Part shown: positions 1 to 64,000 of the stretch, piece after piece
Numbering within the stretch: the stretch's first letter is position 1
Layout: every line of letters begins with the position of its first letter
NCBI GenBank assembly: GCA_902469555.1
Contig: CABRDB010000020.1
Span: 19,882-83,881, forward strand
Source of the DNA: an uncultured Collinsella sp.
Lineage (GTDB): Bacteria; Actinomycetota; Coriobacteriia; Coriobacteriales; Coriobacteriaceae
DNA: 64,000 bases
Reading direction: 5' to 3'
Position numbers and translations under genes: made by a program
The notes under the pieces: model-generated
What the model was told of the DNA's origin: nothing
What the model saw: the letters and a program-made list of their open reading frames with translations, nothing else
Database searches by the model: none

Positions 1-1
1 G

Positions 2-916
2 ACCGACCACTCCTGCATTCGCGACGTGCTCGGCAGGCTCAACCGTCGCCTGGAGGATACGGGTATTCGCGTGTCTATTCCGTCGCAGCGCCTGGATTCG
101 TTTGGCGTGGATATGGCCGAGTCGGTCGCCGGCGAAAAGAAAGGCGGCCTGACGTTCGCGCCCGAAGCCGGCAGCCAGCGCATGCGCGACATCATTAACA
201 AGAACGTGACCGAGGAGGACTTGGACCGTGCGGCCAAGGCGGCCTTCGAGGCCGGCTGGAACCGCATGAAGCTCTACTTTATGATGGGCCTTCCCGGCGA
301 GCGCGACGAGGACATCGTGGCCATCGCCAATCTGGCCGATCATGTGCTGGAGCTCGGTCGTTCCGTGGTGCCCAAGGCTCGTCGCGGCTCGATCTCGGTG
401 TCTATCTCGGTTTCTGTCTTTATCCCCAAGGCTGCCACGCCGTTCCAGTGGTGCCCGCAGCTCGACTACGACGACGTCAAACGTCGCCAGAAGCTGCTTG
501 TCACGAGTGTGCGCAACCGTGCCGTCCGCGTGCATTACCACGATGCCGAGACCTCGCTCATCGAGGCCGCGCTTTCCCGCGCCGGTCGTGACATGACGCC
601 CGTCATCATCGATGCTTGGCGCGCGGGCTCTCGCTTTGACGCCTGGGTAGAGCATTTCTCGCTCGATAACTGGAAGGAGGCTGCTGCCAAAAACGGCATC
701 GACCTCAATGAGCTCGTGCACCTGCCCTACGAGTTGGACTGGCGCCTGCCGTGGGAGCATGTGAGCCCCGGCTGCACGCGTGGCTTCCTCGAGCGCGAGT
801 ACCGTCGCTCGCTCGAGGGTGTCACGACTCCCGACTGCACCCGCACGTCGTGCACCGGCTGCGGAATCTGCCCCACGCTCCACGCCAAGAATGTATTGAT
901 GGGTGATCGCGCATGA
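2..916 (+). CDS. Radical SAM protein, TIGR03960-like family (5' partial)
   Basis: The reading frame is open from the left edge, so this is the C-terminal part of a larger gene whose N-terminus (and usual CxxxCxxC cluster) lies outside the window. Visible segments such as GLTFAPEAGSQRMRDIINK and MKLYFMMGLPGE are typical of the second half of a B12-binding-type radical SAM barrel. A Cys-rich tail (CTRTSCTGCGICP) ends the protein and may hold another metal site. It overlaps the next gene by 4 bases (ATGA). In Actinobacteria and Firmicutes this family is paired with the DUF2344 protein seen next and lies before rplU. The family is recognised; its substrate is unknown to me. Confidence 0.85.
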   Translation, partial: TDHSCIRDVLGRLNRRLEDTGIRVSIPSQRLDSFGVDMAESVAGEKKGGLTFAPEAGSQRMRDIINKNVTEEDLDRAAKAAFEAGWNRMKLYFMMGLPGERDEDIVAIANLADHVLELGRSVVPKARRGSISVSISVSVFIPKAATPFQWCPQLDYDDVKRRQKLLVTSVRNRAVRVHYHDAETSLIEAALSRAGRDMTPVIIDAWRAGSRFDAWVEHFSLDNWKEAAAKNGIDLNELVHLPYELDWRLPWEHVSPGCTRGFLEREYRRSLEGVTTPDCTRTSCTGCGICPTLHAKNVLMGDRA

Positions 917-1725
917 GTGAGCGCCTGACTGACAACCCCACGCTCTTTAGGCTTCGTGTTCGCTATGGCAAGCGCGATCGCCTTAAGTACCTGGGCCATC
1001 TCGAAGTAATCCATACCATTGAGCGCATCGTGCGCCGTGCGGGGCTTCCCTATGCCGTCACGCAGGGCTTCTCTCCGCACATGCGCGTGGGCTTCTCTTC
1101 GGCACTACCGGTGGGTACGTCGTCGACCTGCGAGTGGTATGACCTGTTTATGACCGAGTTTGTGGCGCTCGACGAGGCGTTTGGGCGTCTGGCTGCGGCG
1201 TCTCCGGCCGATCTGGCACCCATTGAGGCAGCGTACATCGACGTGCGCACGCCGGCGTTGACGGCGCAGCTCACGCGCCTGTCGTATCGCATTGATTTGC
1301 ACTTGGATCCCGAGGCGCCCGTAAGCGCCGACGAGGTGCGTCGTGCGATCGACACGTTGCGCGCGGACCATGGCATCGACTACGCGCGCGGAAAAAAGAG
1401 CAAGCGCTTGGATTTGGATCACACGCTCGTGGGCTATGAGCTCACGGCGGGGGAGCGCCCGGACCATTTGGTGCTCATGCTCGACACCCATGCCGATAAC
1501 GAGGGCTCCATGCGTCCGGAAATTTTGCTTTCTGCAGCTGATGTTTTGTTGCAGGGCTTGACCCCGGGCGTGGATGCACCTATTGTTTCCACCGGTATGC
1601 AAGACCTCGTGACCATCTGCTCCTACGATGTCGAGCGTCAGAATCAAGCATGCGAGGACGACGAGGGCCGACTCGTCAGCCCCATACCTGTGCGAACTTG
1701 TGGATTTGCTCCACATACTCGTTGA
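913..1725 (+). CDS. DUF2344 / TIGR03936 radical-SAM-associated protein
   Basis: This 270-residue protein starts at an ATG overlapping the stop of the radical SAM gene (ATGA), so the pair is probably translationally coupled. The N-terminal part (LRVRYGKRDRLKYLGHLE, then RAGLPYAVTQGFSPHMRVGF) is the family signature. Members are found beside, or fused to, TIGR03960 radical SAM proteins just upstream of rplU, which is the arrangement here. The biochemical role is not established. The stop codon overlaps the -35 hexamer of the rplU promoter. The usual rne/rng gene between this pair and rplU is absent. Confidence 0.85.
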   Translation: MSERLTDNPTLFRLRVRYGKRDRLKYLGHLEVIHTIERIVRRAGLPYAVTQGFSPHMRVGFSSALPVGTSSTCEWYDLFMTEFVALDEAFGRLAAASPADLAPIEAAYIDVRTPALTAQLTRLSYRIDLHLDPEAPVSADEVRRAIDTLRADHGIDYARGKKSKRLDLDHTLVGYELTAGERPDHLVLMLDTHADNEGSMRPEILLSAADVLLQGLTPGVDAPIVSTGMQDLVTICSYDVERQNQACEDDEGRLVSPIPVRTCGFAPHTR

Positions 1726-1750
1726 CGGGGGTATTTTCGCCTGCTACTAT
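1722..1750 (+). promoter_or_regulatory. Promoter of rplU-rpmA
   Basis: TTGACG at 1722-1727 and TACTAT at 1745-1750 are separated by 17 bases. This is a near-consensus housekeeping promoter placed about 43 bases before the rplU start. The -35 hexamer overlaps the stop codon of the preceding gene. Confidence 0.8.
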
Positions 1751-1792
1751 ATTCGGCTGTTGCACTAACTGATGCATGAAGGGCAAGTAAAC

Positions 1793-2167
1793 ATGTACGC
1801 AATCGTTAACACGGGCGGCAAGCAGTACAAGGTCGCCACCGACGATGTCATCACCGTCGAGAAGATCGAGGGCAATGAGGGCGACAAGGTCACCCTGCCG
1901 GTCATCTTCCTCAACGATGGTAAGAAGATCGTCACCGATCCCGACAAGCTGGCCAAGGCCAAAGTTACCGCTCAGATCGTTGAGCAGTTCAAGGGCGAGA
2001 AGCAGCTGGTCTTCAAGTTCCACAAGCGTAAGCGCTATCGTCGTCTGAAGGGTCACCGTCAGCAGCTCACCAAGCTGAAGATCGTGAAGGTCCAGGCTAC
2101 GTCCCGCGCCAAGAAGGCTGTCAAGGCAGAGGCCGAGGCTGTTGCCGAGGCTCCCGTCGCCGAGTAG
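1793..2167 (+). CDS. rplU: 50S ribosomal protein L21
   Basis: L21 binds 23S rRNA in the large subunit. The sequence opens MYAIVNTGGKQYKV, the usual L21 N-terminus, and carries the basic HKRKRYRRLKGHRQ stretch near residue 80. I prefer ATG 1793, with GAAGGGCAAG as ribosome-binding site; the in-frame ATG at 1772 would add seven unrelated residues. The 124-residue product is longer than the usual 100-105 because of an Ala/Glu-rich tail (about the last 20 residues), a feature also seen on S16 in this window. It is followed after 33 bases by rpmA. Confidence 0.97.
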   Translation: MYAIVNTGGKQYKVATDDVITVEKIEGNEGDKVTLPVIFLNDGKKIVTDPDKLAKAKVTAQIVEQFKGEKQLVFKFHKRKRYRRLKGHRQQLTKLKIVKVQATSRAKKAVKAEAEAVAEAPVAE

Positions 2168-2200
2168 ATTACACTCGTAACGAAAGAGTAGGTATACACA

Positions 2201-2458
2201 ATGGCACACAAAAAAGGACTCGGTTCCTCCCGTAATGGCCGTGACTCCCGCGGTCAGCGCCTTGGCACGAAGCGCTATGCCGGCCAGACGGTAACCACGG
2301 GCACGATTCTCGTCCGTCAGCACGGCACGCACATCCACCCGGGTGAGAACGTTGGCCGTGGCAAGGACGACACGCTGTTCGCGCTGGTCGACGGTACCGT
2401 TGAGTTCCACAAGGGTATCAAGCACAGGGTCAGCGTACGCCCGCTCGCGAACGCGTAA
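2201..2458 (+). CDS. rpmA: 50S ribosomal protein L27
   Basis: L27 lies near the peptidyl transferase centre. The 85-residue sequence starts [16 protein letters not shown] and contains [23 protein letters not shown], a clear L27. There is no Firmicutes-type cleavable N-terminal extension before AHKKG, so no Prp protease processing is expected. It forms the usual rplU-rpmA pair and is closed by an intrinsic terminator before obgE. Confidence 0.98.
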
Positions 2459-2483
2459 TTCACCCTTCATAGAGCACATATGT

Positions 2484-2527
2484 GGGAGGCACTTGAGTTT
2501 TAGGATTCAAGGGTCTCCCTCTTTTTT
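2484..2527 (+). terminator. Intrinsic terminator after rpmA
   Basis: A 14-pair stem (GGGAGGCACTTGAG with TTCAAGGGTCTCCC, one mismatch and two wobbles) with an 8-base loop is followed by TCTTTTTT. It ends the rplU-rpmA transcript, probably with read-through to obgE because obgE starts only 17 bases later. Confidence 0.85.
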
Positions 2528-2531
2528 GTAG

Positions 2532-4010
<1,479 letters not shown>

Positions 4011-4013
4011 GCC

Positions 4014-4691
4014 ATGTCGCTGCGCGGTGGAATCGGTCTGCCCGAGCTTCCTCTAGAGGACGGGCAGGAGTTTAGGCTCGGCATTATGGGTGGCACCTTT
4101 GATCCCATCCATTACGGGCACCTGGTGACCGCCGAGCAGGCGCGTGAGTCGCTCGACTTGGACGCTGTGCTCTTTATGCCGGCGGGCTCTCCCGCCTTTA
4201 AGCTTGACAAGCCGGTGACGCCTGCCGAGGACCGTTATGCCATGACGGTCCTCGCCACCGCCGCGAACCCGGCCTTTTTGGCGAGTCGGTTCGAGATCGA
4301 CCGTCCGGGCGTAACCTACACGGCCGATACGCTTCATGCCCTTCGCGACTTTTATCCGCCGCAGGTAAAGCTCTACTTTATTACGGGCGCCGACGCGATT
4401 ATCGATATCGTGACCTGGCATGATGCCGAACGAATCGCTGAGCTTGCTACCTTTATTGCGGCGACACGACCGGGCTTTGATATCGATACGGCGCGTGCCC
4501 GAATCAAAGAGTCGGGGCTGCCGTTCGACGTGCGCTATATTCAGATTCCGGCGCTGGCGATCAGCTCGACGAACATCCGTAAGCGAGTCGCCCGCGGCAT
4601 GAGCGTGCGCTATCTTACGAGCGAGTCTGTGCTCGGCTACATTCGCAAGCGCGGTTTGTATGTCGATCTGGGCCAAGAAGATTTTGAGTGA
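4014..4691 (+). CDS. nadD: Nicotinate-nucleotide adenylyltransferase
   Basis: NadD converts nicotinate mononucleotide and ATP to deamido-NAD. The nucleotidyltransferase motif GGTFDPIHYGHL is at about residues 26-37 and the second motif, ISSTNIRKRV (ISST.IR), is near residue 183. A preceding 24-residue N-terminal arm is present if ATG 4014 is used; no other ATG lies before the core. The gene starts three bases after the obgE stop. Its length (225 residues) is normal. Confidence 0.96.
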   Translation: MSLRGGIGLPELPLEDGQEFRLGIMGGTFDPIHYGHLVTAEQARESLDLDAVLFMPAGSPAFKLDKPVTPAEDRYAMTVLATAANPAFLASRFEIDRPGVTYTADTLHALRDFYPPQVKLYFITGADAIIDIVTWHDAERIAELATFIAATRPGFDIDTARARIKESGLPFDVRYIQIPALAISSTNIRKRVARGMSVRYLTSESVLGYIRKRGLYVDLGQEDFE

Positions 4692-4703
4692 TGGGGGACT
4701 ACG

Positions 4704-5312
4704 TTGTCGGTAGAGGATCAGTTTGAGGGCGATGAGCGCGCGCTGCTCAAGCGCATTCAAGAGCTGCTCGATGTTCGCATGAAGGATAAGCGCAAGCGCT
4801 ATGTGCATTCGCTGGGTGTTGCCGAGACCGCACTTCATCTGGCCGAGGTCTACGGCGTTGACCGCTTTGATGCCGCTGCCGCCGGCCTGATCCATGACTG
4901 GGACAAAGTGCTCTCCGACGACGAGCTGGTCACGCGCGCTCTGCATTACGGCATTAAGATTGCCGGCTCTCCGTCTGCCGCGATGCCGCTTTTACACGGC
5001 CCAGTTGCCGCCTATGAGCTTCCGCAGCTTTTTCCCGAGCTGTCGCCGGCCGTTTTCCAGGCTGTCGACCGTCACACCGTGGGCGCTTGCGACATGACGC
5101 CGCTCGATATGGTAGTCTTTGTGGCCGATGCCATCGAACCCAACCGCCACGGCGATTATGCCCATGCGCTGCGCAAGATGGTGGGGAAGTCCTCGCTCGA
5201 CGAGTTGTTCTTCTCCTGTTTTGCGCAGGGTCTGGTCTATGTGATCCAGTCCGGGCGTTATCTTTATCCCACGGCTATTTCGATTTACAACCATTACGCC
5301 CAGCTGCGCTAG
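4704..5312 (+). CDS. yqeK: HD-domain hydrolase, YqeK family (Ap4A-cleaving)
   Basis: A 202-residue HD protein with TTG start after GGGGGACT. Metal-binding residues are visible as RYVHSLGVAE (first His), GLIHDWDK (HD), LLHGPVA and DRHTVG, ending with FVADAIEPNR. YqeK proteins hydrolyse diadenosine tetraphosphate symmetrically. The position between nadD and rsfS is the conserved position for yqeK. The family assignment is firm; the substrate is taken from characterised members. Confidence 0.9.
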   Translation: MSVEDQFEGDERALLKRIQELLDVRMKDKRKRYVHSLGVAETALHLAEVYGVDRFDAAAAGLIHDWDKVLSDDELVTRALHYGIKIAGSPSAAMPLLHGPVAAYELPQLFPELSPAVFQAVDRHTVGACDMTPLDMVVFVADAIEPNRHGDYAHALRKMVGKSSLDELFFSCFAQGLVYVIQSGRYLYPTAISIYNHYAQLR

Positions 5313-5339
5313 CTCGGGCTGTCTAGAAAGAGGTATTCC

Positions 5340-5795
5340 ATGGCCGACGAGACCATGACCGACGAGCAGATTCTTGAAGGTGTGGAGCACAAGAGCTTCG
5401 TCGCCACGTCCGACCGCACTGCCGCCTCGCTGTCCGCGAGCGGTGTCGCCGCCGAGGATGTCGCCCGCGCCGCCGCGCAGGCCGCCTGCGACAAGAAGGG
5501 CGAGGACGTTCAGGTGCTCGACCTGACCGAGCTTTCCGACGTGTGCGACTACTTTGTGCTTGCCACCGGTACCAACAACCGCCAGGTCGATTCGATCGTC
5601 GACGAGATTGAGGAGAAGGTCGCCGAGGCTTGCGGCGAGCATCCGTTCTCCATTGAGGGCCGCGAGCAGAAGACCTGGATGCTCATGGACTACGGTTCGG
5701 TTGTCGTCCACGTCTTCACTCCCGAAGCCCGCGACTTCTACCGCCTCGAGAAGCTCTGGGGCGACGCTCCCCAGCTTCCCCTCGACCTCCTCTAA
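5340..5795 (+). CDS. rsfS: Ribosomal silencing factor RsfS
   Basis: RsfS binds L14 and blocks subunit joining in starved cells. The DUF143 core starts near residue 45 (AAQAACDKKGEDVQVLDL) and contains CDYFVLATGTNNRQVDSI and WMLMDYGSVVVHVF. The first 40 residues form an extra N-terminal segment not present in short family members. The ATG at 5340 follows GAAAGAGG. The stop codon directly abuts the left inverted repeat of the RAYT locus (TAA shares two bases with it). Confidence 0.93.
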   Translation: MADETMTDEQILEGVEHKSFVATSDRTAASLSASGVAAEDVARAAAQAACDKKGEDVQVLDLTELSDVCDYFVLATGTNNRQVDSIVDEIEEKVAEACGEHPFSIEGREQKTWMLMDYGSVVVHVFTPEARDFYRLEKLWGDAPQLPLDLL

Positions 5796-5829
5796 ATGAT
5801 TTTTCTGGGACGGGGATAAAATAATCATT
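5794..5829. repeat. Left REP-like palindromic repeat of the RAYT locus
   Basis: A 36-base imperfect palindrome begins AAATGATT and ends AATCATT, with a GGGACGGGGAT core. Its reverse complement matches the right repeat (6680-6715) at 29 of 35 positions, the only differences being a TTTT/AAAA block and two single bases. It begins inside the rsfS stop codon. Confidence 0.8.
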
Positions 5830-5839
5830 GCTACCGTTT

Positions 5840-5885
5840 GCCGAACCGCTCACCTTTGTTGGGCGGTTCGGCCCTTTTCTTCCTT
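5840..5885 (+). terminator. Intrinsic terminator, probably of rsfS
   Basis: A perfect 10-pair stem (GCCGAACCGC with GCGGTTCGGC) encloses a 13-base loop and is followed by CCTTTTCTTCCTTT. It lies between the left REP-like repeat and the RAYT gene, so the palindrome separates rsfS from what looks like its own terminator. Confidence 0.75.
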
Positions 5886-5932
5886 TCCTTTTGTATGCTG
5901 TGACTACTGCATCCTTGGAAGGGAGGGTTTCG

Positions 5933-6673
5933 ATGACTCGTGTTGCCCGTGCGTTGTCCGAACTCGGCCATTATCACGTCATGCTCAAGGGCTGTGCTGG
6001 CCAGCTGATCTTCGAAGACGATGACGATCGCCTTTATTTTCTCAATCTATTGAACAGACGATTTACGTCCGCTCATATTCGCCTTCTTGCCTGGTGCCTC
6101 ATGGACAATCATGTTCACCTGCTATTTGATGATCTCGATAATCAGATGAGCGTTGCTATGCATGCGATTGATACGGCATATGCGAAACACTTCAATCAAA
6201 AAACCGGTCGCCGCGGACCGGTGTTCCAGGAACGATTCAAGAGTGTGATCATTTCTGACGACAAACAGCTGCTCCGTTGCGTCCGATACATACACGACAA
6301 TCCTGCAAAAGCAGGTATTTCTTCTGCTCCTCTGTATCGCTGGAGCAGCTTCCATGAGTATTTCTCTCATCCCGAAATTTGTGATTGTGAAGGTATTCTC
6401 AATCTGTTTGGGGGTACGGAAGCGTTTTATCTTTCGAGTACCGACGGCAGGCCTAATCCCTATTTTATGCCCGAAGGTAAGCATATCTCCGATATGGATG
6501 CGCTGGAAGTTGCCCGGGCTCTTTTGGCTCCGCATGAGCCTTATCAGCTTAAAACTTTGCCGAAATCAGAGCGAAATCGTCTTCTGGCAGTGTTGAGGCA
6601 TCGGGGGTTTACGATTGACCAGATTTCGCGTCTGACGGGAATTGGGACCAATATCATTCAAAGGGCGAAATGA
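5933..6673 (+). CDS. REP-associated tyrosine transposase (Y1_Tnp / IS200-like fold)
   Basis: The 246-residue product from ATG 5933 (preceded by GGAAGGGAGGG) has the HUH motif DNHVHLLF, a GRRGPVFQERFKS segment, and the tyrosine helix CVRYIHDNPAKAG followed by YRWSSFHEYF. These are hallmarks of RAYT/TnpA_REP single-strand transposases. A C-terminal helix-turn-helix-like part (FTIDQISRLTGIGTNII) follows. An in-frame TTG at 5828 would add 35 residues but crosses the terminator, so I rejected it. Palindromic repeats in opposite orientation lie on both sides. All visible catalytic residues are intact, so it may be active. GC content is lower than in its neighbours, consistent with transfer. Confidence 0.88.
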   Translation: MTRVARALSELGHYHVMLKGCAGQLIFEDDDDRLYFLNLLNRRFTSAHIRLLAWCLMDNHVHLLFDDLDNQMSVAMHAIDTAYAKHFNQKTGRRGPVFQERFKSVIISDDKQLLRCVRYIHDNPAKAGISSAPLYRWSSFHEYFSHPEICDCEGILNLFGGTEAFYLSSTDGRPNPYFMPEGKHISDMDALEVARALLAPHEPYQLKTLPKSERNRLLAVLRHRGFTIDQISRLTGIGTNIIQRAK

Positions 6674-6679
6674 CGCTCC

Positions 6680-6715
6680 AAATGATTAAAAAATCCCCGT
6701 CCTAGAATAATCATT
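6680..6715. repeat. Right REP-like palindromic repeat of the RAYT locus
   Basis: A 36-base imperfect palindrome (AAATGATT ... AATCATT) with an ATCCCCGTCC core, six bases after the RAYT stop codon. It is the inverted partner of 5794-5829. This convergent pair of palindromes around the gene is the arrangement expected of a RAYT with its cognate REP sequences. Confidence 0.8.
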
Positions 6716-6750
6716 CGCAGCTGCCCGGCTTTCTTTTTGCCCAAAGGCGG

Positions 6751-8004
6751 TTAATCGTTGAAGCGGGATTGGCGGCCGAAGGATAGGGCGGTGTCGCCGA
6801 ACTTGTCTCGGACGGCGTCGATGGCGACGGAGAGGTCGCGGCGGTCGCTGGATTGGGCTCCGCGGTCATCGATCTCGCAGAACAGGTCGGTCTGGATGCC
6901 GCCTTGGTGGTCGAAGTCGCTCATGCCGATGCCCGCTAAGCGAACATGCATGCCTTCCTGCCAGATGTTGTCGAGCAGTTCGAGTGCAACCGCCACGAAG
7001 ATGTTCTCATCGTCGGTCGGATGAGGCAGCCGGCGCTGTGCCGTACGCCCGCTGCCATACGAATACTTAAGCTTGAGCGTTACCGTGGCACCCGTCAGCC
7101 CCTGACGGCGCAGACGGCGCCCCACTGACTCTCCCAACAGAGCAATCGCTGCCTCAATATCCCCACGCTCAGTCAAATCTTTCGCAAAGGTGCGTTCATT
7201 GCTGACCGACTTGACCTCGCGCTCTTCATCGAGGCTCGTGACTTCAGAGATTTCGAGTCCCAGCGCACGCTGACGCATGCGCTCGCCGTTGACGCCAAAA
7301 ATAGAGGCCAAGGTGGATTCCGGTGCACGTGATAGCTCGCCGAGGGTGTAGATGCGCATGCGGCGCAGTCGCTCCTCGGCCGAGCGCCCGATGCCGCTCA
7401 TGGCAGACACTGGTAGCGCGGCCAAAAAGCGCTGTTCCGTCCCGGGGCGCACGATGGTCAGCCCAAACGGCTTATCCCGCTCGCTTGCGATCTTTGCGAC
7501 CGTCTTGTTGCAGCCCACGCCAATGGAGCAGGTCACTCCCAGCGCTGCCACGCGGTCGCTTATACGCCGCGCAACCAGCAGCGGGTCTTCGGGCGCAAAG
7601 CGACCCGGTGTGATATCGATAAAGGCTTCGTCGATGGATACGCGCTCCACGCGCGGCGTCTCGTCGGCGAGAATCGCCATGACCTGCGCGCTCACCTCGC
7701 GGTAGCGATCAAAATGCCCATGCGTCCAAATGGCCTGCGGGCACAGGCGCCGTGCCTCGGCCGAGGCCATGGCAGAGTGCACGCCAAAGCGACGCGCCTC
7801 ATACGAACACGTGGACACGACGCCACGCGAATCGGCGTCTCCGCCCACGATGAGCGGCTTGCCGCGCCACTCGGGATGATCGAGCATCTCCACGCTCGCA
7901 AAAAACGCATCAAGGTCCATCAGACCCACCGCCGGGCCCGTCCAGGGAGGCGGTGTGACGCCCATGGCATCCTCATAACCGTATGTATGTTCGCGTCTTT
8001 CCAT
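6751..8004 (-). CDS. dinB: DNA polymerase IV (Y-family translesion polymerase)
   Basis: A 417-residue Y-family polymerase for error-prone bypass of DNA lesions. DLDAFFASVE with the first catalytic Asp is at residues 30-39; VSIDEAFIDIT with the second acidic pair is near 122. The helix-hairpin-helix part (ALPVSAMSGIGRSAEERLRRM) and little-finger domain follow. Residues 1-25 form a short extra N-terminal arm; the ATG of MERREHT is the first in the frame. The C-terminus ends RQSRFND with no QLxLF clamp-binding peptide visible. It is transcribed against the RAYT gene and away from rpsP. No LexA-type operator was recognised upstream. Confidence 0.94.
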   Translation of the reverse strand: MERREHTYGYEDAMGVTPPPWTGPAVGLMDLDAFFASVEMLDHPEWRGKPLIVGGDADSRGVVSTCSYEARRFGVHSAMASAEARRLCPQAIWTHGHFDRYREVSAQVMAILADETPRVERVSIDEAFIDITPGRFAPEDPLLVARRISDRVAALGVTCSIGVGCNKTVAKIASERDKPFGLTIVRPGTEQRFLAALPVSAMSGIGRSAEERLRRMRIYTLGELSRAPESTLASIFGVNGERMRQRALGLEISEVTSLDEEREVKSVSNERTFAKDLTERGDIEAAIALLGESVGRRLRRQGLTGATVTLKLKYSYGSGRTAQRRLPHPTDDENIFVAVALELLDNIWQEGMHVRLAGIGMSDFDHQGGIQTDLFCEIDDRGAQSSDRRDLSVAIDAVRDKFGDTALSFGRQSRFND

Positions 8005-8120
8005 GTCATGAGTATACCGCGCAGCTCATGTGGGGTGCGTGTATGTGCTTGCAAATCCCGAATTCTTGTCTAAGATATGGATTTGCCCTCGACTACACCG
8101 AAGAAGTTGGTCTCACGGAC

Positions 8121-8149
8121 TTCACCTGCCCGCGTCGATGGCGTATTAT
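8121..8149 (+). promoter_or_regulatory. Promoter of the rpsP operon
   Basis: TTCACC (8121-8126) and TATTAT (8144-8149) are separated by 17 bases. The predicted transcript would have a leader of about 50 bases with a short GCAGC/GCTGC hairpin (8172-8186) before the ribosome-binding site. Confidence 0.6.
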
Positions 8150-8205
8150 GTTCAACTGTTTGTTTGTAGTTGCAGCCTAAAGCTGCTTGGTTGGAGGAGT
8201 TTCCT

Positions 8206-8547
8206 TTGGCAGTCAAGATTCGCCTTGCTCGTCACGGCGCTAAGAAGCGTCCGTACTACCGTGTCGTCGTCGCCGATTCCCGCGCCCCGCGTGACGGTCG
8301 TATCATCGAGGAGGTTGGCCGCTACAACCCGATGACCGCCCCCAAGACCATCAACCTCGACCTCGAGAAGATCGCCGACTGGCAGTCCAAGGGTGCTCAG
8401 CTCACCGACGCCGTCGCCGCTCTGGTCAAGGCCGCCAACGAGGGCGAGAAGACCGAGACCGTCGTCAAGAAGTCCAAGAAGCAGCTCGCCAAAGAGGCCG
8501 AGGCCGCTAAGGCTGCCGCTGAGGCCGCTGAGGGCGCCGAGGAGTAA
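8206..8547 (+). CDS. rpsP: 30S ribosomal protein S16
   Basis: S16 is an early-assembling small-subunit protein. The sequence starts (M)[25 protein letters not shown], the family signature. I chose TTG 8206 because GGAGGAG lies 7 bases upstream and the L/M-AVKI start is universal; the upstream TTG at 8170 would add 12 unrelated residues. The product is 113 residues, with an Ala/Glu/Lys-rich tail of about 25 residues. It heads rpsP-khpA-rimM-trmD-lepB. Confidence 0.97.
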
Positions 8548-8550
8548 ATC

Positions 8551-8835
8551 GTGCCTGAGGTTGACGCTGCACAGCTCGAGGGTGAGGCAATGCTCTCAGA
8601 TCGCATCGCCGATCTCGTCGAATATCTCGTTGTTCAGATCGTCGACGACCCGGATTCCGTGAGCCTTGAGGTCATCGATGGTGATGACGCCTCTACGATT
8701 GAGGTTTCGGTCGCCGAGGATGACGTCGCTAAGGTCATCGGCCGTCGTGGCCGTACCATCAAGGCCATTCGCACGCTCGCCCGTGCACTGGCCGCTCGCC
8801 TCGACACTGCTGTCGAGGTAGAGGTTCTGGGCTAG
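8551..8835 (+). CDS. khpA: KH-domain RNA-binding protein KhpA
   Basis: A 94-residue protein with a single KH domain. The RNA-binding loop is GRRGRTIKAIRTLARA (GxxGxxI.AIR). KhpA-type proteins (formerly YlqC) bind RNA together with KhpB and lie between rpsP and rimM in Gram-positive genomes, as here. The GTG start is three bases after the rpsP stop. The N-terminal 18 residues are slightly longer than usual. Confidence 0.93.
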   Translation: MPEVDAAQLEGEAMLSDRIADLVEYLVVQIVDDPDSVSLEVIDGDDASTIEVSVAEDDVAKVIGRRGRTIKAIRTLARALAARLDTAVEVEVLG

Positions 8836-8839
8836 GACC

Positions 8840-9361
8840 TTGAGGTCCCAGTACAAAAACATCGCCCGTGTGGTCAAGCCGCACGGAAGGAAGGGGGAGG
8901 TCCTCGCGCAGCCGCTGCGGGGGCTTCCTTCTGTATTAGAGCCGGGCATGCGCGTCGCCCTGACGCCGCCGGCGCTCAAGCGCGACCGCTTTTGCACGGT
9001 CGTGTCCGTCACCAATACGGGCGATGGCGATCTGGTCTCGTTTGAGGGCATTGACGACTTGACGGCCGCCGAGGGCATCACGGGATGCTATGTGCTGGCA
9101 AATCGCGACGACTTTGAGCTCGATTCGCTCGACGCTGCCTATACCGACCTGATGGGTCGCGAGGTGGTCGACGAGCGCTTCGGTTCGCTCGGCACGATCG
9201 TCGAGATCATGTCGACGCCCGCGAACGATGTTTGGGTTGTCGAGGGCGATCGGTACGGCGAGGTACTGATTCCCGTGATCGAGCAGGTTGTGCTCGATCT
9301 TCCCGACAAAGGAATAATTTCCGTCCACGTTATGGACGGCCTGATCGATATGGACAAGTAG
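8840..9361 (+). CDS. rimM: 16S rRNA processing / ribosome maturation factor RimM
   Basis: RimM binds S19 and promotes maturation of the 30S head. A 173-residue protein with TTG start four bases after khpA. The N-terminal motif is IARVVKPHGRKGEVLAQPL and the C-terminal PRC-barrel contains LMGREVVDE, VEGDRYGEVLIPVIEQVVLDLP. Length and position before trmD are normal. Confidence 0.95.
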   Translation: MRSQYKNIARVVKPHGRKGEVLAQPLRGLPSVLEPGMRVALTPPALKRDRFCTVVSVTNTGDGDLVSFEGIDDLTAAEGITGCYVLANRDDFELDSLDAAYTDLMGREVVDERFGSLGTIVEIMSTPANDVWVVEGDRYGEVLIPVIEQVVLDLPDKGIISVHVMDGLIDMDK

Positions 9362-9371
9362 GGAGGACAAC

Positions 9372-10130
9372 ATGCTGATCGAGACTCTTTCGGTCTTTCC
9401 CGAGATGTTTGAGCCCGTCATGTCCACATCGATTTTGGGCCGCGCCCGCAAGGCCGGCCTTTTTGATTTTAAGGCGTATAACCTGCGCGACTGGACGCAC
9501 GACCGCCATCGTACCGTCGATGACGAGCCGTACGGCGGCGGGCAGGGCATGCTCATGAAGGTCGAGCCTATCGCAGAGGCCATCGAGGCCATTAGCGCAG
9601 AGGGTCCGAAGCCGACGGTGGTGTTCTTTACCCCCTGTGGCGAACCTTTTACGCAGCATGTGGCCGAGCGTCTGCTCAAAAGCGAGCGCCTGCTGTTTGT
9701 GTGCAGCCGATACGAGGGTGTCGACGAGCGCGCATATGCGTATGCCGATGAACGTCTGTCGATCGGCGACTATGTGCTCACGGGCGGCGAGCTGCCCGCG
9801 ATGGTCGTTGCCGACGCCGTCGTACGCCTCATCCCCGGCGCCCTTGGTGACGAGATGAGCAACGTGGACGAGTCGTTCTCGACCGCCGAGGACGGAGGCC
9901 TGCTCGAGTACGCGCAGTACACCCGTCCCGCCGAGTTCAACGGCGAGGGCGTTCCTCCGGTGCTCGTGAGCGGCGATCACGCCAAGGTCGATGCCTGGCG
10001 CCGCAAGAATGCCATCGAGCGCACCTGTCGCTGGCGTCCCGACCTGATCGAGGCTGCGCGGCTCACGCCCGAGGAGCGCGCTTACGCGCAGGAGATCCTT
10101 GACGCTTCGTATTCGCAGAGCGAGGAGTGA
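9372..10130 (+). CDS. trmD: tRNA (guanine37-N1)-methyltransferase
   Basis: TrmD methylates G37 next to the anticodon and prevents +1 frameshifting. The SPOUT trefoil-knot residues appear as DEPYGGGQGMLMK, SRYEGVDERA and LSIGDYVLTGGELPAMV. The start ATG follows GGGAGGACA. At 252 residues it has the normal length. The order rimM-trmD is conserved; rplS, which usually follows directly, lies 7.7 kb downstream. Confidence 0.97.
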   Translation: MLIETLSVFPEMFEPVMSTSILGRARKAGLFDFKAYNLRDWTHDRHRTVDDEPYGGGQGMLMKVEPIAEAIEAISAEGPKPTVVFFTPCGEPFTQHVAERLLKSERLLFVCSRYEGVDERAYAYADERLSIGDYVLTGGELPAMVVADAVVRLIPGALGDEMSNVDESFSTAEDGGLLEYAQYTRPAEFNGEGVPPVLVSGDHAKVDAWRRKNAIERTCRWRPDLIEAARLTPEERAYAQEILDASYSQSEE

Positions 10131-10696
10131 GTATGGTTCCTACGCAACATTCCGCGTTGAGGGGCGCTTTTGAGTGGATCGCGGTCATCGCGATCGCGCT
10201 TGTGGCCACCTTCCTGATCCGCACCTTTGTGGTCGAGCCCTTTGTGGTGCCCACCGGCTCTATGGAGGACACAATCGAGATTGGCGACCAGATCCTGGCG
10301 CAAAAGGTGAGCCTCGAGCTCGGTCAGCCCGTCAAGCAGGGCGATATCGTGGTGTTTCACAACCCCGATGGCACCTCCGAGCATGATGTTCTTGTCAAGC
10401 GCGTTATTGCCACGGCCGGCCAGACGGTCGACCTGCAGGATGGCAAGGTGGTCGTTGACGGCCAAGCGCTCGACGAGGACTATACGACGGGCATGAGCTG
10501 GCCACTTTCGGTCCAAGCGCCCGGCGCTCAGGTAAGCTATCCCTACACCGTTCCCGACGGGTGCGTGTGGGTGATGGGCGACAACCGCGAAAACTCTGCC
10601 GACTCACGCTACTTTGGTCCCGTCGATCGCTCTGATTTGATCGCTGTGGCGCTTGTGCGCTACTGGCCGCTCAACCGCATCGGCGCTATCGACTAA
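10127..10696 (+). CDS. lepB: Signal peptidase I
   Basis: LepB cleaves signal peptides of secreted proteins on the outer membrane face of the cytoplasmic membrane. One N-terminal membrane segment (about residues 16-33, WIAVIAIALVATFLIRTF) precedes the catalytic motif PTGSMEDTI with Ser45; the general-base Lys91 is in DVLVKRVIA. Later boxes are VMGDNRENSADSRYFGPV. The GTG at 10127 overlaps the trmD stop; ATG 10133 is an equally possible start. The 189-residue length fits Gram-positive SipS-like enzymes. Confidence 0.95.
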   Translation: MSMVPTQHSALRGAFEWIAVIAIALVATFLIRTFVVEPFVVPTGSMEDTIEIGDQILAQKVSLELGQPVKQGDIVVFHNPDGTSEHDVLVKRVIATAGQTVDLQDGKVVVDGQALDEDYTTGMSWPLSVQAPGAQVSYPYTVPDGCVWVMGDNRENSADSRYFGPVDRSDLIAVALVRYWPLNRIGAID

Positions 10697-10755
10697 AAAC
10701 CGCTATAGTACAGTACCTAACCGTGTAATCGTTTCGACGAGGGGATATTAGAGGC

Positions 10756-11667
10756 ATGAACGCTTCATCGCTTTCCTTCCAAGACATCATCCTGCGCCTC
10801 CAGCAGTACTGGGGCGAGCAGGGCTGCGTCATTATGCAGCCCTATGACTCCGAGGTCGGTGCCGGTACCTTCCATACCGCGACCACGCTGCGCTCGCTCG
10901 GTCCCGCCGAGTGGCGCACCTGCTATGCGCAGCCTTGCCGCCGTCCCGCCGACGGCCGCTACGGCGAGAACCCCAACCGCATGCAGCACTACTATCAGTT
11001 CCAGGTGCTCATCAAGCCCTCGCCGGTCAACGCCCAGGAGCTCTACCTGGGTTCGCTGGCCGCCATTGGCCTGGACCCCAACGACCATGACGTCCGCTTT
11101 GTCGAGGACGACTGGGAGAGTCCGACGCTCGGCGCCTGGGGTCTTGGCTGGGAGGTCTGGCTCAACGGCATGGAGGTCACGCAGTTTACGTACTTCCAGC
11201 AGGTGGGCGGCATCGAGGTCGACCCCGTGCCTGTCGAGATCACCTATGGCCTGGAGCGTATCGCCATGTATGCGCAGGGCGTCAACTCCGTCTACGACCT
11301 GGTGTGGAGCTACCTGCCCGACGGCACGCCCATGACCTATGGCGACGTGTTCCTCGAGAACGAGCGCGAGTTCAGTGCCTATAACTTTGAGGTCGCCAAC
11401 GTCGAGATGATGCGTCAGAAGTTTGACGACTACGAGGCCGAGTGCCATTCCTGCCTGGAGCGCAAGCTTCCGCTGCCGGCGTACGACTGCGTCATGAAGT
11501 GCAGCCACGCCTTCAACCTGCTCGATGCCCGTGGCGCCCTGTCCGCGGTCGAGCGCGCCAACTACATCCTGCGCGTCCGCGCCGTCGCCAAGGCGTGCTG
11601 CGAGGCCTATATGGCCGAGGTCGCCGGAGTCAACGAGAATGCCGACCAGGAAGGCGAGGTGGCGTAA
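10756..11667 (+). CDS. glyQ: Glycyl-tRNA synthetase alpha subunit
   Basis: GlyQ carries the class II catalytic core of the tetrameric (alpha2beta2) enzyme. The sequence contains [25 protein letters not shown] at the start, then [17 protein letters not shown] and [21 protein letters not shown], all highly conserved. Length (303 residues) is normal. TATAGT at 10704-10709 is a possible -10 element, but I see no good -35. It is three bases from glyS. Confidence 0.98.
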
Positions 11668-11670
11668 GCC

Positions 11671-13767
11671 ATGGCAGACGCTAAGGATTTCCTGTTTGAG
11701 ATCGGTACGGAGGAAATGCCCTCCGCACCGCTGAACAATGCCGTCAAGCAGCTTGGCACCATGATCGCCAAGGGCCTCGACGAGGCCGGTCTGGCCCACG
11801 GCGAGGTCCGCGTGATCTCGAGCCCACGTCGTCTGGCTGCGCTCGTGGCCGACGTCGCCACCGCGACCGATGAGGTTCACGAGGTCAAGCGTGGCCCCGC
11901 GGCCAACATTGCCTTCGACGCTGACGGTAACGCCACCAAGGCCGCCCAGGGCTTTGCCCGCAAGTGCGGTGTGGCTGCCGAGGACCTGGTCCGTCGCGAG
12001 GACACTGACGGTCGCGAGTATGTGTTCGCCGAGAAGAATATTCCCTCCGCACCGGCAACCCCGATTCTGACCGCTCTGTGCGAGAAGACTATTGCCGGCC
12101 TGCAGTGGCCCAACTACCGCAGCCAGCGCTGGGGCCACGAGCACGCGACCTTTGTTCGTCCGGTCCGTTGGATCTGCTGCCTTTTGGGCGAGGATGTTGT
12201 GCCTGTGTCGTTTGCCGACGTGACGAGCGGCAACACCACGCGTGGTCATCGCGTACTTGGCCCTGGTGACCATGTGGTTGCCAGCCCCGCCGTCTACGAG
12301 CAGGTGCTCGAGGACGCCGGCGTGCTTTCTGCCGAGCGTCGTCGTGAGGCCATCCTCGCCGGTATCGCCGAGGTCGAGGCTGCCCGCCCCGGCTGCCATG
12401 TCGATACGCCCAAGAAGGTCTTCGAGGAGGTTATCAACCTCTGCGAGTGGCCGACGGTGCTCGTCGGTACCTTCGATGAGGAGTTCCTCAAGGTCCCGCA
12501 CGAGATCATCTGCGAGTCCATGCTCACCAACCAGCGCTACTTCCCGATCTATGACGGCGAGGGCAAGCTCACGCGTGAGTTCGTGGTCGTCTCCAACAGC
12601 AAGCCCGAGAACGCCGAGCGCGTGATCGACGGCAACGAGCGCGTCGTGCGCGCCCGTCTGGACGACGCAAAGTTCTTCTACGAGGAGGACCTGAAGATCT
12701 CCCTCGACGAATTCCGTGAGCGTCTGGCCAAGGTTGCCTTCCAGGAGAAGCTCGGTAGCGTGCTCGCCAAGTCCGAGCGCATCGAGCAGCTCGCGCTCGC
12801 TATCGCCCGCGAGGCTCATCTGGGCGCCCATCTTGCCGCCGACGCTGCTCGCGCCGCGCACCTGTGCAAGGCAGACCTGGTGTCCAACGCCGTCGTCGAG
12901 TTCACGAGCCAGCAGGGCGTGATGGGCGGTTATTACGCGACCGCGATGGGGGAGAACGACGAGGTCGCCCACGCCATTCGCGATCATTATCGTCCCCGCT
13001 TTGCCGGTGACGAGCTGCCCGAGGGCACCGCTGGCTGCATCGTGGCCTGCGCCGACAAGCTCGATACCATCGCCGGTATCTTTGCCATCGGCGAGCCCCC
13101 GACCGGCTCCTCCGACCCCTACGCGCTGCGTCGTGCCGCTATCGGCATCATCAACATCCTGCGCGACCGTCTGCCGATCGACCCCACGTCGCTCATCGAC
13201 TTCGCCCTCGAGCTTTACAGTGAGCAGGGCATTGAGTTCGACGCCGCCGAGGTCGCCCAGCAGGTTCGCGACTTCTTCCATGGCCGCCTTGTGAGCATGG
13301 CCCGCGACGAAAAGATCCCGGCCGATACCGTTGCCGCCGTCTCCGCGGTGCACATCATCGCCCCGTCCGTCTTCTTCGCCCGCTGCGCCGCGCTCGACGA
13401 GGCCCGCAAGAACGATGCCGAGACCTTCGACAACCTGGCTACCGCCTATGCCCGCGCCGCGCACATCTCCAAGCCCGAGCTGGGTGCGGAGTACGACCGC
13501 AGCCTGATGGGCGAGGCCGAGCTCGCGCTCGCCGACGCCTCCGAGGCCGCTCAGACCGCTGTTGATGCCGCCCTTGCTGCCGAGGATTACCCGGCCGCAT
13601 TTGCCGCCCTTGCAGCTCTGCGTGCCCCCATCGACCGCTTCTTCGACGAGGTTATGGTCATGGACAAGGACGAGCAGCTCCGCGATAATCGCCTTAAGCT
13701 GCTCAACCGCTTCGAGGCCGTTTTCTCCGGCATCGCCAACATCGGTGAGCTTGCCCGCAAAAAGTAA
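11671..13767 (+). CDS. glyS: Glycyl-tRNA synthetase beta subunit
   Basis: GlyS recognises tRNA-Gly and completes the bacterial alpha2beta2 enzyme. The N-terminus LFEIGTEEMPSAPL, the ISSPRRLAALV segment and CESMLTNQRYFPIYD are family hallmarks. A central part resembling an HD domain and a C-terminal anticodon-binding region (FFDEVMVMDKDEQLRDNRLKLL) follow. The length of 698 residues is typical. It starts three bases after glyQ. Confidence 0.98.
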   Translation: MADAKDFLFEIGTEEMPSAPLNNAVKQLGTMIAKGLDEAGLAHGEVRVISSPRRLAALVADVATATDEVHEVKRGPAANIAFDADGNATKAAQGFARKCGVAAEDLVRREDTDGREYVFAEKNIPSAPATPILTALCEKTIAGLQWPNYRSQRWGHEHATFVRPVRWICCLLGEDVVPVSFADVTSGNTTRGHRVLGPGDHVVASPAVYEQVLEDAGVLSAERRREAILAGIAEVEAARPGCHVDTPKKVFEEVINLCEWPTVLVGTFDEEFLKVPHEIICESMLTNQRYFPIYDGEGKLTREFVVVSNSKPENAERVIDGNERVVRARLDDAKFFYEEDLKISLDEFRERLAKVAFQEKLGSVLAKSERIEQLALAIAREAHLGAHLAADAARAAHLCKADLVSNAVVEFTSQQGVMGGYYATAMGENDEVAHAIRDHYRPRFAGDELPEGTAGCIVACADKLDTIAGIFAIGEPPTGSSDPYALRRAAIGIINILRDRLPIDPTSLIDFALELYSEQGIEFDAAEVAQQVRDFFHGRLVSMARDEKIPADTVAAVSAVHIIAPSVFFARCAALDEARKNDAETFDNLATAYARAAHISKPELGAEYDRSLMGEAELALADASEAAQTAVDAALAAEDYPAAFAALAALRAPIDRFFDEVMVMDKDEQLRDNRLKLLNRFEAVFSGIANIGELARKK

Positions 13768-13801
13768 GCCAGCCTGCGCGTAAGCGCAAAAGGAGCCCCG
13801 C

Positions 13802-14668
13802 ATGGATTGCCCGGTCGCCGTTCGTCCCACCGTTATCGTTATCTCCGACTCTCTCGGCGATACCGCTTGTGAGGTGGTGCTTGCGGCGTCCGGGCAATTT
13901 GATGAAGGGGCTTTTCGCGTTTTGCGCCTGCCCAAGGTGGCCTCCGTGGAGCAGGTCAAGTCATTTGTGGGGCCGCGCGTCGATGCCGACCATCGCGATA
14001 TCGCCGTGTTCCACACCATTGTCGATCCGGCCCTTCGTGCTCGTGTGCTCGACTACTTGGGCATGCTGCACATTCGCTCGGTCGACCTGATCGGTCCGAC
14101 GCTCGCCGTGCTGTCGTCGCTCGTCGGCGTGCCGCCCAAGGGCGTTGCGGGCGTGATTCACAAGACCGATGACCGCTATTTCCATCGTATCGAGGCCATG
14201 GAGTATTTCGTTGAGCACGATGACGGGCGCGGTTGTGACGATCTGTCGGGTGCCGATATCGTGCTACTGGGCGTATCGCGCACGTCCAAGACGCCGCTGT
14301 CGATGTATTTGGCCTATCAAGGTTACAAGGTTGCCAATGTTCCGTTGGCCCATGGCATGGAGCCGCCGAAGTCGATTTACGAGGTCGACCCGATGCGCCT
14401 GTTCGGCCTGATTTCGACCGTCGATGTGATTTCCGAAATTCGCGATAGCCGCTTGGGCGATGACTACGCCCGTGCCGTTGCCGGCTCCTATGCCGAGCCC
14501 GAGAGCGTGCGCAGCGAGCTCGAGGAAGCTCGTGCCCTCATGAAGCGCCTAGGCTGCTTTGTGGTGCGTACCGACGGCAAGGCCATCGAGGAAAGCGCTG
14601 CCGAGATCATTAGCAACTTGGAGGAAATCCAAGAAGCTCGCGCCCGCCGAGCCACCCGCCGCGCCTAA
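13802..14668 (+). CDS. Pyruvate, phosphate dikinase regulatory protein (kinase/phosphorylase)
   Basis: PPDK regulatory protein switches PPDK off by ADP-dependent phosphorylation of an active-site Thr and on by Pi-dependent removal. The 288-residue sequence has the DUF299 features VISDSLGDTACEV at the N-terminus and the P-loop-like GVSRTSKTPLSMYLAYQGYK near residue 157. AHGMEPPKSIYEVD follows. It lies between glyS and ppdK, beside its presumed target. The ATG follows AAAAGGAG. Confidence 0.95.
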   Translation: MDCPVAVRPTVIVISDSLGDTACEVVLAASGQFDEGAFRVLRLPKVASVEQVKSFVGPRVDADHRDIAVFHTIVDPALRARVLDYLGMLHIRSVDLIGPTLAVLSSLVGVPPKGVAGVIHKTDDRYFHRIEAMEYFVEHDDGRGCDDLSGADIVLLGVSRTSKTPLSMYLAYQGYKVANVPLAHGMEPPKSIYEVDPMRLFGLISTVDVISEIRDSRLGDDYARAVAGSYAEPESVRSELEEARALMKRLGCFVVRTDGKAIEESAAEIISNLEEIQEARARRATRRA

Positions 14669-14746
14669 TATTAGTAGCATTTTGATAAAGCGATTTAGCA
14701 AAAACATCGCATCTGACCTGCTTTTTATTGTGTTGGTATCTTCATA

Positions 14747-14797
14747 AGGTAACCAACTTTACCTACCGTTTACCGCCAGTTTTAGCACGTTTACCAA
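14747..14797. promoter_or_regulatory. Cluster of TTACC half-sites upstream of ppdK
   Basis: AGGTAA and TTACCT form a perfect inverted repeat with a 6-base spacer (14747-14764). Two further TTACC copies follow, each inside GTTTACC. The forward copies begin at 14759, 14770 and 14791, so they are spaced by 11 and 21 bases, close to one and two helical turns. A weak promoter (TTTAGC 14781-14786, 17 bases, TATCCT 14804-14809) overlaps the last site. The 249-base gap between the regulator gene and ppdK holds no gene. A transcription-factor operator is inferred only from repeat geometry. Confidence 0.4.
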
Positions 14798-14917
14798 ACC
14801 GCGTATCCTCTGCCCAAGCCCGTTCAAATCCGGCCGTATAGTTCCCTCACGGCCCGCATCCGGCGGGTCGATTCGTTACCACGGTCGTGCGCGTAAGCGC
14901 ATGGAAGGGGAAGTATC

Positions 14918-17668
<2,751 letters not shown>

Positions 17669-17708
17669 CGTTTTGGGTATAGACGCCTAGCGTAGCCCCC
17701 TTCATGCC

Positions 17709-17732
17709 GCCCGCCTCATTCGTGAGGCGGGC
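17709..17732 (+). terminator. Hairpin after ppdK, probable terminator
   Basis: A perfect 10-pair stem GCCCGCCTCA / TGAGGCGGGC closes a TTCG tetraloop 40 bases past the ppdK stop. No uninterrupted T-run follows directly, although T-rich sequence begins about 16 bases later, so termination is likely but not certain. Confidence 0.55.
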
Positions 17733-17780
17733 AGTTATCATGTGCGGGTTTTGTCTTTTTGTCTGCGTAAAAAATTGTTC

Positions 17781-17808
17781 TTGCAGCAGAAACCCGCGCG
17801 TGTATACT
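17781..17808 (+). promoter_or_regulatory. Promoter of rplS
   Basis: TTGCAG (17781-17786), 16-base spacer, TATACT (17803-17808). A transcript from here would have a leader of about 62 bases containing the hairpin at 17830-17853. Confidence 0.7.
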
Positions 17809-17829
17809 CGAATACGTTTGTTCAACTAC

Positions 17830-17853
17830 GTGCCGGCCAAGGTGGTACGGCAC
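17830..17853 (+). promoter_or_regulatory. Hairpin in the rplS mRNA leader
   Basis: GTGCCG and CGGCAC pair perfectly around a 12-base loop, 25 bases before the rplS start. The position matches that of the L19 leader hairpins known in Firmicutes, but the sequence similarity was not tested, so autoregulation by L19 is only a suggestion. Confidence 0.4.
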
Positions 17854-17877
17854 CTCTAGAAGAGTAAGGAATTGCAC

Positions 17878-18219
17878 ATGGATTACATCCGCGCAATCGA
17901 GCGTCAGCAGATCCGCGAGGACATTCCTCAGGTTCGCGTCGCCGACAACGTCAAGGTTCACTACCGCATTAAGGAAGGCGACCGCGAGCGCATCCAGGTC
18001 TTCCAGGGCGACGTCATCCGCATGGCCGGCGCCGGTGCCCGCGAGACCTTCACCGTCCGCAAGATGTCCTTCGGTGTCGGTGTTGAGCGTACCTTCCCGC
18101 TTCACAGCCCCAAGATCGCCAAGCTCGAGGTCGTTCGTCATGGTCGCGTCCGTCGCGCCAAGCTGTACTACCTCCGCGACAAGGTGGGCAAGGCTGCTCG
18201 CATCCCCGAGAAGCGCTAA
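17878..18219 (+). CDS. rplS: 50S ribosomal protein L19
   Basis: L19 lies at the 30S-50S interface. The 113-residue sequence includes [43 protein letters not shown] and [11 protein letters not shown], a clear L19. ATG 17878 with AGAGTAAGGA upstream is preferred; TTG 17872 would add two residues. The gene stands alone between its promoter and a strong terminator, separated from its usual trmD neighbour by the lepB-glyQS-ppdK block. Confidence 0.97.
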
Positions 18220-18253
18220 GAAGATCGCAGCGTCTGTCCACTCGTTTGGACAC

Positions 18254-18285
18254 AAGGGTCACCTTCGGGTGGCCCTTCTTTTTAT
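18254..18285 (+). terminator. Intrinsic terminator of rplS
   Basis: A 10-pair stem AAGGGTCACC / GGTGGCCCTT with a TTCG loop, followed by CTTTTTAT. Confidence 0.85.
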
Positions 18286-18312
18286 CTGATTTGCATGCAA
18301 GGAGGGCCTGGT

Positions 18313-19101
18313 ATGGCCAACATGACGAGCTCGGTTTCGGCATCGCAGGTTGCCGGTGAGTTGGCGAGCGCTACGTTTGAGGAGATTCCCGCCCTCGTGG
18401 AGCATTATCGCGAGGACCCGCGCCAGCAGGTGATCAAGGCTTGTGAACGCGCCCTCAAACGCCATGCCAAAGAGCTTGCCGAGCGCGAGCGCGTCAATGA
18501 CATGTACGAGCTTATGCATGAGCTTGGCGGCGATGGGGTGGTCGTTGGTGTCGACGAGGTGGGTCGCGGATCGGTGGCCGGTCCTTTGACGGTGTGCGCC
18601 GTCTGTCTTCCTATGGAGCCGCACGTTTGGGGTATCAACGATTCCAAAAAGCTCACGCCGGCGCGCCGAGAGTTGCTCTCAGTGAAGATTGCCGAGGTGG
18701 CGACGGCGATCGGTTTTTGCCATATTGCGCCGAAGGATATCGATGAGATGGGCATGGCCCGTGCTATCCGTACCGCCGTTGCGGGCGCCGTGGCCGATAC
18801 GGGACTTGAACCCGACTGCGTCCTCATGGATGGCAACCCCTTGGGCGCCGTTCCCAACGAGCGCGACGTGGTGAAGGGCGATGCCAAAATCGCCTGCATC
18901 GCCGCGGCGTCCATCATGGCCAAGGTCACGCGTGACGAGATGATGGTCGAGTACGACGCCGAGTACCCCGAGTATCATCTAGCCGAGTCGAAGGGCTACG
19001 CAAGCCCCGAGCACATCGAGGCGATTCGCAAACATGGACTTTGTCCGCTGCACCGCGTGAGCTTTTGCGGAAACTTTCTGCAGACTGAGCGCCTTTTCTA
19101 G
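18313..19101 (+). CDS. rnhB: Ribonuclease HII
   Basis: RNase HII cuts at ribonucleotides in DNA and at RNA-DNA hybrids. Catalytic motifs are VVGVDEVGRGSVAGPL near residue 77 (Asp-Glu pair), INDSKKLTPARRE and, later, CVLMDGNPLGAVP. The C-terminal YASPEHIEAIRKHGLCPLHR is conserved. About 70 residues precede the core, typical of Gram-positive RnhB. ATG 18313 follows AAGGAGGGCCTG; ATG 18295 lies upstream of that site and is less likely. Confidence 0.96.
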   Translation: MANMTSSVSASQVAGELASATFEEIPALVEHYREDPRQQVIKACERALKRHAKELAERERVNDMYELMHELGGDGVVVGVDEVGRGSVAGPLTVCAVCLPMEPHVWGINDSKKLTPARRELLSVKIAEVATAIGFCHIAPKDIDEMGMARAIRTAVAGAVADTGLEPDCVLMDGNPLGAVPNERDVVKGDAKIACIAAASIMAKVTRDEMMVEYDAEYPEYHLAESKGYASPEHIEAIRKHGLCPLHRVSFCGNFLQTERLF

Positions 19102-19150
19102 GTCAATTGTGGAGACAGGGACCCCTGGCGTTTTATAAACCTGCTGGTAG

Positions 19151-19192
19151 CGGGCCGTGTGCAACGTGATTGTTGCGTACGGCCCGTTTTTT
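19151..19192 (+). terminator. Intrinsic terminator of rnhB
   Basis: A 15-pair stem (CGGGCCGTGTGCAAC with GTTGCGTACGGCCCG, two wobbles) and 6-base loop are followed by TTTTTT. Confidence 0.88.
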
Positions 19193-19290
19193 GTTGGCAT
19201 TTGGTCAGCTTTTGGTTTGCTTCCGGTACTTACCCGCATGAAAGGTGCCCTCATCATCGGGGCAATGCAGTGTGCGGGAAAGGAGACCCC

Positions 19291-19776
19291 ATGAGTGCCG
19301 CAAGCAAAAAGAGCAAGACGCAGCGGCTCAAGGAGCGTTGGGAAAACGGCGAGCTCGACTGCGGGGCGATGACGCCCGAGTTTATCAAGGGACTCAGTCC
19401 CCGCGAGCTGGGCATGCTGGGCGAGCTGATCACCATCGACTACTTTAACGAGCGCGGCTACACCTTGCTGGAACAGGGTTATCGTTGCACCGAGGGCGAG
19501 GCCGATCTGGTGCTGCTTGATGAGCTCGACGATGTCGTGGTGATGGCCGAGGTCAAGACCAGACGCGTCGCCCTGGATTGCACCACGCGGGTCTTTCCCG
19601 AGGAAGCCGTGGACGCCCAAAAGCAACGCCGCTACCGCCGCATCGCAAGTTGCTATCTCATGGAGCATTATCCGCTCAAGGCGATTCGCTTCGATGCCGT
19701 GGGTGTCACCATTCGCGGCGGGCATATCGCCGAGATCGAGCATCAGTACAACGCGTTCGATTGGCAGGTGTCGTGA
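19291..19776 (+). CDS. UPF0102 (YraN-like) nuclease-fold protein
   Basis: A 161-residue protein whose core resembles the PD-(D/E)xK fold: LGMLGELITIDYFNERGYTLL, then EGEADLVLLDELDDVVVMAEVKTR (Asp and ExK of the putative active site). The first 45 residues are an extra charged N-terminal part. ATG 19291 has AAAGGAG upstream; the longer frame opening at 19159 runs through the rnhB terminator and is not credible. YraN is conserved between rnhB and comM; its role is unknown, with repair or recombination often proposed. Confidence 0.85.
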   Translation: MSAASKKSKTQRLKERWENGELDCGAMTPEFIKGLSPRELGMLGELITIDYFNERGYTLLEQGYRCTEGEADLVLLDELDDVVVMAEVKTRRVALDCTTRVFPEEAVDAQKQRRYRRIASCYLMEHYPLKAIRFDAVGVTIRGGHIAEIEHQYNAFDWQVS

Positions 19777-21299
19777 TGGCGTTCGAGACGTTTGCCGTTC
19801 ACGCGGCCTGCATCCGCGGCGTCGAGGCGATTCACGTCACGGTCGAGGTCTCGCTTGCCGGCGGCGTTCCGGGCATTCAGATGCTCGGCATCCCGAGTAT
19901 GGAGGTGATGGAGTCGCGTGGTCGCATTCGCTGTGCGATGCGCTCCGCCGGGTTCGAGATCCCACGCTCGGGCATTACGGTCAATCTGGCACCTGGCGAT
20001 ATTCGCAAGACCGGTAGCGGCTTTGATCTTCCCATCGCCATCGCGGTATTGGCGGCCGATGGTCAGATTCCCCGCGACAACCTCGATCGTTGTCTTATCG
20101 CCGGTGAGCTTGGCTTGGACGGTACGGTGCTTCCCGTCAAGGGCGAGGTGGCGTTTCAGTTATTGGCGCGTGATTTGGGGCTGTCTTTTATCGCCGGCAG
20201 ATCAGACCAGCATGTGCCACTCGCGGGCGTGGATTGCGGATTCATAGATCATTTGTCTCAGCTTGCCCATGGCATGGGCGATGCCGCGCGGCATTATCTG
20301 GATTCCGAGGGTGTGGAGGCTACTTTTGAGCCCGAACTCGACTATGCCGACGTGCTGGGGCAGGAGGTTGCCAAACGCGGCATGGCACTGGCGGCAGCGG
20401 GTGAGCTCGGTTTGCTTATGATCGGGTCCCCGGGATCGGGCAAGACGATGCTTGCGCGCCGTATGACTGGCATTCTGCCTGAGCTTTCCGTTGAGGATCA
20501 GCAGGAGGCACTGTGCATCCATTCGGTCTTGGGCGAGAACATCGATGGCTTATTGGCAGGTCATCGGCCGTTTCGAAGCCCCCATCACAGTATTTCGACC
20601 GCAGGCCTTATCGGCGGCGGGCGCCCGGTGCACCCGGGTGAGATTAGCCTTGCTCATGGCGGCGTGCTCTTTTTGGACGAGCTTGCCGAGTTTCCCACGG
20701 GTGTGCTGCAGACGCTGCGTCAGCCCATCGAACGCGGCTATGTGAGGATCGTACGCGTCGACGGGGCCTTTACCTTCCCGTCGCGCTTTCAGCTGCTCGC
20801 TGCGAGCAATCCCTGCCCCTGCGGCTTTTTGGGCGACCGCGAGGTGCCGTGCCGCTGCTCGGCATCGATGGTCGAGCGCTATCGGGCAAAGCTGCGCGGT
20901 CCTTTGGCCGACCGTATCGACATGATGATCGATGTGACCCGTCCCGATCCCCAGGTGATTATCGAGGGCGCGGAGGGTATGTCGTCGGCCGAGTTACGTG
21001 ACTACGTTGTGCGCGGTCGCGCTTTTCGCACCTGGCGCGAGTCTCGTATGGACGATGCGGATGCCGAGGCCGAGGATGACGAGACGCGGTCCATTGACGG
21101 CGTCGTTTCGACCTTTGAGCTCGATGATGCTGCCGAGAAATGCGTACTCGGTCTGTCCAAACGCACGCATCTCACAGGGCGTGGCATCGTGCGCCTGGTT
21201 CGCATTGCGCGCACGATCGCAGATGTCGCCGAGAGCGAGCAAGTGACGCAGGACCACGCGCTCGAGGCGGCGATGTACCAGGGAAGGAGGGACCAATGA
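19776..21299 (+). CDS. comM: ComM / YifB-family Mg-chelatase-like AAA+ ATPase
   Basis: ComM is a hexameric helicase that promotes branch migration during natural transformation. The 507-residue protein has an N-terminal Lon-like part (SLAGGVPGIQMLGIPS; GSGFDLPIAIAVLAADG), Walker A GSPGSGKTMLARR, Walker B GVLFLDELAEF, and the family-specific NPCPCGFLGD Cys segment. ATG 19776 overlaps the yraN stop by one base; GTG 19773 is an alternative start. It is followed by dprA with ATGA overlap, a DNA-processing pair. Confidence 0.93.
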   Translation: MAFETFAVHAACIRGVEAIHVTVEVSLAGGVPGIQMLGIPSMEVMESRGRIRCAMRSAGFEIPRSGITVNLAPGDIRKTGSGFDLPIAIAVLAADGQIPRDNLDRCLIAGELGLDGTVLPVKGEVAFQLLARDLGLSFIAGRSDQHVPLAGVDCGFIDHLSQLAHGMGDAARHYLDSEGVEATFEPELDYADVLGQEVAKRGMALAAAGELGLLMIGSPGSGKTMLARRMTGILPELSVEDQQEALCIHSVLGENIDGLLAGHRPFRSPHHSISTAGLIGGGRPVHPGEISLAHGGVLFLDELAEFPTGVLQTLRQPIERGYVRIVRVDGAFTFPSRFQLLAASNPCPCGFLGDREVPCRCSASMVERYRAKLRGPLADRIDMMIDVTRPDPQVIIEGAEGMSSAELRDYVVRGRAFRTWRESRMDDADAEAEDDETRSIDGVVSTFELDDAAEKCVLGLSKRTHLTGRGIVRLVRIARTIADVAESEQVTQDHALEAAMYQGRRDQ

Positions 21300-22231
21300 T
21301 GGCCGAGGGGACCTTCGAGCTGCATCCAGGTGACGCGTTGTATCCCGAGACCGTTTTGGAGCTTTCTGATGTACCTCAGACGCTCTATGTGCGCGGCAAC
21401 CCCGAGGCGCTTTCGACGCCCGCGCTCTCCATCATCGGCGCGCGAAAGGCCTCGCCGTATGGTCTTGCCGTGGCAGAGCTTGCGGCAAAGGTGGCGGTCG
21501 AGGCGGGAGTGACGGTTGTTTCGGGCGGCGCGGTCGGTTGTGACCAGGCCTCGGGTTGGGCTGCGGTCAACGCCGGCGGCAAACACGTCGTGGTGCTGGG
21601 GACGGGCGCCGACGTGGTCTACCCGCGTTCGAGCGCGGGGCTTATTACTCGCACGCTCGATACGGGTGGCGCGGTCGTGTCGATCTCTCCGTGGGGCATG
21701 GGTCCGCGCAAGTTTGCCTTTCCGCGCCGGAATCGCGTGATCGCGGCCCTGTCGCAAGCCCTCTTTGTATCCGAGGCGGGTATGCCTTCCGGGACGTTTT
21801 CTACAGCCGAGGCTGCTATGGATTTGGGGCGCGAACTTCTTGCCGTGCCGGGGTCGATCCTATCGCCCGAGTCGCGTGGCACGAATTACCTCATTGCGAA
21901 CGGTGCCTGCTGCATCATCGACGAGGAATCTATCGAGATGGCTATCTCACGTATCTACGGCACCCTGCGCTACTCGCGCCCTGATGCTCCCGGCATTGCC
22001 GACCTGGATCCAACACAGCAGACCGTGATGCATGCGCTCATCGCCTCTCCGCTCAAGGTCGACGACATCGCGGCGCTCGTCTCGCTCGATGCCGTCGGCG
22101 TACTCAAACTCTTGGGTTCGCTTGAACTCGAGGGCCTTATCGAGCGCATGATGGATGGAAGGTATGCGCCCTCCAAGTTTGCCCTTCACGCCCAGACGCC
22201 CTTCGGTCACAATGGAAAACGTGTCAATTAG
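21296..22231 (+). CDS. dprA: DNA processing protein DprA
   Basis: DprA loads RecA on incoming single-stranded DNA. The Rossmann-type core is clear: IIGARKASPYGLAVAE, VVSGGAVGCDQASGWAAV, GTGADVVYPRSS, FAFPRRNRVIAALS, EAGMPSGTFSTAEAAMDLGRELLAVPGS and GTNYLIANGA. Compared with the usual SGxARGID the third motif reads SGGAVGCD. The N-terminal SAM-like domain is missing, so the protein is 311 residues; the C-terminal winged-helix part (VMHALIASPLKVDDIAALV) is kept. ATG 21296 overlaps the comM stop and follows GGAAGGAGGG. Confidence 0.93.
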   Translation: MMAEGTFELHPGDALYPETVLELSDVPQTLYVRGNPEALSTPALSIIGARKASPYGLAVAELAAKVAVEAGVTVVSGGAVGCDQASGWAAVNAGGKHVVVLGTGADVVYPRSSAGLITRTLDTGGAVVSISPWGMGPRKFAFPRRNRVIAALSQALFVSEAGMPSGTFSTAEAAMDLGRELLAVPGSILSPESRGTNYLIANGACCIIDEESIEMAISRIYGTLRYSRPDAPGIADLDPTQQTVMHALIASPLKVDDIAALVSLDAVGVLKLLGSLELEGLIERMMDGRYAPSKFALHAQTPFGHNGKRVN

Positions 22232-22245
22232 AAAGGTGTTTGCAG

Positions 22246-23583
22246 ATGCAGTTCGATCAGGTGACGGTTATCGGTGGCGGTCTGGCGGGTTCGGAATGCG
22301 CGATCCAGCTGGCAGACCGCGGGTTTGCCGTAAAGCTGTGCGAGATGCGCCCCCAGGTGAGCTCCCCGGCTCACCATACTGATCACCTGGCAGAGCTCGT
22401 CTGCTCCAATTCGTTTAAGTCGACCCGTCCAGATTCCGCTGCTGGCCTACTAAAAGCCGAGCTCCAGCGCATGGGTTCAGTCCTGCTCGATTGCGCCCAT
22501 CGCGCCGCTGTTCCCGCCGGTGGTGCCTTGGCGGTCGACCGCGTCAAGTTTTCCGAGCTTGTCGAGGCCGAGGTTGCCGCCCGTCCCAATATCGAGATCA
22601 TTCACGGCGAGGTCACGCAGATTCCCGAGGGTCACGTGGTCATTGCCGCCGGCCCCTTGTGCTCGCCGGCGCTGAGCGAAGAGGTCATGAAGCTCGTCGG
22701 TGGCGACGCCCTTGCGTTCTTCGATGCCGCGGCGCCGATCGTCGATGCCTCCACGCTCGATATGGACGTGCTGTTCTCGCAGTCGCGCTACGAGGAGCAG
22801 GGGAGTGGCGACTATCTCAACGCTCCGCTCAACAAGGAGGAGTACGAGGCCTTTATCGAGGCGCTTACCACGGCCGACCGCGTGGTGCTCAAGGATTTTG
22901 AGGGCGGCGATCTGTTCCAGGCCTGCCAGCCTGCCGAGGAGGTTGCACGCACCGGCAAGGACGCCATTCGCTTTGGCGCCATGAAGCCCGTCGGCCTCAC
23001 CGACCCGCGTACCGGACGTCGCCCCTGGGCGGCGATTCAGCTGCGTGCCGAGAACAAGGAGAAGACCGCTTATAATCTGGTGGGCTTCCAGACCAACCTG
23101 ACCTTTGGCGAGCAGAAGCGCGTCTTCCATATGGTGCCGGGCCTGGAGAACGCTGAGTTCTTCCGCTACGGTGTCATGCACCGTAATACCTTTGTCGACG
23201 CCCCGCACGTCCTCGATGGCACCTTTGCCGTGCCCGGTACCGGCGTGCGCCTGGCCGGTCAGATCACCGGCACCGAGGGGTACATGGAAGCCGTGGCGAC
23301 CGGTCTGCTCGCGGCGCTCAACACCTATGCCGAGGCTATCGGTGCCGCGGGCGTCGAGTTGCCCCGCGTGGGCGCCCTGGGCGCGCTCGTGGGCTATGCG
23401 ACCGATCCTGCCACCGTGGGCTACCAGCCCATGCATGTCAACTTTGGCCTGGTGCCGCCGCTCGAGGACGGTAAGCGTCGCAGCAAGCGCGACCGCTACC
23501 AGGCCTATGCGGACCGTGCGCTTGAGGCCCTTGATGCCTATCTGGCCACTCGCCCCGATCTGTTTGGAGGCGACCGGTCATAG
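22246..23583 (+). CDS. trmFO: Methylenetetrahydrofolate-tRNA-(uracil-5-)-methyltransferase TrmFO
   Basis: TrmFO makes m5U54 in tRNA using methylene-THF and FAD. The FAD-binding N-terminus is VTVIGGGLAGSECAIQLADRG; CSNSFKSTRPDSAAGLLKAEL and the late GYMEAVATGLLAALN are family motifs. ATG 22246 follows GAAAGG at good spacing; TTG 22240 would add two residues. At 445 residues the length is normal. A GGAGG just before its stop codon serves the next gene. Confidence 0.96.
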   Translation: MQFDQVTVIGGGLAGSECAIQLADRGFAVKLCEMRPQVSSPAHHTDHLAELVCSNSFKSTRPDSAAGLLKAELQRMGSVLLDCAHRAAVPAGGALAVDRVKFSELVEAEVAARPNIEIIHGEVTQIPEGHVVIAAGPLCSPALSEEVMKLVGGDALAFFDAAAPIVDASTLDMDVLFSQSRYEEQGSGDYLNAPLNKEEYEAFIEALTTADRVVLKDFEGGDLFQACQPAEEVARTGKDAIRFGAMKPVGLTDPRTGRRPWAAIQLRAENKEKTAYNLVGFQTNLTFGEQKRVFHMVPGLENAEFFRYGVMHRNTFVDAPHVLDGTFAVPGTGVRLAGQITGTEGYMEAVATGLLAALNTYAEAIGAAGVELPRVGALGALVGYATDPATVGYQPMHVNFGLVPPLEDGKRRSKRDRYQAYADRALEALDAYLATRPDLFGGDRS

Positions 23584-24500
23584 CCTTTGACCTGTACGAT
23601 GCCGTCGACTCGTTTATCGCCTATATCGCACGTGTCGAGGGACTTTCTCCCAACACGGTGACGGCCTATGGCTCGAGGCTGGAGCGCTTTGCTTCCTGGT
23701 GCGAGCGCGAGGATATCGATGCTTTCGCTGCCGACGTGCGCACCATTCGTCGCTATCTTGCCGAGCTTTCGCGTGAACAGGTGGCTCCCCGAACGCTTGC
23801 GGCGCATCTGTCTGCCATTCGCTCGCTCTATCGGTGGATGACTGCCGAGGGGATTGTCGAGGGTGATGCGGTCTCGGCAATCGCATCGCCCAAGCTGCCG
23901 CGCGACCTGCCGGGCGTCCTTACGACCCAGCAGGTCGAGGCGCTGCTCAAGACGCCTGATACCTCGACGCCCGCGGGACTGCGCGATGCGGCGATGCTCG
24001 AGCTGCTCTATGCCTCGGGTGCTCGTATCTCTGAGCTCGCAGCACTCAATGTGGAGTCCATCGCTTGGTCCGAACGCACGCTGCGCCTTTGGGGCAAGGG
24101 GAGCAAAGAACGTATCGTCCCTCTGTATCGTCGTGCGCTCGAGGCGACGCGTCTCTATATTGAGGAGGGGAGGCCGGAATTGCTCGCTCAGGCAAAGCGT
24201 CGTGACCCCGCTACCGGGCCGCATCCGCTGCTTATATCGGCGCGCGGCAATCGCATGAGCGCCGCCATGCTCCGGCGGCGGTTCCATACGCTGGCGACGC
24301 TCGCCGGCATTCCGGCCGACATCGCCCCGCATGTGATGCGCCATACTTTTGCGACCGACTTGCTTGAGGGCGGTGCGGACCTGCGCTCGGTTCAAGAGCT
24401 GCTGGGTCATGCGAGTCTGTCCACGACGCAGATCTACACGCATCTCACGCCCGATCGGCTTAAGCGGGCCGTGGCTCAAGCCCATCCCCGCGGCGAATAG
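23580..24500 (+). CDS. xerC: Tyrosine recombinase XerC/XerD-like, probable AUA start
   Basis: Xer recombinases resolve chromosome dimers. Catalytic residues are visible: Arg in ASGARISELAALN, Lys in GKGSKERIVPL, HVMRHTFATDLL, LGHASLSTTQIYTHL with the nucleophilic Tyr. The frame is open from 23535, but no ATG, GTG or TTG occurs before GTG 23658, which would remove the first helix of the core-binding domain (FIAYIARVEGLSPNTVTAY spans that site). ATA 23580 overlaps the trmFO stop and lies 9 bases after GGAGG, so it is my best start (306 residues, a normal length); CTG 23592 is the alternative. XerC versus XerD cannot be decided; position after trmFO favours XerC. Confidence 0.88.
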   Translation: MAFDLYDAVDSFIAYIARVEGLSPNTVTAYGSRLERFASWCEREDIDAFAADVRTIRRYLAELSREQVAPRTLAAHLSAIRSLYRWMTAEGIVEGDAVSAIASPKLPRDLPGVLTTQQVEALLKTPDTSTPAGLRDAAMLELLYASGARISELAALNVESIAWSERTLRLWGKGSKERIVPLYRRALEATRLYIEEGRPELLAQAKRRDPATGPHPLLISARGNRMSAAMLRRRFHTLATLAGIPADIAPHVMRHTFATDLLEGGADLRSVQELLGHASLSTTQIYTHLTPDRLKRAVAQAHPRGE

Positions 24501-24549
24501 TTGCTGGGACGTTCCGCGCTGCACTCAGGTGTGTGGTTTTGATTGCGGG

Positions 24550-24578
24550 TTGGCAGGAAGATGCATTCCTGCTATCAT
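24550..24578 (+). promoter_or_regulatory. Promoter of rpsB-tsf
   Basis: TTGGCA (24550-24555) and TATCAT (24573-24578) are separated by 17 bases, with TGC before the -10 (extended -10). The predicted start near 24585 leaves a leader of about 135 bases before rpsB. Confidence 0.78.
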
Positions 24579-24617
24579 TCATCGGGTTGCTTCACGGCAA
24601 CATGTTTTTATCACGCA

Positions 24618-24695
24618 CGCGCGGCTACTTCATACCGTGGTGCCCGGGCTTTGGTAGCACATGTCCGGGTTGGTCTTGGAGGATGACCCCGCGCG
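24618..24695 (+). promoter_or_regulatory. Structured rpsB mRNA leader
   Basis: CGCGCGG (24618-24624) can pair perfectly with CCGCGCG (24689-24695), enclosing an inner hairpin based on TACC (24633-24636) and GGTA (24653-24656) with further G-U-rich pairs. The closing stem ends 13 bases before the AGGAGG that serves rpsB. A leader of this size before rpsB fits S2 autoregulation, but this is inferred from structure alone. Confidence 0.45.
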
Positions 24696-24719
24696 GAGGC
24701 AAACCACAGGAGGTTTAAC

Positions 24720-25448
24720 ATGGCTACCAAGATTAATATCCGCACCCTGCTCGAGGCCGGCTGCCACTTCGGTCACCAGACCCGTCGCTGGAACCCCAAG
24801 ATGAAGCCGTTCATCTTCGGTGAGCGCAACGGCATCTACATCCTCGACCTCAAGCAGACCATCCTCGACGCCGACCAGGCCTACACCTTCGTCAAGAACG
24901 TCGCCAAGGGTGGCAACGTGCTGTTCGTCGGCACCAAGAAGCAGGCTCAGGAGGCCGTCAAGAACGCTGCTGAGCGCGCCAACATGCCTTACATCAACCA
25001 GCGTTGGCTCGGCGGTATGCTGACCAACTTCGTCACCATCCGCTCCCGCATCAACCGTATGGAGGAGCTCGAGGCCATGGTCGAGGACGGCCGCATGGCA
25101 GTGCTCCCCAAGAAGGAGCAGGCTGTGATCGGTAAGGAGCTCACCAAGCTCCAGACCAACCTCGGTGGCGCCCGCGACATGAAGGGTCTGCCCCAGGCTC
25201 TCTTCGTCATTGACACCAAGCGCGAGGAGAACGCCATCAAGGAGGCCCAGCGCCTGAACATCCCCGTCGTCGCTCTGATCGACACCAACTCCGATCCCGA
25301 CGAGGTCGAGTACGGCATCCCCTGCAACGATGACGCTATCTCCGCTGTCACCCTTATGTGCGAGCTCATGGCTGACGCCTGCCTCGCTGGCTCCGGCAAG
25401 GAGCAGGTCTCCGAGGCCGAGATGGCCGCTGAGCCCAAGGCCGAGTAA
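24720..25448 (+). CDS. rpsB: 30S ribosomal protein S2
   Basis: S2 completes the 30S platform and bridges to S1. The 242-residue sequence shows [36 protein letters not shown] and [12 protein letters not shown], all S2 signatures. The ATG follows CACAGGAGGTTTAAC. The last 18 residues are acidic and Ala-rich. It is paired with tsf as in nearly all bacteria. Confidence 0.98.
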
Positions 25449-25493
25449 ATCAGTCTTAGTTAATTCTTTTTCATCTCTTTGAAAGGAACCACA

Positions 25494-26363
25494 ATGGCCC
25501 AGATTACCGCCGCTATGGTCAAGCAGCTCCGCGAGATGACCGACTCCCCGATGATGGAGTGCAAGAAGGCTCTCGTCGAGGCTGACGGCGACATGGACGC
25601 CGCTGTCGACGTTCTGCGTAAGAACGGCCTTGCCAAGGCTGCCAAGAAGGCTGGCCGTGAGACCAACGAGGGCGCTGTCGCCGCGTTCGTCTCCGAGGAT
25701 GGCAAGACCGGCGCTCTGCTCGAGCTCTCCTGCGAGACCGACTTCGTTGGCTCCAACGCCAAGTTCACCGGCTTTGCTTCCAAGGTCGCTGAGGTTGTCG
25801 CTACCACCGAGCCTGCCGACGTCGACGCTCTGCTCGAGAAGCCGATGGGCGAGGAGACCGTTTCCTCCGAGCTCACCGAGATGATTCACATCATGGGCGA
25901 GAACATGAAGATCTCCCGCTTCGCCGCCCGTAAGGCCGAGAACGGCGCTCTCGCTTCTTACATCCACATGGGTGGTAAGATCGGCGTCCTCGTCGAGTTT
26001 GCTTTCGAGAAGGCCGAGACCGCTCAGGCTGAGTCCTTCAAGACCTTCGCTCACGACGTTGCCCTTCAGGTTGCTGCCGTCGCCCCGATCTGCGCTACCC
26101 GCGATCAGGTTCCGGCCGAGACCGTCGAGCACGAGAAGCAGATCTACATGGCTCAGGCTGCCGAGTCCGGCAAGCCCGAGGCTATCCAGGAGAAGATGGC
26201 TGTCGGCCGTCTGGAGAAGTTCTACAAGCAGTCCGTGCTCACCGAGCAGGAGTTCATCAAGGACAGCTCCCTCACCATCAAGAAGTACGCTGAGCAGGTC
26301 TCCAAGGAGCTCGGCGACACCATTACCGTCGTTGCCTTTGACCGTCTGGTCCGTGGCGAGTAA
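25494..26363 (+). CDS. tsf: Elongation factor Ts
   Basis: EF-Ts releases GDP from EF-Tu. The first domain (ITAAMVKQLREMTDSPMMECKKALVEADGDMDAAVDVLRK) carries the TDSPMMECKKAL variant of the usual TGAGMMDCKKAL signature. The core LLELSCETDFV follows near residue 80. ATG 25494 follows GAAAGGAACC; the ATG 25479 would add five residues. The product is 289 residues, a standard length. Confidence 0.98.
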   Translation: MAQITAAMVKQLREMTDSPMMECKKALVEADGDMDAAVDVLRKNGLAKAAKKAGRETNEGAVAAFVSEDGKTGALLELSCETDFVGSNAKFTGFASKVAEVVATTEPADVDALLEKPMGEETVSSELTEMIHIMGENMKISRFAARKAENGALASYIHMGGKIGVLVEFAFEKAETAQAESFKTFAHDVALQVAAVAPICATRDQVPAETVEHEKQIYMAQAAESGKPEAIQEKMAVGRLEKFYKQSVLTEQEFIKDSSLTIKKYAEQVSKELGDTITVVAFDRLVRGE

Positions 26364-26386
26364 ATAAGCTCTTGTAGCTGGTAATG

Positions 26387-26422
26387 AGCAGGCTGTGGGT
26401 TTTACTCACAGCCTGCTTTTTC
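26387..26422 (+). terminator. Intrinsic terminator of rpsB-tsf
   Basis: An 11-pair stem AGCAGGCTGTG / CACAGCCTGCT followed by TTTTTC. Confidence 0.9.
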
Positions 26423-26442
26423 ATGGCTCTTCGTAGAGCCTT

Positions 26443-26451
26443 TGATAGAAT
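26443..26451 (+). promoter_or_regulatory. Extended -10 element upstream of pyrH
   Basis: TGATAGAAT matches the TGnTATAAT extended -10 pattern, 31 bases before the pyrH start. No convincing -35 is present. It would serve the pyrH-frr-uppS-cdsA-dxr-rseP-ispG-proS cluster after the tsf terminator. Confidence 0.5.
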
Positions 26452-26481
26452 GTTGAGAGTTCAATCTAAAGGAGGATCGCT

Positions 26482-27204
26482 TTGTCCGACATCCGATATA
26501 AACGCGTGCTTCTTAAGCTTTCCGGCGAAGCACTGATGGGCGACGGCCAATATGGCATCGACCCCAAGGTTACCGACCATCTTGCCAAGCAGGTCAAGGA
26601 GCTGCTCGCCGTTGGCCATGAGGTGGGCGTCGTTGTCGGCGGCGGCAATATTTTCCGCGGCATGGCCGGCGCTGCCGGTGGCATGGAGCGTGCTCAGGCC
26701 GACTACATGGGCATGCTGGCAACCGTTATGAACGCGCTCGCCCTGCAGGATGCCTTCGAGCATAACGATGTTCCCTGCCGCGTGATGAGCGCTATCCAGA
26801 TGAACGAGATCTGCGAGCCCTATATTCGCCGTCGCGCCATCAACCACCTTTCCAAGGGCAATGTCGTTATTTTTGCCGCCGGTTCGGGCAATCCGTACTT
26901 TACGACCGACACCGCCGCGGCTCTTCGTGCGTGCGAGATCGGCGCCGAGATTTTGATTAAAGCCACCAAGGTTGACGGCATCTACGACAAGGATCCCGTC
27001 AAGTGCGCCGATGCCGTCCGTTTTGACAAGATTACCTATCACGAGGTTCTCGTCCGCGGTCTGCAGGTTATGGATTCCACGGCTACGGCCCTGTGCCAGG
27101 ATAACCGTATGCCGATTTTGGTCCTCAACATCGATGGCGAGGACACCGTCAAGCGCGCGCTTTCGGGTGAGCCCGTCGGCACGCTCGTCTATCAGGAGGA
27201 TTAA
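26482..27204 (+). CDS. pyrH: UMP kinase
   Basis: PyrH phosphorylates UMP to UDP. The amino-acid-kinase fold is seen in [26 protein letters not shown], and [18 protein letters not shown] 26482 follows AAAGGAGG. The length of 240 residues is standard. The order tsf-pyrH-frr-uppS-cdsA-dxr is widely conserved. Confidence 0.97.
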
Positions 27205-27206
27205 GC

Positions 27207-27743
27207 ATGGCAGAGAACATTACCGCCCACATGGACAAGTCGCTCGAGTCCCTCAAGCATAACTTCTCCAAGGTCCGTACCGGCCGAGCCAACGCTAACA
27301 TTCTGTCCGACATCACCGTCGATTATTACGGTGTTCCTACGCCGGTCACGCAGGTTGCCGCCGTAAAGACCCCCGAGGCCCACATGCTGCTCATCGAGCC
27401 GTGGGACAAGGCACTCATCAATGCTATCGTCAAGGCCATCGGCGCTTCCGATCTGGGTATTACCCCCAACTCCGATGGCACCGTCGTTCGTCTGCCGTTC
27501 CCGGCTCCCACCGAGGAGCGCCGTCGCGAGCTCGTCAAGGAGTGCCGCGAGTACGCCGAGCAGGCCAAGGTGTCTATCCGTAACATCCGTCGCGACTTCA
27601 ACAACAAGCTCGAGCGCGATGAGGAACTCACCGAGGACGATGTCCGTCGCGAGCAGGCCAAGGTCCAGAAGCACACCGATGAGTATGTCGCCAAGGTCGA
27701 GGAGCTTCTGAAGGAAAAAGAAGCCGAGGTCATGGAGATCTAA
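27207..27743 (+). CDS. frr: Ribosome recycling factor
   Basis: RRF, with EF-G, splits post-termination ribosomes. The 178-residue protein contains KVRTGRANANILSDITVDYYGVPTPVTQVA and NSDGTVVRLPFPAPTEERRRELVK, and ends in charged helices, matching RRF. It is slightly shorter than the usual 185 residues because of a compact N-terminus. It starts two bases after pyrH. Confidence 0.97.
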   Translation: MAENITAHMDKSLESLKHNFSKVRTGRANANILSDITVDYYGVPTPVTQVAAVKTPEAHMLLIEPWDKALINAIVKAIGASDLGITPNSDGTVVRLPFPAPTEERRRELVKECREYAEQAKVSIRNIRRDFNNKLERDEELTEDDVRREQAKVQKHTDEYVAKVEELLKEKEAEVMEI

Positions 27744-27744
27744 G

Positions 27745-28539
27745 GTGCAATACGACGAGCATAAACTGGTCGAGTACTTTGCCGACGCCCCTGCGGGCGT
27801 CGGTTTTTCCGACCTTGACCTCAATAACATTCCGCACCATATCTCGTGCATCATGGACGGCAACGGTCGTTGGGCCACGTCGCGCGGTCTTGCGCGCACT
27901 GAGGGCCACAAGGCGGGTATCGTCTCCCTTCGCGAGATTATTACCGCCTGCGTGCGTCTGGGCGTCGACGTGCTTTCGGCCTATGCTTTTTCTACCGAAA
28001 ACTGGAACCGCCCGCAGCACGAGGTCAACGTCTTGATGCACCTGTTTGCCAAGACGTTTATCGACGAGCTGCCGCTTCTGAAGCGCGAAAACGTGCGCGT
28101 TGTCTTTTTGGGTGACATTTCTGCGCTGCCCAAGAAGACCCGCGACGTTTTTGAACGCGGTCTTGCCGAGTGCGCCAATCACACCGGCATGACGTTGGCG
28201 CTTGCCGTCAACTACGGCGCGCGTGCCGAGATTACCCGCGCTGTCCGTCAGATCGCACTCGACGCTGCCGCCGGTAAGATCGATCCTGCAGCAATTGATG
28301 ACGACATGGTGGCTTCCCACCTCTATACCGCCGGCCTTTCCGATCCTGAGCTTGTGATTCGCACTTCCGGTGAGCTGCGCCTTTCGAATTATCTGCTGTG
28401 GCAGGTGGCTTATTCCGAATTCTACGTCACCGATACCTATTGGCCCGACTTTGATCGTTGGGGCCTTGTCGACGCCATTTTGGCCTATCAGGGCCGTGAC
28501 CGTAGGTTTGGTGGTCTGAGCAAGACCGAGGAGGCTTAA
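27745..28539 (+). CDS. uppS: Undecaprenyl diphosphate synthase
   Basis: UppS makes the C55 lipid carrier for peptidoglycan. The catalytic HISCIMDGNGRWATSRG near residue 33 and YAFSTENWNRP, then VIRTSGELRLSNYLLWQ, are family motifs. GTG 27745 directly follows the frr stop. The first 28 residues before the core are longer than in many UppS. Its allylic substrate comes from the MEP steps encoded just downstream (dxr, ispG). Confidence 0.97.
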   Translation: MQYDEHKLVEYFADAPAGVGFSDLDLNNIPHHISCIMDGNGRWATSRGLARTEGHKAGIVSLREIITACVRLGVDVLSAYAFSTENWNRPQHEVNVLMHLFAKTFIDELPLLKRENVRVVFLGDISALPKKTRDVFERGLAECANHTGMTLALAVNYGARAEITRAVRQIALDAAAGKIDPAAIDDDMVASHLYTAGLSDPELVIRTSGELRLSNYLLWQVAYSEFYVTDTYWPDFDRWGLVDAILAYQGRDRRFGGLSKTEEA

Positions 28540-28541
28540 TC

Positions 28542-29441
28542 GTGTCCGATCGTCCCAAGGCAACTGCTCCCAAGACATCTGAGCGCAAGGCTGTCGCTGC
28601 GGGAGCGCCCGCAGCGAAGAATGGCACCGGTTCGTGGCTTGCGGGCTTTATTACCCGTGCCGCCGCCGGTATCGTTTACGCCGTTGTCTTTATCCTGTGC
28701 CTGGTTTTGGGTATCGTGCCCACGGCCATCTTTGTTTCTGTCATGAGCGGTCTGTGCTGCTATGAGTTTTTCCGTATGACAAGGCTCGATGGCAAGATGG
28801 CTAACGAGCGCATGGGTATCGCTGCCGCCGTACTCTTTCCGCTGTCGGCGTTGGGCGATTCTATGTTGCTGAATGCCCTGCTTTTTGCCCTAATGCTCGC
28901 TGTGGGCATTTGGTATGTTTGGTCGCCGCGTACTCGCATTTCTGATGTGGCCGTGACGCTCATGGGTCCCATCTACACTGGCTTTATGCTGTCGGCTATC
29001 GTGCTGCTGCGCGATGCCGTGCCCGGTTTTGCCGGCGCCCTGCTTTCGGTGGGCGTTTGCGCGTCCCTTTGGGTCTCCGATTCGTTTGCCTACATCGTGG
29101 GTAGCCGTATCGGCAAACACAAGATGGTTCCCAAGATCTCTCCCAAAAAGAGCTGGGAGGGGTTTGTTGGCGGCATCCTGGGCTCAGTTTTGATTTGGCT
29201 CATCCTGTGGGCGACGCACTTCTACAAACTCAGCCTGCCCTATGCGCTGCTGTGCGGCGTGGTCGTGTCCATTTTGGGCGTTATCGGCGACCTTATCGAG
29301 TCGCGCATCAAGCGTGGCGTGGGTGTCAAGGATTCCGGCAACCTTATCCCGGGCCATGGCGGCATGCTCGACCGTAGCGACTCGCTTATCTTTGGCTGCA
29401 TTACCGCGCAGCTGCTTTTGATGATCGGGGGCGTGCTGTAA
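28542..29441 (+). CDS. cdsA: Phosphatidate cytidylyltransferase
   Basis: CdsA makes CDP-diacylglycerol for phospholipid synthesis. The integral membrane protein (299 residues) has several hydrophobic segments and the C-terminal signature SRIKRGVGVKDSGNLIPGHGGMLDRSDSL. About 28 hydrophilic residues precede the first membrane segment. GTG 28542 lies two bases after the uppS stop. It overlaps dxr by one base. Confidence 0.95.
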   Translation: MSDRPKATAPKTSERKAVAAGAPAAKNGTGSWLAGFITRAAAGIVYAVVFILCLVLGIVPTAIFVSVMSGLCCYEFFRMTRLDGKMANERMGIAAAVLFPLSALGDSMLLNALLFALMLAVGIWYVWSPRTRISDVAVTLMGPIYTGFMLSAIVLLRDAVPGFAGALLSVGVCASLWVSDSFAYIVGSRIGKHKMVPKISPKKSWEGFVGGILGSVLIWLILWATHFYKLSLPYALLCGVVVSILGVIGDLIESRIKRGVGVKDSGNLIPGHGGMLDRSDSLIFGCITAQLLLMIGGVL

Positions 29442-30628
29442 TGTCATTCCAGACGACGTATGGCCCCGATGGACGCCTCCGTGTTGCCATCCTGGGTTGT
29501 ACGGGCTCCATCGGCACCCAGGCGCTCGATGTGTGCCGCCAGCATGCCGATCGCCTGCAGGTGACGGCGCTGTCCGTTAACTCCAGTACCTCCGAGCTTG
29601 TTGCCGCTGCCCGCGAGTTCTCGGTTTCGGCGGTTGCCGTGGCCGATGTCGCTCATGGCGATGACGCCGTGCTGCAGGAGTTGCCCGAGGGAACGAAGCT
29701 CGGCGTTGGCGCGCAGGCGGTTTGCGAGCTCGCGCGTCGCGACGATGTCGACTGCGTGCTTGTCGCTATTGTGGGCGCCGCCGGTCTCGAGGCGAGCCAT
29801 GCGGCCTTGACCTCGAATAAGCGTCTTGCCCTTGCCAACAAGGAGTCCCTCGTCGTCGGTGGCGACTTGCTTATGCCGTTGGCGCAACCGGGCCAGCTTA
29901 TTCCAGTCGACTCTGAGCACTCCGCCATCTACCAGTGCTATCTGGGGGAGGACCCGCGCGAGGCTCATTGTATTTGGCTCACCTGCTCGGGCGGTCCGTT
30001 CTTTGGCCGCACACGCGACGATCTCGATTGCGTGACGCGTGCCGATGCCCTCGCACATCCCACGTGGGCCATGGGTGCCAAGATCACCATCGACTCCGCC
30101 ACCCTTATGAACAAGGGCCTGGAGCGTATTGAGGCCATGCATCTGTTTAACTGCGACCTCGATTTCATTAACGTGGTCGTGCAGCGTCAGTCCAAGATTC
30201 ACTCTATGGTCGAGTTCGCCGACGGCTCTGTGATGGCGCATCTCGGTGCTTCCGACATGCGTATTCCCATCCAGTTCGCGTTCTCGTATCCCGAGCGTTG
30301 GGATACCCCGGCGCCTCGTATCGATTTCCGCGAGCTGGGGCAGCTCACGTTTGATGCTGCCGACATGGATACCTTCCGCTGTCTGGCACTGGCCGAGCGT
30401 GCCGGCAAGACGGGTGGCACTATGCCGTGCGTGCTCAATGCCGCCAACGAGGTCGCCGTTGATGCCTTCCTGCACGATGGCTGCAGCTTTACCGATATCG
30501 ATCGCATTGTGGAATCCTGCATGGATGCCCACGATATGCAGGCGGTCGATTCGTTTGAGCAGCTTCGCGACATTGACGCGTGGGCGCGTGAAAAAGCTGC
30601 GCAGGTGCTCGCCGCAACCCGTTCCTAA
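29441..30628 (+). CDS. dxr: 1-deoxy-D-xylulose 5-phosphate reductoisomerase
   Basis: Dxr is the second step of the MEP isoprenoid pathway, making 2-C-methylerythritol 4-phosphate with NADPH. The Rossmann motif AILGCTGSIGTQALDV is near the N-terminus; LALANKESLVVGG, IPVDSEHSAIYQCY and MGAKITIDSATLMNKGLE form the metal and substrate site. Its length of 395 residues is normal. The cell thus uses the MEP route, as ispG three genes on confirms. Confidence 0.97.
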   Translation: MSFQTTYGPDGRLRVAILGCTGSIGTQALDVCRQHADRLQVTALSVNSSTSELVAAAREFSVSAVAVADVAHGDDAVLQELPEGTKLGVGAQAVCELARRDDVDCVLVAIVGAAGLEASHAALTSNKRLALANKESLVVGGDLLMPLAQPGQLIPVDSEHSAIYQCYLGEDPREAHCIWLTCSGGPFFGRTRDDLDCVTRADALAHPTWAMGAKITIDSATLMNKGLERIEAMHLFNCDLDFINVVVQRQSKIHSMVEFADGSVMAHLGASDMRIPIQFAFSYPERWDTPAPRIDFRELGQLTFDAADMDTFRCLALAERAGKTGGTMPCVLNAANEVAVDAFLHDGCSFTDIDRIVESCMDAHDMQAVDSFEQLRDIDAWAREKAAQVLAATRS

Positions 30629-30653
30629 CCCATAAGGATTGCTTTTTCGTTTT

Positions 30654-32015
30654 ATGGATACTGTTCTGAGCGTTCTTTCATCGGTCTTTTGGGGCCTGCT
30701 GATGCTTTCCGTCCTCGTGTTTTTGCACGAGGGCGGCCACTTTTTGGCGGCGCGTGCCTGCGGCGTCCGTGTGACCGAGTTCTTTTTGGGCCTGCCGTGC
30801 CGCTTTGACATCCATTACACGTCGCGTCGCATTGGAACCAAGTTTGGCGTGACCCCGCTGCTGCTGGGTGGCTACGCTGCCATTTGCGGTATGGATCCGA
30901 CCGATGTCTCGTGCGCCGATCGCGTGCTCGCGGCTATCTACCGTCATGGTCACGTGACCGTGGCCGACCTTGCTGTCGAGCTCGAGCTTTCCGAGGAGGA
31001 TGTGCTCGAGGCTTGTGCTCTGTTGCTGGGCTGGGGCTCCATCGCACCTTGGTATGAGGAAGGGGAGAAGCCCTTACCGAGCTACTATCCCACCAAGTAT
31101 CAGACGCTGCCGCGAGACGCGGCGGGCTACACCACCTTTGACGGCCGCCGGTTCGATCGAGAGCATGCGACTGCCGAGGGCGATGTGTGGGAGCTGCCGT
31201 GCGGCGAGGCTGATTTCTTGGCGCAAGAGCGCTCGCACACTTATCTTGGCCAGGGTTTTCTCAAGCGCGCCTTTATGCTGCTCGCGGGCATTCTCGTCAA
31301 TATCTTGACGGGCTTTTTGCTGCTTATGAGCATCTACTCTATTGCGGGTGTCACCGTGCCGATGGATACCAACGTGATCGGTCAGGTTGACGAGGGGTCT
31401 ATTGCCGCCAAGGCGGGTATCGAGGGCGGCGACGCGATCCTTTCGGTCGACGGTGTCTCATGTTCCACTTGGATGGACGTCTACGATGCTATCGGCAAGG
31501 CTGCCGGTAAGGACGATATCGCCATCGAGTACGAGCGTGACGGCAAGCAGCATTCGACCACGGTTGCGCTCAAAGAGGACGAGCGCCTAGGTGTGTATGC
31601 CTCTACGCAGGTGGTCCGTTTAGACCCCATCACGTCGGCTCGCCTGTCTTTCTCCTATGTCGTGCAGACAGCGGATGGCGTTATTCGCCTACTCCAGCCG
31701 CAGCATACGATGGAGATTCTCGACCAGTCCTCGTCGATCGTGGGCATCAGCGTCATGTCCTCTCAGGCGGCTGCTGCCGGCCCTGCCGCGTTCCTTTCGT
31801 TTGCTGCCCTCATCTCGTTCTCGCTTGGCTTTATGAACCTGCTGCCCATCCCGCCACTCGATGGCGGTAAGCTGGTCATCGAGATCATTCAAAAGATTGC
31901 GGGACGCGAGCTTCCGCTCAAGGTCCAGGCGATTGTGAGCTATGTGGGCATCGCGCTCTTTGCGCTGCTGTTTGTCTATATGCTTCGTTCCGACATCCTT
32001 CGATTTATTCTGTAG
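30654..32015 (+). CDS. rseP: Site-2 protease RseP/RasP-like (M50) with an inserted winged-helix-like segment
   Basis: Membrane zinc protease of regulated intramembrane proteolysis. The first membrane segment carries HEGGH (residues 25-29); LLPIPPLDGGKL near the C-terminus supplies the third metal ligand. A PDZ domain (DEGSIAAKAGIEGGDAILSVDG) lies around 235-300. Residues about 81-195, in the cytosolic loop after GVTPLLLGGY, hold an extra part whose first half (RVLAAIYRHGHVTVADL, then ELSEEDVLEACALLLGWG) resembles a winged helix. ATG 30654 is preferred; TTG 30639 is nearly on top of the AAGGA site. The location between dxr and ispG is standard. Confidence 0.92.
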   Translation: MDTVLSVLSSVFWGLLMLSVLVFLHEGGHFLAARACGVRVTEFFLGLPCRFDIHYTSRRIGTKFGVTPLLLGGYAAICGMDPTDVSCADRVLAAIYRHGHVTVADLAVELELSEEDVLEACALLLGWGSIAPWYEEGEKPLPSYYPTKYQTLPRDAAGYTTFDGRRFDREHATAEGDVWELPCGEADFLAQERSHTYLGQGFLKRAFMLLAGILVNILTGFLLLMSIYSIAGVTVPMDTNVIGQVDEGSIAAKAGIEGGDAILSVDGVSCSTWMDVYDAIGKAAGKDDIAIEYERDGKQHSTTVALKEDERLGVYASTQVVRLDPITSARLSFSYVVQTADGVIRLLQPQHTMEILDQSSSIVGISVMSSQAAAAGPAAFLSFAALISFSLGFMNLLPIPPLDGGKLVIEIIQKIAGRELPLKVQAIVSYVGIALFALLFVYMLRSDILRFIL

Positions 32016-32028
32016 GGGAGTGTTTGGA

Positions 32029-33111
32029 TTGTCTTTATCCCATCCTTTGCCGCGCGAACTGACGCGCCCCGTGCATGTGGGCGGCGTACAGATCGGTGGC
32101 GGCGCGCCGGTGGTGGTTCAATCGATGACCTGCACCGATACCGCTGATGCCCAGGCAACGCTTGCGCAAGTGTGCGCGTTGGCGCAGGCTGGCTGCGATA
32201 TCGTGCGTGTGAGCGTGCCCACTGAGGCCGCGCTTGAGGGTTTCCGCACCATCTGTGCCGAGTCTCCGGTGCCGATCGTCGCCGATATCCACTTTAACCA
32301 TAAGCTTGCCATTGGTGCCGTTGAGGCCGGTGCTGCCAAGCTGCGCATCAATCCCGGCAATATCGGCGATTGGGCCAAGGTTGACGCGGTGATCGATGCT
32401 GCGGGTGCAGCGGGCTGTGCGATTCGTATCGGCGTCAATGCCGGTTCGCTTGAGCAGGATATCGCCGAGCGCGATGACCTCACGCAGCCCGAAAAGCTCG
32501 TGATGTCGAGCGAGCGCTTTGTGCAGCATTTTGAGGACCGCGGGTTTAACAACATTGTGCTTTCCGCCAAGGCCCATAGCGTGCAAACGACGCTCGATAC
32601 CTATCGAGCCTTGTCGCGTGAGATTCCTCACGTTCCGCTTCACCTGGGCGTAACCGAGGCGGGTACCAAGCTTCAGGGCACCATTAAGAGCTCGGTGGGC
32701 CTTGGTATTCTGCTGTCTGAGGGTATTGGTGACACCATGCGCGTCTCTCTCACGGCCGATCCGGTTGAGGAGTCTCCGGTTGCCTGGGGTATTCTGCAGT
32801 CGCTGGGCCTGCGTCGCCGTGGCCCCGAGATTGTCTCGTGCCCCACGTGCGCCCGCTGCCAGGTTAACCTCATTCCCATCGCCGAGGAGGTCACCGAGCG
32901 GCTTAAGAACTACTCCGCGCCGCTTTCTATCGCTGTGATGGGATGTGCCGTTAATGGCCCCGGTGAGGCTTCTGATGCCGACCTGGGCGTTGCTTGCGGA
33001 CGTGGTCAGGCCTTGCTCTTTTCGCATGGCCAGATCATTGGTAAAGTAGCTGAGGACCAAATTGTCGACGCGCTTATGGCAGAGGTCGACAAACTTATTG
33101 AGGAGAAATAA
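32029..33111 (+). CDS. ispG: (E)-4-hydroxy-3-methylbut-2-enyl-diphosphate synthase
   Basis: IspG (GcpE) is the [4Fe-4S] enzyme converting MEcPP to HMBPP. The N-terminal TIM barrel (GGAPVVVQSMTCTDTADAQATLAQV, VADIHFNHKLA, RINPGNIG) is followed by the cluster ligands in SCPTCARCQVN and GCAVNGPGEASDADLG. TTG 32029 lies 8 bases after AGGGGAG; GTG 32020 overlaps that site. The 360-residue product has normal length. The gene follows rseP closely and directly abuts proS. Confidence 0.96.
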   Translation: MSLSHPLPRELTRPVHVGGVQIGGGAPVVVQSMTCTDTADAQATLAQVCALAQAGCDIVRVSVPTEAALEGFRTICAESPVPIVADIHFNHKLAIGAVEAGAAKLRINPGNIGDWAKVDAVIDAAGAAGCAIRIGVNAGSLEQDIAERDDLTQPEKLVMSSERFVQHFEDRGFNNIVLSAKAHSVQTTLDTYRALSREIPHVPLHLGVTEAGTKLQGTIKSSVGLGILLSEGIGDTMRVSLTADPVEESPVAWGILQSLGLRRRGPEIVSCPTCARCQVNLIPIAEEVTERLKNYSAPLSIAVMGCAVNGPGEASDADLGVACGRGQALLFSHGQIIGKVAEDQIVDALMAEVDKLIEEK

Positions 33112-34833
33112 ATGACCCGAGCAATGTATATGTCTAAGCTCTATGCGCCGACGCTTAAAGAGGATCCGGCGGACGCTGAGCTCGCCAGCCACCGCCTGCT
33201 GCTCCGTGCCGGCATGATCCGCAAGGAGGCCGCCGGTCTGTATTCCTACCTGCCGCTCGCATGGCGCTCGATTCGCAAGATCGAGAACATCGTGCGCGAC
33301 GAGATGGATGCCGCCGGTGCCCAGGAGCTCATGATGCCCATTATGGTCGACGCCGAGCTATGGCGCGAGTCCGGCCGCATCGACGCCTATGGCAAGGAAC
33401 TCGTGCGCTTCGATGACCGCCACGGCCGCGAGTTCGTGCTGGGCCCCACGCACGAGGAGACCGTGACCGCCCTGGTTCGCAATGAGCTGCGTTCCTACAA
33501 GCAACTGCCCGTTAACCTCTACCACATCCAGGACAAGTTCCGCGACGAGTTCCGTCCCCGCTTTGGCCTGATGCGCGGTCGCGAGTTCATCATGAAGGAC
33601 GCCTACAGCTTCTCTGCCACGCAGGAGAGTCTGCAGGAGGAGTACGACAAGATGAAGCAGGCCTACGCCAACATCTGCGAGCGCTGCTACATCAAGGCTC
33701 TGCCCGTTGTCGCCGACTCCGGCGAGATCGGTGGCGACACCTCCGTCGAGTACATGGCTTTGGCCGACGCCGGTGAGGCCTCGCTCGTCTACTGCGACGA
33801 GTGCGGCTTTGCTGCCGATGACGAGGCCGCAAGTACCAAGGTCGTTGTGACCGAGGGTCCTGGCGACGGTACGCTTACCAAGGTCGAGACTCCGGGTATG
33901 GGCACCATCGAGGCCGTTGCAAAGTTCTTCGGCTTCCCCGAGAACGGCACGCGCAAGTCGCTGGCACTCATCGACGCTGAGGGCAAGCCTGTCGTGGCCA
34001 TCGTTCCGGGCGATCATGAACTCAACGACTGCAAGGCCGAGCATGTTTTTGGCAAGGGCTATCGCATGATGACCGACGATGAGCTTCAGGCGAACGGCCT
34101 GCACAAGGGCTTTATCGGACCGGTCAACCTGCCCGAGGGCATCCGTCTGGTGTGCGACGAGAGCCTGCGCGAGTCCAAGCAGTGGGCCTGCGGTGCCAAC
34201 GAGGTCGATTATCACTTTACCGGTGCCTGCCCCGAGCGTGACTTTACCGTCGACGAGTGGGCCGACCTGGTCACCGTCGTGGCTGGCGATCCTTGCCCGC
34301 ACTGCGGCAAGCCCCTCTCCGCTGCTCGCGGTATCGAGGTTTCCCAGGTCTTCCAGCTGGGCACCAAGTACTCCGAGGCCATGGGTGCCACCTTTATGGA
34401 TGAGGACGGCAAGGAGAAGCCGCTCATCATGGGTTGTTACGGCGTGGGCGTGTCCCGCTCGCTTGCTGCCGTCGTGGAGCAGCACAACGACGAGCACGGT
34501 ATCGTCTGGCCGGTCTCCGTTGCCCCGTACGAGGTCGCGGTGATTCCGCTCGACCCCAAGAAGGAAGAGTGCGCTACCGTCTGCGACCAAATCGTCGAGG
34601 GCCTGTGTGCCGAGGGTATTGAGGTCGTCGTCGATGATCGTGACGAGCGTCCCGGATTTAAGTTTGCCGACAACGATCTTATGGGCTTCCCGTATCAGGT
34701 GGTTCTGGGCAAGCGCGGCCTTAAGAACGGCACCGTTGAGCTCAAGGACCGTGCCACGGGCGAGCGCGAGGACGTGGCGATTGACGAGGTCGTCGCCAAG
34801 GTTGCCGAGCTTGTTAAGGCGGCCCGCCGTTAA
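33112..34833 (+). CDS. proS: Prolyl-tRNA synthetase
   Basis: Class II synthetase charging tRNA-Pro. Motifs include RLLLRAGMIRKEAAGLYSYLPL, LGPTHEETVTAL and RDEFRPRFGLMRGREFIMKDAYSF. The YbaK-type editing domain (about residues 225-400) is present, so mischarged Ala-tRNA-Pro can be cleared. At 573 residues it is the long bacterial form. It starts immediately after the ispG stop and ends the 8-gene cluster with a strong terminator. Confidence 0.97.
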   Translation: MTRAMYMSKLYAPTLKEDPADAELASHRLLLRAGMIRKEAAGLYSYLPLAWRSIRKIENIVRDEMDAAGAQELMMPIMVDAELWRESGRIDAYGKELVRFDDRHGREFVLGPTHEETVTALVRNELRSYKQLPVNLYHIQDKFRDEFRPRFGLMRGREFIMKDAYSFSATQESLQEEYDKMKQAYANICERCYIKALPVVADSGEIGGDTSVEYMALADAGEASLVYCDECGFAADDEAASTKVVVTEGPGDGTLTKVETPGMGTIEAVAKFFGFPENGTRKSLALIDAEGKPVVAIVPGDHELNDCKAEHVFGKGYRMMTDDELQANGLHKGFIGPVNLPEGIRLVCDESLRESKQWACGANEVDYHFTGACPERDFTVDEWADLVTVVAGDPCPHCGKPLSAARGIEVSQVFQLGTKYSEAMGATFMDEDGKEKPLIMGCYGVGVSRSLAAVVEQHNDEHGIVWPVSVAPYEVAVIPLDPKKEECATVCDQIVEGLCAEGIEVVVDDRDERPGFKFADNDLMGFPYQVVLGKRGLKNGTVELKDRATGEREDVAIDEVVAKVAELVKAARR

Positions 34834-34863
34834 TCGACGATTTCGCTTGTAGTTCGATATACG

Positions 34864-34912
34864 GGACGGCCCCGCATTTCTCCAGATTGGGGAGATGTGG
34901 GGCCGTCCTTTT
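34864..34912 (+). terminator. Intrinsic terminator of the pyrH-proS cluster
   Basis: A long stem (GGACGGCCCCGCATTTCTCC with GGGGAGATGTGGGGCCGTCC, one mismatch or wobble region) with a 5-base loop is followed by TTTTAT. Confidence 0.92.
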
Positions 34913-34940
34913 ATCTTGTAGCATCCTCGATATCTAAAAG

Positions 34941-34974
34941 AAAACCCCACAGCCCATATGAGCTGCGGGGTTTT
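34941..34974 (-). terminator. Intrinsic terminator of the APH-like kinase / adhE unit (bidirectional)
   Basis: AAAACCCCACAGC pairs with GCTGCGGGGTTTT (12 of 13). The A-run on the plus strand gives a T-run on the minus strand, and the reverse also holds, so it can stop both converging transcripts. Confidence 0.85.
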
Positions 34975-35010
34975 CCTTGTGCCTCCGATGCGAAATGAAT
35001 CGCTCAGATA

Positions 35011-35775
35011 TTACTGATAATCGACGACGTCGATCCAGTTCTTCAGGAACTCATCGTTCACGTTGCGCTTACGAGCGAGCTCGGAAGCGGCGACGATGCT
35101 CGTCCACTGACGCACGACTTGCATGGGCATGTCGGCGCGGTCGCAGTAGAGCTCCAGGTAGGCCTCGGCCTGGTCCTTGCTGTTGAGGGCGAAGAGCAGG
35201 TAGGTGGTGGCAACGTCGGCAGCAGGGGAGCCCTGGGTGGCGTGTGCCCAGTCGCACACATAGAGCTGGCCGTCGTCGCCGACGATGACGTTGGAGGGGT
35301 TGAAGTCGCCGTGGCAGACCTTGAACTCCTTGGTCATGCCGTCCAGACGCTCCTGAAGGTTGTAGCGCGTGGTGGCATTGAGCTGATCAAGGCTGTCGAT
35401 CATGCGGGCGAACTTGTCGCGCTGACGGTTGAGCAGCGGGGAGGTGTAGCCGTGGATCTCGATCTGGAGATCGACGAACATCTCGAGGTACTCACCAAAG
35501 CGCTGGGGCTCGGCAGTCATCTTCTCGGCAAGGGTGGTGCCCGGAACCTTCTCGGTCACGAGTGCCCAGCCGTTGGCGTTCTCGAGCTGAGAAACCTCGA
35601 GAGCCTTGGGGCTGCGGATGCCGCACTCATTGATGCGGGCAAGATTCAAAGCCTCGTTGAACACGTCGGAGACAGGCTTGGTCTCGTTAAAGACCTTGAC
35701 GATCTTGTCGCCCAGGTCGTAAACGACCTTGTTGCCACGGCGGACGAGCTCGGTCTTGGAATCGGGTAGCAGCAT
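35011..35775 (-). CDS. Aminoglycoside-phosphotransferase-like kinase (small-molecule kinase)
   Basis: A 254-residue protein with the APH/choline-kinase fold. The N-lobe shows VVYDLGDKIVKVFNETK (Lys of the ATP site) and WALVTEKVPGTTLAEKM; the Brenner motif is CHGDFNPSNVIV and the metal motif CDWAHATQGSPAADVATTYL. This resembles the TIGR02172-type APH proteins common in gut anaerobes, not known resistance enzymes. The substrate is unknown, and drug resistance should not be inferred. It follows adhE by 88 bases on the same strand and starts after AAAGGAT. Confidence 0.8.
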   Translation of the reverse strand: MLLPDSKTELVRRGNKVVYDLGDKIVKVFNETKPVSDVFNEALNLARINECGIRSPKALEVSQLENANGWALVTEKVPGTTLAEKMTAEPQRFGEYLEMFVDLQIEIHGYTSPLLNRQRDKFARMIDSLDQLNATTRYNLQERLDGMTKEFKVCHGDFNPSNVIVGDDGQLYVCDWAHATQGSPAADVATTYLLFALNSKDQAEAYLELYCDRADMPMQVVRQWTSIVAASELARKRNVNDEFLKNWIDVVDYQ

Positions 35776-35807
35776 GGTTGCATCCTTTCAACGATGCGAT
35801 AGAAGCG

Positions 35808-35846
35808 ACGGCGGGGGGGTGTGAAACACCCGTGCACCCCCGCCGT
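35808..35846 (-). other. Strong hairpin between adhE and the APH-like gene
   Basis: ACGGCGGGGGTG and the complementary C-rich arm (CACCCCCCCGCCGT with bulges) flank a loop, 18 bases after the adhE stop. No T-run follows on the minus strand, so it could be a terminator without a U-tail, an mRNA-stabilising hairpin, or a partial stop that lowers expression of the downstream gene. Confidence 0.5.
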
Positions 35847-35863
35847 TAAAAACCGTGCTAAAA

Positions 35864-38512
35864 CTAGCAGACGGCGTAGTCCTGAGGCTCGCGGCCGTAG
35901 TAGGCGTCCAGGTAGAGCTCCTTGATCTCGCTCATGAGCGGGTAGCGCGGGTTAGCGCCGGTGCACTGGTCGTTGAATGCCTGCTCGGTCATCTCGTCGA
36001 GGGTGTCGAGGAAGTACTGCTCGTCAACACCGTAGTCGGCGATGGTCTTCTTGACGCCGATGAAGTCCTTGAGCTCCTCGAGCTTCGTGATGAAGTTCTC
36101 GAAGACCTCCTTGTCGTCCTTGCCCTCGATGCCGCAGTACTTGGCCATCTCGGCGTAGTTGTGCAGCGCGTTGGGGTAAGGATACTGGGAGAAGGTACCC
36201 ATCTTGACGGGAGCCTCGGCGGCGTTGTAGCGCATGACGCGGGTCAGGATGACGGCGTTTGCGAGGCCGTGGGGCAGGTGGTGGAAAGCGCCGAGCTTGT
36301 GGGCCATGGAGTGGTTGAGGCCCAGGAAGGCGTTGGCGAAGGCCATACCGGCCATGCAGGAGGCGTTGTGCATCTCCTCGCGGGCATGCGGGTCCTTGGC
36401 GCCGTTCGTGAAGCTGGAGGGCAGGTTCTCGAAAACGAGCTTAGCAGCGCGCTCGGAGAGGCCCTTGGTGTAGTCGGAAGCCATGATGGAGACATAGGAC
36501 TCGATGGCGTGGGTCATGACATCGATGCCGGAGGCAGCGGTCAGGCCGCGCGGGGCGGTCATGCAGTTGTCGGCGTCGACGATAGCCATGTTGGGGAGCA
36601 GCGCGTAGTCGGCGAGCGGCCACTTGATGCCGGTCTCCTTGTCGGTGATGATGGCGAACGGCGTGCACTCGGAGCCGGTACCCGAAGAGGTCGGGACGGC
36701 GACGAAGTAGGCCTTCTTGCCCATCTCGGGGAAGGTGAAGATACGCTTGCGGATGTCCATGAAGTCCATGGCCATGTCCTCAAACTTGCACTCGGGGTGC
36801 TCGTACATCATCCACATGATCTTGCCGGCGTCCATAGCGGAGCCACCGCCGACGGCGATGATGACGTCCGGCTCAAAGAGAGCCATCTGCTTGGCGCCGC
36901 GACGTGCGCACTGCAGCGACGGATCGGGCTCGACGTCGTAGAAGCAGTCGTGGGCGATGCCCATCTCATCGAGCTTGGCCTCGATGGCGCGGGTGTTGCC
37001 ATTCTTGAAGAGGAACTGGTCGGTGACGATGAAGGCGCGCTTCTTGCCCATGACGTTGCCCAGCTCGTCGAGGGCGACGGGCGTGGAACCCTTCTTGAAG
37101 TAGACCTTCTCGGGAGCGCGGAACCACAGCATGTTCTCACGGCGCTCGGCCACAGTCTTAACGTTGATCAAGTGCTTCACCCCAACGTTCTCGGAGACGG
37201 AGTTGCCGCCCCAGGAGCCGCAGCCCAGGGTCAGAGACGGCTTCATGCCAAAGTTGTACAGGTCACCGATGCCGCCGTGCGAGGACGGGGTGTTGATGAC
37301 GATACGGCAGGCCTTCATGACGTGCTCGAACAGGCTGATCTTCTCGGCCTGAGCGGGGTGCACGTACAGAGAGGCGGTGTGGCCCGGGCCACCGGCGAGC
37401 ACCAGGTGCTCGGCCTTGTCGACGGCCTCCTGGAAGTCCTTGGCGTGGTACATGGCCAGGACCGGGGAGAGCTTCTCGTGGGAGAACTCCTCCTTGGCGG
37501 GGTCGGTGGAGGTGACCTCGGCGATCAGAATCTTGGTCTTGGCGGGAACCTCGATGCCAGCGAGCTCGGCGATCTTGGCGGCAGCCATGCCGGGGATGCG
37601 GTGATCGAGAGCGCCGTTCTTGAACATGGCGGCACGCAGGGCCTCCATCTCGGCACCCTGCTTGACGAAGTAGCAGCCGCGCTTCTGGAACTCGGCCTTG
37701 ACCTGGTCATAGATGGTGTCGATGACGGTCACGGACTGCTCGGAAGCGCAAATCATGCCGTTGTCGAAGGTCTTGGAGTGGATGATGGAGTTGACGGCGA
37801 GCAGCACGTCGGCGGTGTCGTCGATGACGACCGGGGTGTTACCGGCGCCAACGCCCAGGGCGGGCTTGCCCGAGGAGTATGCAGCCTTGACCATGCCCGG
37901 GCCGCCGGTGGCGAGGATGATGTCGACGTCGCGCATGACCATGTTGGTCAGCTCGATGGAGGGGACATCGACCCAGCCGATGATGCCCTCGGGGGCGCCG
38001 GCCTTGACGGCGGCGTCAAGCACGAGCTTGGCGGCGGCGATGGTGCACTTGGCGGCAGCCGGGTGCGGGGAGATGATGATGGCGTTGCGGGTCTTCAGGC
38101 TGATCAGCGTCTTGAAGATCGCGGTGGAGGTGGGGTTGGTCGTCGGGATGACGGCGCCCACGATGCCGATGGGCTCGGCAATCTTGGTGATGCCGTAAGC
38201 CTCGTCGCGCTCCAGGACACCACAGGTCTTGGTGTTCTTGTAAGCGTTGTAGATGTACTCTGCGGCGTAGTGGTTCTTGATGACCTTGTCCTCAAGAACG
38301 CCGCGGCCGGTCTCCTCGATGGCCATCTTCGCCAACGGGATACGAGCCTTGTTGGCGGCCATGGCGGCCTCATAGAAGATCTTGTCGACCTGCTCCTGCG
38401 TGTACGTAGCAAAAAGCGCCTGGGCCTCTCGCATCTGAGCGAGCTTAGCCTCAAGCGCCTCTACGTTGTCCACAATTGCGGGAGTAGTGTTTTCCGGTGA
38501 CTTTTTCACCAT
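35864..38512 (-). CDS. adhE: Bifunctional acetaldehyde-CoA / alcohol dehydrogenase
   Basis: AdhE reduces acetyl-CoA to acetaldehyde and on to ethanol, regenerating NAD in fermentation, and forms spirosomes. The N-terminal aldehyde dehydrogenase half (residues 1-440) has the nucleophilic Cys in NGMICASEQSV and GGPGHTASLYV. The iron-dependent alcohol dehydrogenase half (about 455-882) has GGGSAMDAGKIMW, TSSGTGSECTPFAII and the iron ligands in LNHSMAHKLGAFHHLPHGLANA. At 882 residues it is full length. The start follows AAGGAGACACAA. A 28-base near-palindrome lies 94 bases upstream. Confidence 0.98.
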   Translation of the reverse strand: MVKKSPENTTPAIVDNVEALEAKLAQMREAQALFATYTQEQVDKIFYEAAMAANKARIPLAKMAIEETGRGVLEDKVIKNHYAAEYIYNAYKNTKTCGVLERDEAYGITKIAEPIGIVGAVIPTTNPTSTAIFKTLISLKTRNAIIISPHPAAAKCTIAAAKLVLDAAVKAGAPEGIIGWVDVPSIELTNMVMRDVDIILATGGPGMVKAAYSSGKPALGVGAGNTPVVIDDTADVLLAVNSIIHSKTFDNGMICASEQSVTVIDTIYDQVKAEFQKRGCYFVKQGAEMEALRAAMFKNGALDHRIPGMAAAKIAELAGIEVPAKTKILIAEVTSTDPAKEEFSHEKLSPVLAMYHAKDFQEAVDKAEHLVLAGGPGHTASLYVHPAQAEKISLFEHVMKACRIVINTPSSHGGIGDLYNFGMKPSLTLGCGSWGGNSVSENVGVKHLINVKTVAERRENMLWFRAPEKVYFKKGSTPVALDELGNVMGKKRAFIVTDQFLFKNGNTRAIEAKLDEMGIAHDCFYDVEPDPSLQCARRGAKQMALFEPDVIIAVGGGSAMDAGKIMWMMYEHPECKFEDMAMDFMDIRKRIFTFPEMGKKAYFVAVPTSSGTGSECTPFAIITDKETGIKWPLADYALLPNMAIVDADNCMTAPRGLTAASGIDVMTHAIESYVSIMASDYTKGLSERAAKLVFENLPSSFTNGAKDPHAREEMHNASCMAGMAFANAFLGLNHSMAHKLGAFHHLPHGLANAVILTRVMRYNAAEAPVKMGTFSQYPYPNALHNYAEMAKYCGIEGKDDKEVFENFITKLEELKDFIGVKKTIADYGVDEQYFLDTLDEMTEQAFNDQCTGANPRYPLMSEIKELYLDAYYGREPQDYAVC

Positions 38513-38552
38513 TTGTGTCTCCTTGCGATCGGAGATTTACCCTACGCCTTGC

Positions 38553-38561
38553 ATGATAGCA
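38553..38561 (-). promoter_or_regulatory. Extended -10 element of adhE
   Basis: On the minus strand the sequence reads TGCTATCAT, a TGnTATAAT-type extended -10, about 41 bases before the adhE start. No good -35 is present, which suits an activated or regulated promoter. Confidence 0.5.
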
Positions 38562-38605
38562 AGAAATTATTCGGCGAACGGTAAGATTCCTGTAAAAGGC
38601 ACACT

Positions 38606-38633
38606 AAAACGCTTCAATAAACTGAAACGTTTT
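38606..38633. promoter_or_regulatory. Operator-like near-palindrome upstream of adhE
   Basis: AAAACGCTTCA and TGAAACGTTTT are inverted repeats (10 of 11 bases) around a 6-base centre. The site lies about 45-70 bases upstream of the extended -10. It does not match the Rex operator (TTGTGA-N6-TCACAA type), so the regulator is unknown. Confidence 0.45.
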
Positions 38634-38665
38634 AACTAAAACTATCTGCCTGCTCCACCGCCCCG

Positions 38666-38690
38666 CTCATTGGGGACGGACTTACATGAG
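38666..38690. repeat. Left inverted repeat of the RAYT relic
   Basis: A 25-base imperfect palindrome from CTCAT to ATGAG with a GGGGACGGA core. Its reverse complement matches 38900-38924 at 23 of 25 bases. Confidence 0.8.
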
Positions 38691-38897
38691 AATTTCAATC
38701 GGAAAACGGGAAGAACGGGGCATCTTTTTGACAATTGCTATTCGCGGGTCGCGGTTGAGTCAGACACGCAGGCGGTGCAGCTGCTCGACTATATTCGTCT
38801 CAATCTCGTGAAAGGTGCGCTTGGCTCAATCGAGGCGTACCGCTGGTCAAGCTACAGGGCATACCAGCTGGGCTACGATCCCTTTGACATCTGCAAA
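38691..38897 (+). pseudogene. Relic of a RAYT / Y1 transposase
   Basis: The frame translates as ENFNRKTGRTGHLFDN, then DYIRLNLVKGALG and AYRWSSYRAYQLGYDP. It aligns with the part of the intact RAYT protein (5933-6673) that runs from HFNQKTGRRGPVF through the tyrosine helix to YRWSSFHEYF. The HUH motif half and the C-terminus are missing, and no proper start lies in the remaining piece. The fragment exactly fills the space between two inverted 25-base palindromes, so the repeats have survived the decay of the gene. The 516-base stretch between adhE and rpmB otherwise holds only the adhE control region and the rpmB terminator. Confidence 0.8.
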
Positions 38898-38899
38898 CA

Positions 38900-38924
38900 C
38901 TCATGTAAGTCTGTCCCAAATGAG
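38900..38924. repeat. Right inverted repeat of the RAYT relic
   Basis: Inverted partner of 38666-38690 (CTCATGTAAG ... AATGAG). It ends a few bases before the rpmB terminator. Confidence 0.8.
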
Positions 38925-38927
38925 TGC

Positions 38928-38960
38928 AAAAAGGCGCCCTCCGTAGGGGAGAGCGCCTTT
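38928..38960 (-). terminator. Intrinsic terminator of rpmB
   Basis: AAAGGCGCCCTCC pairs with GGAGAGCGCCTTT (one mismatch). On the minus strand the right-hand end runs into TTTTTGC, so it stops rpmB transcription before the RAYT relic. Confidence 0.85.
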
Positions 38961-39028
38961 GGTAAGTTCTATATGAACGCGAGGTCTTTGACCCGGAGAG
39001 TCCGAGGTACTTGTTGGTAAGACCTTAT

Positions 39029-39217
39029 TTAGGAGCGCGCAACCTTGCCGGACTTGAGGCAGGTGGAGCAAACGTTCATCTTGCGACGGTGACCATCGAC
39101 GACGACATAGACGCGCTGGATGTTGGGGCGGAACTTACGGTTGGTGACGCGGTGAGAGTGGCTGATGGAGCGACCGGCAACGGGGTGCTTACCGCAAACT
39201 TCGCAAACTTTGGACAT
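39029..39217 (-). CDS. rpmB: 50S ribosomal protein L28
   Basis: A 62-residue L28: MSKVCEVCGKHPVAGRSISHSHRVTNRKFRPNIQRV then CSTCLKSGKVARS. Two CxxC pairs (VCEVCGK and CSTC) are retained, so this is the zinc-binding (C+) form. I chose the ATG at 39217 with AGGAGGGTCAGTT in front; the longer frame to 39265 adds unrelated residues. It is monocistronic and divergent from the pyr operon. Confidence 0.96.
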   Translation of the reverse strand: MSKVCEVCGKHPVAGRSISHSHRVTNRKFRPNIQRVYVVVDGHRRKMNVCSTCLKSGKVARS

Positions 39218-39271
39218 AACTGACCCTCCTTGGGCGACAAACGAACATGTCGCGTTAACAAACAAGCCTGA

Positions 39272-39280
39272 ACTATAGCA
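39272..39280 (-). promoter_or_regulatory. Extended -10 promoter element of rpmB
   Basis: The minus strand reads TGCTATAGT, an extended -10 about 55 bases before the rpmB start. The -35 region is weak. Confidence 0.5.
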
Positions 39281-39508
39281 CAGAAGCAGCTCCCTGTGCG
39301 TAATCTACACAGAGATATTCCTCTTTTGGCGATAGTGCTCACGCCACGGCCCTGGACGTAGATCCGATTTGCGTGCAGCAGAGGGGATTATGCCAGCTCG
39401 TGCGCGCGTTTTCAAGCTCGTCCCACAAATATATATAGGTTTATGGAGCATTGGGCTCCGTTTACGGATTGCTCTGTATTTATGCTCGCAATTAAGCTCG
39501 AGGTTGGC
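39281..39508. other. Intergenic region between rpmB and the pyr promoter
   Basis: About 230 bases with no supported gene. The middle is AT-rich (ATATATATAGG near 39429), unlike the surrounding genes, and a short GGAGC/GCTCC inverted repeat lies near 39446. A possible -10 (TACACT, 39509-39514) for pyrR follows directly; its -35 is not clear. Confidence 0.4.
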
Positions 39509-39531
39509 TACACTATCCCTTGACCATTAAA

Positions 39532-39630
39532 GGGGTACGAGATACCCACATGGAATTACATTGCTGCCAAAGAGCAGCCCTTCCTGTGGGTGTCTGGTCC
39601 GCTTTGAGCGGTCGGGCATCTATTTTTTTG
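39532..39630 (+). promoter_or_regulatory. PyrR-type transcription attenuator in the pyr leader
   Basis: Three mutually exclusive hairpins are visible. (1) GGGTA/TACCC around CGAGA (39533-39547), the likely PyrR-binding anti-antiterminator. (2) An antiterminator, AGATACCCACA (39540-39550) with TGTGGGTGTCT (39585-39595), 11 pairs, capped by a GCTGC/GCAGC hairpin. (3) A terminator, GGTGTCTGG-T-CCGCT (39589-39603) with AGCGG-TCGGGCATC (39607-39620) followed by TATTTTTTT. Stem 1 takes the left arm of stem 2, and stem 2 takes the left arm of stem 3. This is the logic of PyrR attenuation: UMP-bound PyrR favours 1 and hence 3. Confidence 0.85.
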
Positions 39631-39656
39631 ACTGTGTCAGCAGTCAAGACATGTGA

Positions 39657-40253
<597 letters not shown>

Positions 40254-40257
40254 TACC

Positions 40258-41202
40258 GTGGCGTTCAACCATAAGCACCTGATCGACATTACCGAGTACT
40301 CCGAAGAGGATATCAAGCTCATCCTCGAGACCGCCAAGGCGTTCTCCGAGGTCAACGAGCGTGCCATCAAGAAGGTCCCCACGCTCAAGGGCAAGACCAT
40401 CGTCAACATGTTCAACGAGCCCTCGACGCGCACCCGCAGCTCCTTCGAGCTCGCCGAGAAGCGTCTTTCGGCCGACAGCCTCAACTTTGGCGGCTCTTCG
40501 ACCTCTACGGTCAAGGGCGAGAGCCTCGTCGACACCGTCGAGACCCTCAACGCCTATAAGATCGACTGCATCGTCGTGCGTGATAAGCACGCCGGCGCGC
40601 CCTACATCGTCACGCAGAACTCGCCCGCGAGCGTCATCTGCGCCGGTGACGGCAAGCACAACCACCCCACGCAGGCTCTGCTCGACCTGTATACCATCTG
40701 GGAGCACAAGGGTGACTTCCACGGTCTGAAGGTCGCCGTCGTCGGCGACATCTCCCACTCCCGCGTTTGCGGCTCGCTGATCCCCGCGTTGAAGATCATG
40801 GGCTGCGAGACCTACGCCGTCGCCCCCGGCACGCTGCTGCCGCCGGCGCCCGAGGTTCTGGGCTGCGACCACGTGACGAGCGACCTCGATTCCGTCCTGC
40901 CCGAGCTGGACGTCGTCTACATGCTGCGCGTGCAGCAGGAGCGCCTCGAGGGTGCCCCGTTCCCGACCATTCGTGAGTACCACAAGCTCTTCGGTCTGAC
41001 CAAGGACCGCGAGAAGCTCATGAAGCCCGATGCGATTATCTGCCACCCGGGCCCCATCAACCGCGGCGTCGAGTTCGACTCCTATATGGCCGACCACCCG
41101 CAACGCTCCGTCATCCTGGAGCAGGTCTACGCCGGTATCTGCGTGCGTATGGCTATCCTGTATCTGCTGCTTGGAGGTGCCGATAATGGCCTTGCTTCTT
41201 AA
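40258..41202 (+). CDS. pyrB: Aspartate carbamoyltransferase catalytic subunit
   Basis: PyrB makes carbamoyl-aspartate in UMP synthesis. The carbamoyl-phosphate motif MFNEPSTRTRSSFELAEKRL and HNHPTQALLDLYTIWEH-type segment (GDGKHNHPTQALLDLYT) are intact. The 314-residue length and the lack of a pyrI suggest an unregulated trimer or a PyrBC complex. GTG 40258 has GGGAGG 11 bases upstream; GTG 40246 overlaps that site and is less likely. It overlaps pyrC by 17 bases. Confidence 0.97.
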   Translation: MAFNHKHLIDITEYSEEDIKLILETAKAFSEVNERAIKKVPTLKGKTIVNMFNEPSTRTRSSFELAEKRLSADSLNFGGSSTSTVKGESLVDTVETLNAYKIDCIVVRDKHAGAPYIVTQNSPASVICAGDGKHNHPTQALLDLYTIWEHKGDFHGLKVAVVGDISHSRVCGSLIPALKIMGCETYAVAPGTLLPPAPEVLGCDHVTSDLDSVLPELDVVYMLRVQQERLEGAPFPTIREYHKLFGLTKDREKLMKPDAIICHPGPINRGVEFDSYMADHPQRSVILEQVYAGICVRMAILYLLLGGADNGLAS

Positions 41203-42475
41203 GAATGCCCACGTCGTCGACCCGTCCGTCGAGCTTGACGGTGTCGTTGACGTCCTGATTGACGGCGACAAGATCGCCGAGGTCGGCGAGAATCTCGCCG
41301 TCGAGGGAGCCGAGGTTCGCGACCTTTCCGGCAAGTACCTCGTCCCCGGCCTGGTGGATATGCACGTTCACCTTCGCGAGCCCGGCTACGAGGTCAAAGA
41401 GGACATCGAGAGCGGCACCCGCGCAGCTGCAAAGGGCGGCTTTACTGGCGTGTGCTCCATGCCCAACACCGATCCCGTTACCGATAACGGTACCGTCGTG
41501 GAGTTCGTTAAGTCCCGTGCTGCCGAGGTCGGTCACTGCCGCGTCTATCCGTCGGGCGCTATGACCCGCGGTCTTAAGGGCGAGGCCATGTCCGAGATGG
41601 GCGATATGGTCGCCCACGGCGCCGTCGCCTTCACCGACGACGGTCGCGGCGTGCAGGGCGCGGGTATGCTCCGTCGTTGCATGGACTACGGCAAGATGTT
41701 CGGCAAGGTCTTTATGAGCCACTGCCAGGACGAGGACCTGGTCGGCCATGGCCAGATCAACGAGGGCAAGGTCTCGACCCGTCTGGCTCTCGAGGGCTGG
41801 CCGGCTGCCGGCGAGGAGCTCCAGATCGCTCGCGACATCGAGATCGCCAAGCTGACCGGTGCCAAGCTGCACATCCAGCACATCTCCACCGCCCATGGCC
41901 TGGAGATCGTGCGTGCCGGTAAGGCCGCTGGCGTTCAGGTTACCTGCGAGGCCACCCCGCACCACATGTTCCTGACCGAGAACGACCTGGACGAGACCTA
42001 CAACACTTCGCTCAAGGTCAACCCGCCGCTGCGTACCGAGGAGGATGCCGAGGCCATCCGTCAGGGCGTCATCGACGGCACCGTCGACGTTATCGTCACC
42101 GATCACGCTCCCCACACCCCGTGGGAGAAGGCCCGCGAGTTCGAGCTTGCGCCCTTTGGCATGATCGGCCTCGAGACCTCGCTGTCGCTCGTACTCACCG
42201 AGCTGGTCAACACGGGCAAGATGAGCATGGGCCGTATGGTCGAGCTCATGGCCATCAAGCCGCGTGAGATCCTGGGCCTCGACCAGGTTCAGGTCAAGGC
42301 GGGCTCCGTTGCCGACCTGACCGTGTTCGACGCGTCCGCCACCTGGACGGTTGGCGAGGACGGTTACGAGTCGCGCGCCGAGAACTCCGGTTTCGCCGGC
42401 CGAACGCTTACCGGTCGTGCCACCGATGTGTTTGTCGGCGGTAAGCAGACGCTCGCCGACGGCTGCATCTGCTAG
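41186..42475 (+). CDS. pyrC: Dihydroorotase
   Basis: PyrC closes carbamoyl-aspartate to dihydroorotate. Metal-binding HxH lies in PGLVDMHVHLREPGYE near residue 60; the carboxylated Lys/His regions appear as KVFMSHCQDED, KLHIQHISTAHGLE and DVIVTDHAPHTPWEK. This is the type I (amidohydrolase, about 430-residue) form. ATG 41186 lies within pyrB and follows GGAGG; an in-frame start far upstream (41030) would be inside pyrB and is rejected. Confidence 0.97.
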   Translation: MALLLKNAHVVDPSVELDGVVDVLIDGDKIAEVGENLAVEGAEVRDLSGKYLVPGLVDMHVHLREPGYEVKEDIESGTRAAAKGGFTGVCSMPNTDPVTDNGTVVEFVKSRAAEVGHCRVYPSGAMTRGLKGEAMSEMGDMVAHGAVAFTDDGRGVQGAGMLRRCMDYGKMFGKVFMSHCQDEDLVGHGQINEGKVSTRLALEGWPAAGEELQIARDIEIAKLTGAKLHIQHISTAHGLEIVRAGKAAGVQVTCEATPHHMFLTENDLDETYNTSLKVNPPLRTEEDAEAIRQGVIDGTVDVIVTDHAPHTPWEKAREFELAPFGMIGLETSLSLVLTELVNTGKMSMGRMVELMAIKPREILGLDQVQVKAGSVADLTVFDASATWTVGEDGYESRAENSGFAGRTLTGRATDVFVGGKQTLADGCIC

Positions 42476-42495
42476 CATAGCCTTATCGCTTTTGT

Positions 42496-42524
42496 GCGCG
42501 GTGCCCTTGCGGTGCCGCGCTTTC
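42496..42524 (+). terminator. Hairpin between pyrC and pyrK, weak terminator or processing site
   Basis: GCGCGGTGCC / GGTGCCGCGC (10 pairs with two wobbles) around CTTGC, followed by TTTCTGTTC. Because pyrK, D and F continue the pathway, partial termination or mRNA processing seems more likely than a full stop. Confidence 0.45.
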
Positions 42525-42567
42525 TGTTCGTTTTGACCATGCAACCGCATGGGGGATTGGAGCGTCT

Positions 42568-43359
42568 ATGCCCACACCTTCCACTGCACGCATGCACGAC
42601 TTCGAGGTCGTCTCGAACCAGGAGATCGCCGATGGCATCTTCTCGCTCGTCATCTCGGCCCCCAAGCTTGCAAGTGCGCTCAAGCCCGGTCAGTTTGTGA
42701 ACATCGCCGTACCCGGCGATGCGTCCTCGCTGCTTCGCGTGCCCCTGAGCTACTACCGCGCCGACGCCGAGGCCGGCACCGTCGAGCTGTGGTACGCCGT
42801 CGTGGGCGACGATACCCGTCGTTTGTCCCAGATGGGCCCTGGCTCCACCTCTAACCTGCTGGGCCCCGGTGGCCGTGGCTGGATGGTACCCGAGGGCACC
42901 AGGAAGGCCCTGCTCGTCGCCGGTGGCATCGGTGTTCCGCCCGTGCTGTGCCTTGCCGACAAGCTTGCCGAGCAGGGTGTGGCCGTCGACGTGTGCCTGG
43001 GCTTTGGCACCGCGTCCAAGGCCGTGGGTGTCGATGAGTTCCGCGCGCTGGGCGCCACGGTCAACGTTTGCACCGACGACGGCTCGCTCGGCACGCACGG
43101 TTTTTGCACCGACCCGGCAGCCGAGCTGCTCGGCGAGGGCGGCTACGACTACGTAGCCAGCTGCGGTCCCGCCGTCATGATGAAGAAAGTCGCCGCCGCT
43201 GCCGCTGAGGCCAGTGTGTACTGTGAGGTGTCGCTCGAGCGCATGATGAGCTGTGGCTTTGGCGCCTGCAACACCTGCAATGTCGAGACGGTTGACGGTA
43301 TGAAGGGCGCCTGCATGTGCGGCCCCGTGTTCGATGCTTCCAAGGTGGTGGTCTTCTAG
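42568..43359 (+). CDS. pyrK: Dihydroorotate dehydrogenase B electron transfer subunit
   Basis: PyrK is the FAD/[2Fe-2S] subunit passing electrons from PyrD to NAD. The 263-residue protein has a ferredoxin-reductase fold (FVNIAVPGDASSLLRVPLSYYR for FAD, VAGGIGVPPVLCLADKL for NAD) and the cluster motif SCGFGACNTCNV with a further Cys in GACMCGP. The ATG is 92 bases after pyrC. It is directly followed by its partner pyrD. Confidence 0.96.
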   Translation: MPTPSTARMHDFEVVSNQEIADGIFSLVISAPKLASALKPGQFVNIAVPGDASSLLRVPLSYYRADAEAGTVELWYAVVGDDTRRLSQMGPGSTSNLLGPGGRGWMVPEGTRKALLVAGGIGVPPVLCLADKLAEQGVAVDVCLGFGTASKAVGVDEFRALGATVNVCTDDGSLGTHGFCTDPAAELLGEGGYDYVASCGPAVMMKKVAAAAAEASVYCEVSLERMMSCGFGACNTCNVETVDGMKGACMCGPVFDASKVVVF

Positions 43360-44282
43360 TGGGTACCGTGAACATGGCCGTCGATTTCGGCGGCGTCAAG
43401 ATGCAGAACCCCATCAACACCGCAGCCGGTACCTTTGGCTACGGTTGGCAGTTCCAGAACTTCTTTGATGTTTCCCAGCTGGGCGCCATCACCACCAAGG
43501 GTTGCGCAGCCGAGCCCTGGCCCGGCAATCCCGCGCCCCGCATGGCCGAGATCCCCGGCGGTATGATCAACTCCGTGGGCCTTCAGAACCCCGGCGTGGC
43601 CGCCTTTGCCCGCGAGTCCGGCCCGTGGCTCGAGCAACTGTCCAAGGACGGTTGCCAGGTCATCTGTCAGGTTGCCGGCCACTCCGTTGACGAGTTTGTG
43701 CGCGCGCTCGAGATGTATGTCGAGCTATGCCCCTGGGCTGCCGGCTACGAGATCAACGTGAGCTGCCCCAACATCGCCGCCGGCGGTGCCGCCATGGGCT
43801 CTACGCCCGAGGGCGCCTCTTCCGTTATGGCTGCCTGCCGCAAGGTGACCGATAAGCCGCTGTTCGTGAAGATGGCGCCGGTCAACGTCGCCGAGATCGC
43901 CAAGGCCCTCGAAGCCGCCGGCGCCGACGGCCTTTCGGTCATTAACTCCATCCAGGGCATGGCCATCGACGTCCATACCCGCAAGTCCCGCGTGGCAAAG
44001 CCCAAGGGCGGCCTTTCGGGCCCGCTGTGCCACCACATCGCCGTGCGCATGGTCTGGGAGGTCGCCCAGGCCGTCGATATCCCCATCAACGGTGTCGGCG
44101 GTGTCATGACCGGCGAGGATGCGGCCGAGTTTATCCTGGCCGGTGCCACCTGCGTGTCGGTTGGCATGGCCAACTTCGTCGATCCGTGCGCTTCGCTCAA
44201 GATCGCGCATGAGCTCGAGGCCTGGGCCGAGTCCCAGGGCGTAAAGGACATCAACGAGCTGGTAGGTGCTTTCGAATGCTAG
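43359..44282 (+). CDS. pyrD: Dihydroorotate dehydrogenase, class 1B (NAD-linked)
   Basis: PyrD oxidises dihydroorotate to orotate. FMN and substrate residues appear as NPINTAAGTFGYG, ITTKGCAAEPWPGNPAPR, EINVSCPN (catalytic Cys) and GVGGVMTGEDAAEFILAGA. The adjacent pyrK makes this the 1B heterotetramer, suitable for an anaerobe. The GTG at 43359 overlaps the pyrK stop; GTG 43368 or ATG 43374 are other possible starts. It overlaps pyrF by 7 bases. Confidence 0.96.
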   Translation: MGTVNMAVDFGGVKMQNPINTAAGTFGYGWQFQNFFDVSQLGAITTKGCAAEPWPGNPAPRMAEIPGGMINSVGLQNPGVAAFARESGPWLEQLSKDGCQVICQVAGHSVDEFVRALEMYVELCPWAAGYEINVSCPNIAAGGAAMGSTPEGASSVMAACRKVTDKPLFVKMAPVNVAEIAKALEAAGADGLSVINSIQGMAIDVHTRKSRVAKPKGGLSGPLCHHIAVRMVWEVAQAVDIPINGVGGVMTGEDAAEFILAGATCVSVGMANFVDPCASLKIAHELEAWAESQGVKDINELVGAFEC

Positions 44283-44992
44283 AGACCGATGCCCGCGACC
44301 GCGTAATCGTCGCCCTCGACTGCGATCGTGAGCGTGCGCTCGAGCTCGCCCACGAGCTTTCGGGCCATGCCGCCTGGCTTAAGGTTGGTATGACGCTCTA
44401 TTACGCTGAGGGCCCCGAGATCGTCAAGACCTTTAAGGACCTGGGCTTTAAGGTCTTCCTTGACCTTAAGTTCCATGATATTCCGCATCAGGTTCGCGGT
44501 GCCGCCCGTTCGGCCTCGCTTGCCGGTGCCGACCTGCTCTCGGTTCACGGCTTGGGTTCGGGCGCCATGCTCGCTGCCTGCCGCGAGGGTGCCGAGGAGG
44601 CGCGCGAGGACCGCGCCAAGCTCGTCGCCATCACCGTGCTCACGAGCATGAATCAGGATGCCTTGAGCGAGATCGGCGTCGAGTCGCCCGTGGCCGAGGA
44701 GGCCGCCCGCCTGGCAAAGCTCGCTCAGGCCAACGGCATCGATGGCATTGTGTGCTCGCCGATGGAAGCTCACGACATGCGTGAGCTGCTGGGCCCTGAT
44801 GCCCTGATCGTGACTCCGGGTGTGCGTCCGGTGGGTGCCGCCCTTGGTGACCAGTCCCGCGTGGCGACGCCTTCCCAGGCTATCGAGCGCGGTGCGAGCC
44901 ACATTGTGGTGGGCCGTCCCATCACCGGCGCCGACGATCCGGTTGCCGCCTTTGACGCCATCGTCGCCGAGCTGGTCGAAAACGTCGCCTAA
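44276..44992 (+). CDS. pyrF: Orotidine 5'-phosphate decarboxylase
   Basis: PyrF gives UMP. The catalytic Lys-Asp-Lys-Asp network is in VFLDLKFHDIPHQV near residue 62; VTPGVRPVG and GASHIVVGRPIT near the C-terminus bind phosphate. Length 238 is standard for the short bacterial form. It ends the operon; carA, carB and pyrE are not in this window. Confidence 0.97.
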   Translation: MLETDARDRVIVALDCDRERALELAHELSGHAAWLKVGMTLYYAEGPEIVKTFKDLGFKVFLDLKFHDIPHQVRGAARSASLAGADLLSVHGLGSGAMLAACREGAEEAREDRAKLVAITVLTSMNQDALSEIGVESPVAEEAARLAKLAQANGIDGIVCSPMEAHDMRELLGPDALIVTPGVRPVGAALGDQSRVATPSQAIERGASHIVVGRPITGADDPVAAFDAIVAELVENVA

Positions 44993-45037
44993 AAGATTCC
45001 CCTAAGTCACCACTTTTGGGTCTCATTATCACAAAAT

Positions 45038-45095
45038 AGCCCCTGTGCCTGCGTAAACTTTCCCATCCTTTGTGTGGAATCGCAGGTCAGGGGCT
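45038..45095 (+). other. Long hairpin downstream of pyrF
   Basis: AGCCCCTGTGCCTGCG pairs with CGCAGGTCAGGGGCT (about 14 pairs with a small bulge) around a 27-base loop. No T-run follows. It lies 45 bases past the pyrF stop and before the mihF promoter. It could end the pyr transcript, or be part of a small structured RNA or a dispersed repeat. Confidence 0.45.
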
Positions 45096-45114
45096 TAACT
45101 TTGGGCGCAGTATA

Positions 45115-45143
45115 TTGCACTTTTTGCGGGTATCGTCTAACCT
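45115..45143 (+). promoter_or_regulatory. Promoter of mihF-gmk-rpoZ-thiI
   Basis: TTGCAC (45115-45120), 17-base spacer, TAACCT (45138-45143). The leader would be about 80 bases. Confidence 0.6.
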
Positions 45144-45158
45144 ATGGAGCCGCGATTG

Positions 45159-45190
45159 GGCATTTTGTACGTTCTACGTGCTAAAATGCC
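45159..45190 (+). promoter_or_regulatory. Hairpin in the mihF leader
   Basis: GGCATTTT-GTACG pairs with CGTGC-T-AAAATGCC (13 pairs with one bulge and a wobble) around TTCTA. It lies 41 bases before the mihF start in the predicted 5' untranslated region, or it may act at the DNA level as an IHF-family autoregulatory site. Confidence 0.4.
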
Positions 45191-45231
45191 AATTATTGAA
45201 TCAGATATAACCCAACTATTTGGAGGTACGA

Positions 45232-45540
45232 ATGGCACTCCCTCAGCTTACCGATGAGCAGCGTAAGCAGGCTCTTGAGAAGGCTGCTGCCGCACGTCAC
45301 GCCCGCGCTGAGCTTCGCGAGCAGATCAAGAAGGGCGAGAAGTCCCTCGAGTCCGTGCTCAACTCCGATGACCCCATCGCTTCCCGCATGAAGGTTTCCA
45401 CCCTCATCGAGTCTCTTCCTGGTTATGGCAAGGCCAAGGCCGCCAAGATCATGGAGGAGCTTGGTATCTCCGCTACCCGTCGCGTCCAGGGCCTCGGCGT
45501 CCGTCAGCGCGAGCAGCTCCTCGAGCAGCTGACCAAATAA
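45232..45540 (+). CDS. mihF: Integration host factor, actinobacterial type (mIHF)
   Basis: mIHF is a small nucleoid protein unrelated to proteobacterial IHF. The 102-residue protein has a helical N-terminus (LTDEQRKQALEKAAAARHARAELR) and the helix-two-turn-helix part SLPGYGKAKAAKIMEELGIS then RRVQGLGVRQREQLL, matching the actinobacterial family. The conserved order mihF-gmk-rpoZ is an actinobacterial marker and supports the host assignment. ATG 45232 follows TTTGGAGGTACGA. Confidence 0.95.
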   Translation: MALPQLTDEQRKQALEKAAAARHARAELREQIKKGEKSLESVLNSDDPIASRMKVSTLIESLPGYGKAKAAKIMEELGISATRRVQGLGVRQREQLLEQLTK

Positions 45541-46110
45541 GTGAGCGCTCAGGATTCCAAGCTCTTTGTGATTTCTGGACCGTCAGGCGCAGGGAAGGGT
45601 ACGCTCGTCACTCGTGTGCGCGAGCGCCGCTCGAACCTGGGCCTGACGGTTTCGGCTACCACGCGAGCACCACGCAAAGGTGAGGTCGACGGCGTCAACT
45701 ACTTTTTTCTGACGCGCGAGGAGTTCGACCGCCGCGTGGCAAACGGTGAGTTTGTTGAGTGGGCCGAGGTCCACGGTAACTGCTACGGCACGTTGGTGAG
45801 CGAGGTCACATCCAAGCTCGCCTCTGGCGCATCTCTGATTTTGGAGATCGATGTCCAGGGCGCCCTGCAGGTGAAGGAGCGTTTCCCCGAGGCCGTGTTG
45901 ATCTTTATCAAGCCGCCTTCGCTTGAGGTACTCCGCGAGCGCCTGGTCGGTCGCGGTACCGAGACGCCCGAGACGATTGAGCTGCGTATGGCAAACGCCG
46001 CCGATGAGCTTGCCCTTGCCGACCGCTACGACGACGTCGTGGTTAATGACGATCTCGACCGCGCGACCGATGAGCTCGTTCGCGTTCTCGATATGCATGA
46101 AAGGATCTGA
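45541..46110 (+). CDS. gmk: Guanylate kinase
   Basis: Gmk phosphorylates GMP to GDP. P-loop SGPSGAGKGTLVTRV begins at about residue 12; the GMP-binding STTRAPRKGEVDGVNYFF segment (here SATTRAPRKGEVDG) and LILEIDVQGALQVK follow. Length 189 is normal. The GTG start follows the mihF stop without a gap. Confidence 0.97.
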   Translation: MSAQDSKLFVISGPSGAGKGTLVTRVRERRSNLGLTVSATTRAPRKGEVDGVNYFFLTREEFDRRVANGEFVEWAEVHGNCYGTLVSEVTSKLASGASLILEIDVQGALQVKERFPEAVLIFIKPPSLEVLRERLVGRGTETPETIELRMANAADELALADRYDDVVVNDDLDRATDELVRVLDMHERI

Positions 46111-46115
46111 GGTCC

Positions 46116-46397
46116 GTGTCCGTTGTAAAGCCTTGCATTGACGATCTTCTGGAGAAGACCGATCACAACCGCTTCCTGCTCGCTTCGCTTGCCTCCAAGC
46201 GCGCCTGCGACATCAATAGCATGCTGCGTGGCCAGCACAACCGCGTGCTTGCCGTCCAGGATGTCGATGACATCACCATCGGGCTTTCCGGTGCCGACAC
46301 CATCTCGATGGCTATGGACGAGATTGTCGACGGCGACATCTCTTACGACGAGGCCCGTTACGAGAAGGCGCTCGGCCACAAGGTTGCTGAAGCCTAA
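46116..46397 (+). CDS. rpoZ: RNA polymerase omega subunit
   Basis: A 93-residue omega subunit that helps assemble RNA polymerase. PCIDDLLEKTDHNRFLLASLASKRACDINSM matches the conserved helical region (the usual YxLV..AAxRARQI). GTG 46116 follows AAAGGATCTGAGG. The position after gmk is conserved. Confidence 0.92.
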   Translation: MSVVKPCIDDLLEKTDHNRFLLASLASKRACDINSMLRGQHNRVLAVQDVDDITIGLSGADTISMAMDEIVDGDISYDEARYEKALGHKVAEA

Positions 46398-47642
46398 ATG
46401 GCGGCTCGCGTCTGCCTGGTCCACTATCACGAGGTTGGACTGAAGGGTAAGAACCGCGCACATTTTGAGCATATCCTCATGGACAACATCAAGGCGGCCT
46501 TGGCCGCCTTTTCCGTGAATGCCGTGTCTCGAATTTCCGGTTATATCCTCGTGACCTTTAACGAGCATCAGGCCGACGAGGCGGCGCGTGTCATTCGCAC
46601 CGTTCCCGGCGTTGCTCGCGTGTCTTTGGCGTATCATACCAATCGCGACCCTCAGGAGTACTGTGCCGCCGCCGTGAAGGCGCTGCGCGAGTTTGGTTCC
46701 TTCGATTCGTTTAAGGTGCACGCCAAGCGCTCCAATACCGACTATGAGCTCACCTCGATTGACATCAACCGTCAGGTGGGCGAGGTGTTGTGTGAGGCCT
46801 TCCCCGATAAAAAGGTTCAAATGCACGACCCCGATGCGATGGTGCACGTACTGGTGGTCCAGGGTAGCGTTTATGTGTACGCGCGCTCCGAGCGCGGCGT
46901 GGGCGGTCTGCCGGTGGGATCTGCCGGCAAGGTCGTGACGCTGCTGTCGTCGGGCATCGATTCTCCGGTAGCGACCTGGATGCTCGCGCGTCGCGGCGCG
47001 GTGTGCGTGCCGGTACATTTCTCCGGTCGTCCGCAGACGCCCGACACGAGCGAGTATTTGGTGCAGGACATCATCCGTGCGCTTGAGCCGGGTGTCCAGA
47101 TCGGCCGCCTGTACGTGGTGCCGTTTGGCGACTGCCAGCGTGAGATTTCGGTCACCTGTCCCAGCAACCTGCGCGTGATCATGTATCGCCGCATTATGTA
47201 TTCGGTTGCCGAGCGCATTGCACACATCGAGGGCGCCAAGGCCATCGTGACGGGCGAATCGCTTGGACAGGTTGCCTCCCAAACGCTTGAGAATATCATG
47301 GCCGTCAACGAGGCCGTGAAGATCCCCGTGTTCCGTCCTCTCATCGGTTCGGACAAGCAGGAGATCATTGCGCGTGCCGAGGAGATCGGTACGTTCGATA
47401 TCTCGACTGAGGCCGCTCCCGACTGCTGCACGCTGTTTATGCCGCGTCGTCCCGAGACGCACGCTAAACTCGATGCCGTGCATGAGGCCTGGGAGTTGTT
47501 CGATCACGAGGAGATGATCGAGCGCCTACTCAAGCAGACCGAGTACATCGACTTCGAAAGCAACACGTATAAGGCCCCTAAGACCTTAAAACGCAAACAT
47601 TCGGAGCTTGCTCCGCGTGAGATTTACCAAGATCACGAGTAA
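46398..47642 (+). CDS. thiI: tRNA 4-thiouridine synthase ThiI
   Basis: ThiI transfers sulfur to U8 of tRNA and, in some bacteria, to the thiamine thiazole. The 414-residue protein has a ferredoxin-like and THUMP N-terminus (RISGYILVTFNEHQADEAARVI), PP-loop LLSSGIDSPVATWMLARRG near residue 180, and DCCTLFMPRRPETHAKL. There is no C-terminal rhodanese domain, so another sulfur carrier route, as in Bacillus, is likely. It starts directly after the rpoZ stop; no nifS/iscS gene is adjacent. Confidence 0.95.
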   Translation: MAARVCLVHYHEVGLKGKNRAHFEHILMDNIKAALAAFSVNAVSRISGYILVTFNEHQADEAARVIRTVPGVARVSLAYHTNRDPQEYCAAAVKALREFGSFDSFKVHAKRSNTDYELTSIDINRQVGEVLCEAFPDKKVQMHDPDAMVHVLVVQGSVYVYARSERGVGGLPVGSAGKVVTLLSSGIDSPVATWMLARRGAVCVPVHFSGRPQTPDTSEYLVQDIIRALEPGVQIGRLYVVPFGDCQREISVTCPSNLRVIMYRRIMYSVAERIAHIEGAKAIVTGESLGQVASQTLENIMAVNEAVKIPVFRPLIGSDKQEIIARAEEIGTFDISTEAAPDCCTLFMPRRPETHAKLDAVHEAWELFDHEEMIERLLKQTEYIDFESNTYKAPKTLKRKHSELAPREIYQDHE

Positions 47643-47652
47643 ATTTGTGCAT

Positions 47653-47685
47653 AGACCGACGATGCGCCTGCATCGTCGGTCTTTT
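47653..47685 (+). terminator. Intrinsic terminator of mihF-thiI
   Basis: A perfect 13-pair stem AGACCGACGATGC / GCATCGTCGGTCT with a 4-base loop, followed by TTTGC. Confidence 0.85.
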
Positions 47686-47786
47686 GCTATCTGGGCTTTT
47701 TGCGGCTAAGTGTTCATTTGCTGACGTGTGCCTGAATAAATGGACAGATTTGTGCAAGGTTTTGGTCGGTATTTGGTTTGACCGCT

Positions 47787-47798
47787 AAAACCGGTTTT
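47787..47798. promoter_or_regulatory. 12-base perfect palindrome upstream of comEA
   Basis: AAAACCGGTTTT lies 58 bases before comEA. The same GGTTTT/AAAACC elements can also form an RNA hairpin from 47758 to 47792. A regulator-binding site for the competence operon is possible; no clear promoter was found in the 200-base gap. Confidence 0.35.
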
Positions 47799-47855
47799 GG
47801 AGCGTGGCTGTTGCAGGGCTCCTTTCCTGACACGATGTTGTTGGGAGGTTTTGCT

Positions 47856-48569
47856 ATGGCGCAGCGCGAACAACACGAACGGGTCAAACGGATGGACCGC
47901 TTGGCGGACAAGCTGCTCGGTCATAAGGCAGTGGTGATGGCGATACTGGTCGTCATTGCGATGGCGAGTGGACTGGCGATGGCGAACCTTAGCGGCGGTG
48001 CCGGCGGCGTGTCGTTTGAGCACACTGATGGTTTGGGCTCGTTGGTGGAGCCGGGATCCGGCGATGCCTCGAGCGGAAAGATATCCGAAGGCTCTTCGCC
48101 TAAGGCGTCTGCCGCGGCAGAGGTCTATGTCGATGTTGATGGCGCCGTTGTGTCGCCCGGTGTATATCGCCTCAAGGACGGCGCGCGGGTGGCTCAGGCG
48201 ATTGATGCCGCCGGCGGGCTGGCGCCCGAGGCGGACGTTACGGGGCTCAATCGGGCATCCAAGGTCGTCGATGGACAGAAGATTCACGTTCCAACGGTAG
48301 GGGAGCAGCAGGCGTCCATTGCGGAAGCCGATGTTGATGGTGGGGCTTCCGCGTCATCGGGCGTGAGTGGCGCAACAGGTCTAGTAAACATCAATACGGC
48401 AAGCGCGGCAGAGTTGCAGACGCTCTCGGGCATCGGTCCCTCCATGGCCCAGTCGATTATCGATGAACGGACAAAGAACGGTGCTTTTGCCTCGGTTGAC
48501 GATCTGATGCGTGTGTCGGGAATCGGCGAGAAGAAGCTTGCCAAAATCAAAGATTGCATCTGCGTATGA
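47856..48569 (+). CDS. comEA: Competence protein ComEA (DNA receptor)
   Basis: ComEA binds double-stranded DNA at the cell surface during transformation. The 237-residue protein has one N-terminal membrane anchor (about residues 26-46, AVVMAILVVIAMASGLAMA), a low-complexity Ser/Gly linker, a SLBB domain (VYVDVDGAVVSPGVYRLKDGARVAQAIDAAGG), and a C-terminal double helix-hairpin-helix (LVNINTASAAELQTLSGIGPSMAQSI). ATG 47856 follows TTGGGAGG. It overlaps comEC by four bases. Confidence 0.95.
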   Translation: MAQREQHERVKRMDRLADKLLGHKAVVMAILVVIAMASGLAMANLSGGAGGVSFEHTDGLGSLVEPGSGDASSGKISEGSSPKASAAAEVYVDVDGAVVSPGVYRLKDGARVAQAIDAAGGLAPEADVTGLNRASKVVDGQKIHVPTVGEQQASIAEADVDGGASASSGVSGATGLVNINTASAAELQTLSGIGPSMAQSIIDERTKNGAFASVDDLMRVSGIGEKKLAKIKDCICV

Positions 48570-50869
48570 GTGCGACCGAGCGCGAGCGTGTGATGCCTCC
48601 GCGGCCCCTGCTTCCGTGGACGATGGCCTTGTGTGCCGGCATGTGCATGAGCTGCGCCTTGGTGCTTAACGTGGCCGCTGATGCGCTGCTGAGGGAGCGG
48701 GCGCCGGCGGTCGGGCTGCTATGGGCCATTCCCGTTGCGGCGGCGGTATTCGTTGTGCTGGCTCAATCTTGTGCGCGGCTTGCCCCTTTGAAGCGGTGGT
48801 TGTATGCCGCGTCCGTCGGTCTCGTGGCGGGAGCGGTCGTCTCGGCGTGGTGGGCTGTGGGTGCGCTCAGCGCCTCGAAGGCGCTCGACGGTCGAGCGGC
48901 AAGCGGCCTCGAGTTTATCGTGCAGGGCGATCCATCCATAAACGACGACGTGTATTCCTATACCTGCGAGGCACGCGCGGACGGTAAGAACTTGGCAACG
49001 GTTCGCCTATCGTGCGACCGCGAGCTCAAGGTCGGGGCGCACGTGCGTGTTATCGGTCGCGTTTCACGTTTTGAGAACGATGCGTATGGACGATCGCGCG
49101 TGCTCCGAGGCGAGATGCGCAAGGTTAAAGTCGTTCGGATTGTGTCGGCCGATGAGGGCTCTCCGGGACCGCTGCTTCGGCTGCGATATGGGCTGCTTGC
49201 GTCCATCGCGCCTGCGACCGACCCGGCGCGTGCACTCATAGCCGGTGTCGTCTGCGGTCGTTCGGCCGAACTGCGCGCCCAGCCGGCGGGCGACTGGTTT
49301 TCGGTGACGGGAACGGCGCATCTTATAGCCGTCTCCGGCAGCCATTTGGCTATCGTGGGATTTGTAATCGAGGGTGTATTGCAAAAGACTCGCTGCTCAC
49401 GTGGTGTTCAGCGGGCGATATTGGCGATGGCGCTTGTGGGCTACACTGCCTTTACGGGCGCGTCTCCCTCGGCCGTGCGCGCGTGCTGCATGGTGTTCGC
49501 GACGCTTGTCGTAAACGGCGCGGGGCGTCGCCGGCACGGCGCATCGGCACTCTTCGTAACCATGTCCATCTTTGTGCTACTGCGGCCGACGGTGCTGTTC
49601 GAGATGGGCTTTCAGCTCTCGTGTGCCAGCGTCTTTGCCATTCTGTGCTTTTGCCCCTATGCGACCTACACTTTGGGTGAGCTGAGTGTGCCATCGGGCG
49701 TTGCAAGCATGCTTTCCGTCACGCTGTGCTCGCAACTGGCGACTCTTCCCATTACCATTCCCGCCTTCGGTACGTTCTCGCTCATTGCTCCGTTGGCAAA
49801 TGCGGTCATCGGTCCGGTGGTGAGCGTACTGCTTGCTGTGTCCATCGTGCTGGTTCCCTTTTCGCTCGTGGCACCGTTGCGGACTTGGGCGCTCGTTGTG
49901 CCCATGATTGCCGCCCGTTGCGCGCTGTTTTTCGAGCAGCTGTTTGCCGCCGTGCCGGGTGCATCCGTGAGTGTGCCGCCCGATAGCATGTGGATTTACC
50001 TAGTGCCGTGTTTGCTGGCGGTTCTGCTGGTCTGGTGGCCGCGTCCCCGTGCACGTCCTATGGCGGTGGGGCTTGCATGCCTGGTGCTCTTGGCTGCGAT
50101 TCCGTACGCCTACTGGGATCGATTCGCTCCGCCTTCGGTGACGGTGCTCGATGTGGGCCAGGCGGATGCGATTCTTATCCGCCAGGGCGACGCAGTAGCA
50201 CTCGTCGACTGCGGGCTCGACGAGCGCGTGGTAGCGGCGTTGGTTCGCAATAACGTGCACCATATCGATGCCGTCTTTGTGACGCATTGGGATGAGGACC
50301 ACTGGGGTGGTCTGCCTGCCGTGCTCGAGCAGTTTTCGGTCGGAACGATTGCCGTGGCGGCGGATGCGCTGGAGGATGCTCCTGCCGAGGTATTGAACCG
50401 ACCTGGCGTGGAGTATCGGCAGGTGCGCCGTGGGGATACGGTCGATATCGGCTCATTTTGCGCCCGCGTGATGTGGCCATTCGAGTCCGTGGATGGCGAG
50501 GGAAATGAGGACTCGCTTGTCCTGCTGCTCTTTTATGTTCAGGAAGACAAGGGCCTGCGTATGCTCCTCACCGGTGATGCCGAGCTCGACCAAGAACGGG
50601 AATTCGTGCAGGAGGTGGGGGATATCGATGTACTTAAACTTGGGCATCACGGCTCCAAGGTTTCAGTTGATGGTGAGTTGCTGGACGTCCTGAGACCCGA
50701 GCTTTCCCTTGCGAGCGCGGGCGAGGGCAACCGCTATGGCCATCCGTCCGACGAGTGTATCGATGCCGTGAAGCAGTCTGGTGGTGCGTTCGCATGCACT
50801 ATCGAACGCGGTGATATCACCATCACGCCGACCGCGAAGGGCTTTACGATGCGTTGCCAACGGTCGTGA
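48566..50869 (+). CDS. comEC: DNA uptake channel ComEC/Rec2
   Basis: ComEC forms the membrane pore for single-stranded DNA. The 767-residue protein has several N-terminal membrane segments, the DUF4131-like extracytoplasmic part, the competence domain (LIAVSGSHLAIVGFVIEGVL; AFTGASPSAVRACCM) and a C-terminal metallo-beta-lactamase domain (VLDVGQADAILIRQGD, VTHWDEDHWGG, LKLGHHGSK). All blocks of the long form are present. The ATG overlaps the comEA stop (ATGA). Confidence 0.95.
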   Translation: MSATERERVMPPRPLLPWTMALCAGMCMSCALVLNVAADALLRERAPAVGLLWAIPVAAAVFVVLAQSCARLAPLKRWLYAASVGLVAGAVVSAWWAVGALSASKALDGRAASGLEFIVQGDPSINDDVYSYTCEARADGKNLATVRLSCDRELKVGAHVRVIGRVSRFENDAYGRSRVLRGEMRKVKVVRIVSADEGSPGPLLRLRYGLLASIAPATDPARALIAGVVCGRSAELRAQPAGDWFSVTGTAHLIAVSGSHLAIVGFVIEGVLQKTRCSRGVQRAILAMALVGYTAFTGASPSAVRACCMVFATLVVNGAGRRRHGASALFVTMSIFVLLRPTVLFEMGFQLSCASVFAILCFCPYATYTLGELSVPSGVASMLSVTLCSQLATLPITIPAFGTFSLIAPLANAVIGPVVSVLLAVSIVLVPFSLVAPLRTWALVVPMIAARCALFFEQLFAAVPGASVSVPPDSMWIYLVPCLLAVLLVWWPRPRARPMAVGLACLVLLAAIPYAYWDRFAPPSVTVLDVGQADAILIRQGDAVALVDCGLDERVVAALVRNNVHHIDAVFVTHWDEDHWGGLPAVLEQFSVGTIAVAADALEDAPAEVLNRPGVEYRQVRRGDTVDIGSFCARVMWPFESVDGEGNEDSLVLLLFYVQEDKGLRMLLTGDAELDQEREFVQEVGDIDVLKLGHHGSKVSVDGELLDVLRPELSLASAGEGNRYGHPSDECIDAVKQSGGAFACTIERGDITITPTAKGFTMRCQRS

Positions 50870-50877
50870 TGACATCG

Positions 50878-50907
50878 TTGGCGCGAGGTGGGACCCTGGG
50901 CTAAAAT
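50878..50907 (+). promoter_or_regulatory. Promoter of holA
   Basis: TTGGCG (50878-50883), 18-base spacer, TAAAAT (50902-50907), 40 bases before the holA start. Confidence 0.55.
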
Positions 50908-50947
50908 GACACGGTACGAATATGGGAGCTTGCGAGAGGGGAGCGCG

Positions 50948-51910
50948 ATGTCCGAAACCGGGCTGTTGCCGGCATATCTGATCGTCGGTACCGATGGAGT
51001 CAAGCGCGATCACGCCGTCTCGCGCATGAAGGCACGTCTGGAAAAGTCGGGCATGGTCGAGTTCAACCTCGACGAGCGCGATATGACCAAAGACCCCGAT
51101 ATCGAGTCGATTATCGGATCGCTCAACACCTTTCCCATGGGCAGCGAGTTTCGCCTGGTAATCCTTGACGGCTGCTCAAAACTCGCCAAAGCGATCTCCG
51201 AGCCGCTTGTTGACTATCTGGCGAGTCCCAGCCCCACAACGGTCTGCCTCATCATTGCTGACTCGCTTGCCAAGAACACACGCCTGTATAAGGCGATCGC
51301 CAAGATCGACAAGAAGGCCGTGATCGATTGCTCCGGCACCAAGCGCTGGGAGCTTCCGCGCCGCGTGCAGCAGATGGCGACGCAGCACGGCAAGTCGATC
51401 TCGACGGCGGCCGCCGAGGAGCTCGTCTCGCGTTCGGGTGAAAACACTCGCATGCTCGATAACGACTTGGCTAAGCTTGCCCAGATGGTCGAGGCGCCCC
51501 AAATTGAGCTTGCCGATGTGGAGCGCTGGATCGTGCGCACGGCCGAGGTCCAGCCCTGGGACTTTCTCAATGCGGTCTCGGCCCGTGACATGCGACGCTC
51601 GCTTGAGCTTTTCAATCTATTGCCCGCCAAGAGCTACGTGTGGACTTACACGTTGCTGTGCGGCCGCATCCGCGAGCTTATCGTCGCCAAGGCGCTCGAT
51701 GCGCGCGGACAGGGTCGTGAGCTGGCCGCAACGCTCAAGCTCCAGTCCTGGCAGGTCAAGAATCACCTGACCTGGGCACGTCGCTTTTCGATGGCAGAGC
51801 TCGTCGCAGCGCTCGAGGGTGCCGTTGATGTGGAGCTCGCGCTCAAGGGTTCGGCCGATTCTGAGACCGCGCTTTTGCTCTGGATTACGAACATCTTGAG
51901 AAAATCGTGA
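50948..51910 (+). CDS. holA: DNA polymerase III delta subunit
   Basis: Delta opens the sliding clamp in the clamp-loader complex. The 320-residue protein starts AYLIVGTDGVKRDHAVSRM and contains FPMGSEFRLVILDGCSKL (clamp-opening region), then a DNA_pol3_delta core and C-terminal collar helices. ATG 50948 follows GAGAGGGGAGCG; the GTG/ATG-like start at 50888 overlaps the promoter. The order comEA-comEC-holA-rpsT is the usual Gram-positive order. Confidence 0.93.
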   Translation: MSETGLLPAYLIVGTDGVKRDHAVSRMKARLEKSGMVEFNLDERDMTKDPDIESIIGSLNTFPMGSEFRLVILDGCSKLAKAISEPLVDYLASPSPTTVCLIIADSLAKNTRLYKAIAKIDKKAVIDCSGTKRWELPRRVQQMATQHGKSISTAAAEELVSRSGENTRMLDNDLAKLAQMVEAPQIELADVERWIVRTAEVQPWDFLNAVSARDMRRSLELFNLLPAKSYVWTYTLLCGRIRELIVAKALDARGQGRELAATLKLQSWQVKNHLTWARRFSMAELVAALEGAVDVELALKGSADSETALLLWITNILRKS

Positions 51911-52043
51911 TGATACCTGCTTATTTGACAAATTCGTTCTATCCCTTTGAGGGGGAGCGTGCTATAGTAGGCGCTTGCATGACCTCACCGTGTCTCAGAG
52001 GTGTCATACATTTTTTGCAAGGAACTCGAAAGGAACTCCAGAA

Positions 52044-52310
52044 GTGGCAAACATCAAGTCTCAGAAGAAGCGTATCCGCACCAATGAGGCAGCTCGCATG
52101 CGTAACAAGGCTGTCAAGTCCGAGCTCAAGACGCTGACCAAGCACGTCCAGTCCGCCGTCGCCGAGGGCGACGCCGAGAAGGCCCAGGCTGCCCTCAAGA
52201 CCGTCACCAAGCGTCTCGACATGGCTGCCGCCAAGCATGTTATCCACAAGAACCAGGCTTCCAACCGCAAGTCCGGTCTTGCCAAGCTCGTGAACAGCAT
52301 CAACGCTTAA
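52044..52310 (+). CDS. rpsT: 30S ribosomal protein S20
   Basis: An 88-residue S20 from GTG 52044: [30 protein letters not shown], ending [21 protein letters not shown] three-helix bundle that binds 16S rRNA. AAGGAAC precedes the start. A -10-like TATAGT occurs at 51963-51968 but without a well-spaced -35 (a TTGACA lies 32 bases before it). It is followed by a strong terminator. Confidence 0.97.
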
Positions 52311-52344
52311 GTTGTAAATTTCACACCACACAGATTACGCGCAT

Positions 52345-52382
52345 AAATGGAGCCTGTTTTATGGAACAGGCTCCATTTTTTG
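52345..52382 (+). terminator. Intrinsic terminator of rpsT
   Basis: A perfect 14-pair stem AAATGGAGCCTGTT / AACAGGCTCCATTT with a 6-base loop, ending in TTTTTT. Confidence 0.93.
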
Positions 52383-52406
52383 TACCGCTCGGGTAAGATA
52401 GTCCGC

Positions 52407-54218
52407 ATGAATACTTCAATTGACATTTCCCACATCCGCAACTTCTCGATTGTTGCGCACATCGACCATGGCAAGTCCACGATCAGTGACCGCATTCTCG
52501 AGCTCACCCATACCGTCGACGAGCGCGACATGGAGTCGCAGCTGCTCGACACCATGGATATCGAGCGCGAGCGCGGCATCACGATCAAGTCCAATGCCGT
52601 TCGCGTGTCTTATGACGCCGACGATGGCGAGACGTATCAGTTCAATTTGATCGATACGCCGGGCCACGTGGACTTTACCTATGAGGTCTCGCGCTCGCTG
52701 GCAGCCTGTGAGGGCGCGGTGCTCGTTGTCGACGCCACGCAGGGCGTCGAGGCGCAGACCGTCTCTAACGCGACGCTCGCCATGAACGCCAATCTGGACA
52801 TTGTGCCGGCCATCAACAAGATCGACCTGCCCTCGGCCCATCCCGATGAGGTTAAGACCGAGATCGAGGATGACCTGGCGATCCCTGCCGATGATGCCGT
52901 GTGTGTCTCGGGCAAGACCGGCGAGGGCATCCACGATCTGCTGGAGTCCATTGTCTTTCTGATCTCTCCGCCCAAGGGCGATGCGAACGCGCCGCTCAAG
53001 GCACTCATTCTGGATTCATACTTCGACGAGTATCGTGGCGTCGTCGCCACGGTGCGCATCTTTGACGGCTCCATCAAAAAGGGCGATACCTTGCGCATGA
53101 TGCAGGCAAAGGGCGACTTTTTGGTCGATGGCGTGGGCGTCAAGCGTCCCGCCGAGACCCCGGTTGACGCGCTGACGGTCGGCGAGGTCGGATACGTGGT
53201 CACGGGCCTGAAGGACCCCGAGGCCGTTCGCGTGGGCGATACCCTCACGTGGGCGTCGAATCCCTGCCCCGAGCCGCTTCCCGGCTACCGCGAGGCCAAG
53301 CCCATGGTCTATACGGGCCTGTTCCCGATCGATAACAAGGACTACGAGAACCTGCGTGACGCGCTCGATAAGCTGCACGTCAACGACCCGTCGTTGGTGT
53401 GGGAGCCCGAGACCTCGGTGGCGCTCGGTTTTGGCTTCCGCGTGGGCTTCCTGGGCCTGCTGCACATGGAAGTCGTCAAGGAACGCCTGGAGCGCGAGTT
53501 CAATCTTGACCTCATTGCCACGAGTCCATCGGTCGACTATCACGTCTACAAGACTGACGGCGAGATGATTGATGTCCGCAGCCCGCAGGATCTGCCCGAG
53601 GCTACGCGCATCGAGCGCATTGAGGAGCCCTACCTCAAGGCCAAGATTATCTGCCCGCCCGAGTATACGGGTGCCGTTATGCAGCTCGCTATCGAGCACC
53701 GCGGCATTACTACCGACATGATCCATCTCACGAGCAAGTCGGTCGAGATGCGCTTCGATATGCCGCTCGCCGAGCTCATTTTGGACTTCTTTGACCAGCT
53801 CAAGAGCCGCACCAAGGGTTACGCTTCGTTGGACTACGAGTTCAACGAGTACCGTCCCTCCGAGCTCGTTAAGCTCGATATCTTGCTTTCGGGCGACGAG
53901 GTGGACGCGCTGTCGTTTATCGTCCACAAGGACAAGGCCTACGGTCTTGCCCGCGGCCTATGCGACAAGCTCAAGGAGATTATTCCGCGTCAGCTGTTTG
54001 AGGTGCCCATCCAGGGCGCTATCGGCAACAAGATCATCGCCCGTTCTACCGTCAAAGCGCGTCGCAAGGACGTGCTTGCTAAGTGCTACGGCGGCGATAT
54101 CTCGCGTAAGCGCAAGCTGCTCGAGAAGCAGAAAGAGGGCAAGAAGCGCATGAAGGCCATCGGCTCGGTCGAGGTCCCTCAGGAGGCCTTTATGGCGATC
54201 CTCAAGGTGGACGATTAG
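52407..54218 (+). CDS. lepA: Elongation factor 4 (LepA)
   Basis: LepA/EF4 is a ribosomal GTPase that helps under ionic or cold stress and in 30S biogenesis. G1 is [14 protein letters not shown], followed by [30 protein letters not shown] and NKIDLPSA. The EF4-specific C-terminal domain ([42 protein letters not shown] in part) is complete. The 603-residue length is standard. ATG 52407 has no ribosome-binding site, and TAAGAT (52394-52399) lies 7 bases before it, so the mRNA may be leaderless. Confidence 0.97.
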
Positions 54219-54222
54219 GTCC

Positions 54223-55266
54223 ATGGCGCTTTCTGAATACAGCAAGCGGCTGCTGGGTGCCTATGCCGAGCAGCCGTTCCTTATGGCTCCCATGGCGGGC
54301 GTGACCGACCCTGCCTACCGCATCATGTGTCGTCGCCGCGGTGCCAACCTTGCCTACAGCGAGATGGTGAGCGTGGCGGGCCTTGCCTATGCCAGCAACA
54401 AGACCTGGCGCCTGGTGCTACCGGCCGACGAGGAGCAGCAGATTTGCGTGCAGCTCTTTGGCTCCAAGCCCGATCAGTTTGCGAGTGCAGTCGCCGCCGT
54501 CGAGGAGCGTGTGGGCGATCGCCTGTCGCTCATCGATATCAACATGGCCTGTCCTGCCCGCAAGGTTGTCACCAAGGGCGAGGGCTCGGCGCTCATGCGC
54601 ACGCCCGACCTGGCGGAGAAGATCGTCGAGGCCACGGTGGGCGCGGCGCACGTGCCCGTGACCGTAAAGATCCGCAAGGGCTTTTACGCCGAGGACCGTA
54701 ATGCCGCGACGTTTGCCCAGATGCTCGAAGGTGCCGGTGCCGCCGCGGTGGCGGTGCATGGTCGTTGCGCCACGCAGCTCTACACGGGCCAGGCGGATTG
54801 GTCGGTCGTCGATGAGGTCGCAGATGCCGTCGAGATTCCCGTGATCGGTTCGGGCGATGTGTTCTCGGCCGAGGACGCTGCTGAGCATCTGCAAGGCTCG
54901 GGTGCCAGCGCGGTGTTTATCGCGCGCGGCATCTACGGCAATCCGTGGGTGTTTGGCGATGCTCGTGCCCTTGCGCTCGATGGCACGCCGGTGCCGGCGC
55001 GCAGTTCCGTCGAGCGCCTGGACGCCCTGCGTGAGCACCTAACGCTGACGCATGAGCTCCTGCCGCTCATGTCGCGTGCCCGTACGTACGCAAGCTGGTA
55101 CTTAAAAGGCATGCCCCATGCCGCCGCTTGGCGTGCCCATGTGGTGCGCTGTTCCACTTACGAGGAGTTTATGGCGCTGGTCGATGAGATCGAGCGCGAT
55201 GTGGTGGCCTGCGAGGCTGCCCTTGCCGCCGGCGAATCGGTGCCCCCTCATCCGCTGGAGGCTTAA
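54223..55266 (+). CDS. dusB: tRNA-dihydrouridine synthase
   Basis: Flavoprotein reducing uridines in the tRNA D-loop. FMN-binding MAPMAGVTDPAYRIMCRR, the catalytic-Cys segment NMACPARKVVTKGEGSALMR, and TVKIRKGF, AVHGRCATQLYTGQAD, IGSGDVFSAEDA are conserved. At 347 residues with the C-terminal helical domain it is a DusB-type enzyme. It begins four bases after lepA and ends two bases before hemW, an insertion into the common lepA-hemW pair. Confidence 0.95.
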   Translation: MALSEYSKRLLGAYAEQPFLMAPMAGVTDPAYRIMCRRRGANLAYSEMVSVAGLAYASNKTWRLVLPADEEQQICVQLFGSKPDQFASAVAAVEERVGDRLSLIDINMACPARKVVTKGEGSALMRTPDLAEKIVEATVGAAHVPVTVKIRKGFYAEDRNAATFAQMLEGAGAAAVAVHGRCATQLYTGQADWSVVDEVADAVEIPVIGSGDVFSAEDAAEHLQGSGASAVFIARGIYGNPWVFGDARALALDGTPVPARSSVERLDALREHLTLTHELLPLMSRARTYASWYLKGMPHAAAWRAHVVRCSTYEEFMALVDEIERDVVACEAALAAGESVPPHPLEA

Positions 55267-55268
55267 GG

Positions 55269-56501
55269 GTGGCCGTTACCGCGCTGTACGTGCATGTGCC
55301 GTTTTGCGCCCAAAAGTGCCGGTACTGCGACTTTGACTCGCGCAGTTTTGCTCCGTGCGACCTGAGCGCTGCGCTCGATGTCTATTTTGAGCAGTTGTAC
55401 GCGCGCCTCGATGCTTTTGGCAAGGCTGGGGCCCTCGACCAGATCCGCACCGTCTATGTTGGCGGCGGTACGCCGTCGCTGGCGGGGGAGCGCCTGGTGG
55501 AGCTGGCGCGGCGTATTCGTGCGTGGTGCGCCCCCGTTGAGTTTACCTGCGAGGCCAATCCCGAGTCGCTGACCGCCGAGCTTGCCGCTGCGCTTGCCAA
55601 GGTTGGTGTCACACGCGTCTCTCTGGGCGTGCAAACGCTCGATAACACCGAACTTACCGCCATCGGCCGTATTCACGATGCCGATCGGGCGCTCGCCGCC
55701 ATCGCGACGGTCAAGAACGCTGGGCTTGACGTGTCGTGCGACCTTATGTGCGGACTTCCCGGGCAGACCGCAGCGAGTTGGAAGCGCACGCTCGATGGCG
55801 TGCTGGCGGCGGCTCCGCATCATGTTTCGGTCTACCCGCTCACGCTTGAGGAGGGGACGCCCCTTTATCGCATGGCGTGCCGCAACGAGTCGCTCGAGCC
55901 TGATGAGGATTTTCAGGCCGCCTGCATGGATGTGGCGCGTGAGCATCTGGGTGCGGCCGGTTATCACCCCTATGAGGTGGCAAGCTACGCGCTCGACGGC
56001 CATGAGTGTGCCCATAACATTGCCTACTGGACCGGACGGGGCTACCTGGGCCTGGGTCGTTCTGCCGCGGGCATGCTCGACGCCGAGGATTTCGACCGTC
56101 TTGCAGGTTTGTTCCCCGGCGTGTCTTCTCGAGGCGATTCGTGTCGCGTGCGTCTGGTGCAACGTAACGATGACGCGACGGCGTTCGAGGCCGAATATCT
56201 GTCGCAGCGTGAGGCTGCGGCTGAAGACCTGATGCTCGCTTGTCGCATGACGCGTGGTATTGCGTCCGATCTGTTGGTTCGTACGGCTTGTGTCATCCCA
56301 ACGGGCGAGCTGACAGCTGCTTGCGATCGCGCGCTCGAGTTGGGCCTTGTCACTTGGGTGCCCGAGACGCTCGGGGTCCATGAGGGACCTTTCACTTCGG
56401 CAGATGTCGTCGCGGGCTATGTTCGAGCTCGTCTGGCGCCGACACACTTGGGCTGGCTCGATGGAAATGTTCTGTTCGAGCTGTTTTGGGATCTAGCTTA
56501 G
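55269..56501 (+). CDS. hemW: HemW-type radical SAM haem chaperone
   Basis: HemW is related to coproporphyrinogen dehydrogenase HemN but delivers haem. The radical SAM cluster is HVPFCAQKCRYCDFDS (CxxxCxxC) near residue 13; YVGGGTPSL, then RVSLGVQTLDNTEL, and DLMCGLPGQT are the core motifs. A HemN C-terminal domain follows. The GTG start and N-terminus lack the second Cys of the HemN CxxxCxxCxC motif (here CDF), as in HemW. The 410-residue length is normal. Confidence 0.93.
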   Translation: MAVTALYVHVPFCAQKCRYCDFDSRSFAPCDLSAALDVYFEQLYARLDAFGKAGALDQIRTVYVGGGTPSLAGERLVELARRIRAWCAPVEFTCEANPESLTAELAAALAKVGVTRVSLGVQTLDNTELTAIGRIHDADRALAAIATVKNAGLDVSCDLMCGLPGQTAASWKRTLDGVLAAAPHHVSVYPLTLEEGTPLYRMACRNESLEPDEDFQAACMDVAREHLGAAGYHPYEVASYALDGHECAHNIAYWTGRGYLGLGRSAAGMLDAEDFDRLAGLFPGVSSRGDSCRVRLVQRNDDATAFEAEYLSQREAAAEDLMLACRMTRGIASDLLVRTACVIPTGELTAACDRALELGLVTWVPETLGVHEGPFTSADVVAGYVRARLAPTHLGWLDGNVLFELFWDLA

Positions 56502-56559
56502 GCCGCTCGGGTAGAATTACCGGAATATATACGCTGCTGTGAGCAGGAGGTTGCCGCGC

Positions 56560-57663
56560 ATGGCGACGATGAACGAAAAAGATTATTACGAGATTCTGGG
56601 TGTCTCCAAGGACGCCACCTCGCGTGATATTCAAAAGGCCTTTCAGCAAAAGGCCCGCAAGCTCCATCCGGACGTCAACAAAGAGCCGGATGCCGAGGAA
56701 AAGTTTAAAGAGGTTTCCGAGGCCTACGCCGTGCTTTCGGATGAACAAAAACGTGCGCGCTACGACGCCATGCGTTCCGGCAATCCCTTTGCCGGTGCTC
56801 CTACGGCTTCGCCCTATGGTGGCGGCTACGCCGGCAGCACGGGCTATGGCAATCCCTTTGAGGGCGGCTTTCCCTTTGGTGGCGCCTGGGGCCAGCAGCG
56901 TCGTGGGCAGGCTGCCTACAATCCCGAGAACGGCGCCAATGTGGTCGTCGATATCAAACTCGACGCCAAGGAGGCCAAGGGCGGTACCCGCAAGACCGTC
57001 CGCTACACGCGATTCGATACTTGTGGTCACTGCGGCGGCTCGGGCTCCGTTTCGTCTGAGCATGCCCATACCTGCCCAAGCTGTGGCGGCCGCGGCCACA
57101 TCGACGTTGACCTGTCCTTCCTGTTTGGTGCGGGCACGTTCCAGTCGGTCTGCCCCGAGTGCGGCGGTTCCGGTAAGGTCGTGGCCGACCCCTGCCCTGA
57201 TTGCGGTGGCAGCGGTCGTACTCGCGTAACCTCCGAGCAGACGATTGAGTTTCCTGCCGGCACGCACGATGGCGACGAGGTCCGCATTAGCGGCATGGGT
57301 CATGCTGGCACCAACGGTGCCGCGGGCGGCGACCTGGTCGGCCGCGCCCATGTTGAGGCCGAGCGCTTGGAAGGCAAAGCTCGTACCGGTTTTTACCTGA
57401 TGGGCATCGTGGCGCCGTTTTTGGTACTCTCGGCCATCTCGGGCGTGTTCTCGGCCTTTGCCGTGATGTGCTTTATTCCGTTTACCATGGGCCTGTTCAT
57501 GGTGCTTTCGGACGGTGTGCTTCATCGCAGTCTGCTGTGGTGGAAGCGCGGCGCGATGCAGTTTGCCAACGGTTTTGCCAACGGCTTCATGTTCGCGCTC
57601 GTGTCGGTTTGGTTCGCGAGCTGCTCGCAACGGGCCATGCTTTCGCCGTATCAAATGCAATAA
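56560..57663 (+). CDS. Membrane-anchored DnaJ-like protein (J domain, zinc repeats, C-terminal membrane segments)
   Basis: The 367-residue protein starts as a normal type A J-protein: J domain at 7-72 with HPD at 36-38, a Gly/Phe-rich linker at about 80-125, and four zinc repeats between about 155 and 228 ([32 protein letters not shown]). The first C-terminal beta domain ends with [17 protein letters not shown] and [13 protein letters not shown]. From residue 277 the second substrate/dimerisation domain is replaced by hydrophobic segments ([50 protein letters not shown]). ATG 56560 has GCAGGAGG upstream. It should recruit DnaK to the membrane. A second, canonical dnaJ follows. Confidence 0.85.
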
Positions 57664-57744
57664 CATCAAACCCTCTGTTTGCGGTCGGCCCAGCTTGGGT
57701 ATAGGACGCACTGTGACAATAATGAAAGTCGGAAGGATTCGGTC

Positions 57745-58893
57745 GTGTCGGAAAATAGGGATTACTACGAGGTACTTGGCGTCGACAAGGATGCCGACGC
57801 GCGGACGATCAAGCGCGCGTTTCTAAAGAAGGCCCGTACCGTACACCCGGATGTTTCGGACGACCCCGAGGCCGAGGCCAAGTTCAAGGAACTCAACGAG
57901 GCCTATTCCGTTCTTTCCGATGAGCAGAAGCGTGCCAATTACGATCGCTTTGGTACCGCCGATGGCCCTGGTGGCTCCGGCTATGTCGATATCAACGATA
58001 TCTTTGGCGGTATGGGCATGGATGACCTGTTCTCGTCATTCTTTGGCGGCGGCGCCGGCGGTGGTGCCCGCAGCCGGCGCGAGCGCCGTCGCGGTCGCGA
58101 TATGGCCATCTCGCTTTCGGTGACGCTCGAGGAAGCTGCGCTTGGCTGTAAAAAGACGATCAGCTATGACCGCCTTGCTCCCTGCGAGGATTGCAACGGT
58201 ACGGGCAAGGCTGACGGTGCGACCGAAAAGCAGTGCAGCCGCTGCCACGGCACGGGCTATGTCACCACGGTCCAGCGCTCTTTTTTGGGCCAGGTCCAGT
58301 CCTCTTCGCCTTGCCCCGACTGCCACGGCGAGGGCACAGTCATCGATCATCCCTGCGAGACCTGTGACGGCCAGGGCCGCACGCCTTCGCACGAAAAGAT
58401 CGATATCGATATTCCCGCCGGCGTCTCGACCGGTCGCCAACTGCGCGTGAGCGGCTTTGGCGAGGCCGGCCTTCGCGGTGAGCCCTCGGGCGACCTGATC
58501 GTCAACGTGCGTGTCGCCGACCACGAGCGCTTTAAGCGCAATGGCGACGATCTGTACCTGGTGAGCGATATCTCCATTGCGCAGGCCGCGCTCGGCTGCG
58601 AGATCGAGGTCGAGGGCATTATGCCCGACGAGGTCGTCAAGGTGTGCGTCCCCGCTGGCACGCAGTATGGCGACACCGTCAGCGTCAACAATTTCGGCAT
58701 GCCGCGCATCGGCGGTGGCGGCTCACGCGGTCGACTGGTCGTGCAGCTGCGCGTGGTCGTTCCCACGAACCTTTCCAACAAGCAGCGCGAGCTGCTCCGC
58801 GCTTTTGCCGACGAGATGGGCGATGACGTCGCTTCCGGCAAGAAGTCGGTAACCGATCGTATCAAGAGCGCCCTCGACGATATCCTCGATTAA
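57745..58893 (+). CDS. dnaJ: Chaperone protein DnaJ
   Basis: A 382-residue type A J-protein stimulating DnaK. J domain at 5-68 with HPD at 34-36, Gly-rich linker (SFFGGGAGGGARS), zinc domain with CEDCNGTG, CSRCHGTG, CPDCHGEG and CETCDGQG, and both C-terminal domains (IPAGVSTGRQLRVSGFGEAG; LVSDISIAQAALGCEIEV). GTG 57745 follows GGAAGGA. The usual upstream hrcA-grpE-dnaK genes are not here. A possible stress-type promoter (GTTT-N16-GGGTAT, 57677-57702) lies in front. Confidence 0.95.
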   Translation: MSENRDYYEVLGVDKDADARTIKRAFLKKARTVHPDVSDDPEAEAKFKELNEAYSVLSDEQKRANYDRFGTADGPGGSGYVDINDIFGGMGMDDLFSSFFGGGAGGGARSRRERRRGRDMAISLSVTLEEAALGCKKTISYDRLAPCEDCNGTGKADGATEKQCSRCHGTGYVTTVQRSFLGQVQSSSPCPDCHGEGTVIDHPCETCDGQGRTPSHEKIDIDIPAGVSTGRQLRVSGFGEAGLRGEPSGDLIVNVRVADHERFKRNGDDLYLVSDISIAQAALGCEIEVEGIMPDEVVKVCVPAGTQYGDTVSVNNFGMPRIGGGGSRGRLVVQLRVVVPTNLSNKQRELLRAFADEMGDDVASGKKSVTDRIKSALDDILD

Positions 58894-58902
58894 GGAGCCC
58901 GC

Positions 58903-60195
58903 TTGCTCGCACCCCATATTTCCGTCGTCAACCTTGGCTGTCGCGTCAACCGGGTTGAGTCCGACCGTATCACTGCCGATCTTATGCGCCAGGGCTTTGC
59001 GATGGTGGAGCCCCAGGATGCCGACCTGATCGTAATCAATACCTGCGCCGTGACGGGCGAGGCCGAGGCCAAGACCCGCAAGGCCGTCCGTCATGCGCTG
59101 TCATATCCAGGCGAGCCCTACGTGGTCGTGACCGGCTGCGTCGTCAACCTGCATCCCGAAGAGCTATTAGAGCTTTCGGACCGTGTGATTGCCGAGCCGT
59201 CGAAAATCGACGTCGCCGAGCGTGTCTGCGAGGTACTGGGTGTCGAATCCGATAGTGTGGCTGCCTGCAGCGACAGCGATGTGGTCGATGCTCTGGGGCG
59301 CTCGCGTCTGGGCGTGAAGATCCAAGACGGCTGCAATCACCGCTGCACGTATTGTATTGTGTGGAAGGCACGCGGCCCCGAGCGCTCCGTGCCTGTCGAG
59401 TCCGTGCTCGAGCAGGTGCGCGAGGCCCAGGAGGCCGGTGTGCCCGAGGTGGTGCTGACTGGCGTGAACCTGGGCGCCTATGACGGCAAGAGCGCGACTG
59501 ACGAACACGTGGAGATCGATGAGCTGCTCGAGGCCATTATGGAGCGCACTACGATTGCCCACGTGCGCATTTCTTCAGTGGAGCCCATGGACATTTCCGA
59601 GCGCCTGCTCAAGGTGATGGCGCGCTATCCGCAGCGAATCGCGCCGTTCTTGCATCTTCCCGTGCAGTCCGGCTGTACGGCAACCCTGCATCGCATGGGT
59701 CGTCCCTATAGCGCGGAGGCCTTTGAGGACACGGTACGCATGATTCGTACCAATCTGCCCCAGGCGTCACTTTCTTGCGACGTCATCGTCGGCTTTCCCG
59801 GCGAGACGGACGAGGAGTTCGAGGAGTCGCTGGCGTTGTGCCGTCGCGTGGGCTTTTCGCGCATGCATGTCTTCCGCTATAGCAAGCGTCCGGGCACGCT
59901 TGCGGCCGATATGCCCGATCAGGTACCGCCCGAGATTATGGCCGAACGCAGCCGCCGCATGCGTGCCGCCGCTCAGGAGCTTGCGATTGCCGATGCCCGC
60001 CGCCGCGTGGGCACGGTCGAGCGTGCGGTGCTCGAGTATGGCGACAACCTGACGCTCGGCTCCTTCCATCATGCCCGTCTTGACGATGTCTGCGGGCTCA
60101 AGGCCCCGTGCCTGCTCGATGTTGCTATCATCGGAGTCGATGATTCCGGCTTAGTCCATGCTCGCAGGGAGGTCCATGGAAGCCTCGAAGATTAG
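58903..60195 (+). CDS. mtaB: tRNA t6A37 methylthiotransferase MtaB
   Basis: MtaB adds the 2-methylthio group to t6A37 of tRNA-Lys. The N-terminal UPF0004 domain holds three Cys (NLGCRVN, VINTCAVTG, VTGCVVN); the radical SAM cluster is DGCNHRCTYCIVWKARGPERS. A C-terminal TRAM-like region follows. LGCRVN rather than LGCxKN supports the MtaB branch over MiaB/RimO. TTG 58903 lies 9 bases after dnaJ; AAGGAG precedes it. Confidence 0.92.
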   Translation: MLAPHISVVNLGCRVNRVESDRITADLMRQGFAMVEPQDADLIVINTCAVTGEAEAKTRKAVRHALSYPGEPYVVVTGCVVNLHPEELLELSDRVIAEPSKIDVAERVCEVLGVESDSVAACSDSDVVDALGRSRLGVKIQDGCNHRCTYCIVWKARGPERSVPVESVLEQVREAQEAGVPEVVLTGVNLGAYDGKSATDEHVEIDELLEAIMERTTIAHVRISSVEPMDISERLLKVMARYPQRIAPFLHLPVQSGCTATLHRMGRPYSAEAFEDTVRMIRTNLPQASLSCDVIVGFPGETDEEFEESLALCRRVGFSRMHVFRYSKRPGTLAADMPDQVPPEIMAERSRRMRAAAQELAIADARRRVGTVERAVLEYGDNLTLGSFHHARLDDVCGLKAPCLLDVAIIGVDDSGLVHARREVHGSLED

Positions 60196-61162
60196 ACTTA
60201 CCGTTCCCGAGGGGATTGACCCTTCGCGCGTCTTGGGCGCCGGCGACGCTGTCCTTCGCGCGGTTGAAGACTTGGTTCGCGCCCATGTGGTTGCGTGCGG
60301 TGACCAGATTGCCGTGAGCGGCGACCCGGACGAGGTCGAACTCGTGGCGCGTTTTTTCGAACACGCTTTTCGCGAGGCGGCTGCCGGTCGCACGCTGTCT
60401 GCCGACGACGTCTCGCGTTGCTTGGCTGTCCTGCGCGATGGCGAGCACGACGTCTCGTCGCTGCGCGATGACGTGCTGCTGTCGTATCGCGGCCGCGTCA
60501 TTCGTCCCAAGACGCTCGGCCAAAAGCGCTATGTTGATGCCATCCGCTCGCATACCATCACGTTTGGCCTGGGCCCCGCCGGTACCGGTAAGACCTATCT
60601 AGCCATGGCGCTCGCCGTCGCCGCGCTCAAGCGCCACGAGGTGGGTCGCCTGGTCCTTACGCGGCCCGTTGTCGAGGCGGGGGAGAATTTGGGCTTTTTG
60701 CCCGGCACCCTCGAGGAAAAAATCGACCCTTACATGCGTCCGCTCTACGATGCCCTGTTTGACATGATGGATCGTGAGCGTACCGACGAGCTCATGGAGC
60801 GTGGTGTGATCGAGATTGCCCCGCTTGCCTACATGCGCGGCCGCACGCTGAGTGATGCCTTCGTGGTGCTCGACGAGGCGCAAAATACCACGCCCGAGCA
60901 GATGAAGATGTTCCTGACGCGCCTGGGCTTCAACTCCAAGTTCGTGATTACCGGCGACCTGAGCCAGCGTGACCTGGTGGGTCGTCGTGGTGGCTTGGCG
61001 GATGTCGAGAAGATTTTGGGCCGTGTCGATGATGTCGCATTTTCGCACCTCGAGCGTGCCGACGTGGTGCGCCATGCCTTGGTGGGACGTATCGTCGAGG
61101 CATACGATACTTATGATGATGTGCGCGAGAAGCGCGTACGTGACCGAAAGGAGTCCCGTTGA
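60176..61162 (+). CDS. phoH: PhoH-family ATPase
   Basis: Cytosolic PhoH/YbeZ-type P-loop protein implicated in RNA metabolism with YbeY. P-loop LGPAGTGKTYLAMALAVAAL near residue 145, RPVVEAGENLGFLPG and FVVLDEAQNTTPEQMKMFLTRLG (Walker B) are intact. The N-terminus contains a KH-like segment. I use ATG 60176, which overlaps mtaB by 20 bases; ATG 60158 is also possible because the GGGAGG is only 3 bases from 60176. The next gene is its common partner ybeY. Confidence 0.93.
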   Translation: MEASKIRLTVPEGIDPSRVLGAGDAVLRAVEDLVRAHVVACGDQIAVSGDPDEVELVARFFEHAFREAAAGRTLSADDVSRCLAVLRDGEHDVSSLRDDVLLSYRGRVIRPKTLGQKRYVDAIRSHTITFGLGPAGTGKTYLAMALAVAALKRHEVGRLVLTRPVVEAGENLGFLPGTLEEKIDPYMRPLYDALFDMMDRERTDELMERGVIEIAPLAYMRGRTLSDAFVVLDEAQNTTPEQMKMFLTRLGFNSKFVITGDLSQRDLVGRRGGLADVEKILGRVDDVAFSHLERADVVRHALVGRIVEAYDTYDDVREKRVRDRKESR

Positions 61163-61668
61163 GTGTATTGATCAGCAACGATGCCGAGCTCGATACGCTG
61201 CTCGACGCGCATGAGGTGGAGCACATCTGCGAGGTTGTGCTTGCCGCCGAGGGCGCTGAGCGTGAAGTCGAGATTTCCCTTTCGTATGTCGACGAGGACG
61301 AGATGCACGAGCTCAACCACGAGTGGCGCGGTATCGACCGTACCACCGATGTGCTCTCGTTTGAGTGCGACTCTGCCTTTGATGAGGACATTCCCGCTGA
61401 CGAGACGATTGAGCTCGGCGATATTATCTTGGCGCCGCAGGTTATTGCTCGCCAGGCTCCCGGTTTTGGTAACAGTCCCGCCGACGAGTGCCGGCTAATG
61501 CTTGTGCACGGTATGCTGCACCTGCTGGGCTATGACCACATCGAGGACGACGAGGCCGAGGTCATGGAGGCCCGCGAGGATGCCATCCTGCGCGATCTGG
61601 CGCTCGAGCGCGGCGAGGACCCCAAGTTGGTCCATGTCGGTCCCATCACCAACCATGCCCACGACTAG
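61159..61668 (+). CDS. ybeY: Endoribonuclease YbeY
   Basis: YbeY is a zinc metalloprotein for 16S rRNA 3' maturation and ribosome quality control. The metal motif LMLVHGMLHLLGYDHIEDDE (HGxLHLxGYDH) is intact, and HEWRGIDRTTDVLSFE precedes it. TTG 61159 overlaps the phoH stop and follows AAAGGAG. The 169-residue length is normal. Confidence 0.96.
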   Translation: MSVLISNDAELDTLLDAHEVEHICEVVLAAEGAEREVEISLSYVDEDEMHELNHEWRGIDRTTDVLSFECDSAFDEDIPADETIELGDIILAPQVIARQAPGFGNSPADECRLMLVHGMLHLLGYDHIEDDEAEVMEAREDAILRDLALERGEDPKLVHVGPITNHAHD

Positions 61669-61677
61669 GAGCCGTCT

Positions 61678-62055
61678 ATGATTCCCGGATCGAACAAGGA
61701 CCATCCGTCTTTTTTAAAGTCGTTCTCCTACGCCATGGAGGGCTTTGTCACCGCCGTTAAAACCGAACGTAATATCAAGGTCATGCTCGCGGCGGGCGTG
61801 TGTACCGTCATTGCCGGCTGCATCGTCGGCCTCGACATTGCCGAGTGGGCCACGGTTATCATCTGCTGTGGCCTGGTGATTCACGGCGAGCTGTGCAATA
61901 CCGCCATGGAGGCGATCGTCGACCTGGCGACTCAGGAACTTCATCCGCTGGCGAAGCGCGCCAAGGATATCGCCGCCGCTTCCGTGTACGTTCTTTCCAT
62001 CACCGCCGCAATCGTGGGCCTGCTGGTCTTTGCTCACGCGCTTGGCTTTATTTAG
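61678..62055 (+). CDS. dgkA: Diacylglycerol / undecaprenol kinase
   Basis: A 125-residue membrane kinase with three membrane helices. The N-terminal FVTAVKTERNIKVML and the signature GELCNTAMEAIVDLATQELHPLAKRAKDIAAASV (Glu, Asn, Glu, Asp residues of the active site) are conserved. Gram-positive members phosphorylate undecaprenol, recycling the carrier whose precursor is made by uppS. It lies in the usual ybeY-dgkA-era order. Confidence 0.95.
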   Translation: MIPGSNKDHPSFLKSFSYAMEGFVTAVKTERNIKVMLAAGVCTVIAGCIVGLDIAEWATVIICCGLVIHGELCNTAMEAIVDLATQELHPLAKRAKDIAAASVYVLSITAAIVGLLVFAHALGFI

Positions 62056-62067
62056 AAAGGGATTCCC

Positions 62068-63138
62068 ATGTCCGACAATATGCAGCCTACCGATGAGGTT
62101 CTGGACGACGAGGTTCTGGATGAGGTCGTGGATGCCGATTCGCTTGACGAGGTAGAAGAATTCGACCCGTTTGAGGGCATGAGCGACGAGGAGCTTGACG
62201 CCCTATGTGACGAGGACGAGACGTCTCTGGGCTTTGGCGATGTGGAGCCCGGTTTCCGCAGCGGCTTTGTGGCCCTGGTCGGTCGTCCCAACGCCGGTAA
62301 GTCCACGCTGCTCAACGCCTGCTATGGCAAAAAGGTCGCCATCACCTCGCCGGTGGCCCAGACGACTCGCCGCCGCATGCGCGCCGTGGTTAACCGTCCC
62401 GGCTACCAGCTGGTCTTTGTCGATACCCCGGGTATCCATAAGCCCAAGGACGGTCTGGGCTCCGAGCTCAACAAAAGCGCCCTGTTCGAGCTCAATGACG
62501 TTGACGTCGTCGCGTTTTTGATTGATGCCGCCAAGCCCATCGGCAGGGGAGACGCCTGGGTTGCCGAGCGCGTCAGAGGCACCCGCTGCAAGAAGGTCCT
62601 GGTGCTCACCAAGGCCGACGAGGCCGACCCCGCACAGGTCATGGAGCAGCTCAAGGCAGCGCATGAGCTTATGGAATACGACGACGAGATCGTGACCTCG
62701 TCGGTGAAGAACTTCAACGTCGACGCCTTCATTGAGACCGTTGCGCAGTTTTTGCCCGAGGGTCCGCGTTGGTTCCCCGAAGATATGGGTACCGATGCTT
62801 CCGACGAGACGCTTGTCGCCGAGTTTGTGCGCGAGAAAGTCTTGCGCCGCACCCGTGACGAGATCCCGCACTCCGTGGGCGTGATCTGCGATGCGCTCGA
62901 GCAGACCAAGAAGGTGCTGCGCGTGCATGCCACCATTTACGTCGAGCGCGAGGGCCAAAAGGGCATCATCATCGGCAAGGGCGGCGAGATGATCAAACAT
63001 ATCGGTATCGACGCCCGTCGCGATCTTGAGCGTATCTTTGGCACGCAGGTCTTTTTGGAGCTGGACGTGAAGGTCAAGGCCGGCTGGCGCGACGATGAGG
63101 CCCAAATCCGCCGCTTTGGGTATAACGCCGAAGATTAA
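62068..63138 (+). CDS. era: GTPase Era
   Basis: Era binds 16S rRNA near the anti-Shine-Dalgarno end during 30S assembly. GTPase motifs are GRPNAGKSTLLNACYGKK, TRRRMRAVVN, VFVDTPGIHKPKDGLG and LTKADEAD; the KH domain has GKGGEMIKHIGIDARRDLERIFG. An unusual, very acidic N-terminal extension of about 65 residues (Asp/Glu/Val-rich) precedes the G domain, making the protein 356 residues instead of about 300. The ATG follows AAAGGGA. Confidence 0.96.
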   Translation: MSDNMQPTDEVLDDEVLDEVVDADSLDEVEEFDPFEGMSDEELDALCDEDETSLGFGDVEPGFRSGFVALVGRPNAGKSTLLNACYGKKVAITSPVAQTTRRRMRAVVNRPGYQLVFVDTPGIHKPKDGLGSELNKSALFELNDVDVVAFLIDAAKPIGRGDAWVAERVRGTRCKKVLVLTKADEADPAQVMEQLKAAHELMEYDDEIVTSSVKNFNVDAFIETVAQFLPEGPRWFPEDMGTDASDETLVAEFVREKVLRRTRDEIPHSVGVICDALEQTKKVLRVHATIYVEREGQKGIIIGKGGEMIKHIGIDARRDLERIFGTQVFLELDVKVKAGWRDDEAQIRRFGYNAED

Positions 63139-63152
63139 CCTTTCGAACGCAT

Positions 63153-63902
63153 ATGGCAGGTTCTCGCACATATCGCACGAAAGTGCTCGTCCTCGACAAG
63201 ACCAAGCTCAAGGAAACCGATTTGATCTTGACGATGCTTGACGAGCTAGGCCGCCAGGTGCGTGCCGTGGCAAAGGGCGCGCGCAAGCCTGGCGGTCGCT
63301 TGGCGGCGCGCTGCGAGCTGTTCTGCACGGTTGATATGCTGCTCGCGCACGGACGCTCGCTTGACATCGTGTCGCAGGCCGAGTTGTTGGAGGCTCCCCT
63401 TGGCGCCGCCCCCGATTACGAGGCGACCTGTGCGGCGAGCGCGATTGCCGAGGTCGCGCGTGTATGTTCGTTTGAGGATGCCGAGGATCCATTTACCTTT
63501 GCCATTTCCTCGCGCGCCTTAGAACTTGTGGGCGGCGGCCTCGATACGGCGCACATGGACCTCCTGGTAGCCGCCTTTGTCTTTAAACTGCTGTCGCATA
63601 TCGGGTATCGACCCGATTTTTCTGCCTGTGTTTCGTGCGGCGACCCTATGCTGTCGTATTTTTCGTCTCAGGCGGGTGGCTTGCTATGCGGGTCGTGCGC
63701 GTCGAGCGTTCCGGGTGCCGAGCTTGTGTCGACCGGTGAGGTCGCCTGGTTACGAGCCCTTATGGGCATGACCTTCGACGAGCTTATGGATCAAAAGATC
63801 GACCCGCATACTGCGGCGTTTTTGCTCGGGCTTTCGCATGTCTGGGCGGCAACACATACCGATCAACGGCTCCGTGCGATGGAATTCATGTTGGGTCGGT
63901 GA
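63153..63902 (+). CDS. recO: DNA repair protein RecO
   Basis: RecO loads RecA on SSB-coated DNA with RecR. The OB-fold N-terminus reads YRTKVLVLDKTKLKETDLILTMLDE, followed by VAKGARKPGGRLAARCELF. A four-Cys zinc site is visible in CVSCGDPML and GGLLCGSCA. Length 249 is standard. ATG 63153 lies 14 bases after era. The remaining 98 bases to the window edge hold no gene I can support. Confidence 0.95.
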   Translation: MAGSRTYRTKVLVLDKTKLKETDLILTMLDELGRQVRAVAKGARKPGGRLAARCELFCTVDMLLAHGRSLDIVSQAELLEAPLGAAPDYEATCAASAIAEVARVCSFEDAEDPFTFAISSRALELVGGGLDTAHMDLLVAAFVFKLLSHIGYRPDFSACVSCGDPMLSYFSSQAGGLLCGSCASSVPGAELVSTGEVAWLRALMGMTFDELMDQKIDPHTAAFLLGLSHVWAATHTDQRLRAMEFMLGR

Positions 63903-64000
63903 TGATGCGCAGGCGTAGGCTGCTTGTGGTAACATACCGACCTGTTGGTACCTCGACCTTGGTTGCTCGCTCCACCGGCGGCTTCCCAGTCCGAGGCGAA

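Follow-up and report, generated by a model that had tools for sequence, protein, structure and literature searches.

Class A (type I) DnaJ combines a J domain, a Gly/Phe-rich linker, a four-repeat zinc domain and a C-terminal beta domain I with a beta domain II, a dimerisation domain and a tail. DjlA of E. coli is membrane-bound, with its anchor at the N-terminus and its J domain at the C-terminus. In PMC8215388, the beta domains are described as holding the client sites and the zinc finger as taking part in substrate binding; DjlA is given as a DnaK co-chaperone, and E. coli DjlB and DjlC as class C proteins that are tail-anchored in the plasma membrane and assigned to HscC. According to PMC13254874, DjlB and DjlC carry HPE. 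The actinobacterial proteins DnaJ 2 and DnaJ 2B are presented in PMC12799103 as dnaJ duplicates, the zinc finger having been lost from DnaJ 2B; neither “membrane” nor “transmembrane” occurs in the main text of that paper (0 counts).

Here, we analysed a window, by which we mean the whole stretch of 64,000 nucleotides from an uncultured Collinsella sp., and describe in it the gene of a DnaJ-like protein of 367 aa with a predicted membrane anchor, for which we use the name TMJ. The first four of the modules listed above are common to class A DnaJ and TMJ. The latter differs in having a predicted membrane domain instead of beta domain II, the dimerisation domain and the tail, and the absence of domain II and of the dimerisation domain means that it is not a class A member. 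DjlB and DjlC are anchored at the C-terminal end, where TMJ has an anchor that is predicted and consists of three helices; they carry HPE, whereas TMJ has HPD (69/69 sequences) together with a zinc and a beta domain. In DjlA, the order is the reverse of that in TMJ, whose predicted anchor is C-terminal and whose J domain is N-terminal. Identification of TMJ as a DjlA was rejected, the NCBIfam DjlA model giving an E of 0.033 and a score of only 13.8 bits, where the cut-off is 162. Like DnaJ 2 and DnaJ 2B as outlined in their source, TMJ appears to be a dnaJ duplicate, but it retains the zinc finger lost from DnaJ 2B. The bacterial membrane J proteins considered here, DjlA, DjlB and DjlC, are class C types, while TMJ appears to be derived from DnaJ and keeps its client-binding modules. 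No description of a TMJ-type DnaJ was found in listings of the open literature. With a probability of roughly 0.7, we consider TMJ to be a membrane-tethered J-domain co-chaperone of DnaK that arose by dnaJ duplication in the Coriobacteriales.

Architecture of TMJ

All coordinates below refer to the + strand of the window unless stated otherwise. The TMJ gene, delineated by its open reading frame, Pfam matches and relatives, occupies positions 56560..57663, as the preliminary description correctly had it, with the ATG at 56560 and the stop codon at 57661-57663; a Shine-Dalgarno-like AGGAGG (56545..56550) is read nine bases before the ATG. The J domain (residues 8-69, 56581..56766; Pfam DnaJ, 1e-25) contains HPD at residues 36-38 and is followed by the Gly/Phe-rich linker (residues 70-121, 56767..56922), which was recognised by direct reading and has low model confidence. 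No DIF motif was seen by eye in this linker, while the neighbouring DnaJ has one. The C-terminal beta domain I, supported by Pfam and by the structural model, spans residues 122-266 (56923..57357) and accommodates the inserted zinc domain with its four CxxCxGxG repeats (residues 155-219, 57022..57216; Pfam DnaJ_CXXCXGXG, 1.7e-13).

The resemblance to the DnaJ family ends after residue 270. Pfam DnaJ_C matches TMJ with its first half only (residues 129-266, profile positions 2-73 of 152), and the bacterial DnaJ model TIGR02349 (DnaJ_bact) aligns only over its positions 1-260 of 354, its 247 bits falling short of the cut-off of 377. Instead of beta domain II and the dimerisation region, TMJ has about 95 residues with three predicted transmembrane helices. 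A tblastn search with domain II of the neighbouring DnaJ as a query revealed no remnant of this domain in 57221-57760. Immediately behind lies a canonical full-length dnaJ (57745..58893, 382 aa from a GTG), recognised by Pfam and passing TIGR02349 at 394 bits (cut-off 377). These data bear out the preliminary description, which had reported an intact J domain, linker and four-repeat zinc domain, a switch after the first beta domain with loss of the second, and a canonical dnaJ directly downstream. The upstream neighbour is hemW (55269..56501; family model and gene order). On the opposite strand, an open reading frame of 439 aa (56392-57711, strand -) spans the entire TMJ gene and is probably a mirror frame of GC-rich coding DNA.

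For comparison, we aligned 69 orthologues from two families, denoted f1 and f2. The former includes Coriobacterium glomerans (P0069) and Collinsella; the latter includes Olsenella (the Olsenella locus L139 is 99% identical to an f2 copy) and is thus Atopobiaceae. A further Coriobacteriales family (P0123) is denoted f5, and f3 is taken for Eggerthellaceae. All eight zinc cysteines are invariant in the 69 aligned f1/f2 orthologues (69/69), as is HPD (69/69).

The C-terminal tail is a predicted membrane domain

AlphaFold2 modelling of TMJ with the 69 aligned orthologues (mean pLDDT 78.9, pTM 0.50, linker unordered) predicted three helices in the tail, in agreement with conservation: helix 1 at residues 273-294 (57376..57441), helix 2 at 299-317 (57454..57510) and a long helix 3 at 325-365 (57532..57654), whose membrane part would comprise about 335-356 and contains G338xxxG342. 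The pLDDT of these helices was 70-96 by ten-residue block. When the tail was folded alone with 25 sequences, the same three helices appeared with a mean pLDDT of 87.3 and a pTM of 0.74. The three membrane segments proposed in the preliminary description are thus recovered by modelling both in the whole protein and in the isolated tail, whereas hydropathy alone (19 residues, threshold 1.6, 24 rows) gave for the window TMJ one merged stretch, 276-321, corresponding to helices 1 and 2, with helix 3 below the threshold; helix 3 passed it in 20/24 rows scanned. A lack of predicted membrane helices, which the preliminary description had named as refuting its view, was thus not observed in the models. 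The tail has no Pfam match and no clear match among solved structures.

The distribution of charges over the 69 sequences is consistent with a membrane domain of defined orientation. Charged residues make up at most 6% of rows per column in 277-316 and 335-353, and Lys or Arg occupies positions 323, 329 and 330 in 81-96% of sequences. The mean number of K+R is 3.6 in the loop 317-334, 0.06 in 295-300 and 1.1 at the C-terminal end. By the positive-inside rule, this distribution would place the J domain inside together with the WWKRG motif (residues 327-331, 57538..57552), which is marked by conservation and loop charge as a basic loop before helix 3, and would leave the C-terminal end outside.

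Particular residues of the tail are strongly conserved: G277, F278, G282, P286, F287, W327, W328, G338 and C355 are found in 96-100% of the rows. No variation occurs at Gly282, Gly338 and Cys355, and almost none at Gly277 and Gly311; W327 is present in 69/69 sequences, and 99% have A, G or S at position 342. As read from these residues, a GxxxG-like face of the tail could pair helices, and the anchor itself may dimerise via GxxxG, so that losing the soluble dimerisation domain need not make TMJ monomeric.

Distribution and selection

Whole-protein searches found TMJ near full length in 41/43 genomes of the same genus; in the other two, one (G033, 72% complete) yielded only the ordinary DnaJ and one (G043) only TMJ fragments. 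In two of the 41 matches (G023 and G025), a stop was signalled within the aligned region; in G023 it is the end of the TMJ protein, after the conserved Cys. The Collinsella homologues P0019 and P0062 are 69 and 66% identical to TMJ.

A tail-only profile search of 396 genomes of the class gave matches at E <= 0.01 in 179. Of these, 174/396 belong to f1 (61), f2 (111) and f5 (2), with E from 6e-41 to 1.4e-7; the others (three in f3, one in f11 and one in f23) had E of 0.001-0.01, and the four of these five that were re-searched were all short partial matches. The same domain order, which the preliminary description had suggested looking for in other Coriobacteriia, is thus represented by strong tail matches in three families of Coriobacteriales. 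Of 396 genomes in a phylum sample, the search matched 23 from f1/f2 and, weakly, two others. Among the f3 genomes, 59/60 had a single DnaJ match at E <= 1e-30, which ended at residues 262-271.

Over residues 1-268, dN/dS of TMJ was 0.033-0.187 in 12/12 pairs. Purifying selection also acts on the tail in ten of the twelve pairs (0.028-0.338), while the other two have relaxed tails (0.557 and 0.605). The preliminary description had named a frameshift in relatives as the sign of an ordinary truncated dnaJ; no such frameshift emerged from the 41/43 genomes matching over nearly the whole length, and this agrees with the low dN/dS and the missing remnant. Taken together, the preserved frame, the conservation across three families, the purifying selection and the absence of a domain II remnant indicate that the tail is more than a chance extension. 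In one locus of the same genus (L155, genome G043), the TMJ gene is broken, its pieces lying in different frames.

Proposed function and alternatives

Membrane tethering of DnaK activity would be the most economical function of TMJ, as inferred from its sequence and predicted fold. Most likely, TMJ would recruit DnaK to the membrane's inner face and hold clients there by its zinc and beta modules. The invariant HPD and zinc cysteines and the retention of beta domain I support its assignment as a DnaK co-chaperone. Everything from the J domain to beta domain I, including the linker and the zinc domain, would be cytosolic, as suggested by the positive-inside rule and by the site of DnaK, while the helical hairpin and the third helix would anchor the protein in the membrane. 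The WWKRG loop would then lie on the inside and the short C-terminus on the outside. Hydrophobic clients at the membrane, for which nascent membrane proteins, secretory precursors and damaged cytosolic loops are candidates, would be bound by the zinc domain and beta domain I, and the J domain would hand them over to cytosolic DnaK. More tentatively, the membrane domain with its conserved small-residue helix faces might stand in for the soluble dimerisation domain or bind a partner in the membrane. Duties in the cytosol would fall to the ordinary DnaJ encoded next to TMJ. Matches to HSP70 at E <= 1e-10 numbered one in 6/7 f1/f2 genomes and four in one (G003), so that the DnaK partner is probably common to TMJ and the ordinary DnaJ. 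Against the co-chaperone reading count the lost docking residues described below, the two relaxed tails, the position of helix 3 under the hydropathy threshold and a gene neighbourhood of housekeeping type that points to no membrane partner.

Probably, two to three related families, which include common gut bacteria (Collinsella, Olsenella), have one branch of their protein-folding machinery attached to the membrane. If so, TMJ would represent a naturally separate membrane branch of the DnaK system, through which the DnaJ parts required for membrane-protein quality control could be studied directly; with TMJ and dnaJ side by side, deleting one gene at a time would tell the membrane duties from the cytosolic ones.

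A narrower form of the membrane-tethered co-chaperone, compatible with it, is an adaptor dedicated through its membrane domain to one partner complex, such as the translocon, an insertase, FtsH or a transporter. Conservation of particular tail residues at 96-100% seems to exceed the needs of a bare anchor and argues for this possibility, which we nevertheless regard as somewhat doubtful: no partner gene is linked to TMJ, and the housekeeping context (lepA, a dus-like gene, hemW, an mtaB-like gene and phoH, recognised by eye except hemW) names no membrane partner.

The J domain itself bears on a second alternative, in which TMJ holds clients at the membrane mostly independently of DnaK and its J domain is a weak or regulated docking site. 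For the comparison, we used what we take to be the residue numbering of E. coli DnaJ, and equivalents in TMJ were set by position relative to HPD and by the ungapped helix against solved DnaJ. According to PMC8215388, the basic J-domain residues of E. coli DnaJ docking on DnaK are R22, K26, R27, K48 and K51. In TMJ, the R22 equivalent (residue 25) is Q in 52/69 and R in 17/69 rows, the R27 equivalent (residue 30) is Q in 59/69, and the K26 and K51 equivalents are Gln29 and Ser53 in all f1/f2 rows (69/69 each). Several basic docking residues are thus lost, and binding or activity of DnaK may be weak or regulated; the lack of a visible DIF motif in the linker points the same way. On the other side, HPD, Phe28, Lys50 (the K48 equivalent) and other J-domain residues are invariant (69/69), a constancy that would make little sense if TMJ worked with no Hsp70. 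Moreover, position 29 is Arg or His rather than Gln in the two f5 rows, and the ordinary DnaJ of f1, f2 and f5 itself has Leu at the K26 equivalent in 27/31 cases. Largely DnaK-independent action thus appears unlikely. The same ordinary DnaJ keeps Lys at the R27 equivalent in 27/31, and f3 DnaJ has Arg at the K26 equivalent (15/15); both copies have therefore been altered in f1 and f2. The nearest genome (G001) encodes a third J protein (C28 18417-18734, in a 327-aa open frame), matched over residues 6-113 only and located about 1 kb after an HSP70 match (C28 15572-17353).

The invariant Cys355 (57622..57624; 69/69) lies in a lipobox-like setting in 62/69 sequences, as scored with what we take to be the PS00013 pattern. 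The residue at -1 is Ser in 62/69 and Arg or Gln in 5/69; Phe stands at -3 in 47/69, and 6-22 residues remain after the Cys. Both f5 rows retain the Cys, one of them with Asn at -1. Among other cysteines following hydrophobic stretches in mechanically called reading frames of the window, the pattern occurs at 3/18, and matches to the Lgt and LspA families were present in 10/10 genomes searched. These features are suggestive of lipidation but do not amount to evidence for it. It is quite improbable, in our judgement, that helix 3, WWKRG and Cys355 form an internal lipoprotein signal at which Lgt lipidates Cys355 and LspA perhaps cuts, and the same low odds apply to TMJ as a polytopic-membrane class of DnaJ whose last helix doubles as such a signal. 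A lipobox is normally N-terminal and Phe at -3 is unusual in it, so that both the internal position and the Phe are atypical; the residues Arg, Gln and Asn at -1 also speak against a signal, and the 69 rows are not independent but share common descent. Were lipidation nonetheless to occur, the lipid on Cys355 would couple the state of the cytosolic chaperone machine to the membrane's outer face, and a cut by LspA may release a short lipopeptide of about 7-23 residues.

Finally, that TMJ is a decaying or frameshifted dnaJ copy with an accidental hydrophobic tail, a view for which the one same-genus genome with a broken gene might speak, has practically no chance of being right and is refuted by the same architecture in 41/43 genomes and three families, the low dN/dS and the missing domain II remnant.

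Origin and gene order

In a quick tree computed for 80 rows from the region common to them (SH-aLRT, no bootstrap), all 31 TMJ rows (11 from f1, 18 from f2 and 2 from f5) fell into one clade with a long stem of 0.93 and an SH-aLRT of 100, in which f5 branches beside f1+f2. The ordinary DnaJs of f1 and f2 cluster together (SH-aLRT 87).

The usual gene between hemW and dnaJ is hrcA, encoding the heat-shock repressor. It directly precedes dnaJ in 30/30 f3 loci fetched, and the order hemW-hrcA-dnaJ was found in 8/8 loci chosen by an HrcA match. In the window, hrcA is missing from 55269-58893, between hemW and dnaJ. In the f1/f2 loci retrieved in full, dnaJ comes after TMJ in 20/20; hemW lies upstream in 15, and the fetched stretch of the other 5/20 contained no hemW match. 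Three of the 20 loci (L061, L062 and L072) have hrcA between TMJ and dnaJ, each with hemW upstream. In the class sample, HrcA was present in 8 f2 genomes and was not found in any f1 or f5 genome. The simplest history suggested by these gene orders is that the TMJ copy was inserted between hemW and hrcA, and that hrcA was then lost in most lineages. Such a loss would concern lineages that carry TMJ.

One genome (G304) carries two tandem TMJ copies (L152 3909-6329). The first ~50 residues of the second copy equal those of the dnaJ behind it, and its start looks as after gene conversion or misassembly.
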